34,510 nucleotides of DNA from Desulfobacterales bacterium (GTDB taxonomy: Bacteria > Desulfobacterota > Desulfobacteria > Desulfobacterales > JAFDHS01), in NCBI GenBank assembly GCA_030589165.1, contig JAUUWG010000005.1:1-34510 (forward strand). Reading direction: 5' to 3'. The number at the start of each line of letters is the position of its first letter. Position 1 is the first letter of the stretch. This document shows, piece by piece, positions 1 to 34,510 of the stretch. The position numbers and the translations under genes were made by a program. Under the pieces are notes generated by a model. That model was not told where the DNA came from. It saw only the letters and a program-made list of their open reading frames with translations, and did no database searches.

Positions 1-447
1 GTTTTTGAAAGAAAAAAGCGCCCTTCCCTGTTGGGCAGTGATGCTTTTATCCGTCGGATCCGGGATAAATTTTATCTCCAAAAGGACCATCAAGAGATTC
101 CGTCATCATCGGTTCTGGCGCCGGATATAAAAAGGATAAAGGATGTCGTTTGCAGACATTATAGGGTAAATGAATCTGTATTGGATAAATCCCAACGCGG
201 CGTATCCAATGAGCCGAGAAACGTGGCGATTTATTTGGCCAGGCAATTAAGGGGCGATGCGTTGGAGACGATCGGCAGAGAATTTGGATTGAAGCGATTC
301 AGCTCAACCAGCAGTGCCGTTCAAAGAGTCAAAAAACAAATCGTTAAGAACCGGAATTTCAGGGAAAGGATCGAAAAGATCAGACTGGAAATAACTAAAG
401 GGCATGGGCTTGGGACTTGCCTTGACTTCAATAATTTGAAGGTGTAG
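1..447 (+). CDS. RAYT/IS200-like transposase with DnaA-type C-terminal domain (5' partial)
   Basis: The frame is open to the left edge of the window, so this is the C-terminal part of a longer protein; the TTG at 31 offered by the ORF track is not a credible start. Residues corresponding to EPRNVAIYLARQLRG, then ETIGREFGLK and SSAVQRVKKQI, have the pattern of the DnaA domain IV helix-turn-helix. In many Deltaproteobacteria this pattern follows a Y1 (HUH) transposase domain in REP-associated tyrosine transposases. The catalytic Y1 part with its HUH and Tyr motifs lies outside the window, so I infer it rather than see it. Directly downstream is a tail ending in a perfect hairpin (GTGTGCC/GGCACAC), the kind of structure such enzymes recognise. 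An internally deleted relic of the same gene lies at about 4550-4644. The alternative is a stand-alone DnaA-like DNA-binding protein. Confidence 0.7.
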   Translation, partial: VFERKKRPSLLGSDAFIRRIRDKFYLQKDHQEIPSSSVLAPDIKRIKDVVCRHYRVNESVLDKSQRGVSNEPRNVAIYLARQLRGDALETIGREFGLKRFSSTSSAVQRVKKQIVKNRNFRERIEKIRLEITKGHGLGTCLDFNNLKV

Positions 448-486
448 GCTCACCCTTAAGACGTGTGCCGTGCCCGGCACACAACA
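403..486 (+). repeat. Transposase-tail repeat, copy 1
   Basis: About 80 bp starting inside the last codons of the transposase (GGGCTTGGGACTTGCC) and ending GGCACACAACAA. It is nearly identical to 3048-3130. It includes the perfect hairpin GTGTGCCGTGCCCGGCACAC (7-bp stem, 6-nt loop). Copy 1 is attached to the transposase gene and copy 2 is not, which fits a 3' end of a RAYT/IS200-type unit that also exists without the gene. Confidence 0.75.
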
Positions 487-547
487 AATCAATTAAGCGG
501 AAAATAGGCCTGCGGCCTATTTTCCGCTTATCTCCGTCGTTATGTGC
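477..547 (+). other. attC-like recombination site 1
   Basis: A 71-bp imperfect palindrome. The outer boxes GCACACAAC and GTTATGTGC pair with one mismatch. Next come about eight unpaired bases on each side, then a perfect 17-bp inner stem (TAAGCGGAAAATAGGCC and its complement) with a TGC loop. Outer box with AAC/GTT, unpaired spacer, then long inner arm is the architecture of integron attC sites. The right box deviates from the GTTRRRY consensus at one position. A hicBA toxin-antitoxin pair, a typical integron cassette content, starts 22 bp after the site. No integrase is in the window. The left box overlaps the transposase-tail repeat. Confidence 0.5.
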
Positions 548-568
548 TCACAAAATGAGGTAGAATAT

Positions 569-772
569 ATGAAACTTAAAGTAGTAATCCACGAAGCAGA
601 AGAAGGTGGCTATTGGGCAGAAGTTCCCGCTATACCAGGCTGTGCGACCCAAGGAGAAACCTTCGATGAGTTGCTTACCAATATCTATGAAGCTGTCGAG
701 GGTTGTTTATCCGTAGATATTCAAGACATCGAGATATCAGATAAGGACAAAGTAATGGAGATAGCAGTTTGA
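569..772 (+). CDS. hicB: HicB-family antitoxin
   Basis: 67-residue protein of the HicB type: [20 protein letters not shown], then [13 protein letters not shown] and an acidic tail, which is the partial RNase-H-like fold of HicB antitoxins. HicB binds and neutralises HicA and often autoregulates the operon. The ATG at 569 is preferred over the in-frame ATG at 542 because GAGGT lies 7 bp upstream of it and the shorter form matches family length. Its stop overlaps the start of hicA (TTGA), so the two genes should be translationally coupled. The order is hicB then hicA. This short form lacks an obvious additional DNA-binding domain. The pair sits directly after an attC-like site, which suggests a mobile cassette. 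Confidence 0.85.
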
Positions 773-975
773 AGGCAATTAGCGGAAAGCGATTTTGCAG
801 GCTGTTGAAATCGAAAGGGTGGGACTTAAAGCGTATCAGTGGAAGCCACCACATTTACACCAAAGCTGGAAGCACTGCCCGGATATCTGTTCCTGTTCAT
901 GGCAACACTCCATTGAAAATAGGGTTGCAAACGCATCTTATGAAGATAGCAGAAATTGATGAATCGGAATTATAA
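769..975 (+). CDS. hicA: HicA-family mRNA interferase toxin
   Basis: 68-residue HicA toxin, an RNase with a double-stranded-RNA-binding-like fold that cleaves mRNA. The signature RISGSHHIY, with the catalytic histidine near residue 27-28, and the C-terminal [12 protein letters not shown] are typical, and the length matches the family. It begins with TTG inside the stop of hicB (4-bp overlap); no ATG is available in frame near the expected N-terminus (MKAISGKRF). A weak start in a coupled overlap would keep toxin below antitoxin. A group II intron tail on the opposite strand begins about 10 bp after the stop codon. Confidence 0.88.
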
Positions 976-984
976 ACCGCACAT

Positions 985-1100
985 ATAGGGATAGGGACGC
1001 CCATCACTGAGCGCCCCTCCCACAACACCGGACATACGGGTCGCGTATCCGGCGGTTCGGCTGATCAAAGCAGGCACAGATAAAACAACATCCGCCCTGC
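985..1100 (-). mobile_element. Group II intron 3'-end remnant (domains V-VI)
   Basis: On the minus strand the segment reads CGCCGGATACG, then CCGTATGTCCGGTG. It folds into a 7-bp lower stem, a two-base TG bulge and a short upper stem, the architecture of group II intron domain V, with a CGC catalytic triad as in class C introns. A second hairpin follows (GGGGCGC paired with GCGTCCC) where domain VI is expected. The GTGTTGTGGGAGGGGCGC context is familiar from bacterial group II introns. No reverse transcriptase or 5' part remains. The right boundary is unclear and is replaced by the 138-bp repeat at 1111. Confidence 0.65.
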
Positions 1101-1110
1101 CGGGCCTATA

Positions 1111-1248
1111 AAATAGGGTCAAGTCTACTTTTGACTGTTGATCGGTTTTACGTGTGCAGTAGTAGTTCTTTATACCATCAATTATGTTTTTGTGGATATT
1201 TTTCAGTATGATTTTATCCAAAGGTCAAAAGTAGACTTGACCCCTAAA
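1111..1248. repeat. 138-bp MITE-like element, copy A
   Basis: The ends carry perfect 20-bp terminal inverted repeats, GGGTCAAGTCTACTTTTGAC on the left and its complement on the right. The second copy at 2814-2951 has the same length and orientation and differs at about two positions. The interior has no coding capacity. The two copies bracket the radical SAM gene. Just after the right end the 12-mer GACCCCTAAAGA is tandemly duplicated. Confidence 0.85.
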
Positions 1249-1370
1249 GAGACCCCTAAAGACTAAAGAAAAATGCAATGCTTTTAAGAAGCAAGATATT
1301 TGAAAACCGAAATTTGTATTAATCTGACAGTAAATTATTACTGCGTGACAAAAATAACAAAGGAAAAAAA

Positions 1371-2789
1371 ATGAATAAATACAGGGTTGCTCTTGTTGAA
1401 GCTGTTTCGGATCTGACACATGTATACAGTCGAACCTGTTTACCACGCGTAGGGCTTGCTACTATAGCTTCAGTTCTTAATAAGAACGGTTATAAGTGCG
1501 ACTTATGGATAAAACCAATGACCGACTCGGAAAAAAAGAATCTGGCAAATTACGATCTTGTGGGTATTGGTTCATTATCAAACACTATTAATGAGGCTTA
1601 TAATCTGTCAGATTATTTAAGAAAAAAGGGAACAAAAGTTGTAATGGGCGGGCCTCATGTATCATTTATGCCTGAAGAAGCATTAAATCATTGTGATTAC
1701 GTTATTAAAGGTGAAGGTGATGAAACTTTTCTCTCATTGGTTAAAATACTTGAAAAGGGAGCAATTCCTAATGGACTTAAAAGTATTTCATATAAAAATA
1801 AAGACAACACTTTTCAGCACAATGAAATTCATGATGTTGTAAATTTTTCTGAAGTTCCTTCACCGGATTTTACCCTTTCTCCTCAGATTAACAATAATGA
1901 TATCCCACCAATAGTTGTTACATCCAGAGGTTGTCCCCACGACTGCTCATTTTGCAGTGTTACCCCACTTTTTGGAAGGAAATACAGGTTTAAATCCCAT
2001 GAACAGGTTATTGAGGAACTGCGCCCTATTCAACACAAAAGCGTCTGTTTTGGTGACGACAATTTTTGTGCTAACCCCAAACGTGCAAAATCGTTGATGC
2101 GGGAAATGATAAAAAGAGATGCTGTTCCGTTAAGATGGTCAGGTCAAATGTGTGTGAGTGCTGCATCAGACAATGAATTGCTTGAACTGATGGAAGAGAC
2201 AAGGTGCAGAATAGTGTATGTGGGAATTGAGTCAGTTGATCCTGAAACTCTAAATAGGTACGGTAAGGCACATACAGTGGATGTTGTAAAACAATGTGTT
2301 GAAAATCTTCATAAGCATAACATTGGCATACATGGCATGTTCGTAGTTGACAGCAAGGATAATCCGGATGCAGCAAAAAATATTGTCGATTATGCAATAG
2401 AAACGGACATAGATACAATTCAGGTTTTTTCCCTTACGCCATTTCCCGGAACAAGGGCGTATGAAGAAAACAGGGACATATTACTTCACAATCAATGGAC
2501 ACAATATGATGGCATGCATGTTGTTGTAAAACCAGAAAAATGCTCGGCATATACAATGCAAATGGCAATAGTAAACCAGATGAAAAGATTTTACAGTTTA
2601 AAGCGGATACTTACATCATACAGAAAAAAAAGGGGGTGGAGGGTTAAGTACCGTTTGGGAGGTAACCTGCTACTGAGAAAATGGATAAAGGAAAACTCAG
2701 AATATATTGAAAGCCTGAAAGAACACAGTGTGACAAATGGAAGTGTCAACATGTTTATGAAAAAAACTAAACGGGCATTAAACGGCTAA
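1371..2789 (+). CDS. Cobalamin-binding-domain radical SAM protein
   Basis: 472 residues. Residues 1-130 have the Rossmann-like B12-binding layout (PRVGLATIASVL, VVMGGPHVSF, VIKGEGDETF). The radical SAM core follows with the cluster motif CPHDCSFC (Cys188, Cys192, Cys195) and a later GIESVDPETL segment typical of the TIM barrel. The family is the B12-dependent radical SAM methylase/cyclase group; the substrate is not recognisable. I saw no DxHxxG base-off histidine motif, as is common in this group. The start at 1371 is supported by AAAGGA a few bases upstream. The gene is visibly more AT-rich than the core genes in the window and is flanked by two copies of the 138-bp element, so horizontal acquisition is likely. 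It stands alone with no pathway partner. Confidence 0.85.
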   Translation: MNKYRVALVEAVSDLTHVYSRTCLPRVGLATIASVLNKNGYKCDLWIKPMTDSEKKNLANYDLVGIGSLSNTINEAYNLSDYLRKKGTKVVMGGPHVSFMPEEALNHCDYVIKGEGDETFLSLVKILEKGAIPNGLKSISYKNKDNTFQHNEIHDVVNFSEVPSPDFTLSPQINNNDIPPIVVTSRGCPHDCSFCSVTPLFGRKYRFKSHEQVIEELRPIQHKSVCFGDDNFCANPKRAKSLMREMIKRDAVPLRWSGQMCVSAASDNELLELMEETRCRIVYVGIESVDPETLNRYGKAHTVDVVKQCVENLHKHNIGIHGMFVVDSKDNPDAAKNIVDYAIETDIDTIQVFSLTPFPGTRAYEENRDILLHNQWTQYDGMHVVVKPEKCSAYTMQMAIVNQMKRFYSLKRILTSYRKKRGWRVKYRLGGNLLLRKWIKENSEYIESLKEHSVTNGSVNMFMKKTKRALNG

Positions 2790-2813
2790 AATATCAGTCC
2801 GTTGTAAAAAAAG

Positions 2814-2951
2814 AAATAGGGTCAAGTCTACTTTTGACTGTTGATCGGTTTTACGTGTGCAGTTGTAGTTCTTTATACCATCAATTATGTTGTTGTGGAT
2901 ATTTTTCAGTATGATTTTATCCAAAGGTCAAAAGTAGACTTGACCCCTAAA
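2814..2951. repeat. 138-bp MITE-like element, copy B
   Basis: Second copy of the element at 1111-1248, in the same orientation and of the same length, with the same 20-bp terminal inverted repeats and about two substitutions. It begins 25 bp after the radical SAM stop codon. Between this copy and the tail repeat at 3048 lies about 95 bp of non-coding DNA with a small CTCCGC/GCGGAG hairpin. Confidence 0.85.
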
Positions 2952-3047
2952 TTGACCCCCTCCGCCTCAGCGGAGCCACTGCCTTCCGAAGCACCGTCAC
3001 CGGATACCCCGTTGTGATAACACTATGCCCTTCGCCTCCATCCGGCT

Positions 3048-3130
3048 GGGCTTGGGACTTGCCTTGACTTCCATAATTGGAAAATGTAGGCTCACCCTTA
3101 AGACGTGTGCCGTGCCCGGCACACAACAAC
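3048..3130 (+). repeat. Transposase-tail repeat, copy 2
   Basis: Near-identical to 403-486, including the GTGTGCC/GGCACAC hairpin and the terminal CACACAACAA, but without a transposase gene in front. It leads straight into the second attC-like palindrome, as copy 1 leads into the first. Confidence 0.75.
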
Positions 3131-3187
3131 CGGCTCAAGAGGGACGCGGCATAAAGCGCCGCGTCCCTCAGCCAAGAACTGTTGGGC
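3118..3187 (+). other. attC-like recombination site 2
   Basis: About 67-70 bp. The left box ACACAAC and right box GTTGGGC enclose long arms GGCTCAAGAGGGACGCGGC and GCCGCGTCCCTCAGCC that pair with a 3-nt bulge in the left arm. The right box matches the integron core consensus GTTRRRY exactly, and extrahelical bases in one arm are a hallmark of attC. A toxin-antitoxin relic starts 23 bp downstream. As with site 1, no integrase is present in the window, so this would be a cassette cluster lacking an integrase or the edge of a larger array. Confidence 0.5.
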
Positions 3188-3209
3188 CTAAAAGAAAGGA
3201 TTGAAGTTA

Positions 3210-3427
3210 TGAAGTTAGAACAAATAGCCAAAGAAGTAATGAACCTAAGCCTCGAAGAAAGGGCAGAACTTGCCCAGCGACTTCTGGTCAGCTTGGACGA
3301 GCCCCCCCCCATTTGAGATCGAAAAATTATGGATGCAAGAGGCTGAACGTCGACTTCAAGAGTACCGGGAAGGTAAGGTCCAGGGTATACCAGCTGAAGA
3401 TGTATTTCGCCGGGCTATTAGTGAGAT
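3210..3427 (+). pseudogene. Addiction-module antitoxin (TIGR02574-like), frameshifted
   Basis: The start MKLEQIAKEVMNLSLEERAE, preceded by AAAGGA, matches the small antitoxins of the 'putative addiction module component' family that pair with ParE/RelE toxins. The frame stops early after DEPPPI at a run of nine C (3302-3310). Removing one C restores FEIEKLWMQEAERRLQEYREG through AISEIS and a stop at about 3433, the expected length for the family. This is a one-base insertion in a homopolymer: a real inactivating or phase-variable mutation, or a sequencing error. The following toxin is also broken, which favours a genuine relic. Confidence 0.7.
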
Positions 3428-3429
3428 AT

Positions 3430-3539
3430 CGTGATAACTGAATCATTTCTCCCGGAGGCCGACGAGGAGTTTCGGGAAGCCGCGCGTTATTACGAGAGTC
3501 AACTACCCCTCCTGAATAGATTCAGGAGGGGTAGTTGAC
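3430..3539 (+). pseudogene. ParE/RelE-family toxin, truncated N-terminal fragment
   Basis: Beginning with GTG overlapping the antitoxin stop, the frame reads VITESFLPEADEEFREAARY and then YESQ, the characteristic N-terminus of ParE-type toxins. After about 25 codons the homology is cut by a long perfect palindrome and the frame ends at 3539. The rest of the toxin is missing. It was probably destroyed by insertion of the palindromic element or by a deletion ending there. Confidence 0.65.
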
Positions 3540-3540
3540 T
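3497..3540. repeat. 44-bp palindrome (21-bp perfect stem)
   Basis: AGTCAACTACCCCTCCTGAAT, then AG, then the exact reverse complement, followed by TTTTTC. The stem is too long and perfect for an ordinary terminator, although the T run would let it act as one. It sits exactly at the break in the ParE-like toxin, which suggests a mobile palindromic element. Confidence 0.85.
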
Positions 3541-3637
3541 TTTTCTGATTGTCATGAGTTATCTTTCCGTGTGTATTTCAAGTGTGGTTTCCGACTTTTC
3601 TCTTGTCCTTTTCCGCTGCAACGGCTATCTTCGTGCC

Positions 3638-4522
3638 ATGCATATGTTTACTGTAGAAGAATCCCAAAGCAATCTGACCGTTCTCGAATTTTTGCAACAG
3701 CGCATCCCGGCTGCTCCCAAAGGATACTTACGGCAACTGCTGAAAAAAGGCAAGGTTCACGGTACAACAGGACCCTTTACGGCACAGGACCACCTTAATC
3801 CCGGCGATAGGGTCAAGCTGCCCGATAGTGGCCGTCTTCGCAAACTGATCGACATGCCTCCGCCGCCGGTCATTGACTTGACCATCCTCTACGAAAGCCG
3901 GCAAATTCTGATCGTCGACAAACCGGCCGGATTGGCAATCCATTCCAGCGTCGGTCATGAAGACGACAACCTGACCGTCCGGGTCGAAAACTTACTTAAA
4001 CAGCGTGGTAATCCATTCAAGGTTGCCCCGATCCACCGTCTGGATCTGGACACCTCGGGGCCGGTCCTGTTCGGCAAGGGTAAACGGGCCTGCAGTGAAC
4101 TGGGCAAGATGTTCATGCATCATGACGTCGATAAATACTACCTGGCCCTTGCCTCCGGTAAAACGCCAGGCAGCGTAAAACTACAATCCACGATTCCGGC
4201 CAAAGGCAAACCAAAGGAAGCGCTGACCGAATTTTGCGCTCTGACTCGCACAAACAAAGCAACGCTGCTTGAACTGAAATTGCACAGCGGTCGTCAACAC
4301 CAGATCCGCCGCCAACTCGCCGACCTCGGGCACCCTCTATTCGGCGACCGTCGCTACGGCGGTCCGTGCCCCGCCGAACTGCCCCGCATTTTCCTTCACT
4401 GTTGCCGACTCGCCTTTGTTAACCCCTTCAGTGGCGCACGGCTCAATATTAAGAGCCTCCTTCCGGCCGATCTTTCAATTTTTTTGTCTGTTTGCGATAT
4501 GCAGTTGCCTGCAGGGCTTTGA
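3638..4522 (+). CDS. RluA-family pseudouridine synthase
   Basis: About 294 residues from the ATG at 3638 (MHMFTVEESQ); the ORF-track start at 3554 adds a non-homologous hydrophobic stretch next to the palindrome. An S4 RNA-binding domain comes first (YLRQLLKKGKV, then LNPGDRVKLP). The catalytic domain follows with the signature HRLDLDTSG, whose Asp is the nucleophile, and with LHSGRQHQIRRQLADLGHPL and GDRRYGG near the C-terminus. The family isomerises uridine to pseudouridine in rRNA or tRNA, but the exact site cannot be told from sequence. The start is uncertain because no strong ribosome-binding site is seen; the ATG at 3644 is also possible. It has no operon partners and lies next to the toxin-antitoxin relic. 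Confidence 0.85.
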   Translation: MHMFTVEESQSNLTVLEFLQQRIPAAPKGYLRQLLKKGKVHGTTGPFTAQDHLNPGDRVKLPDSGRLRKLIDMPPPPVIDLTILYESRQILIVDKPAGLAIHSSVGHEDDNLTVRVENLLKQRGNPFKVAPIHRLDLDTSGPVLFGKGKRACSELGKMFMHHDVDKYYLALASGKTPGSVKLQSTIPAKGKPKEALTEFCALTRTNKATLLELKLHSGRQHQIRRQLADLGHPLFGDRRYGGPCPAELPRIFLHCCRLAFVNPFSGARLNIKSLLPADLSIFLSVCDMQLPAGL

Positions 4523-4549
4523 CCGGCAGGCAGCCGGAATAGTCCTCAT

Positions 4550-4644
4550 GGGTTGTTGTTTGCAGGCATTATATGATAAAAGAACCGGAATTGAGTAAAT
4601 CCCAACAGGGAAAGGATTGAGAAGTTCAGACGGGAAATAACTAA
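4550..4644 (+). pseudogene. Internally deleted relic of the DnaA-tail transposase
   Basis: The segment aligns base by base with the partial transposase at the window start. GTTTGCAG-CATTATA through AAATCCCAAC corresponds to 141-195. It then jumps directly to AGGGAAAGGAT...GGAAATAACTAA, which corresponds to 361-399. About 165 bp are missing between the two parts, and substitutions have accumulated. It is non-coding now and is direct evidence that this transposase family was active here before. Confidence 0.75.
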
Positions 4645-4660
4645 TTTTGTTGATAGTTGT

Positions 4661-5266
4661 TCAATGAGGCTTTGAGAAGGCCATTTTCCATCTCTTCTTC
4701 GGATTGTCGAATTTAATCCTCTTTGCGTCAAAAGCTTCCGGATCGTATCGTCCATACCACCCACTTAACCATTCCATGGTGCTTTGGTACTCTTCATCAC
4801 CGGGGTCTCGTAAAATTTCAATCAGGTTTTGATACCCACCGACACCACCACAATCCTCGGGCGGACAGGCACGCTCACCGTCAATGCACTTGGGATACCT
4901 GACACCTTTTTCTTTCAACAATATTCCTTCAAGCAGAATTTTGTGACGCCAGCCGTCGCCAAAGTCATATTCATAATCTATTGTTTTCCCGGGTTCCACC
5001 CAATAATCGGCAATGCGTTCATCCCAACCTGGAAGTATGACCATATCATCATCAATCGGAATACCGATTTCAATAACTTTCTTTCCGTGTGGCCTTTTAA
5101 ATCGGAATGCATGGAGATGGCAGTCAAACCACCCCATTGCATCTTGTATTGCTACGTGCAGATCCCAAAAAGAATATTTTGCAGGGACTTGAATTCTTCG
5201 CCAAATCGGCGGGTCAATATCTTGCAATGTGATTTTGAATTGAAAAATAAGATTCTGCCATTTCAT
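4661..5266 (-). CDS. Plasmid pRiA4b ORF-3 family protein
   Basis: 201 residues. IDPPIWRRIQVPAKYSFWDL at the N-terminus, FRFKRPHGKKV, the acidic DYEYDFGDGWRHKI around residue 100 and YPKCIDGERACPPEDCGGVGGY near residue 130 are the hallmarks of the pRiA4b ORF-3 / IS1096 TnpR-like family. Many members are linked to plasmids and transposons, but the molecular function is unknown. The CPPEDCGG segment could bind metal (inference). The gene is transcribed divergently from the MBL protein across a 780-bp non-coding region. A second protein with a related C-terminal domain lies at 28886-30133, so the window carries two homologues of different architecture. Confidence 0.85.
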   Translation of the reverse strand: MKWQNLIFQFKITLQDIDPPIWRRIQVPAKYSFWDLHVAIQDAMGWFDCHLHAFRFKRPHGKKVIEIGIPIDDDMVILPGWDERIADYWVEPGKTIDYEYDFGDGWRHKILLEGILLKEKGVRYPKCIDGERACPPEDCGGVGGYQNLIEILRDPGDEEYQSTMEWLSGWYGRYDPEAFDAKRIKFDNPKKRWKMAFSKPH

Positions 5267-5421
5267 AATTTTTAGTCTTTTTTTATTTTCAGTAAACGGT
5301 TGCCATAAGAGGCGAGCGGCCAGTCAGTAAAAACATTGCCTGGCCACAGCCGCAAGGGGACTTTAATAAATATAACTATCATAACAATTAAAATGAGTTG
5401 CTTGCAAATATAATCTTAGAG

Positions 5422-5475
5422 TGCGAAAGATAAACTTTCGCAGTTTTGATTCGTACGAAACCGTATGTTTCGTAC
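5422..5475. promoter_or_regulatory. Twin perfect hairpins
   Basis: TGCGAAAG-ATAAA-CTTTCGCA and, ten bases later, GTACGAAAC-CGTAT-GTTTCGTAC. Both have perfect stems of 8 and 9 bp with exactly 5-nt loops and share CGAAA in the left arm. A short T run follows the first. They could be paired operator sites, RNA hairpins in the leader of a neighbouring gene, or a repeat remnant; sequence alone does not decide. Confidence 0.55.
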
Positions 5476-5724
5476 TCCGGAGATATTCAGCTATGATGAT
5501 TAAACCGCTTACAGGGTAAATTATTTTTTCGGTGGAAAGTGTATGTGAAAAACTATATTGTGTGAACTAAACTCGCAACATAGTGACCTAATCGCATACA
5601 AAATTATAGAGCCTTCGCACAAACTAAAAAAATACCATTTTATCAAAACGTTAAACTAAAAGTTTACTTAATTATTTTGTAAATATTACTACAAAAAGTA
5701 CTACCTATAAACGCCAAATGCCTA

Positions 5725-5911
5725 TTAAGGGACTCGGCACAAATAAATTATCCCATTTAGCATCTCCTCTTCAGGCCATCTTTATTCGATACTCAATCAA
5801 ATCGTCCTCGAAATAGAACGACTATTCCTGTGGCAATTAGATTTCGGATCGAATAAATCTGACCTGAACATGAGCGCTATCTGGGACACTTTATTCGTGC
5901 CGAGTCCCTAA
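5725..5911. repeat. 187-bp MITE-like element with long terminal inverted repeats
   Basis: The left end GGGACTCGGCACAAATAAA and right end TTTATTCGTGCCGAGTCCC form an inverted repeat of nearly 30 bp with few mismatches, flanked by TTA/TAA. The interior is itself a long imperfect palindrome (CTTCAGGCC... with ...GACCTGAAC). A related interior recurs at the right edge of the window (34370-34510). There is no coding capacity. Confidence 0.8.
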
Positions 5912-6048
5912 TGCTGAATTTATTATCATTACAAAGTAAAATAAAAAGTATTTTTTACAATGATTTACAATAAAATTATGTAACCAATTGAATTAATTGG
6001 ATGCAAAAACCTTATGCGTCCACTCTAAAGTAAAAAGGACATAATATT

Positions 6049-7629
6049 ATGTTTGTAACATTTTACGGTGCCGTACGGGAAGTAACCGGTTCAATGCATC
6101 TGGTTATGACGGAAAACGACCGGATCTTACTGGATTGCGGCCTGTATCAGGGCCGCCGAAAAGAATGTGCCGAAAAGAATAAAACCCTTCCGTTTGATCC
6201 GGCCATCATAACGAATGTCGTGTTGTCTCACGGCCATATCGACCATTCAGGACGGATACCGCTTCTAACAAATCGAAATTTTCAGGGGCGTATCATCTGT
6301 ACCGATGCCACGTCGGATGCCTGCGAATATCTATTGTTGGATTCTGCCTCTATCCAGGAATCGGATGCCCGCTATCTCAATTATAAAGCAGTCCGCTCTT
6401 TTCTGCACAAGGTGGAAGGATCGCAACACACCCATAAGCTTTCCCCCAAAAAAGTCCAAAAAATCAGGAATTTTTTGAAAAAAGACGGACATGAACTGAA
6501 TGTTGACGTCATCAACGATCTGATGGTCAAACATCACCTGGAACAGGTGCAGCCCCTGTACAATATCGAAGATGCCAGGCATGCCCTCTCATTTTTTAAA
6601 GGCTATTCCTATCGCTATCCGATTAAAATCGGCAATAATATGACCTGCAAACTTTACGATGCCGGTCATATTCTGGGTTCCGCCATCTGCATCATAACAG
6701 CGCACGAAAACAGCAGCACCTATAAAATCGGATTTACCGGCGATCTCGGTCGGTTCAACCGGCCCATATTAAAAAATCCAACGCTGGTTTTCGATGAAGA
6801 AGACCGGGATCTTGACCTGCTGATTATGGAAAGCACTTACGGCAATCGCCATCATGAACCGACCGAAAATATGAAAGACCTGTTAAAAGATGTAATCGTA
6901 AAAACCGTCAACCGCGGTGGCACGCTGTTGATCCCGGCGTTTGCCTATGGACGGACCCAGGAGCTTCTGTATGATCTGCATGAGCTTCGGAATGAAGGCC
7001 GAATTCCCAGTGTTCCGGTTTATGTTGACAGTCCGCTGGCCAAAAACCTGACCCGGGTTTTCGGAGAGCATCCGGAGGTCTATGACCTCAAAACCCATGA
7101 GAACTTTCTCAACCAGGGAATCAATCCCTTTTCGTTTAAACGGATGCATTTTATCGGTTCGGTTGAAGAATCCATGGAATTAATGCGCGAGGAAAAGCCG
7201 CATATTGTCATCGCAGCTTCAGGCATGTGCGAAGCCGGCCGCATCCTGCATCACCTGCGCTATAAAATCCACAATGAGCGAAACACCATTCTGATCGTCG
7301 GCTACATGGCTCAAAATACGTTAGGACGGCGAATTCTGGAAGAAGGACGCGCGTACCGGAAAGCCGGCAGACGCGGCCGGCCACCTGTATTGAAATTTAT
7401 GAACAAATATTATCCATTAAAGGCCGAAGTGGTCAAACTCAACGGTTTCAGTGCTCATGGGGATCAGGGGGAACTGCTGCGATTCCTCAATAAATCGAAT
7501 CTGAATATCAAAAAGATTGCCGTCGTTCATGGAGAAGAGGATCAGTCTCTGGCGTTTGCCAAAAAACTGAATGGCAATGGCTTTTCAGCATTCGTCCCCC
7601 ATTTCGGAGAAACCTGTTGGATTCGATAG
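6049..7629 (+). CDS. MBL-fold beta-CASP RNA-processing exonuclease-like protein
   Basis: 526 residues. The metallo-beta-lactamase motif SHGHIDHSG lies at about residue 60 and binds two zinc ions. GHILGSA and GDLGRFNRP give further metal ligands. ESTYGNRHH near residue 260 opens the beta-CASP region, followed by PAFAYGRTQELL, VDSPLA and AASGMCEAGR. The C-terminal GFSAHGDQGELL near residue 466 belongs to the RNA specificity domain. This places it with the CPSF73/YSH1-like nucleases widespread in bacteria and archaea, so RNA cleavage or trimming is the expected role. The internal segment 105-190 (KLSPKKVQKIRNFLKKDG) is an insertion found in one bacterial subgroup. The start is supported by AAGGAC upstream. 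The small gene at 7665 follows 35 bp later on the same strand. Confidence 0.88.
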   Translation: MFVTFYGAVREVTGSMHLVMTENDRILLDCGLYQGRRKECAEKNKTLPFDPAIITNVVLSHGHIDHSGRIPLLTNRNFQGRIICTDATSDACEYLLLDSASIQESDARYLNYKAVRSFLHKVEGSQHTHKLSPKKVQKIRNFLKKDGHELNVDVINDLMVKHHLEQVQPLYNIEDARHALSFFKGYSYRYPIKIGNNMTCKLYDAGHILGSAICIITAHENSSTYKIGFTGDLGRFNRPILKNPTLVFDEEDRDLDLLIMESTYGNRHHEPTENMKDLLKDVIVKTVNRGGTLLIPAFAYGRTQELLYDLHELRNEGRIPSVPVYVDSPLAKNLTRVFGEHPEVYDLKTHENFLNQGINPFSFKRMHFIGSVEESMELMREEKPHIVIAASGMCEAGRILHHLRYKIHNERNTILIVGYMAQNTLGRRILEEGRAYRKAGRRGRPPVLKFMNKYYPLKAEVVKLNGFSAHGDQGELLRFLNKSNLNIKKIAVVHGEEDQSLAFAKKLNGNGFSAFVPHFGETCWIR

Positions 7630-7664
7630 AATAAAAGATTCAGACGGGGTCTCCTGCCGCGTTT

Positions 7665-8003
7665 ATGATGAAATGCATTGATGCAATTGAAGGCGTCACC
7701 AAAAGTATTATTATCGGTTTGTATCAAGACTTTATTGAAAACCGTCTTGATGACACGGAATATATCAGGAACATCAAGGCTGTCATCACTCAAACCGATC
7801 TATTTGTCAGCGAGAACAGAGAAATAATTCTGAGTGACTCTAAAATGGTCAAAAAGATTCTCTACTCGTTTGCCAAAAATTTATGGTTGGAAAATCACAT
7901 GAAAGAATCCGCGTCATCCGACGACAAATCCGGTTCCGATAACAGAGAATATTATGAATACTACTACGACCATATTTATCAACAGGGGACGTATCCCCGT
8001 TAG
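7665..8003 (+). CDS. Small protein of unknown function downstream of the MBL gene
   Basis: 112 residues (111 if the second ATG is used). I do not recognise a family. The N-terminal 75 residues look helical and soluble (IEGVTKSIIIGLYQDFIENR; DSKMVKKILYSFAKNLW). The C-terminus is rich in Asp, Ser and Tyr (REYYEYYYDHIYQQ) and probably disordered. No signal peptide, membrane segment or metal motif is seen. Co-orientation and 35-bp spacing suggest co-transcription with the RNase-like gene, so a partner role is possible but unproven. The ribosome-binding site is weak. The coding-like residue mix and absence of a better ORF make it probably real. It converges with the sugar phosphorylase gene, ending 43 bp from it. 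Confidence 0.5.
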   Translation: MMKCIDAIEGVTKSIIIGLYQDFIENRLDDTEYIRNIKAVITQTDLFVSENREIILSDSKMVKKILYSFAKNLWLENHMKESASSDDKSGSDNREYYEYYYDHIYQQGTYPR

Positions 8004-8045
8004 GGACTTCCTTCGCAGGAATAACGAACCGAAGGATTCTGAAAC

Positions 8046-9740
8046 TCAAGTGCTTAACCATACGTACTGATAAGGGGTTAAACAAATTGAGCTTGTGGAA
8101 AAAGTTTCCCCTGAAATAAGATCCTTCATAATATGAGGAACATCCCCTGATAATGAGACCGTAAGTGTCTGAGATGAAATATTTGTCAATGCAAATATCA
8201 CCTGCTCCTTGACAAATCTTTTGACGGCAAAAACTCTGGGATCGACGTCCAGTATTTCAAAATCGGCGTTCGGGTGAAAAGCCTGCTGTTTTCTTCTTGT
8301 TTTGATCAACTCGATATATGGAAAGAATATTCTGGAACGAAATGATTCAGGATCATTCAATTCCGACAAAAGATCATCCAACTGTAGTTTTTGTCTGTTG
8401 ATTGTCCTGGCTCTTTTGGTTTGTTCAACCCCTTTTGTCCAATTGTGAGAACCGAGGATGCTGTGTATATATACGGCCGGCACACCCGGAAAAACAAATT
8501 CTATCGCCTGTGAAGCCAGAAACCTCTTTGCATGATAAGGATCGGTCTTATTTTTTTTGTCCAGCAAGGCATCAACATAGGTGATATTCAGTTCATAGGG
8601 ACTTTCCGAACCGTCCGGATTTTTTTTATACGATACTTCACCCCCGTTTTCCTTCACGATTTCAATCAGTTGATCGATTTTCTCTTTTGCCGGAATTCCT
8701 TCAAGGGGGCGGACCCCGATGCCGTCGTGGGATGCCGTGAAGTTGAAAAAGGAATTCTCATCCGATTTGAGCTCAAGCCCCTTTGCCCAATGGGATAAAA
8801 CGGTTGAATCCTCATTTGCAAAAGAATAAAAAAGCAGAGGGGGCAACGTAAAATTATAAACCATCTGTGCCTCACCGTGCCCTTGGCCAAAATAGCTTAT
8901 ATTCTCTTCATGGGGAACATTGGTCTCCGTAATAATCATGACATCGGGAGCGACTGTATCCAATATTTTACGAAAAAGCCTGACCATGTCGTGAGTCTGC
9001 TTCAGGTGGATACAGCTTGTACCGATCTCCTTCCATAAGTAAGCGATTGCATCGAGGCGTATACAGGTTGCGCCCTGGGTCACATAAAAAAGAAGGGCTT
9101 CAATCATCTTCTCCAGAACATCGATACTTTTATAATTAAGATCGATCTGGTCGGAACTGAATGTTGTCCACACATGCACGGTCTTCCCGGAAGTTTTCGT
9201 GAATTCGGTTAAAAGCGGCAGCGACCTGGGTCTGGTGACCCCGGACAAATCAATGGAAGAATCCACTTCAAACGCAAGCTCTTCAAACCCCTGTTTCCCT
9301 TGGAGATAATATTCAAACCATTTGCTCTTTGCGGAAACATGATTCAGCACAAGATCGAACATCAGCTTGAAATCTTTACCCAATGCATTGATATTGTCCC
9401 ATGATCCAAGTTCAGGATTGACTGCAAAATAATCGATGACAGAGAAACCGTCATCTGAGGAAAACGGATAAAAGGGAAGAACATGTATGGTTGAAAATAC
9501 CCCTTTGAAATATTGCCCGGCAAATTCACAAAGAACGGACAGGGAGGGCTCTCCTTTCCTGTTCAAAGAGTCGCCGTAGGTTATCAGAACGATATCTTCC
9601 TGGGAATAATAGTCTTTCTTCTTTCTCTTTTTAACCGGAAACCCCTTCAGCAAGGCAGAAATTTTATTAAACGCCAGGCTTCCCTTTTCTTCACCATATA
9701 TCTCTTCCAGCAAACACTTGATACTTTGGATCTCTTCCAT
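8046..9740 (-). CDS. GH13_18 sugar phosphorylase (glucosylglycerate or sucrose phosphorylase-like)
   Basis: 564 residues from the ATG at 9740, chosen because AAGGAGA lies just upstream; the 590-aa ORF-track start has no such support. An alpha-amylase-type TIM barrel is evident: VLPFYPFSSDDGFSVIDY near the N-terminus, DLVLNHVSAKSKWF, the nucleophile in RLDAIAYLWK (about residue 230), the acid/base in ITETNVPHEENISYFG (about 270) and the stabilising Asp in TASHDGIGVRPLEGI (about 336). These features define the GH13_18 phosphorylases, which split alpha-glucosides with phosphate to give glucose 1-phosphate. The PHEENISYFG stretch reminds me more of glucosylglycerate phosphorylase than of sucrose phosphorylase, which would fit compatible-solute turnover, but I am not certain. 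It is cytoplasmic, with no signal peptide. Confidence 0.82.
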   Translation of the reverse strand: MEEIQSIKCLLEEIYGEEKGSLAFNKISALLKGFPVKKRKKKDYYSQEDIVLITYGDSLNRKGEPSLSVLCEFAGQYFKGVFSTIHVLPFYPFSSDDGFSVIDYFAVNPELGSWDNINALGKDFKLMFDLVLNHVSAKSKWFEYYLQGKQGFEELAFEVDSSIDLSGVTRPRSLPLLTEFTKTSGKTVHVWTTFSSDQIDLNYKSIDVLEKMIEALLFYVTQGATCIRLDAIAYLWKEIGTSCIHLKQTHDMVRLFRKILDTVAPDVMIITETNVPHEENISYFGQGHGEAQMVYNFTLPPLLFYSFANEDSTVLSHWAKGLELKSDENSFFNFTASHDGIGVRPLEGIPAKEKIDQLIEIVKENGGEVSYKKNPDGSESPYELNITYVDALLDKKNKTDPYHAKRFLASQAIEFVFPGVPAVYIHSILGSHNWTKGVEQTKRARTINRQKLQLDDLLSELNDPESFRSRIFFPYIELIKTRRKQQAFHPNADFEILDVDPRVFAVKRFVKEQVIFALTNISSQTLTVSLSGDVPHIMKDLISGETFSTSSICLTPYQYVWLST

Positions 9741-9794
9741 AATATTTCTCCTTAGTTTCTGAAATTTGTGCGTTTTATGGCAAAAAAGATTCGT

Positions 9795-9870
9795 TTCGCC
9801 ACTAAGACACAAAGACACGAAGAATATGATCTAAAAATATTACTTTGTGTCTTTGTGACTTTGTGGCAAA
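9795..9870. repeat. Imperfect inverted repeat (CACAAAGACAC type)
   Basis: TTCGCCACTAAGACACAAAG and its near-complement CTTTGTGACTTTGTGGCAAA are separated by a short AT-rich loop; arms are about 28 bp. It lies upstream of the sugar phosphorylase gene and downstream of the pyrK-like gene. Similar 'cacaaagacac' hairpins are common intergenic elements in environmental bacteria, so it is more likely a dispersed repeat than a gene-specific regulator. Confidence 0.65.
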
Positions 9871-9911
9871 TAATTTTGGTTGCGGTTTATCCCGGATAAC
9901 AACGTATAAAT

Positions 9912-10715
9912 TCACATTTTAAGGAGACTTGTGTCAAAAACAGGGCCGTCTACACAGACATGCCAGTATTTTCCGGGATTATCTCTTTTTTCCACGGCGC
10001 ACCCGAGGCAGGCGCCGATACCGCAGGCCATTATTGTCTCGATAGAGACCTGGCAGGGCACATGATGCATTTTCGCAATCCCGGCAACAGATTTCAGCAT
10101 TGCAAAAGGCCCGCATGCGCATACGATATCCGGTTTTTTTTCTGCCATGGCCCTGTCAAGTGCCTCGGTAACAAAGCACTTTTCCCCCGCACTTCCATCA
10201 TCAGTTGTTTTCTGCACACCAATTCCAAGGGGGGAAAAGTCATCTTCACACAAAAGATCATCCTTTGTTTTTCCTCCCACGAAAACTTTACTTTCCGACA
10301 AGTCAACATTTCTGTTTCTTAGGGAAGATGCCAGAAAAAGCATTGGAGCGATTCCGACCCCTCCGCCGACAATATATATACGCCGGCATTCTTCCGAAAC
10401 AGAAAATCCATTGCCCAGGGGCCCAAGAATAATTACGGACTCGCCCTTTTGGACACGGGAAAGTTTTGCCGTACGATTTCCTACTACCTTGTAAAGAACT
10501 TCAATGCCCTCTATGCCGTCATGCTTTGGAATACATCTGTTTATGGAAAAAGGACGGGAAAGAAGTGCCGCCGACCTGTCCGGCATCCGTAACATGATGA
10601 ACTGACCGGGTTTTGCATCCGAATAACCGGTGCATTTTAAACCGATTCTGTAATATGATGGGCAGACCTGTTTATTCCATAATACCTGAACTTTTTTTTG
10701 AAACATATCAAACAA
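9912..10715 (-). CDS. pyrK: Dihydroorotate dehydrogenase electron-transfer subunit (PyrK-like)
   Basis: 267 residues of the ferredoxin-reductase superfamily. The FAD-binding barrel shows PGQFIMLRMPD and LLSRPFSINRC. The NAD-binding half shows YIVGGGVGIAPMLFLASSL. The C-terminus carries four cysteines for a [2Fe-2S] cluster in MACGIGACLGCAV and HVCVDGPVF. PyrK passes electrons from PyrD's FMN to NAD+, or the reverse, in type 1B dihydroorotate dehydrogenases. No pyrD is adjacent, although the two are usually neighbours, so pyrD is either elsewhere or this paralogue serves another flavoenzyme. The start could also be Met4. The flxA gene at 20820 is a relative with the same [2Fe-2S] ending. Confidence 0.85.
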   Translation of the reverse strand: MFDMFQKKVQVLWNKQVCPSYYRIGLKCTGYSDAKPGQFIMLRMPDRSAALLSRPFSINRCIPKHDGIEGIEVLYKVVGNRTAKLSRVQKGESVIILGPLGNGFSVSEECRRIYIVGGGVGIAPMLFLASSLRNRNVDLSESKVFVGGKTKDDLLCEDDFSPLGIGVQKTTDDGSAGEKCFVTEALDRAMAEKKPDIVCACGPFAMLKSVAGIAKMHHVPCQVSIETIMACGIGACLGCAVEKRDNPGKYWHVCVDGPVFDTSLLKM

Positions 10716-10720
10716 ACCCT

Positions 10721-10800
10721 AACCCGGATAAACCGGAAAAGTGAGCTAAAGTTTGAAGTGAGCTAAAGTTAATGTGTCGCTTTGCTCCTTCTTTAAAAAA
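10721..10800 (+). repeat. AGTGAGCTAAAGT intergenic repeat, locus 1
   Basis: ACCCGGATAAACCGGAAAAG runs into two copies of AGTGAGCTAAAGT separated by TTGA, then a segment like TCGCTTTGCTCC. The same order recurs at 19570 and, inverted, at 14174-14307. Shorter copies lie at 27374 and 31184. Confidence 0.75.
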
Positions 10801-10854
10801 TACAGCCTGGGACGTGGGCCTGCAATACATTTTTCAAACAGGTTTTTTAAAGCT

Positions 10855-12129
10855 TCATAGTTCTGAAATCGCTTTTAATCGTTCCAAAACCGGTGGATGG
10901 GAATAATTTAAAAACACATAGAAAGGATGGGGAATAAGGTTGGAAAGGTTATGAACCGAAAGTTTTTTTAAGGCATCGGACAGAGACCGGGGATCTTTGG
11001 TTGTTTCCACGGCGAATTGATCCGCCTCATATTCATTTTTGCGGGAATACCTGTGCATGAAGAGCTTCAGAAAAAAATGTATGGGTGAATATAAAACACT
11101 AAAAAAAATCAGTCCCGCATATACAGAGTTTCGGTCCATGTAGAATGCATCAAAAAGCCCCTGGCAGGAAAGGAACAGGGACAATAAAAACAGCATGATT
11201 CCTGTCTGCACAATGCCGATAATCATTGCTTTCAGAATGTGTTTTTTTTTGTAATGCCCCATTTCATGCGCCAGAATTGCCACCAGTTCCGAAACGGAGT
11301 GTTGTGCAATAAGCGTGTCAAACAAGACGATACGCTTATGCTTACCAAAACCGGTAAAAAAAGCATTGGACTTCCCTGACCGCTTGGAGCCGTCCATAAC
11401 AAAAATATTTTCCAGAGAAAAATTTATGGAACGCGCATAAGACATTATGGAATCTTTTAGTTCACCATCCTCGATAGGGCTGAATTTATTAAAGAAAGGC
11501 AAAATCCAGGTCGGCGCTATAAACTGAACCAAAAGCATAAATAAAGTAATGGCTATCCAGCAATACCACCAGGCATCGGCCCCGGCATATTCAAAAAAAG
11601 CAAGTATCCCCGCTAAAAGCGGTACTCCCAGCAGTATCGAAATAATCAGGGTTTTAACCAGATCCATCATAAAGGTGGGCCATGTGGTTTTGTTAAATCC
11701 AAAGCGCTGCTCAATCACAAAGGTTGAATAAATGCTGAACGGCAAAGATAAAAACGATTTAAACAAGGCCAAAACACCTATGTATATCAGGCCGGTCAAA
11801 ACAGCCCCCTGGTTCCAGGATCGAACCCATTGATCCAGAAGAGGGAATCCTTTTCCGAACCAGAATACCAGAAACACAAGAATATTAAACGTGGAGGTAA
11901 CCCATTCAAAACGGGTATTTACACGCAAATATTCCTGAGACTTGCGATAACGGTCTGCATCATACAATCCACGGAAGGTCTCAGGGAGTTCATCCCTCAA
12001 CATCTTGAGGTTCAAAAAATCCGCCAGACCGTTCAGTGCAAGGCCAACAAAGATGGCAACCAGAACAATGGCAGCAATACTCGAGCTGGAAACGGACATA
12101 CAAACAAAAAACGAGCTTTCAGGTGACAT
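10855..12129 (-). CDS. M48 family metalloprotease, Ste24/CAAX prenyl protease 1-like
   Basis: 424 residues. It has an N-terminal M48 domain with several membrane segments (IAAIVLVAIFVGLALNGLA; FNILVFLVFWFGKG; AVLTGLIYIGVLALF). The zinc site HEMGH lies near residue 286, two further hydrophobic segments follow, and the third ligand glutamate is in NEYEADQFAVET. GSKRSGKSNAFFTGFG is typical of the Ste24 group. It is an integral membrane endopeptidase; bacterial members are thought to act in membrane protein quality control, with no prenyl substrate implied. Met1 lacks a Shine-Dalgarno sequence, and Met11 (12099) is an alternative start. The gene begins 17 bp after the ihfA stop on the same strand, so the two are probably co-transcribed. 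Confidence 0.88.
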   Translation of the reverse strand: MSPESSFFVCMSVSSSSIAAIVLVAIFVGLALNGLADFLNLKMLRDELPETFRGLYDADRYRKSQEYLRVNTRFEWVTSTFNILVFLVFWFGKGFPLLDQWVRSWNQGAVLTGLIYIGVLALFKSFLSLPFSIYSTFVIEQRFGFNKTTWPTFMMDLVKTLIISILLGVPLLAGILAFFEYAGADAWWYCWIAITLFMLLVQFIAPTWILPFFNKFSPIEDGELKDSIMSYARSINFSLENIFVMDGSKRSGKSNAFFTGFGKHKRIVLFDTLIAQHSVSELVAILAHEMGHYKKKHILKAMIIGIVQTGIMLFLLSLFLSCQGLFDAFYMDRNSVYAGLIFFSVLYSPIHFFLKLFMHRYSRKNEYEADQFAVETTKDPRSLSDALKKLSVHNLSNLIPHPFYVFLNYSHPPVLERLKAISEL

Positions 12130-12146
12130 GTTTGAATTTTTGTTTT

Positions 12147-12428
12147 TTATTTGTTAATCATTTCCTTCAACTTGCCGGAACATTTAAACGTTACGATTCG
12201 CCTTTTGGGCAGTATCATATCTTCTCCGGTTGCCGGATTTCTTCCTTTCCGTTCTTTTTTTTCAGTTACGCAAAATTTCCCGAATCCGCTGATCATAACA
12301 TCTTCCCCATTTTCCAATGTATCCTTGATTATTTCCAAAAGCGATTCAATCACATCGGAAGATTCATTTTTGGAAAAGCTGTGTCTCTGGCGAATGGATT
12401 CTGTTATCTGTGTTTTTGTAAGGGTCAT
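12147..12428 (-). CDS. ihfA: Integration host factor alpha subunit / HU-family DNA-binding protein
   Basis: 93 residues from the ATG at 12428, with AAGGAG upstream at a slightly long spacing; the ORF-track N-terminal extension has no family similarity. MTLTKTQITESI opens the helical dimerisation part, ISGFGKFCVTEK follows, and GRNPATGEDMILPKRRIVTF is the DNA-bending beta arm with the Pro that intercalates at the kink. IHF bends DNA at specific sites and assists recombination, replication and sigma-54 transcription. The 'LTK' start and GRNPxTGE arm favour IhfA over HU, although the classical pheT neighbour is absent. It is upstream of, and likely co-transcribed with, the M48 protease gene. Confidence 0.88.
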   Translation of the reverse strand: MTLTKTQITESIRQRHSFSKNESSDVIESLLEIIKDTLENGEDVMISGFGKFCVTEKKERKGRNPATGEDMILPKRRIVTFKCSGKLKEMINK

Positions 12429-13115
12429 GGATAAAGATACTCCTTTGATATGTAAGGTTTTTTTATGCATTAATATCTGTGAGGGGGAAACTACTTTCAA
12501 TACTTTATTTTGTCAAGAACTTAAGAACCGGGTTTTTAGGAACGCAGACAAAATAATGGAGAAATTATTTAACAGTCTACTATTTTTTCCAAAATTCAAC
12601 AACACAAAACACGATAAATCGATGAAAAAACAAGAATATCACAACCTATGGCTTTTAAAACAGGTCATGGGAAAAAGGCTTATTATACTCAATTTATGCA
12701 TTGACAACCCATTAATAAATGGATACAGAGTACAGCTTGCTTATTATTAAGATTAAAATTCACAACTTTGAATTTCTTCATTATTATTAAAGGGTGTTAA
12801 AAAGATGTATATTTTTGATAATAAAATCAAAAGGTTATATAAAAATATCGCTTTAACGTAACTATTTGATATTGTTAAGAAATATTACTATTGTTTTAAC
12901 ACCCTTTATTAATGATGTGGAAATAAAAAATGCATGTTCACGTTTACCTAAAGCCCGGGAAGGATTTCGTATCGGAGCCGTAAATACTTTTTTTGAACGG
13001 TAACTGCGAAGCGTCTCTTAAAAAAACTAAATTTACGGGCATTTAATGGAATTGGAAAGAAGAGCTCTGCTAAAACCTTCAACGTCATGCAAAGCTCTCA
13101 GAAGGGAGTATGGGA
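12429..13115. other. Intergenic region upstream of the GAF-hdr-flx cluster
   Basis: About 690 bp between the divergent ihfA and GAF genes, strongly AT-rich in the middle. The only ORF through it (12151-12750, plus strand) overlaps ihfA antisense and has no protein-like character. It contains the inverted-repeat element at 12785-12912. The promoters of both flanking operons must lie here, but I could not identify convincing -35/-10 or -24/-12 boxes. Confidence 0.6.
12785..12912. repeat. AT-rich element with AAAGGGTGTTAAAA terminal inverted repeats
   Basis: Left TATTAAAGGGTGTTAAAA and right TTTTAACACCCTTTATTAA are near-perfect inverted repeats enclosing roughly 90 bp of very AT-rich, non-coding DNA. 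This is MITE-like, although only one copy was seen in the window. Alternatively it is a regulatory or nucleoid-protein region upstream of the GAF gene. Confidence 0.6.
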
Positions 13116-14171
13116 ATGAGTTCAGTGGACTATTTGACACAATTTGTGGAAGTAAACCGCGCCCTGTGCGATGGAGCCGATAACCGCAGTGTCATGAATC
13201 TCATCGCGCAGCGGTTGGCGACAAGTCTCGATTTGAAAGGGTGTCTGATCAAAATTAAACCGACCGATGGAGGCGCCCTGGAATTGCTTTCCAGCTATGG
13301 TTTGACCGAAAATTTCCTTTTCTCCGACTTCTGCAAGTCGTCCCAGAGTCTTTGTTTCCGGATTCCGAAGGAAACCATCAGCATCAGGGAAGTGGAGAAC
13401 ATGGAAGAAAGCGCCGACTATGATACAATGATGATTGAAGGTATACGTTCCGCTACGGCCATCCCCATTGAAGTGGACCAGAAACCCATCGCCATCGTTG
13501 TTATGTTTGACGGCAAGGTACGTGATTTCACCAAAGAAGAATTACAATTTGCCGAAGCGCTTGTCTCTCGAGGAATCTTATCCGTTATCTACGAACGCCG
13601 CATCAACACTTTAATTGAGCGCGAACGAAATTTTCTGCACGGTTTCCAGGAGATCAGCAGTGCAATCAACTCGACACTCACCATTAATAAGGTTTTGAAA
13701 CTTGTCGTCACCAAAATCACGGATTTGTTTAAGATAAAAGGTACGACGGTACGTCTGCTGGATGCCAAAACACAAAATCTGTACCTGGCTGAAGCTTGCG
13801 GCCTGAGCAAGGAGTTCCTTGAAAAGGGAGATGTAGAGGCCGCAAAAAGTATCGCTGAAAATATGGCCGGAAAAGTAATTGTCATTGACGACGTTTATAC
13901 GGATCCACGCATACAGTACCCCGATGAAGTCATCAAGGAGGGAATTCGTAAAATCCTTTCCATTCCTCTTGCCGCAAGGGGTAAAATCATTGGCGTGTTA
14001 CGACTTTTTTCGGAAGACCGCCCACCCTTTACCGAAGAGGAAAAACAGTTCGCCACGGGCATTGCTCTGCAATGTGCGCTGGCCATTGAAAATGCCCGTA
14101 TGTATCAGCGTGTAAAATACGAATATCAACAGTTGCTCGTCGATTTCGGTTACGAGGGGAGCAGCAATTAA
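13116..14171 (+). CDS. Tandem GAF-domain protein upstream of hdr-flx
   Basis: 351 residues from the ATG at 13116, which has GGGAG seven bases upstream; the ATG at 13110 would leave almost no spacing. There are two GAF domains. The first is residues 15-160 (ending EELQFAEALVSRGILSVIYERR). The second is residues 175-340 (LRLFSEDRPPFTEEEKQFAT, then QCALAIENARMYQRV). A short helical linker joins them. There is no histidine kinase, GGDEF, HTH or sigma-54 module, so it is a stand-alone sensor. A cysteine near residue 60-70 and another near 225 could be redox-responsive (inference). It is co-oriented with, and 150 bp before, hdrC, so it may sense redox or a small ligand for the Hdr-Flx complex. The link is positional only. 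Confidence 0.8.
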   Translation: MSSVDYLTQFVEVNRALCDGADNRSVMNLIAQRLATSLDLKGCLIKIKPTDGGALELLSSYGLTENFLFSDFCKSSQSLCFRIPKETISIREVENMEESADYDTMMIEGIRSATAIPIEVDQKPIAIVVMFDGKVRDFTKEELQFAEALVSRGILSVIYERRINTLIERERNFLHGFQEISSAINSTLTINKVLKLVVTKITDLFKIKGTTVRLLDAKTQNLYLAEACGLSKEFLEKGDVEAAKSIAENMAGKVIVIDDVYTDPRIQYPDEVIKEGIRKILSIPLAARGKIIGVLRLFSEDRPPFTEEEKQFATGIALQCALAIENARMYQRVKYEYQQLLVDFGYEGSSN

Positions 14172-14173
14172 AA

Positions 14174-14307
14174 AAAGTGTGAAGTGACTAAAGTGAGCTA
14201 AAGTGCCTAAAGTTGAGGTATTTTGTCAATTTTATAAAAAAAGACGGAGCGAAGCGGCTCATTCACTTTAGCTCACTTTTAATTTCTTCGGTTTATCCGG
14301 GTCAGGA
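14174..14307. repeat. AGTGAGCTAAAGT repeat, locus 2 (inverted-pair form)
   Basis: It begins with several AGTGA-CTAAAGT units and ends with CACTTTAGCTCACTTTT and CGGTTTATCCGGGT. The right half is the reverse complement of loci 1 and 3, including AGACGGAGCGAAGCG. The unit therefore forms a large hairpin between the GAF gene and hdrC. The putative hdrC ribosome-binding site (AGGAG, about 13 bp before the ATG) sits at its edge. Confidence 0.7.
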
Positions 14308-14321
14308 GAATAAAAAACAGT

Positions 14322-14903
14322 ATGGGACGCCTTAATGTTCTTTTCCCGCAAAAAACCTGTGATACGGATTTCATCCGCCGGGTTGAAAAGGAAAGCAGGC
14401 AAAATATCGTCAAATGTTACCAGTGCGGCAATTGCACCGCCAGTTGCATCTATACGGATGTTTACGATTATCCCGTCAACCAGATTATGCGTTTGGTTCA
14501 GTTGGGTCAAAAGGATACCGTTTTAAAGGCTCGTTCCATATGGTTGTGTGCAAATTGCCAGGCATGCACCACGCGATGTCCGTGCAATATTGACGTTGCC
14601 GGGGTCATGAAGGTGTTGAGAACCATGTCCTTTGAGGAAGGCGCCGTTTCCATAAGGAATATTCAAGTCTTTTATGATGAATTCCTTAATTCGGTAAAAA
14701 CCTTTGGCCGCCTCTTTGAATCAGGCTTGATCGTGATGTACAACCTTAAAGCCAAAAAACCTTTTACGGATGTGGATCTGGTACCACGGGTACTGATGAA
14801 GGGCAAGCTGGCCCTGAAACCACCGGAAATAAAGGGAAAGAAAGAGGTCGCCGATATTTTTGAACGCTTTAAAGAATATCAAAAAAAATCCCACAAAGAT
14901 TAA
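14322..14903 (+). CDS. hdrC: Heterodisulfide reductase subunit C-like protein
   Basis: 193 residues with two [4Fe-4S] motifs, CYQCGNCTASC near residue 30 and CANCQACTTRCPCNID near residue 75. The helical remainder is typical of HdrC. HdrC relays electrons from HdrA's clusters to the noncubane clusters of HdrB in the cytoplasmic HdrABC complex. It is first in a tight hdrC-hdrB-hdrA-flxD run, with hdrB starting 3 bp after its stop. The upstream GAF gene is separated by an intergenic repeat. There are no membrane helices, so this is not the membrane-anchored HdrE/QmoC type. Confidence 0.88.
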   Translation: MGRLNVLFPQKTCDTDFIRRVEKESRQNIVKCYQCGNCTASCIYTDVYDYPVNQIMRLVQLGQKDTVLKARSIWLCANCQACTTRCPCNIDVAGVMKVLRTMSFEEGAVSIRNIQVFYDEFLNSVKTFGRLFESGLIVMYNLKAKKPFTDVDLVPRVLMKGKLALKPPEIKGKKEVADIFERFKEYQKKSHKD

Positions 14904-14906
14904 CCT

Positions 14907-15788
14907 ATGAACGTAGAGAAAACAATGCCTAAACGTATCGCCTATTATCCCGGATGTTCTTGTGAAGGTATGGCCAACGAGTACGATCAATCCACCCGGG
15001 CTTTGTGCAAGGTTCTGAATATTGACTTGGTAGATATCCCCGATTGGAATTGTTGCGGCTCAACACCGTCGAATTCCTATGACCCCCTGCTTGGCGCAGC
15101 TCTGGCCGGACGAAATCTGGCACTGGCGGAAGCAGAAGGCTTTGATCTGGTCATGACCCCGTGTCCGAGCTGCCTTAAGTCTCTTAAAACCGCCATCAAG
15201 GTTTACAACGATCAAAAACAGGATTTTGCTCATCTTCTGAACATGCCTTTTTCAGGTAAAATCAAGGTAATTTCAGTGCTTCAATTATTATATGAAGAGG
15301 TCGGAGTAGAAAAAATCAAGGAACGCATCAAGAAACCTCTTACGGATAAGGTTATTATTCCGTATTATGGCTGTTTGCTCTCACGTCCGCCGGAATTTGC
15401 CGAGTTTGACGACCCGGAGAACCCGGTTTCCATGGATGAACTCCTCCTGGCAGCAGGCGCAAAAGTACCTGATTTCCCTTATAAAACAGAGTGCTGTGGA
15501 GCAGCCTACGGGGTCACAATAAATAATATCGTGGGCAAGTTGGCAGGAAGAATTCTGGATATGGCCCAGAGCTTGAAAACTGATGCCGTTGCCGTTGCCT
15601 GCCCGCTGTGCCAGCAGAATCTGGATCTTCGCCAGAGCCAAGTCAACCGATTTTGTCATCGTAATTTTAAAATTCCGGTTCCTTACATTACCCAGCTCAT
15701 TGGTTATGCTCTGGGAATCGATTTGAAAGAACTCGGCATTCACAAGCTGTTTGTCAACGCCGATAATCTTTTCAAGGAAACCGTCTGA
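14907..15788 (+). CDS. hdrB: Heterodisulfide reductase subunit B-like protein
   Basis: 293 residues with two CCG domains. The first has YYPGCSCEG, WNCCGSTPS and CPSCLKSLK. The second has PYYGCLLSRPP, TECCGAAYG and CPLCQQNLD. Both are complete, so two noncubane [4Fe-4S] clusters are expected; in HdrB these reduce a disulfide (CoM-S-S-CoB in methanogens, probably DsrC trisulfide or another thiol carrier in sulfate reducers). ATG 14907 or 14925 (MPKRIAYYPGC) could be the start; the second fits family N-termini better. It follows hdrC by 3 bp and precedes hdrA by about 24 bp. Confidence 0.9.
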   Translation: MNVEKTMPKRIAYYPGCSCEGMANEYDQSTRALCKVLNIDLVDIPDWNCCGSTPSNSYDPLLGAALAGRNLALAEAEGFDLVMTPCPSCLKSLKTAIKVYNDQKQDFAHLLNMPFSGKIKVISVLQLLYEEVGVEKIKERIKKPLTDKVIIPYYGCLLSRPPEFAEFDDPENPVSMDELLLAAGAKVPDFPYKTECCGAAYGVTINNIVGKLAGRILDMAQSLKTDAVAVACPLCQQNLDLRQSQVNRFCHRNFKIPVPYITQLIGYALGIDLKELGIHKLFVNADNLFKETV

Positions 15789-15812
15789 CGAACTGAAATA
15801 AGGTAGAAAAAA

Positions 15813-17771
15813 ATGCGTATCGGAGTTTTTATCTGTAAATGTGGGACCAACATTGCAAAGACGGTAGATACGGAAGCTGTAGCCCGTAAGGCTTTGGAAT
15901 ATCCGGATGTGGTCTATGCCACGGATTACATGTACACGTGTTCGGAACCCGGGCAGGAAGAAATACGGGAAGCAATCACTAAGCACCGTCTGCAGGGAGT
16001 GGTCGTTGCGGCGTGTACGCCGCGTATGCATGAGCCTACTTTTCGCCGGGCTGTTGAAAAGGCCGGGCTGAACCGTTATATGTTCGAACAGGCCAATATC
16101 CGGGAACATGTTTCCTGGGTCAACAACGACCGGGAATCAAATACACTCAAAGCCATGGACCTGGTTCACATGGCCGTAGAAAAACTGCGCTTAAACCATC
16201 CTCTGTTTTCATCAAAGGTACCGATTAACAAAAGAGTTTTGGTTATCGGCGGAGGGGTTGCTGGCATTCAAGCGGCCCTGGATTGCTCGGAAGGCGGCCT
16301 GGATGTGGTCATGGTGGAACGGGAGGCGACCATTGGCGGGAAAATGGCTAAACTTGACAAGACATTCCCGACCATTGACTGTTCCTCATGCATTCTGGGG
16401 CCCAAAATGGTTGATATATCTCAAAAAGAAAACATCAGTCTGCATGCCTACAGCGAAATCGAATCGGTTTCAGGTTACATCGGCAATTTTAAGGTAAAAA
16501 TACGTAAAAAAGCAACGTATGTTGATTGGAACGCCTGTACCGGCTGCGGGGAGTGTACTCAGAAATGCCCCTCGAAAAAGACCCATGACAAGTTCAATGA
16601 AGGCCTGGGAAGCACCACTGCAATCAATATCCCCTTTCCCCAGGCCATTCCGAAAAGAGCGCGTATAAATGCTGAATCCTGTCTTTATCTGACCAAGGGC
16701 AAGTGCAGAAAGTGTGAAAAGGTCTGTCCCGCAGACGCTATCCGCTTTGACATGGAGGATGAAATAATTACGGAAGAAGTCGGGGCTATTGTCGTTGCTA
16801 CAGGATACGATATGTTCGATTATTCGGTATATGGGGAATACGGTGGAGGCCGATATCCGGATGTCATTACTTCTCTTCAATATGAGCGTATTCTAAGTGC
16901 TTCAGGTCCCTATGGCGGACATATTGTTCGTCCGTCCGACGGCCGGGAACCCAAGGATATCGTCTTCCTCTCCTGCGTCGGTTCCAGGGATGCATCCGTA
17001 GGCCGTCCATACTGTTCCGGAGTCTGCTGTATGTATATCGCCAAGCAGGCGATTATTACACGGGACCATCTGCCGGATTGCAACTGTTATGTCTCGTATA
17101 TGGATATCCGCTCTCCCGGGAAAAATTACGATGAATTTGTACGTCGTGCTCAGGAAGAATACGGCATTAATTATATTCGCGGACGTGTCGGCAAAATTTA
17201 TCCCAAAGGTAACAGGCTCATCGTTCAGGGTGTGGATACCTTGATGGGTGTTCAAATGGACATAGAGGCCGATCTCGTTGTTCTGGCAACCGGTTTGGAA
17301 GCCTCTGACGGTGCAAGAGAACTTGCTGAAAAACTGCGTATTTCCTATGACCAGTACGGCTGGTATATGGAGAGTCATCCCAAGCTGCGCCCCGTGGAAA
17401 CAAATACTGCCGGGGTCTACCTTGCAGGTGTGTGCCAGGGCCCCAAAGATATTCCCGCTTCGGTTGCCCAGGGCAGTGCCGCGGCAGCCAAGGTTTTGGT
17501 CCTTTTTTCACGGGATACGATCGAAACAGACCCACAGGTGGCATTCGTTAATGAACGTGTCTGTATCTCTTGTGGAAAATGTATTGAGGTCTGCCCGTTC
17601 GGGGCAATTCAGTGGAAAACCTTGCGGGACGGCTCACAAAAAGCGGAAGTACTCCCAACAGTGTGCCAGGGTTGCGGTTTGTGTAACGCCACCTGTCCGC
17701 CCAAGGCCGTACAGTTACAGCATTGCACCGACGACCAGATTTTGGCTGAAGTCAATGCCGTGTGTGAATAG
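15813..17771 (+). CDS. hdrA: Heterodisulfide reductase subunit A (flavin- and Fe-S-containing, bifurcating)
   Basis: 652 residues. The N-terminal domain (IGVFICKCGTNIAKTVD; VVAACTPRMHE) has conserved cysteines. A thioredoxin-reductase-like FAD domain follows with VLVIGGGVAGIQAALDC near residue 145 and TIDCSSCILGPKM. Inserted ferredoxin motifs are CTGCGECTQKCP and CRKCEKVCP. At the C-terminus are two more [4Fe-4S] sites, CISCGKCIEVCPFGAI and CQGCGLCNATCPPKAV. HdrA holds the flavin at which electrons from the Flx side are split between ferredoxin and HdrB. All cysteines needed are present and encoded normally, with no in-frame UGA. Length is standard. The start is supported by AAGGT nine bases upstream. 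Confidence 0.92.
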   Translation: MRIGVFICKCGTNIAKTVDTEAVARKALEYPDVVYATDYMYTCSEPGQEEIREAITKHRLQGVVVAACTPRMHEPTFRRAVEKAGLNRYMFEQANIREHVSWVNNDRESNTLKAMDLVHMAVEKLRLNHPLFSSKVPINKRVLVIGGGVAGIQAALDCSEGGLDVVMVEREATIGGKMAKLDKTFPTIDCSSCILGPKMVDISQKENISLHAYSEIESVSGYIGNFKVKIRKKATYVDWNACTGCGECTQKCPSKKTHDKFNEGLGSTTAINIPFPQAIPKRARINAESCLYLTKGKCRKCEKVCPADAIRFDMEDEIITEEVGAIVVATGYDMFDYSVYGEYGGGRYPDVITSLQYERILSASGPYGGHIVRPSDGREPKDIVFLSCVGSRDASVGRPYCSGVCCMYIAKQAIITRDHLPDCNCYVSYMDIRSPGKNYDEFVRRAQEEYGINYIRGRVGKIYPKGNRLIVQGVDTLMGVQMDIEADLVVLATGLEASDGARELAEKLRISYDQYGWYMESHPKLRPVETNTAGVYLAGVCQGPKDIPASVAQGSAAAAKVLVLFSRDTIETDPQVAFVNERVCISCGKCIEVCPFGAIQWKTLRDGSQKAEVLPTVCQGCGLCNATCPPKAVQLQHCTDDQILAEVNAVCE

Positions 17772-17796
17772 GGTTTCATGAAAAAAGAAAAGGGAC

Positions 17797-18276
17797 ATGA
17801 TGATTTCTGAAACAGGTACCCAGAGAGAAAAAGAAATAAAAATTATCGGTTTTTTGTGTAACTGGTGTTCCTACGGCGGAGCGGATACGGCAGGTGTGTG
17901 CCGGTTTAAACAACCTACGGATTTACGAATCATCCGCATTCCGTGTACAGGACGTATGGATCCCCTATTCGTTGTTAAAGCGTTGATTTACGGAGCCGAC
18001 GGAGTGCTTGTATCCGGATGCCATCCTAAAGATTGCCATTATGCCGTCGGTAATTTATACGCCCGGCGGCGTATGGAACTCCTGAAACGGTTTCTCCCCT
18101 TTATCGGCATTGATACGAATCGATTTCGCTACACGTGGGTATCGGCTTCCGAAGGACAGCTATGGCAGCAGGTGGTTACGGAATTTTCCGAGGAGATACA
18201 CCGGTTGGGCCCCAATGCCGGATTAAATGAAAAAATGGATGCCGAAACGGCTTTATCGCTGTTTAATACAAAATAA
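17797..18276 (+). CDS. flxD: MvhD/FlxD-like [2Fe-2S] electron-transfer subunit
   Basis: 159 residues matching the MvhD family (F420-non-reducing hydrogenase iron-sulfur subunit D). FLCNWCSYGGADTAG, IPCTGRMDP and SGCHPKDCHYAVGN give the conserved cysteines that bind one [2Fe-2S] cluster. In methanogens MvhD connects hydrogenase to HdrA; in FlxABCD-HdrABC systems FlxD does the same for the NADH-oxidising FlxA-C. AAAGGGAC precedes the ATG. It is followed by a palindrome and a roughly 300-bp gap before flxC, unusual inside this otherwise compact operon. Confidence 0.88.
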   Translation: MMISETGTQREKEIKIIGFLCNWCSYGGADTAGVCRFKQPTDLRIIRIPCTGRMDPLFVVKALIYGADGVLVSGCHPKDCHYAVGNLYARRRMELLKRFLPFIGIDTNRFRYTWVSASEGQLWQQVVTEFSEEIHRLGPNAGLNEKMDAETALSLFNTK

Positions 18277-18584
18277 GATAGTGGGGTCACGTTGCAACGT
18301 GACCCTGCTAAAATAAAATTATGCATTATTATGTGACGGCTCTCGGCAATGAATTACCGAGCATCTATGGGACTAAATACCCAACCGACCACCGCCCTGG
18401 TCGGGGATGACTATACCTACAAGGTTTTACGTATCTCAGGATTGCGAGGCACAACCCGATACCTTGTCAAAGAGCATATGTTTACTTATAGCAAACCGAA
18501 TATACTGTCAACAGTTGCAATTCATCCCGGCGTTGAAAACACCGGGAATTCTTGCAACAAAATCTTAAATCGCTCAGGAACATA
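18277..18584 (+). other. Gap between flxD and flxC
   Basis: 308 bp. It starts with a 22-bp perfect palindrome at 18284-18305. A hairpin GCTCTCGG/CCGAGC follows around 18341-18371, and another, CCCGGCGTT/AACACCGGG, around 18525-18546. The 78-aa ORF at 18349-18585 has no ribosome-binding site and no family I know. It may be a relic of a gene or an RNA element controlling flxCBA. AGGA six bases before 18585 marks the flxC start. Confidence 0.5.
18284..18305. repeat. Palindrome GGGTCACGTTG/CAACGTGACCC
   Basis: A perfect 22-bp palindrome just after the flxD stop. It belongs to the same class as 24622-24643 (one base different per arm) and the weaker 24946-24970; all three sit immediately behind a gene. 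No T run follows, so a simple intrinsic terminator is unlikely. Confidence 0.75.
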
Positions 18585-19559
18585 ATGCCGATGGATGAGA
18601 AGACAAAAACATTACAGGAAGACTTTGAAAAAAACTTTGCAGATCTGGAGCTGGTGATCGGCTGGGAAACGGGTTTTGACCGTTTGCACGCAACACCCGT
18701 TTTTATCCGTCAACCGTCAGAACTCGGCAAGTTGGTCTGGAATCCTCTTTGCTCCCAGAATCTCAGCGGTTATTTGGCGAAAAACCTGGATGCTTCCATT
18801 CAGGAAGACGGAAAAAAAATTGGTATTTGTGTTAAAGGCTGTGACAGCCGCTCTCTGGTTGCCTTGATCCAGGAAAATTTTATCGACCGGAAACGTTTGT
18901 ACATCGTCGGCATTCCTTGCGAAGGAACAGTGGATTTACGCCGCCTTATGCGCCTCAACCCTTCCCTTAAAAATGTCAGAAAAGTTGATATTGAAGGAAA
19001 TAAAGCCGTTGTTGAAACCGATCAGGAAACGCTCCGTTTTCCGATAGAGGATGTTCTGGCACGAAAATGCTTACGTTGTCTTTATCCCAACCCGGTCATT
19101 TATGACACAATTATCGGCACACCGGTAAAACCACGAATCAGTGAGGACAAAGCCTACACGGCCGTAGAAAAACTTGACTCGTCTGATCGAAAACAACGCC
19201 TGGCATTCTGGAAGACCGAATTTGACCGATGTATCCGCTGTTATGCATGCCGCAATGCCTGCCCGCTTTGTGTCTGTCAGGACAATTGTATTGCGGAAAG
19301 CCGAAAACCAAAGTGGCTGACACAACGCGACGGAATCCGGGAAAAATTTCTCTTCCATATGATACATGGCTTGCATTTGGCTGGCCGCTGTACCGAATGC
19401 GGGGAATGTGAACGTGTCTGTCCCGTCGAAATACCGACAATGCTGATTAAGGAAAAAATGAATCAGATCGTCAAAGATATGCTGGATTACGAAGCCGGAA
19501 TTGATCCTGAAGCAAAGCCGCCTTTATTAACATTTGATCCTGGTGAAACCGGAATATAG
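18585..19559 (+). CDS. flxC: FlxC-like iron-sulfur protein (dicluster ferredoxin domain)
   Basis: 324 residues from the ATG at 18585 (MPMDEKTKT), which has AGGA six bases upstream; the ORF-track start at 18552 adds non-family residues. The N-terminal two thirds resemble coenzyme F420 hydrogenase beta-like proteins (IGICVKGCDSRSLV, VGIPCEGTVDLR, then ARKCLRCLYPNP). The C-terminal third holds CIRCYACRNACPLCVCQDNC and CTECGECERVCPVEIP, two [4Fe-4S] sites. It is expected to carry electrons between FlxA/B and FlxD/HdrA. The B/C assignment rests on gene order, which mirrors flxABCD-hdrABC. Confidence 0.8.
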   Translation: MPMDEKTKTLQEDFEKNFADLELVIGWETGFDRLHATPVFIRQPSELGKLVWNPLCSQNLSGYLAKNLDASIQEDGKKIGICVKGCDSRSLVALIQENFIDRKRLYIVGIPCEGTVDLRRLMRLNPSLKNVRKVDIEGNKAVVETDQETLRFPIEDVLARKCLRCLYPNPVIYDTIIGTPVKPRISEDKAYTAVEKLDSSDRKQRLAFWKTEFDRCIRCYACRNACPLCVCQDNCIAESRKPKWLTQRDGIREKFLFHMIHGLHLAGRCTECGECERVCPVEIPTMLIKEKMNQIVKDMLDYEAGIDPEAKPPLLTFDPGETGI

Positions 19560-19569
19560 CAAACAACCA

Positions 19570-19747
19570 AAAAAAGTGAGCTAAAGTGAGCTAAAGTTTG
19601 AAGTGAGCTAAAGTTAAGGAGTCGCTTCGCTCCGTCTTTTTATATAAGATTGATAGAATTCCTCAACCCCGGTTAAATAAGATGGGGCATTTAACGGGGT
19701 GAACTTTAGGCACTTTAGATCACTTTAGGCACTTTACACTTTTTAAG
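19570..19747. repeat. AGTGAGCTAAAGT repeat, locus 3
   Basis: It fills the 200-bp space between flxC and flxB. There are three units of AGTGAGCTAAAGT, then GGAGTCGCTTCGCTCCGTC. A hairpin CCCCGGTTAAAT/ATTTAACGGGG follows, then inverted units CACTTTAGGCACTTTAGATC. The outer halves are inverted relative to each other. The flxB ribosome-binding site GAGGA lies just beyond. Confidence 0.75.
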
Positions 19748-19759
19748 TGAGGATAATCA

Positions 19760-20833
19760 ATGCGTGGGAAAACCTTTATTGCCCATGATGAACTGCCCGA
19801 AGTGTTGGAACGTCTTTCCAAGGCAATGGATGTATGGATTCCGACAGCCATAAATGACGAAAAGTACGAAATTCAATTTTTGCCTTATCAATCAGACCGG
19901 CTGCCTGTCCTGGACAGGCAAAGCACAATGCCGCCCAAGAAAGTCATCTTCCCCCAGGTGGAGACCCTGTTGCATTTCAGCCGCAAAAAGGATGAAAACA
20001 ACCCGTTCAAATCGCATATTAAACTGGAAGACGAAGAAGAGGTATCACCTGTACTGGTTTTTGGGGCACGTCCCTGTGATGTTCGCGGTTTTCTTGTTTT
20101 CGACGAGGTTTATTTAAACGGACCGTATAAAGACCCTTATTATGCCAAACGCCGTAAAAAAACCCTTTTTGCAACGCTTGTATGTGAAACATCCGACAAT
20201 GCCTGTTTTTGTTCCGCTGTGGGAAGCGGACCGGCGGACCAGACAGGGAGTGACCTGTGGATCATTCCTGTTGACGGCGGTTATGTAATTGAAGCGCTTA
20301 CTGAGCGGGGCGAAAACCTGATGCCTGAGATGGGCAAAGATGCCACCGAAGCACAGGTCGCCGAAGCGCGGGATGTTCAGGAAAAAGTTGCCGGCTTGCG
20401 TGTCGGCGAAGCTGATTTGACGCAAAATTCAGACGCTTTTGAGGATCGTTTTTCAGATAATGAATATTGGCGGGATATGGCTTTCAAGTGCATCAGTTGC
20501 GGAATATGTACCTATGTATGCCCCACCTGTTACTGTTTTAACATCACGGATGAAGCCAAAGACCTGGATGGAGAGCGCATACGCTCCTGGGATTCTTGTA
20601 TGTTCAATCATTTTACCCGGGAAGCCAGCGGCCACAATCCGCGCCCAAGCAAGCTGGAACGCTATCGTAACCGGATTGGTCATAAATTCAGTTATTTCCC
20701 GAAAAAATATAAGGGCATGATTGCCTGTTGCGGATGCGGCAGGTGTATACGCAGATGCCCTGTTGCATTGGATATTCGCAACGTGGTGCTCAGCTTGAAG
20801 AAGAACAAGGAGAATGTTGATGTTTGTAAATAA
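19760..20833 (+). CDS. flxB: FlxB-like iron-sulfur protein (AsrA/hydrogenase-ferredoxin type)
   Basis: 357 residues. An N-terminal domain (VFGARPCDVRGFLVFDEVY, VCETSDNACFCSAVGSGP) resembles anaerobic sulfite reductase subunit A and related 4Fe-4S dicluster proteins. Ferredoxin motifs CISCGICTYVCPTCYCF near residue 245 and CCGCGRCIRRCPVALD near 330 bind two [4Fe-4S] clusters. In the Flx complex it sits next to FlxA and receives electrons from NADH via FAD. GAGGATAATCA precedes the ATG. Its last 14 bp overlap the start of flxA, indicating coupled translation. Confidence 0.82.
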   Translation: MRGKTFIAHDELPEVLERLSKAMDVWIPTAINDEKYEIQFLPYQSDRLPVLDRQSTMPPKKVIFPQVETLLHFSRKKDENNPFKSHIKLEDEEEVSPVLVFGARPCDVRGFLVFDEVYLNGPYKDPYYAKRRKKTLFATLVCETSDNACFCSAVGSGPADQTGSDLWIIPVDGGYVIEALTERGENLMPEMGKDATEAQVAEARDVQEKVAGLRVGEADLTQNSDAFEDRFSDNEYWRDMAFKCISCGICTYVCPTCYCFNITDEAKDLDGERIRSWDSCMFNHFTREASGHNPRPSKLERYRNRIGHKFSYFPKKYKGMIACCGCGRCIRRCPVALDIRNVVLSLKKNKENVDVCK

Positions 20834-21650
20834 TCCCTACCGTCCTGAACCGGCGGTGATTAAAGATATTATTCAGGAAACAACCAATATTCGTACTTTC
20901 CGCATTGTTTTGAACGATGAAGAAAAAATGCGTAATTTTTCCTTCAAACCCGGTCAGGTCGCTCAACTTTCCGTGTTCGGAGTCGGAGAATCGACTTTTG
21001 TAATCAACTCTCCGCCGACCCGGAAAGATTATTTACAATTCAGCGTTATGGCCGTCGGTGAAGTAACTCAGGCACTGCACAAGCTGGATGTCGGCGATGA
21101 GGTTGGTGTACGCGCGCCTTTGGGTAACGGATTTGATGTGGAAGCCCTGAAAGGCTATAATATCGTCTTTGTCGGCGGCGGCATCGGGATGGCTCCTTTG
21201 CGTACCCTCCTTCTCTACATGCTCGATAACCGCCAGGATTACGGAGATATTATCGTGATTTACGGCGCCCGTTCACCCGAAGATCTCTGCTACAGGTATG
21301 AATTCGATAAATGGCGTGACGGGGGGATAAATCTTGTATTGACCGTGGACGCAGAAGCTCCGGGATGGAAAGAGAATGTCGGGTTTGTCCCCACAATATT
21401 AGCGGAAGTTGAGCCGAGTGCTCACAATCGTATGGCCATAACCTGCGGTCCCCCGATCATGATCAAGTTTGTGCTGGCCGGACTCAAGGAGATCGGATTT
21501 GAAAACCACCAGATCCTTACAACGCTCGAAAAGCGTATGAAATGCGGCATCGGTATTTGCGGGCGCTGCAATATCGGCACCAAATACGTTTGCATTGACG
21601 GCCCTGTTTTCTCTTATGAAGAATTGAGTAAAATGCTTCCTGAGTTATAA
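20820..21650 (+). CDS. flxA: FlxA-like NAD(P)H:acceptor oxidoreductase (FAD, [2Fe-2S])
   Basis: 276 residues from the second ATG (MFVNNPYRPE), seven bases after AAGGAG; the ATG at 20814 would be too close. The ferredoxin-reductase fold shows FKPGQVAQLSVFGVG for FAD, VFVGGGIGMAPLRTLLLY for NAD, and a PyrK/AsrB-like C-terminus CGIGICGRCNIG and VCIDGPVF with four cysteines for [2Fe-2S]. It is the NADH entry point of the complex and last in the operon, overlapping flxB by 14 bp. AsrB of sulfite reductase is the closest alternative, but the hdr context makes FlxA much more likely. Confidence 0.87.
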   Translation: MFVNNPYRPEPAVIKDIIQETTNIRTFRIVLNDEEKMRNFSFKPGQVAQLSVFGVGESTFVINSPPTRKDYLQFSVMAVGEVTQALHKLDVGDEVGVRAPLGNGFDVEALKGYNIVFVGGGIGMAPLRTLLLYMLDNRQDYGDIIVIYGARSPEDLCYRYEFDKWRDGGINLVLTVDAEAPGWKENVGFVPTILAEVEPSAHNRMAITCGPPIMIKFVLAGLKEIGFENHQILTTLEKRMKCGIGICGRCNIGTKYVCIDGPVFSYEELSKMLPEL

Positions 21651-21666
21651 GATATAAGACCGGATA

Positions 21667-22062
21667 TCATTCCCACCGGTTGCCTCGTCTGTATTTAATG
21701 TCAACATACTTTAATGAACCGTGTTCAATGATAAAGGAATTAAGAAGCCAATTAAAAAAACTTATCAGAATTGAACCGAACACAGCCGACCAGAATCCAC
21801 GGACTTCAAAGCCGGATATAATGCCGGAGGCCATCTGAAGCATAAGAGCATTTACCACGAATGTAAAAAGGCCGAAACTCAACATGTTTATGGGAAGTGT
21901 CAAAATGATGAGTATCGGCCTTAAAAAAGCATTCAATATACCTAACACAGCCGCTGCGAAAAAGGCGGGGAAAAAACCGCTCACAGATATTCCATCCATC
22001 ATGTAGGAAACGATGATGACCGCTCCCGTCAAAAACAACCACCGTATAAAAATTTTTATCAC
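21667..22062 (-). CDS. Phage holin family (PF04020-type) membrane protein
   Basis: 131 residues with four hydrophobic segments (FIRWLFLTGAVIIVSYMM; FFPAFFAAAVLGILNAF; LILTLPINMLSFGLFTFVVN; FWSAVFGSILISFFNWLL). NAFLRPIL and LPINMLSFGLF are typical of the bacterial 'holin 4-2' family of small membrane proteins. Despite the name most are chromosomal and of unknown function, and there are no phage genes here. A short hydrophilic tail follows the last helix. The gene converges with flxA, ending 16 bp from it. Its start is close to the 163-bp inverted-repeat element. Confidence 0.85.
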   Translation of the reverse strand: MIKIFIRWLFLTGAVIIVSYMMDGISVSGFFPAFFAAAVLGILNAFLRPILIILTLPINMLSFGLFTFVVNALMLQMASGIISGFEVRGFWSAVFGSILISFFNWLLNSFIIEHGSLKYVDIKYRRGNRWE

Positions 22063-22073
22063 CTTCCTGTTTT

Positions 22074-22236
22074 AGAGCCTGTTTAAAAACTGATGAATCC
22101 GCTGCAAAACCGTGAGAGCGGTTCAAATTGTCGTAAATTTTCGGCAAATAGGCTTGCTATTCACCTCAAATTTGCAACAATTTGCCCTCGCTCTCACACT
22201 TTTTCACTTGGATTCTCTAATCTTTAAACGGGCTCT
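22074..22236. repeat. 163-bp element with GAGCCTGTTTAAA terminal inverted repeats, copy 1
   Basis: Ends AGAGCCTGTTTAAA and TTTAAACGGGCTCT. The reverse complement of the whole segment reappears at 28659-28821 at the same length with only scattered changes. TTA flanks both sides, a possible target duplication. Non-coding. Confidence 0.85.
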
Positions 22237-22589
22237 TAAGCACATCAATTAATAATATTTATTCTAACCTCTTGTTTTGATAAAATTACTTTTAACACTT
22301 TATTTTGTCAACAGCTTAAACGGTTTTCGTTAACACGTTATTAACAATTATTTATCAAAATCCTTGCATATAAGTTAAAACAAGTGTATCTGCCAAACTG
22401 TGTTTAAAATCAATAAATATCGCTAACCTGGGCAAGCTGTAACCCAAACAATATTTTTAAATCACGAAAACACGAAAAGTAAAATTTCATGGTTTCTTTG
22501 TTTCGTATTTTCGTGATAATTTTTTAAACTTTCGGCCATAAAAAGTTCGAATTAAAAAATGAAGAAACAAAGAAGGAGAAAGGGGTATC
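22237..22589. other. AT-rich intergenic region upstream of transketolase
   Basis: About 350 bp, AT-rich, without ORFs. It contains the hairpin ATCACGAAAACACGAAA / TTTCGTATTTTCGTGAT (22461-22517), another common environmental inverted repeat. The transketolase promoter must lie here but is not obvious. AGAAGGAGA, a strong ribosome-binding site, precedes the ATG at 22590. Confidence 0.6.
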
Positions 22590-24608
22590 ATGAATGAAAA
22601 ATTGCCTGAAACCGGGGCAAATATTGACGAACTCTGCATAAATACCATTCGCACATTGTCCATTGACGCCATTCAAAAAGCCAACTCCGGCCATCCCGGC
22701 GCACCCATGGGTCTTGCACCTGCGGGCTATGTTTTATGGACGCGTATTTTAAAACACAACCCGAAAAACTCCGCATGGCTCGACAGGGATCGTTTTGTAC
22801 TTTCAGGCGGTCATGCATCCATGCTTCTTTACAGCCTGCTTTATCTTACAGGTTATAGCGTGACCCTTGACGATATAAAAAATTTCCGGCAGTGGGGAAG
22901 TAAAACTCCGGGCCATCCTGAATTCGGACACACCGACGGTGTAGAGACGACAACCGGACCGCTGGGACAGGGCTTTGCCAATGCAGTGGGTATGGCAATG
23001 GCCGAACGCCATCTTGCAGCTCGTTTTAACCGGCCGGGACACGAAATCGTCGACCACCACACCTACATGATCTGCGGTGATGGCGACATGATGGAAGGCA
23101 TCTCTTCCGAGGCCGCCTCTCTGGCCGGTCACCTCGGTCTTGGCAGACTGATATGCATTTATGATGACAACAAAATCTCCATTGACGGAAGTACAGATAT
23201 AACATTTACGGAAGACGTGGCCCTCAGATTCAAGTCTTATAACTGGCACGTGCTGAAAGTCGATGATGGCAACGATACCCAAGCCATTTACGATGCACTC
23301 AAAGCAGCCAAAGCTGAAACCGAAAAACCCTCCCTGATTGTTATGCGTACACATATTGCATACGGCAGCCCCACTAAACAGGACACATCCGACGCCCATG
23401 GCGCACCTCTGGGTGAAGAAGAAATCCGCCTGACCAAAAAACGACTGGGCTGTCCGGAAAATGTCTCTTTTTGTGTTCCGGAAAACGTGCTGAATAAATT
23501 CAGAGCGTGCATTAAAAAAGGAGAAGACGCAGAATCCTTATGGCAGCAAAAATACGACGCTTACAATAAAACCTATCCGGATCTGGCAAACCAATGGGTA
23601 GATGCCATGTGTGGCTTTTTAGCGGAAGGATGGGACTACGATATTCCGAGGTTTTCAATTTCAGATGGTCCCATAGCCACCCGCGCTGCATCAGGCAAGG
23701 TTTTAAACGCCATTGCCGCGAAAGTCCCTACCCTTATGGGAGGATCTGCCGATCTGTCACCTTCAAACAAAACATTCTTAGAGGCTTCCCCTGAATTTCA
23801 GAAAGGTTCATACGAAGGCCGGAATATTCGTTTCGGCGTCAGAGAACACGCAATGGGAGGTGTGATGTCGGGTATGTTTCTTCATCACGGCGTCAGACCT
23901 TATGGGGGGACCTTTCTTGTTTTTGCGGACTATATGCGTGCAGCAATACGCGCTGCCAGTCTTATGAAACTGCCGGTAATATATGTTTTTACCCACGACA
24001 GCATTGCTGTGGGAGAAGACGGTCCTACGCACCAGCCTGTCGAACATCTGGCTTCCTTACGGGCAATTCCCGGTCTTACCGTTATCCGGCCCGCAGATGC
24101 CAAAGAAACAGCGGATGCATGGCGTCAGGCTCTCATGACCACCGACGGCCCCGTAGCTCTGATCCTGAGCCGCCAGAAACTCCCTGTACTGGGCAAAAGT
24201 TCAAAATTCAACCTGTCACAAGGTGCTTATGTTGTAGAAGATTCCGACGGCAAACCGGACATTATTCTTATTGCCACAGGATCGGAAGTACATATCGCAG
24301 TTGAAGCTCAAAAGATTCTCGCCCAAAAGGATATTTCAGCCAGAGTGGTGAGTATGCCCAGCTGGGAACTTTTTGACAAAAACCCGTCATCCTATCAAGA
24401 CCAAATACTGCCGCCGGATGTAACCGCACGTATTGCCGTTGAAGCAGGCAGTCCCATGGGATGGGAACGGTATGTAGGAGGAGAAGGTGAAATCATCGGG
24501 ATGACAGGATTCGGAGCTTCCGCACCGGGAGGAACCCTTATGAAAGAATTCGGGTTTACCGCTGAAAATATTGTTCAAAAGGCCATGGACATGTTGAACA
24601 AAAAATAG
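22590..24608 (+). CDS. tkt: Transketolase
   Basis: 672 residues, full family length. The N-terminal thiamine-diphosphate domain shows [55 protein letters not shown] and the Mg/ThDP motif [19 protein letters not shown] ending in DDNKISIDG. The pyrimidine domain has GVREHAMGG and [22 protein letters not shown]-terminal regulatory-like domain ends with the sugar-phosphate loop [14 protein letters not shown]. It transfers two-carbon units between sugar phosphates in the pentose phosphate pathway, supplying ribose and erythrose 4-phosphate. It is a stand-alone gene with a strong Shine-Dalgarno sequence, followed by a palindrome rather than a clear terminator. Confidence 0.96.
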
Positions 24609-24621
24609 AAAACAGATAGCC

Positions 24622-24643
24622 GGGGCACGTTGCAACGTGCCCC
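24622..24643. repeat. Palindrome GGGGCACGTTG/CAACGTGCCCC
   Basis: Perfect 22-bp palindrome 13 bp behind the transketolase stop, followed by CTACCCCG. It belongs to the same family as 18284-18305. Confidence 0.75.
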
Positions 24644-24668
24644 TACCCCGTAAAAGGATGCAGATGTT

Positions 24669-24947
24669 ATGGATTTTAAACTGATGCTGACAACATTTGC
24701 CTTGGTATTTATGGCCGAACTCGGTGACAAAACCCAGCTTGCCGTTTTCTGTCTTTCAGCGGAAAACAATTCAAAATTTTCTTTATTTATAGGTTCTGTC
24801 TGCGCACTTTCACTAAGTACTCTGCTCGCCGTAGTTTTCGGCGATGCAATAAGCCGGGTTTTACCTGCAAATTACATCAAAATCGGAGCCGGCGGTTTTT
24901 TTATTTTAGTGGGGATATGGACCTTATTTTCGGGAAACAGACTGTAG
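24669..24947 (+). CDS. GDT1/TMEM165 (UPF0016) family cation transporter, single half-domain
   Basis: 92 residues with three hydrophobic helices and one ExGD(K/T) motif, AELGDKTQLA, near residue 16, which lines the ion path in this family. Eukaryotic and many bacterial members have two such repeats; this is one half, so it should work as a homodimer or with a second half elsewhere. Family members export Mn2+ or exchange Ca2+/H+, and manganese is the likelier ion in bacteria. The ATG at 24669 follows the palindromic element by 25 bp. Its stop codon is immediately followed by a further, imperfect palindrome. Confidence 0.82.
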   Translation: MDFKLMLTTFALVFMAELGDKTQLAVFCLSAENNSKFSLFIGSVCALSLSTLLAVVFGDAISRVLPANYIKIGAGGFFILVGIWTLFSGNRL

Positions 24948-24970
24948 GGGAACGTGCAACGTATTCCCCT
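24946..24970. repeat. Imperfect palindrome AGGGGAACGTGCAACGT...
   Basis: AGGGGAACGTG and CGTATTCCCCT pair with a two-base interruption; GTGCAACGT resembles the core of the two perfect palindromes at 18284 and 24622. It overlaps the stop codon of the GDT1-like gene. Confidence 0.6.
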
Positions 24971-24987
24971 GCCCTACCCCTGCAAAA

Positions 24988-26328
24988 TTACCTTGGAATC
25001 ATTTTTTTCAGATCTGAAATCGTTTTCCACGAAAAAGCTTCCTTTTGGCACGGGAATATCGCATTGTTGGTAAAGATCGGGTCCGACTCGATATCATACC
25101 GGGAGGAAGCCACGGCCTTTTTCCACATGGCTGTATGAGGGATCGGGGTATAATAGGCCGGTATCGGTTTTATTCCAGCCTTTATAACCGTTTTTACAGA
25201 TGCCTTGATGGAGGCTGAACTCTGACCTGGAAGGCCGGCAAGCAGATATGCACCGACCTGATTCCTTTTAAAGCCCGCCTCCTTGAGATGGGAAACAGCC
25301 TGCCTGAACTCATCGGCCGTCACCTTTCCGTCAAGTTCCTCTCTTTTTTCAAATGCGGTTGTTTCAAGCCCTACACGCAGGGTTTTAAAGCCCGCCCTGA
25401 ACATCAGGCGGGCCGTCTTTTTTGAAATTTTCCTGATGTGAACCGCATTGGGTGTATGAAACCGGAGATTAAAACCTGTTTTTATTATACCTTCAAGGAT
25501 GAGGATAGCATGTTTTTCCGCGTTCACAAGCAACGCGTCATCATAAAACACAAAATCTCTTACGCCGAATTTTTTATGCCAGTACCCTATTTCCTCCACA
25601 ACCGATTCCGGCTTGCGAAGCATTCTCTTGGGATCCAGAAAATTGGATGCGCAGTATGCACATGAAAACGGGCATCCCTTTGAAGTAAGAACCGGGACAT
25701 AAGTAATTTTTCTCTGCAGATCAAATCGGGGATAAGGATAGGTATCAAGATCATCAGGATCAAATTTTAACTTCACCTGAAAGCCTGTGTAATCCCCGGC
25801 AAGTTTCAGAATGTTTTTCTCACCGGGTCCGGTCACAACCTTGTCGGCACCTGAATGGCTTTTAGCATGTTCGTGACACAGGCTTGCATAAATCCCTCCG
25901 AGAAGAACCGGGGTATTCGGAAAGATTTCCTTTATCACCCCTATGGTCTCATGCACCCCGGGATACCAGTATGTCATAACCGAGGTCACAAGAACAAGGT
26001 CGGGACGAGGGACGGACAAAAGATCCTCTTTGAACCATTGGGGCAGGATTCCGTACCTTGAAAATCTGCGGGGGATATCTTCAAGCCCTTCAGGGGTCGG
26101 GATTGCGGTTTTAAGATAGGCGCCCCGACCGTTTCTGGCATAGGGATCGGTTTCAGGCGCATTGGGATGAAACCTGTCAAGGCAGTCTATGTATGAAACT
26201 GAAAATCCGTGGTCATGGAGTATTGAAGCAAGGGTTAAAAGCCCTATGGGCTTTGCCCATACATCGTATGCAGCAAAATCGTGTATCCATGGATTTACCA
26301 GAAGTATATGGGGTTTGTCGCAATTCAC
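24988..26328 (-). CDS. Cobalamin-binding-domain radical SAM protein near siroheme decarboxylase
   Basis: 446 residues with a GTG start (MNCDKPHILLVNPW). The B12-binding domain comes first (KPIGLLTLASILHDHGFSV, VLLGGIYASLC, VVTGPGEKN). The radical SAM core follows with CPFSCAYCAS near residue 220 (Cys-x3-Cys-x2-Cys), then GLETT and LLAGLPGQS. No substrate can be named. It begins 24 bp after the ahbB-like gene on the same strand, so the two are likely co-transcribed, hinting at tetrapyrrole-related chemistry (inference). It differs clearly from the radical SAM protein at 1371 and has core-like base composition. The start is uncertain because the ribosome-binding site is weak. Confidence 0.84.
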   Translation of the reverse strand: MNCDKPHILLVNPWIHDFAAYDVWAKPIGLLTLASILHDHGFSVSYIDCLDRFHPNAPETDPYARNGRGAYLKTAIPTPEGLEDIPRRFSRYGILPQWFKEDLLSVPRPDLVLVTSVMTYWYPGVHETIGVIKEIFPNTPVLLGGIYASLCHEHAKSHSGADKVVTGPGEKNILKLAGDYTGFQVKLKFDPDDLDTYPYPRFDLQRKITYVPVLTSKGCPFSCAYCASNFLDPKRMLRKPESVVEEIGYWHKKFGVRDFVFYDDALLVNAEKHAILILEGIIKTGFNLRFHTPNAVHIRKISKKTARLMFRAGFKTLRVGLETTAFEKREELDGKVTADEFRQAVSHLKEAGFKRNQVGAYLLAGLPGQSSASIKASVKTVIKAGIKPIPAYYTPIPHTAMWKKAVASSRYDIESDPIFTNNAIFPCQKEAFSWKTISDLKKMIPR

Positions 26329-26352
26329 AGGCTAAAGAAAATTTCTATGCTC

Positions 26353-26829
26353 TTATGTTTCGTCCGGAAAGTACTGCATTGATGTTTTTTTCAGTTCCTG
26401 CCTGCTGAAAAGAAGCGTGTAGGTATCGATTGAAGCCTCCGCAGACATATTGCGGACCGTTTCCCTGCACGATTCCTCATCCTTTGCGTGAACCATGGTA
26501 TAGAGGTTATATGGCCACTCTTTTGTAGGATTTCGTCTGTAACAATGCGTAACCTCTTTATAAGAGGCCATTTTTTCACCCACTTCTTCTATTCGGTCTT
26601 CGTCGACTTTCCACGCGGCCATGGCATTTGCTGCAAAGCCTGATTTCTGGTGGCGAAGGGTGGCACCAAAACGACGTATAATTCCCCGGTCACAAAGGTC
26701 CTGCAATTTTTCAAGCAGCACCTCTTCTTCAATCCCCAGTTTATTGGCAATTTCAAGATACGGACGTTCGGTAACAGGAATATCACCCTGAATCGCGGAT
26801 ATTATTCTTTTTTCAAGATTGGTCAGCAT
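26353..26829 (-). CDS. ahbB: Siroheme decarboxylase AhbB/NirL-like (Lrp/AsnC family)
   Basis: 158 residues from the ATG at 26829 (MLTNLEKRIISAI); the ORF-track start at 26865 is a TTG without support. The N-terminal winged helix (YLEIANKLGIEEEVLLEKL, GIIRRFGATLRHQ) is followed by an AsnC-like domain with the signature THCYRRNPTKEWPYNLYTMVHA. This marks siroheme decarboxylases of the alternative haem pathway (AhbA/AhbB, and NirDLGH for haem d1), where His and Arg/Lys residues of this stretch act on siroheme carboxylates. The enzyme makes 12,18-didecarboxysiroheme from siroheme in sulfate reducers. No AhbA partner is adjacent, so it may be elsewhere. It sits between the PocR-domain and B12/radical SAM genes. 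Confidence 0.82.
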   Translation of the reverse strand: MLTNLEKRIISAIQGDIPVTERPYLEIANKLGIEEEVLLEKLQDLCDRGIIRRFGATLRHQKSGFAANAMAAWKVDEDRIEEVGEKMASYKEVTHCYRRNPTKEWPYNLYTMVHAKDEESCRETVRNMSAEASIDTYTLLFSRQELKKTSMQYFPDET

Positions 26830-26851
26830 GAGAAGTTTTTTAAATAAGATT

Positions 26852-27361
26852 TTATTTGTTTTCAAAATCAGATATGATCCGATCTATTTCTTTTTGTATA
26901 TATGCAACAAGTGATTCCGCCTTGTCGGTTGTTATTTTAGAAATATCATCCGATAAGCTCTCTATTTCATCTTCATCAATACCGGTTGTTTTGCTGATCA
27001 GGAAGGATTCCACTTCACCGTCATCCAGGATCAGTCCGCACCCTCCGGCAACGCCCAGGTACTCATCACCCACAAAAATCGGGACGACCAATTTTACAAG
27101 TCCGGCGTCACATTCTTCGATAACCGGTTTTTTGGTTTGCATTGCCTGTGCTGCGATATTCTGATGCGCTGCGGAACAGATAAAGGTTTGCCCCTTTTCA
27201 TTGGCCTTGATAACGGGACACAACCTGTTCGGCCATTTTTTCAATTCAGTTATTCTAACGCCGTCTATATCGGAAACAGCAGCATTAAGACCTGATCTTT
27301 TATTAATCTCCTCTTCAAGTTCAGCCCATTTTTCAAGCGGTAAGATATCGGTAAGTTTCAT
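26852..27361 (-). CDS. PocR-type ligand-binding domain protein
   Basis: 169 residues if the second Met (MKLTDILPLEKW) is used; AAGGA is better spaced for it than for Met1 at 27367. Nearly the whole protein is one PocR sensory domain: RLCPVIKANEKGQTFICSAA, ECDAGLVKLVVPIFVGDEYLGVAGGCGL. The conserved cysteines recall those of other PocR proteins. PocR domains sense small ligands, classically in 1,2-propanediol/cobalamin regulators. There is no HTH, kinase or chemoreceptor part, so this is a free-standing sensor or chaperone. It lies between mtnA and the ahbB-like gene on the same strand, with a gap of about 22 bp to ahbB. Confidence 0.82.
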   Translation of the reverse strand: MKLTDILPLEKWAELEEEINKRSGLNAAVSDIDGVRITELKKWPNRLCPVIKANEKGQTFICSAAHQNIAAQAMQTKKPVIEECDAGLVKLVVPIFVGDEYLGVAGGCGLILDDGEVESFLISKTTGIDEDEIESLSDDISKITTDKAESLVAYIQKEIDRIISDFENK

Positions 27362-27373
27362 CTTCATATTCCT

Positions 27374-27392
27374 TACTTTAGCTCACTTTTCC
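27374..27392 (-). repeat. AGTGAGCTAAAGT repeat, locus 4 (short)
   Basis: ACTTTAGCTCACTTTTCCG, the reverse complement of CGGAAAAGTGAGCTAAAGT, the core of loci 1 and 5. It encodes the last residues and stop of mtnA and lies just before the PocR gene. Confidence 0.65.
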
Positions 27393-28489
27393 GAATCAGG
27401 GAAAAGCCTTTTTATATCGTGTTCACTTGCCTTGCAGATTCCTCTTTCCGTAATAAAACCGGTAACAAGTCTTGCCGGTGTAACATCAAAGGCATAATTT
27501 GCAGCAGGGCTTTCAGCCGGAGGGACCAGAACCATCTTTGTCTCCCCATGATCAAGGCCCTGCACATACCGTATTTCATCAGGATCGCGTTCTTCTATGG
27601 GGATTTCGTTTATTCCGTCTCTTATTTTCCAGTCGAATGTACTTGAAGGAAGGGCCACATAGAAGGGAACGTTGTTATCCTTGGCGGCAAGTGCTTTAAG
27701 ATAGGTTCCTATTTTATTTGCAACATCGCCGGTATACGTAGTTCTGTCCGTGCCGACAATGACCATGTCAACCATGCCGTGCTGCATAAGATGGCCGCCG
27801 GCATTATCCGTTATGACCGTATGCCTGACACCCTGTTTTCCCAATTCCCATGCCGTCAGTCTTGCCCCCTGATTCAGCGGCCGTGTTTCATCCACCCACA
27901 CATGTACATCAATCCCCTTTTCAAAGGCGGCATAAATCGGTGCGGTTGCAGTACCGTATTCTATGCAGGCAAGCCATCCGGCATTGCAGTGCGTAAGAAC
28001 ATTGACCGTTTTGCCTTTTTTATTACGACTGATCTCTTCAACCAGGGACAAACCATGCTCACCGATTTTTCTGCAGTTTTCAGCTTCCTCCTCAGCTATT
28101 CTTTCAGCCTCAAATCGTGCGGCAGCTATTCTTTCCGTGGCGTTTTCGACCTTTAACACCTCGGTGCAAACCCTGTCCACGGCCCATGAAAGATTAACGG
28201 CAGTGGGCCTGGCCGATTTTATTCTATTACATTCATTGATCAAATCGTTGTCAGCATTTTTTTCAGAATCAAAATTAACGGCGGCAAGATATACGCCATA
28301 AGCGGCTGCCACACCTATAAGCGGTGCCCCTCTTACAAACATTTCCTTTATTGCCGCTATAATATGGTCCACGGTTTTCAGGTCGGCAACAACAAATTCG
28401 TGGGGCAAAAGCCGCTGGTCTATGACCTTGACTGTTTTCAAATTCTCATCCAGCCATATGGGGCGAATCTCTTTACCGTCTACTTTCAT
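27383..28489 (-). CDS. mtnA: S-methyl-5-thioribose-1-phosphate isomerase
   Basis: 368 residues. IRPIWLDENLKTVKVIDQRLLP opens the protein. RGAPLIGVAAAYG is the substrate loop, LTHCNAGWLACIEYGTATAPI contains the catalytic Cys, and VIVGTDRTTYTGDVANKIGTY holds the catalytic Asp; YAFDVTPARLVTGFITERG is the C-terminal signature. MtnA converts methylthioribose 1-phosphate to methylthioribulose 1-phosphate in salvage of methylthioadenosine. No mtnP, mtnK or later mtn genes are adjacent. An MTA/SAH deaminase gene 4.5 kb away offers a deamination route instead. It is first in the minus-strand run with the PocR, ahbB-like and radical SAM genes. The eIF2B-like family can include ribose 1,5-bisphosphate isomerases, but the motifs favour MtnA. 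Confidence 0.92.
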   Translation of the reverse strand: MKVDGKEIRPIWLDENLKTVKVIDQRLLPHEFVVADLKTVDHIIAAIKEMFVRGAPLIGVAAAYGVYLAAVNFDSEKNADNDLINECNRIKSARPTAVNLSWAVDRVCTEVLKVENATERIAAARFEAERIAEEEAENCRKIGEHGLSLVEEISRNKKGKTVNVLTHCNAGWLACIEYGTATAPIYAAFEKGIDVHVWVDETRPLNQGARLTAWELGKQGVRHTVITDNAGGHLMQHGMVDMVIVGTDRTTYTGDVANKIGTYLKALAAKDNNVPFYVALPSSTFDWKIRDGINEIPIEERDPDEIRYVQGLDHGETKMVLVPPAESPAANYAFDVTPARLVTGFITERGICKASEHDIKRLFPDSEK

Positions 28490-28885
28490 TCGTATCTTAT
28501 ATTCTAAAATTCGTGTATTTTATGTCAAAAAAATATGAATCGAAAAAAGTGTGAATCGAATTAAAAAATTATCCTATCATAACAAATAATTCAAGCAAGA
28601 GGAATTATACTCTTTTTTCAATTTTATTTGACGTTCGACTATTTTTTTCATAATCTTTAGAGCCTGTTTAAAAATTAGGGAATCCAAGTGAAAAAGTGTG
28701 AAAGCGAGGGCAAATTGTTGCAAATTTGAGGTGAATAGCAAGCCTATTTGCCGAAAATTTACGACAATTTGAACCGCTCTCACGGTTTTGCAGCGAATTC
28801 ATCAGTTTTTAAACAGGCTCTTGAAACAAGATAAACAGCATAACGACAAAAATCATACCCAAGGAACCATCACAAGGAACCATCA
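28490..28885. other. Divergent intergenic region between mtnA and the ORF-3 family gene
   Basis: About 395 bp, AT-rich, without genes; most is occupied by the 163-bp inverted-repeat element (28659-28821). The two ORFs in it are chance frames through the repeat. A duplicated CAAGGAACCATCA precedes the ATG at 28886 and supplies its ribosome-binding site. Confidence 0.65.
28659..28821. repeat. 163-bp element with GAGCCTGTTTAAA terminal inverted repeats, copy 2
   Basis: Same length as copy 1 at 22074-22236 but in the opposite orientation: AGAGCCTGTTTAAAAATTAG at the left end and TTTTTAAACAGGCTCT at the right end. It includes the internal GTGAAAGCGAGGGCAAATTG and GAACCGCTCTCACGG segments seen inverted in copy 1. 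Non-coding and MITE-like. Confidence 0.85.
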
Positions 28886-30133
28886 ATGGAAAACAAAGGC
28901 AATGTCATCAAAATTCTCGATCCGTCTCTTGAAAAACAGCATATTCTTCGCAACCAGGTTATTGATGATAAAGGGCCCGGAACTATTTTGCCTGATTTTG
29001 AAACCCTGTTAAACTCTATCGGGCAGCAAGGTATCAAAGTCAGCGGTAAACATAATTTTATCACTTTAAAACTTCTTCCCCAAATCAATGCCCAAATGAC
29101 GCATCCTGTCGAAATCGACCTCAAACGCCCCATACAGAAGTCATATCCTTATATTAACGGACTTTACCTTCTTGTTCGGGCTTCGGGCCTGGCTGTTGTA
29201 ACAGGCTCGGGAACAAACCAGAAGATGACTATCGATAATGAGGTGTTGCAATCCTGGAAAACCCTTAATCCGACAGAGCGTTATTTTACACTTTTAGAAA
29301 CCTGGCTGCTTAAGGGGCGACAGGAAATCATCGGAGAAAGAAGCGGTTATTCCGGTTTTCCTTTTTTGAAATGGGAGGATTTCTTTAAACGGATACCGGA
29401 TAAAGGTTTAAAAATCGCAGGAAATAAAGAAAGAGAGAGATCTATCAATTATTTGCCTGGATTATATACTATTGCGCTCCTGGATTTATTCGGACTGATT
29501 TCGCTAAAGCATGCCAAACCCGAAAAAGGTAAAGGATGGCGTATCGCCGAGGTGCAGCGTACGCCTTTTGGTGATGCACTGCTTACATTGCTTTCGGAAT
29601 ATTTCAGAGGCAAAGATTTTATTGAAAGTTACATTAATGAAAGTGAAATCGTCTTTGGTGCATTGCAGCCGATACTACAGCCTTTTTTTCCGGAAAAACG
29701 CAAAAATTTGATTATTCCGGAGCATAAAATTCATGACGGCATCTACGTATTCAAAGTATCCATAGACAGGGCCTGGCGGCAGATAGCCATACCCGGACAG
29801 ATGGATTTAGACGTTTTCAGCGCCGGCATTCTGGATGCCTTTGACTTTGAGCATGACCACCTTTACATGTTTTCCTACAAAAACCGTTTCGGTATACTTG
29901 AACACGTAAACCATCCCTATACGGAGGAACCTCCCTTCACGAACGAAGTCACCATTGGAGATCTGCCGCTTAATCCCGGCAACCTAATGATATTCCTCTT
30001 TGATTTTGGGGACAACTGGGAGTTTGATGTAAAACTGGAACGGATTAACCCGCCTGACCCGAAAATAAAGAAACCGGTTGTTACCGAATCTCATGGAGAA
30101 CCACCTGAACAGTACCCGGACTGGAATGAATGA
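28886..30133 (+). CDS. pRiA4b ORF-3-domain protein with a long unknown N-terminal region
   Basis: 415 residues. The C-terminal 130 residues (YVFKVSIDRAWRQIAIPGQM, FDFEHDHLYMFSYKNR, LFDFGDNWEFDVKLERI) match the pRiA4b ORF-3 domain, which is related to but diverged from the protein at 4661-5266. The N-terminal 270 residues are soluble. They contain a helical, possibly winged-helix part (TPFGDALLTLLSEYFRG) that I cannot assign with confidence. There is no signal peptide or membrane segment. AAGGA lies eight bases before the ATG. The DUF21 gene overlaps its 3' end by about 8 bp, so the two are likely coupled. Function unknown. Confidence 0.78.
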   Translation: MENKGNVIKILDPSLEKQHILRNQVIDDKGPGTILPDFETLLNSIGQQGIKVSGKHNFITLKLLPQINAQMTHPVEIDLKRPIQKSYPYINGLYLLVRASGLAVVTGSGTNQKMTIDNEVLQSWKTLNPTERYFTLLETWLLKGRQEIIGERSGYSGFPFLKWEDFFKRIPDKGLKIAGNKERERSINYLPGLYTIALLDLFGLISLKHAKPEKGKGWRIAEVQRTPFGDALLTLLSEYFRGKDFIESYINESEIVFGALQPILQPFFPEKRKNLIIPEHKIHDGIYVFKVSIDRAWRQIAIPGQMDLDVFSAGILDAFDFEHDHLYMFSYKNRFGILEHVNHPYTEEPPFTNEVTIGDLPLNPGNLMIFLFDFGDNWEFDVKLERINPPDPKIKKPVVTESHGEPPEQYPDWNE

Positions 30134-31193
30134 AATGGGCCAAATTATGAATTTTTTATATATCGACATTTTGATCTGGATCGGGATTCTTTTTTGTATT
30201 TCCCAATCGGCTATCTTTTCCGGTCTCAATCTTGCCTTTTTCAGCGTCAGCCGGCTTCGTCTGGAAATAGAAGCCAGAAACAACAATATGGCTGCCATCA
30301 AGGTCCTCAATATGAGAACCGATTCAAATTTTCTTCTGACCACCGTTCTCTGGGGCAATGTTGGTGTAAATGTTTTATTGGCGCTTTTATCAAATTCCGT
30401 GATGACCGGGATAAGCGCATTTATATTTTCAACATTTATTATTACCTTTTTAGGTGAAATTATTCCTCAAGCCTATTTCTCACGCCATGCACTTCGAATC
30501 GCTTCAGGTTTATCACCCTTTATAAGGATTTATCAGATCATATTATTCCCTGTTGCAAAGCCTTCGGCAAAATTGTTGGACCTGTGGCTGGGAAAAGAAA
30601 GTATTGAGTATTTCAAAGAAAAGAGTCTGAAACACTTAATTCAAAAACATGTTGAAGATGCAGAAGATATCGATCATGTGGAAGGAACCGGAGCGATCAA
30701 TTTCCTTGCTATAGATGACCTGATGGTAGGCCAGGAAGGGGAACCGATAGATCCGGACAGCATTATTTCATTACCCTTTCGTAACGGCAAACCCGTATTC
30801 CCCAAATTAAAAAAATCGGTTGATGACGCGTTTTTGAAAAAAATACACAAATCAAAAAAAAAGTGGATCATCATTACGGATAAAAAAAATTTTCCACGCG
30901 TGACAATGGATTCGGACGGTTTTTTAAGAAGCGCTTTGCTTGGGCCTGGGATTCCAAACCCTCATGATTTTTGTCATTCTCCGATTATTGTTTTAAATTC
31001 ATCAACTCCCCTTGGGAAAATTCTCAAACAGTTGGAATCCATGTATCCACCAGATGATGTAATCCATAAGGATATTATTCTGTTATGGGGAGATCAAAAG
31101 CGTATCATTACCGGGGCCGATATTTTGGGAAGATTGCTGCGTGGAATAAGCCGAAAAGTAAAACCGAAAAGAGAGCTGACCCAAACCCGATAA
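30126..31193 (+). CDS. DUF21 (CNNM-type) membrane protein, CorC/HlyC-like
   Basis: 355 residues from the ATG at 30126; Met codons at 30135 and 30147 are alternatives. Four hydrophobic segments in the first 160 residues (LIWIGILFCISQSAIFSGLN; FLLTTVLWGNVGVNVLLALL; FIFSTFIITFLGEIIPQAYF; IYQIILFPVAKPSAKLL) with the family signature FLGEIIPQAYFSRHA define the DUF21 domain. This transports or senses Mg2+ in CNNM/CorC/MpfA proteins. The cytosolic part (about 200-340) is a degenerate CBS-pair-like region. The usual CorC_HlyC C-terminal domain is absent. Coupled by overlap to the ORF-3-domain gene. Its 3' end runs into an AGTGAGCTAAAGT repeat. Confidence 0.82.
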   Translation: MNEMGQIMNFLYIDILIWIGILFCISQSAIFSGLNLAFFSVSRLRLEIEARNNNMAAIKVLNMRTDSNFLLTTVLWGNVGVNVLLALLSNSVMTGISAFIFSTFIITFLGEIIPQAYFSRHALRIASGLSPFIRIYQIILFPVAKPSAKLLDLWLGKESIEYFKEKSLKHLIQKHVEDAEDIDHVEGTGAINFLAIDDLMVGQEGEPIDPDSIISLPFRNGKPVFPKLKKSVDDAFLKKIHKSKKKWIIITDKKNFPRVTMDSDGFLRSALLGPGIPNPHDFCHSPIIVLNSSTPLGKILKQLESMYPPDDVIHKDIILLWGDQKRIITGADILGRLLRGISRKVKPKRELTQTR

Positions 31194-31222
31194 ACCGGAA
31201 AAGTGAGCTAAAGTTTGAAATG
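31184..31222 (+). repeat. AGTGAGCTAAAGT repeat, locus 5
   Basis: ACCCGATAAACCGGAAAAGT runs into GAGCTAAAGTTTGAAATG, matching the first part of locus 1. It starts inside the last codons of the DUF21 gene. Confidence 0.7.
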
Positions 31223-31237
31223 TCAGCCAGCCAGTAG

Positions 31238-31258
31238 GGGCGATCCTTGTGATCGCCC
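31238..31258. repeat. Hairpin GGGCGATC-CTTGT-GATCGCCC
   Basis: Perfect 8-bp stem with 5-nt loop between the convergent DUF21 and ade genes, preceded by GTAGG as in the other G-rich palindromes. It could serve as a bidirectional terminator, although no T run follows on either strand. Confidence 0.55.
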
Positions 31259-31293
31259 GTTCAGTCGTAGTGTTAACATTCCGTATTGAATGA

Positions 31294-33003
31294 CTATAGA
31301 AACAGAGGAACAACACAAAACCGGGTCACATCCACAAGCCCCCTGTCGGTTATCTTGAGTTCGGGGATGACCGGAAGAGCTAAAAATGAAAGTGTCATAA
31401 AGGGATCATGGAGATCGGTACCCAATTGCCGTGCTGCACTGATCAACCGGTCAAGCTTGTCCCGAACCGTTTTAACCGGTTCAGGAGACATCAAACCGGC
31501 GATGGGAAGAGCAAGCCGTGCACAAACTTTCTTATCGCATGCCGCAACCAGCCCCCCTTCCATCTTGACCACGGATTCTGCAGCCATCTTCATGTCCTCG
31601 TCATTTGTCCCGACAACAATGATATTGTGTGAATCATGAGCTACGCTTGAGGCAATCGCTCCCTGTTTGAAGCCGAATCCCTTTACAAAGCCTTTTCCGA
31701 TATTGCCGGAGCCTGTGTGCCGATCAAGAACAGCAATTTTTATTATATCACGAGAAATATCGGACACAGCCGAATTGTCTACAACAAAAGTCTCTGTAAT
31801 AACCTGGCGGGTTATCAGTTGATCGGGAACTACTTCCATGACCCGTATGCGTTTTGACTGTGCAGGGATTGAAAAATCTATTTTTTCAATATTTACATTC
31901 ATGGCAGACGATAAGGGTATGGGAGCGGGTCTTTGAATTTCCGGCAACATCTCGCCGTCTTGGGCCACCGGAATGCCACGGCAAAAAACCTGGTCAACAC
32001 ATGGGTCGGCAAGATCTGAAAACACCACCAGATCCGCCCGCCTTCCCGGTGCAACAGCTCCGGCGTCCTTTATTCCGAAATACTCTGCCGGATTTAATGT
32101 CGCCATCTGAATGGCCGTTAAAGGATCAAGACCAAAGCGTACGGCTTCACGGACAATATGATCGATATGCCCCTCTCCGATGATGTCATGGGGATGGCGG
32201 TCGTCAGTACACCACATCATTCGGCGGGAGGTTCGTTCATTTATCAGCGGAAGCAGCGCATGTAAATTTTTAGCAGCCGTTCCTTCCCGGATCATGATGT
32301 GCATGCCGGCCATCAGTTTCTCTTGTGCCTCTTGCAGGGTCGTACATTCATGGTCACTTGAAATACCGGATGAAACATAAGCGTAAAGCTCTTTTCCCGT
32401 AAGCCCCGGTGCATGGCCGTCTATGGGTTTTTTATATTTTTTTGCGTTTTTGATTTTACTGAGCACATCAAAATCGCCGTGAATGACACCCGGATAATTC
32501 ATCATTTCAGCCAGTGCCAGAATCTTGTCCGTTTTTAAAAGAGGCGAAAGATCATCCGCCTCGATCCTTGCGCCTGAAGTCTCCATATGTGTTGCCGGCA
32601 CGCAGGAGGGGAGTGTAAAACAGATGTTCATCAACTGGTGCTCGCTGGACCGGATCATGTAGTTTATCCCGTCAATGCCAAGCACATTGGCAATTTCATG
32701 GGGGTCTGCAACCACCGTCGTGGTGCCGTGGGGGATTACGGCACGGGCGAATTCGGTGATACAGGCCATGGCGCTTTCAATATGAACATGGGCATCGATA
32801 AAACCGGGGGCAACAAAGCGCCCTTTGAGATCGACTCTTTTTTTTGCCGGATATGAGCCGAATCCAACAATATAACCGCCGGCAACGGCAATGTCCCCTG
32901 AAACGATCTGTCGTGAAAATACATTAATAATTCTGGCATGGGTCAAAAGCAGATCAACTTCTTTTTCACCTCGTGCCGATTTGATGATTTCATCAAGATT
33001 CAT
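31294..33003 (-). CDS. ade: Adenine deaminase
   Basis: 569 residues, normal for the bacterial Ade family of amidohydrolases. Metal-binding features are PGFIDAHVHIESAM near residue 70, VVADPHEIANVLGIDG near 100, IDGHAPGLTG near 190, SDHECTT and MWCTDDRHP. The C-terminal domain includes VAHDSHNIIVVGTND. It deaminates adenine to hypoxanthine with Mn or Fe at the site. It starts 1 bp after the mtaD stop, so the two form an operon, consistent with purine recovery from adenosyl by-products. It converges with the DUF21 gene. Confidence 0.95.
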   Translation of the reverse strand: MNLDEIIKSARGEKEVDLLLTHARIINVFSRQIVSGDIAVAGGYIVGFGSYPAKKRVDLKGRFVAPGFIDAHVHIESAMACITEFARAVIPHGTTTVVADPHEIANVLGIDGINYMIRSSEHQLMNICFTLPSCVPATHMETSGARIEADDLSPLLKTDKILALAEMMNYPGVIHGDFDVLSKIKNAKKYKKPIDGHAPGLTGKELYAYVSSGISSDHECTTLQEAQEKLMAGMHIMIREGTAAKNLHALLPLINERTSRRMMWCTDDRHPHDIIGEGHIDHIVREAVRFGLDPLTAIQMATLNPAEYFGIKDAGAVAPGRRADLVVFSDLADPCVDQVFCRGIPVAQDGEMLPEIQRPAPIPLSSAMNVNIEKIDFSIPAQSKRIRVMEVVPDQLITRQVITETFVVDNSAVSDISRDIIKIAVLDRHTGSGNIGKGFVKGFGFKQGAIASSVAHDSHNIIVVGTNDEDMKMAAESVVKMEGGLVAACDKKVCARLALPIAGLMSPEPVKTVRDKLDRLISAARQLGTDLHDPFMTLSFLALPVIPELKITDRGLVDVTRFCVVPLFL

Positions 33004-33004
33004 T

Positions 33005-34321
33005 TTATCCGCCCGCTATTTTATCTGCAATCCGGTTAACGCCTTTCATTATATTTTCGATGTCCATCGTAAGAAGAGATCCGTCTTTCATTATCAATTT
33101 ACCGTTTACAATCGAAGTGGTCACATCACTTCCCTTTGCGGTATAGACAATATGGGACACGGGGTGATACATGGGAACCAAATGGGGGCTGTTTATATCA
33201 ATAATGATAAGATCCGCCTGCTTGCCGGCCTCCAGCGACCCTACCTCCCTGTCAAGGCCTATGGCTTTTGCGCCGTCAATGGTCGCCATTTTAATGACCC
33301 GGCCGGCATCCAGAACAGTCGGATCAAAGGTGTTGACTTTGTGGAGTTTGGCGGCGGTATCCATTTCCTGAAAAAAATCCAGATTATTGTTACTTGCGCA
33401 TCCGTCCGTGCCCAGGCCGACCGTTATTCCGGCTTTTATAAACTCGGGAACCGGAGCAATCCCGGAGGCAAGCTTTGTATTACTTTCCGGGTTATGAGAA
33501 ATTTTTGCATCACGTTTCGCTATGATTTCCATATCCTCTTCATCAACCCATATGTCATGGACAAGCAGCGTATGCCGGTCAAGTATTCCGATTTTGTCCA
33601 GGTACTTAACAGGCGTAACATGGTACTCTGAGCGAATCTGATCCCGTTCATTTCGTGTTTCCGCTACATGGATCTGAAAAAGGAGATCTTTTGAAGCCGC
33701 AGTATCTTTGGCCTTTTTTAATGTCTCAGCCGAACAGGTATAGGGGGAATGACAAAATATCGAAGGGGTTACGGCAGCATTTACGCCCTTCCACTTTTCC
33801 GTAAATTCCACGGCGGTTTTAATATTATTTTTCGGATCAGGAACACCCGGTGCAGGAAAATCAATAACCCCCTGACCCAGAACAGCCCGCATGCCTGAAT
33901 CACAGACCGCCTTTGCCACTTCATCTTCATAAAAATATCCATCACAGCATGTTGTTGTCCCGGAGAGTATCATCTCCGCACAGGAGAGAAGGGTTGCGAG
34001 TCTGACGGATTCAGGGTTGATGTATTTGCTTTCGGCAGGAAATATATATTCATTGAGCCAGGTCATCAACGGAAGATCATCGGCAAGCCCCCTGAAGAGC
34101 GACATGGGCAGATGGGTGTGGGTATTGACCAGGCCGGGCATGACGATCCCGCCTTTTGCATTGATAACCGTATCTGCCGCCGGAACCTCAACGTCTTCAT
34201 CCCATGGTCCGATACGATCAAGCATGCCGTTCCTTATACAGACAACACCCTTATCGATAATGTCAAAATCAGGATTGACCGTTACGATAATACCATTGTA
34301 AACAACGATATCGAATTCCAT
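33005..34321 (-). CDS. mtaD: 5-methylthioadenosine / S-adenosylhomocysteine deaminase
   Basis: 438 residues of the amidohydrolase family. VMPGLVNTHTHLPMSLFRGL near residue 60 supplies HxH, QIHVAETRNE and LLVHDIWVDEED give further ligands, and SHNPESNTKLASGIAPVPEF plus GLGTDGCASNNNLDFFQEMD complete the site. This pattern marks MTA/SAH deaminases (MtaD/DadD group), which turn methylthioadenosine and SAH into their inosine forms. Guanine or chlorohydrolase relatives are less likely. AAGGAAAATGC precedes the ATG. First gene of the mtaD-ade operon. Together with mtnA in the same window it suggests a deamination-based salvage route. Confidence 0.9.
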   Translation of the reverse strand: MEFDIVVYNGIIVTVNPDFDIIDKGVVCIRNGMLDRIGPWDEDVEVPAADTVINAKGGIVMPGLVNTHTHLPMSLFRGLADDLPLMTWLNEYIFPAESKYINPESVRLATLLSCAEMILSGTTTCCDGYFYEDEVAKAVCDSGMRAVLGQGVIDFPAPGVPDPKNNIKTAVEFTEKWKGVNAAVTPSIFCHSPYTCSAETLKKAKDTAASKDLLFQIHVAETRNERDQIRSEYHVTPVKYLDKIGILDRHTLLVHDIWVDEEDMEIIAKRDAKISHNPESNTKLASGIAPVPEFIKAGITVGLGTDGCASNNNLDFFQEMDTAAKLHKVNTFDPTVLDAGRVIKMATIDGAKAIGLDREVGSLEAGKQADLIIIDINSPHLVPMYHPVSHIVYTAKGSDVTTSIVNGKLIMKDGSLLTMDIENIMKGVNRIADKIAGG

Positions 34322-34369
34322 GCATTTTCCTTAGTCACTTCACAGTTAGGAACGGAGATTAAATAACTT

Positions 34370-34510
34370 ACCAATATTCCATCTCATCTTCAGGTCGCCT
34401 TTGCCCGATCCTCAATCAGATAATCCTCAAAATAGAGTAACTATTCCTGCGGTTATCTGATTTCGGATCGAACAAATCCGACCTAAATCTGAACGTAATA
34501 ATGTGCAATT
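34370..34510. repeat. Inverted-repeat element related to 5725-5911 (runs to window edge)
   Basis: The arms TTCAGGTCG through TCAATCAGATAA and TTATCTGATTTCGGATCG through CGACCTAAA pair over about 35 bp. The interior AATAGAGTAACTATTCCTG corresponds to AATAGAACGACTATTCCTG in the element at 5725-5911. The outer GGGACTCGGCAC ends are not present within the window; they are either beyond the edge or lost. It lies upstream of mtaD. Confidence 0.75.

Follow-up and report, generated by a model that had tools for sequence, protein, structure and literature searches.

Remains of a group IIC-attC intron that probably splits the attC site of a hicBA cassette in a Desulfobacterales bacterium

Group IIC-attC introns are inserted in the bottom strand of integron attC sites at R'', in the orientation opposite to that of the cassette genes, and their published insertion site (the IBS1/IBS3 consensus) is TTGT/T (PMC7923331, PMC8876359). 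Bacteria are said to have few introns that lack a reverse transcriptase (RT) (PMC4424553), and in Thermosynechococcus elongatus the spread of ORF-less introns has been attributed to RTs acting in trans, which was tested there (PMC2882425). The window analysed here, a stretch of 34,510 nucleotides from a Desulfobacterales bacterium (contig JAUUWG010000005.1), carries behind its hicA gene a new member of the already known group IIC-attC introns, present as fragments that lack an RT (Table 1).

Table 1. Features of the left end of the window and integrase remnants of the same genome
Feature	Position	Strand	Evidence
Second intron copy, 5'-end fragment	405-482	-	95% identical to family head
attC belonging to the cassette that precedes hicBA; R' GTTATGT at 539-545	483-545	+	Covariance model R1
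hicBA cassette, from start TTATGTGC to half R'' site	540-984	+	Pfam; complementary cassette ends
hicB	ORF 542-772, likely start 569	+	Pfam HicB_lk_antitox, 4.1e-7
hicA	769-975	+	Pfam HicA_toxin, 1.4e-14
First half of hicBA R'' (GCACAT), intron 3' exon	979-984	+	Continues with AAC at 3125 without the intron
Intron 3' end (...CCCTAT) with domain VI hairpin	985-1022	-	RF00029; compensatory stem changes; relatives' tails CCCTAT/CCCGAT or a close variant
Intron domain V, CGC triad	1023-1057	-	RF00029; fold against shuffles; compensatory changes
Domain IV remnant of ORF-less type	1058-1111	-	Shared with L008 and L009 of this genome; related sequence in further ORF-less copies
First copy of the 137-bp repeat, truncates intron tail	1112-1250	+	Repeat comparison
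B12-binding radical SAM gene, between both repeats, inside the intron remnant	1371-2789	+	Gene annotation by domain
137-bp repeat, copy 2, truncates intron head	2815-2951	+	99% identical to copy 1
Start of domain I (GTGTGCCGGGCACGGC...), 5' end of presumed same intron	~2952-3124	-	First 94 bases 99% identical to L009 head
Remaining hicBA attC (AACAACCGGCTCAAG...CTGTTGGGC), intron 5' exon; R' GTTGGGC at 3181-3187	3125-3187	+	Joined-site fold, attC score 24
Next cassette: addiction-module antitoxin, broken frame	3209-3440	+	PF09720, E 7.5e-4, below its cut-off
Degraded integron integrase genes	L150:2406-2894; L151:6704-7105		Same genome as window

The intron tail behind hicA

The tail fragment begins 9 nt past the hicA stop codon (973-975) and is matched on the minus strand by RF00029, the Rfam model for group II intron domains V and VI, over the whole model length (window 985-1057, model positions 1-77). 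The match scores 31.9 bits (E = 1e-4 in a search of 301 bases), was found in E-value mode and falls below the curated gathering cut-off of 40 bits; an Rfam scan of the window at the curated thresholds found nothing, no match in the window reaching 40 bits. RF00029 gives two sister copies from this genome 33.9 and 34.7 bits, and the low score is thus a trait of the family. The catalytic triad in the RF00029 alignment is CGC. As minus-strand RNA the tail folds better than 200 of 200 shuffles (z = -3.98), and across 30 related 3' ends the stems of domains V and VI are kept, 10 of the 22 predicted pairs having changed on both sides with pairing retained. The GUGYG...AY ends of group II introns are found in the window and its relatives as GTGTG heads and CCCTAT tails. 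On sequence grounds the tail can be identified as the 3' end of a group II intron, made up of the end of domain IV, domain V and domain VI.

An earlier note on this DNA had described a domain V with a CGC triad and a domain VI-like hairpin antisense behind hicA and had proposed a search with Rfam domain V models; the RF00029 match, although below its cut-off, and the compensatory pairs bear this description out. It had placed the fragment at 985-1100, of which the start stands but the end does not, as the fragment reaches about 1111, where a 137-bp repeat starts.

The hicBA attC and the cassette array

The earlier note had considered the rest of the intron and its RT to be gone; the RT is indeed absent, but what is most simply its 5' end is kept at ~2952-3124 and a second head lies at 405-482. 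Both heads, at 483 and 3125, are preceded by an attC ending in GTT, and the hairpin 5' of the insertion site that is a trait of class C is present at the window heads and in relatives. The head at 2952-3124 and the tail at 985-1111 do not overlap, share one strand, follow each other in the expected order and are 99% and 95% identical to the same sister copy. In the sister copy L009 both ends are present, the attC is canonical and the 3' exon, ATGTGC, is the same as that of the window tail. From order, strand and context we infer that, most simply, the tail behind hicA and the head ending at 3124 are one intron in the attC of hicBA itself.

The R'' of an integron cassette is expected to pair with the start of the same cassette. 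Joining the two flanks (984 to 3125) places ACCGCACAT directly before AACAACCGGCTCAAGAGGGACGCGGCATAAAGCGCCGCGTCCCTCAGCCAAGAACTGTTGGGC in a sequence that folds as an attC, and the joined site reads GCACAT followed by AACAACCGG...GTTGGGC. Every base of the reconstructed R'', GCACATAAC, can pair with the hicBA cassette start GTTATGTGC (G followed by TTATGTGC), a nine-base match for which the six R'' bases on the hicA side have a chance of 1 in 4096 of matching. An intron-free hicBA attC junction would be expected to read GCACATAACAACCGG. In another genome (L191) the intron-free hicA tail reads GCACAT followed by AACATCAAGG, that is GCACAT and then AAC; this tail alone is informative, hicBA homologues elsewhere being mostly not cassettes and a complete empty site being found in none of them. 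The simplest reading is that the attC of hicBA is split, not absent.

R1, a covariance model made from six short attC flanks of relatives, ranked 483-545 first in the window (27.0 bits, E = 7.4e-5, filters off, the site being outside the training set). R1 misses attCs with longer stems, so that an absence says little, and it did not recover the longer-stemmed attC at 3125-3187; MAFFT alignments of attCs of mixed length were too gapped for modelling. The neighbouring genes in the window belong to toxin-antitoxin systems, namely hicBA and the addiction-module antitoxin with a broken frame, both on the plus strand, and the intron lies on the minus strand, antisense to the cassette genes as had been claimed. 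The array begins at the contig edge. This genome, which is 64.6% complete, yielded no intact integron integrase, and two degraded IntI pieces on other contigs score 109.7 and 73.4 bits against a cut-off of 265; with only these, the array is CALIN-like or broken on present data. We regard it as settled that an old array of integron cassettes occupies the left end of the window, and the former array proposed in the earlier note is supported by the R1 match at 483-545, the complementary hicBA ends and the attC-enriched exons of relatives described below. Intron fragments can mark attC sites that otherwise appear to be lost.

Two other observations concern this genome. A truncated ORF with a Bac_DnaA_C domain at window 1-404 ends inside an intron fragment and may be the C-terminal portion of a Y1 (REP-type) transposase. 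A second type of group II intron with the C-terminal part of an RT (L006:3333-3824) lies in antisense orientation behind an antitoxin gene and the small ORF that follows it, and is probably another IIC-attC insertion.

Relatives of the intron and their insertion sites

Of 390 genomes from the same order, 102 carry the intron family; named carriers include Desulfosarcina alkanivorans, Desulfosarcina cetonica and Desulfogranum japonicum, and a few carriers lie outside the order (Lentisphaerae, Kiritimatiellae). Phage records gave no match, an exact-pattern scan of viral contigs was likewise negative, and matches in plasmid records were weak and partial only. Full-length copies start GTGTGCCGGGCACGGCAC and mostly end in CCCTAT or CCCGAT. 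One of them (L125) has an intact RT of 446 residues with a maturase domain, the closest solved chain being the GsI-IIC RT (E 2.5e-138), and so the family is assigned to class C (group IIC), in agreement with the earlier note, on the RT of this relative, the window copy having none. Tandem introns occur at L119:1190-3121, where a complete-length RT-bearing copy ends in CCCGAT and the next begins GTGTG with zero exon between them, and at L142:1186 a family member lies directly past the 3' end of an apparent different class C intron, with the domain VI hairpin as target. In the 4.2-Mb genome G050, a different group II intron RT is present on contig 1 in over 40 near-identical copies.

With a rough attC score of our own and simple letter shuffles as control, 38% of the 5' exons of relatives scored at least 20 compared with 3.6% of shuffles, and 53% scored at least 18 compared with 11% (47 heads with enough flank). 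These exons usually end in GTT and show the attC bottom-strand order RYYYAAC...L'...L''...GTT. R1 also picks out other attC-like sites, not at the intron ends, in L132, L039, L055, L156 and L173, which places at least those introns in arrays. A minority of insertions lie behind terminator-like hairpins, L136 and L140 for example being terminator-like or unclear. Under GUGYG...AY ends the site reads TTGTT/RRRY (TTGTT/ATGT), and a one-base shift gives TTGT/TATGT with the same empty site. Insertion in attC, as previously suggested, is supported by both the R1 match in the window and the enrichment over shuffles. The many attC insertions make the family useful for testing how IIC-attC introns recognise the folded attC.

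Three other readings of the locus have to be weighed. A pair of hairpins lying behind hicA by chance, with no intron, would suit an RF00029 score under the gathering threshold, but is scarcely conceivable in the face of sister copies 95% identical in the same genome, relatives in more than 100 genomes, covariation and complete relatives with an RT; the relatives and the covariation rule it out. For an ordinary class C intron past the transcription terminator of hicA, with no relation to integrons, it can be said that class C introns generally target terminators (PMC4424553) and that some relatives (L136) do lie behind terminator-like hairpins. We nevertheless consider it very unlikely, since both window heads show R'/R'' and L'/L'' elements and in view of the R1 match, the complementary hicBA cassette ends, the attC structure enriched in 47 relatives, the adjoining toxin-antitoxin cassettes and the degraded IntI genes of the same genome.

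The head (2952-3124) and tail (985-1111) might also derive from two introns joined by a rearrangement, in which case hicBA would truly have lost its own attC. Foreign DNA now separates them over 1.8 kb, and a middle of about 400 nt is missing from both; against this, their order, strand and closeness to one sister copy (99%, 95%) fit a single intron and their outer flanks jointly fold as an attC, so that we hold a two-intron origin to be unlikely. The reading we prefer, and consider very probable, takes the tail as the 3' end of a group IIC-attC intron that entered the hicBA attC, on its bottom strand, by reverse splicing; the identity of the intron, both junctions, its orientation and the attC context can be read from the nucleotides themselves.

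ORF-less copies, a proposed history and known systems

Among 24 two-ended copies, a sample biased towards ORF-less copies as the query was itself ORF-less, 17 are shorter than 850 nt, too short to accommodate an RT. Most of these share a domain IV resembling the start region of the RT gene of complete copies, with the ribosome-binding-like AGGAGG and the start codon lost. Three ORF-less copies in G050, 98 to 99.6% identical, occupy three sites, and L166 has one ORF-less and one RT-bearing copy, at sites 560 bp apart. Also in G050, an ORF-less copy (L041:3459-4170) and a copy with a broken RT (L043:3877-6714) have identical 5' cores and 5' exons with different domains IV, indicating either a recent segment exchange or a duplication. 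A single ORF-less lineage was considered and dropped, since in the tree of 5' cores the ORF-less copies are not one clade and the L041 and L043 cores are identical; a domain IV common to copies with differing cores suggests that segments were exchanged or that loss occurred more than once. Mobilisation in trans by RTs, tested for the T. elongatus introns (PMC2882425), is the likely route of the ORF-less copies. We suggest more tentatively, judging it slightly less probable than its opposite, that an RT-less IIC-attC intron of ~700 nt with a domain IV from the RT gene start spreads from attC to attC in Desulfobacterales by means of the RTs of complete introns in the same genome. If true this would be an integron-specific parasite of a parasite, and the family is suited to testing whether RTs drive RT-less copies in trans.

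In the history that we propose for the window, the intron, probably ORF-less before its decay, would have entered between GTT and RRRY of the hicBA R'', antisense to the cassette genes, with an RT presumably supplied in trans; we infer reverse splicing because it fits every junction here. A second copy would have entered the neighbouring attC, only its head at 405-482 surviving. Later the middle of the intron, some 400 of about 700 nt, may have been replaced by the radical SAM gene and the two 137-bp direct repeats that flank it. This repeat-flanked gene looks like a composite mobile unit, and the repeats, with inverted ends GGGTCAAGTCTACTTTTGAC, were found in only two copies in the genome. 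Head and tail would thus have come to lie 1.8 kb apart, and splicing or movement would no longer be expected.

S.ma.I2 of a Serratia integron and UHB.F1 of a soda-lake array resemble the window introns in class C, R'' site and opposite orientation, and S.ma.I2, as is probable for the window intron, separates a cassette gene from the attC belonging to it (PMC7923331, PMC8876359). In contrast to these two, the window has two broken RT-less copies, most two-ended relatives are ORF-less, and the site reads TTGTT/RRRY by GUGYG...AY boundaries whereas theirs is TTGT/T. Terminator-targeting group IIC introns share the same small class C ribozyme and insertion behind a hairpin (PMC4424553), although the hairpin in the window carries R and L boxes and is an attC. 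The TeI3 series of T. elongatus has likewise had its RT gene deleted and keeps ORF-start remnants in domain IV (PMC2882425), but it belongs to another intron group, lies in one genome and does not target attC.
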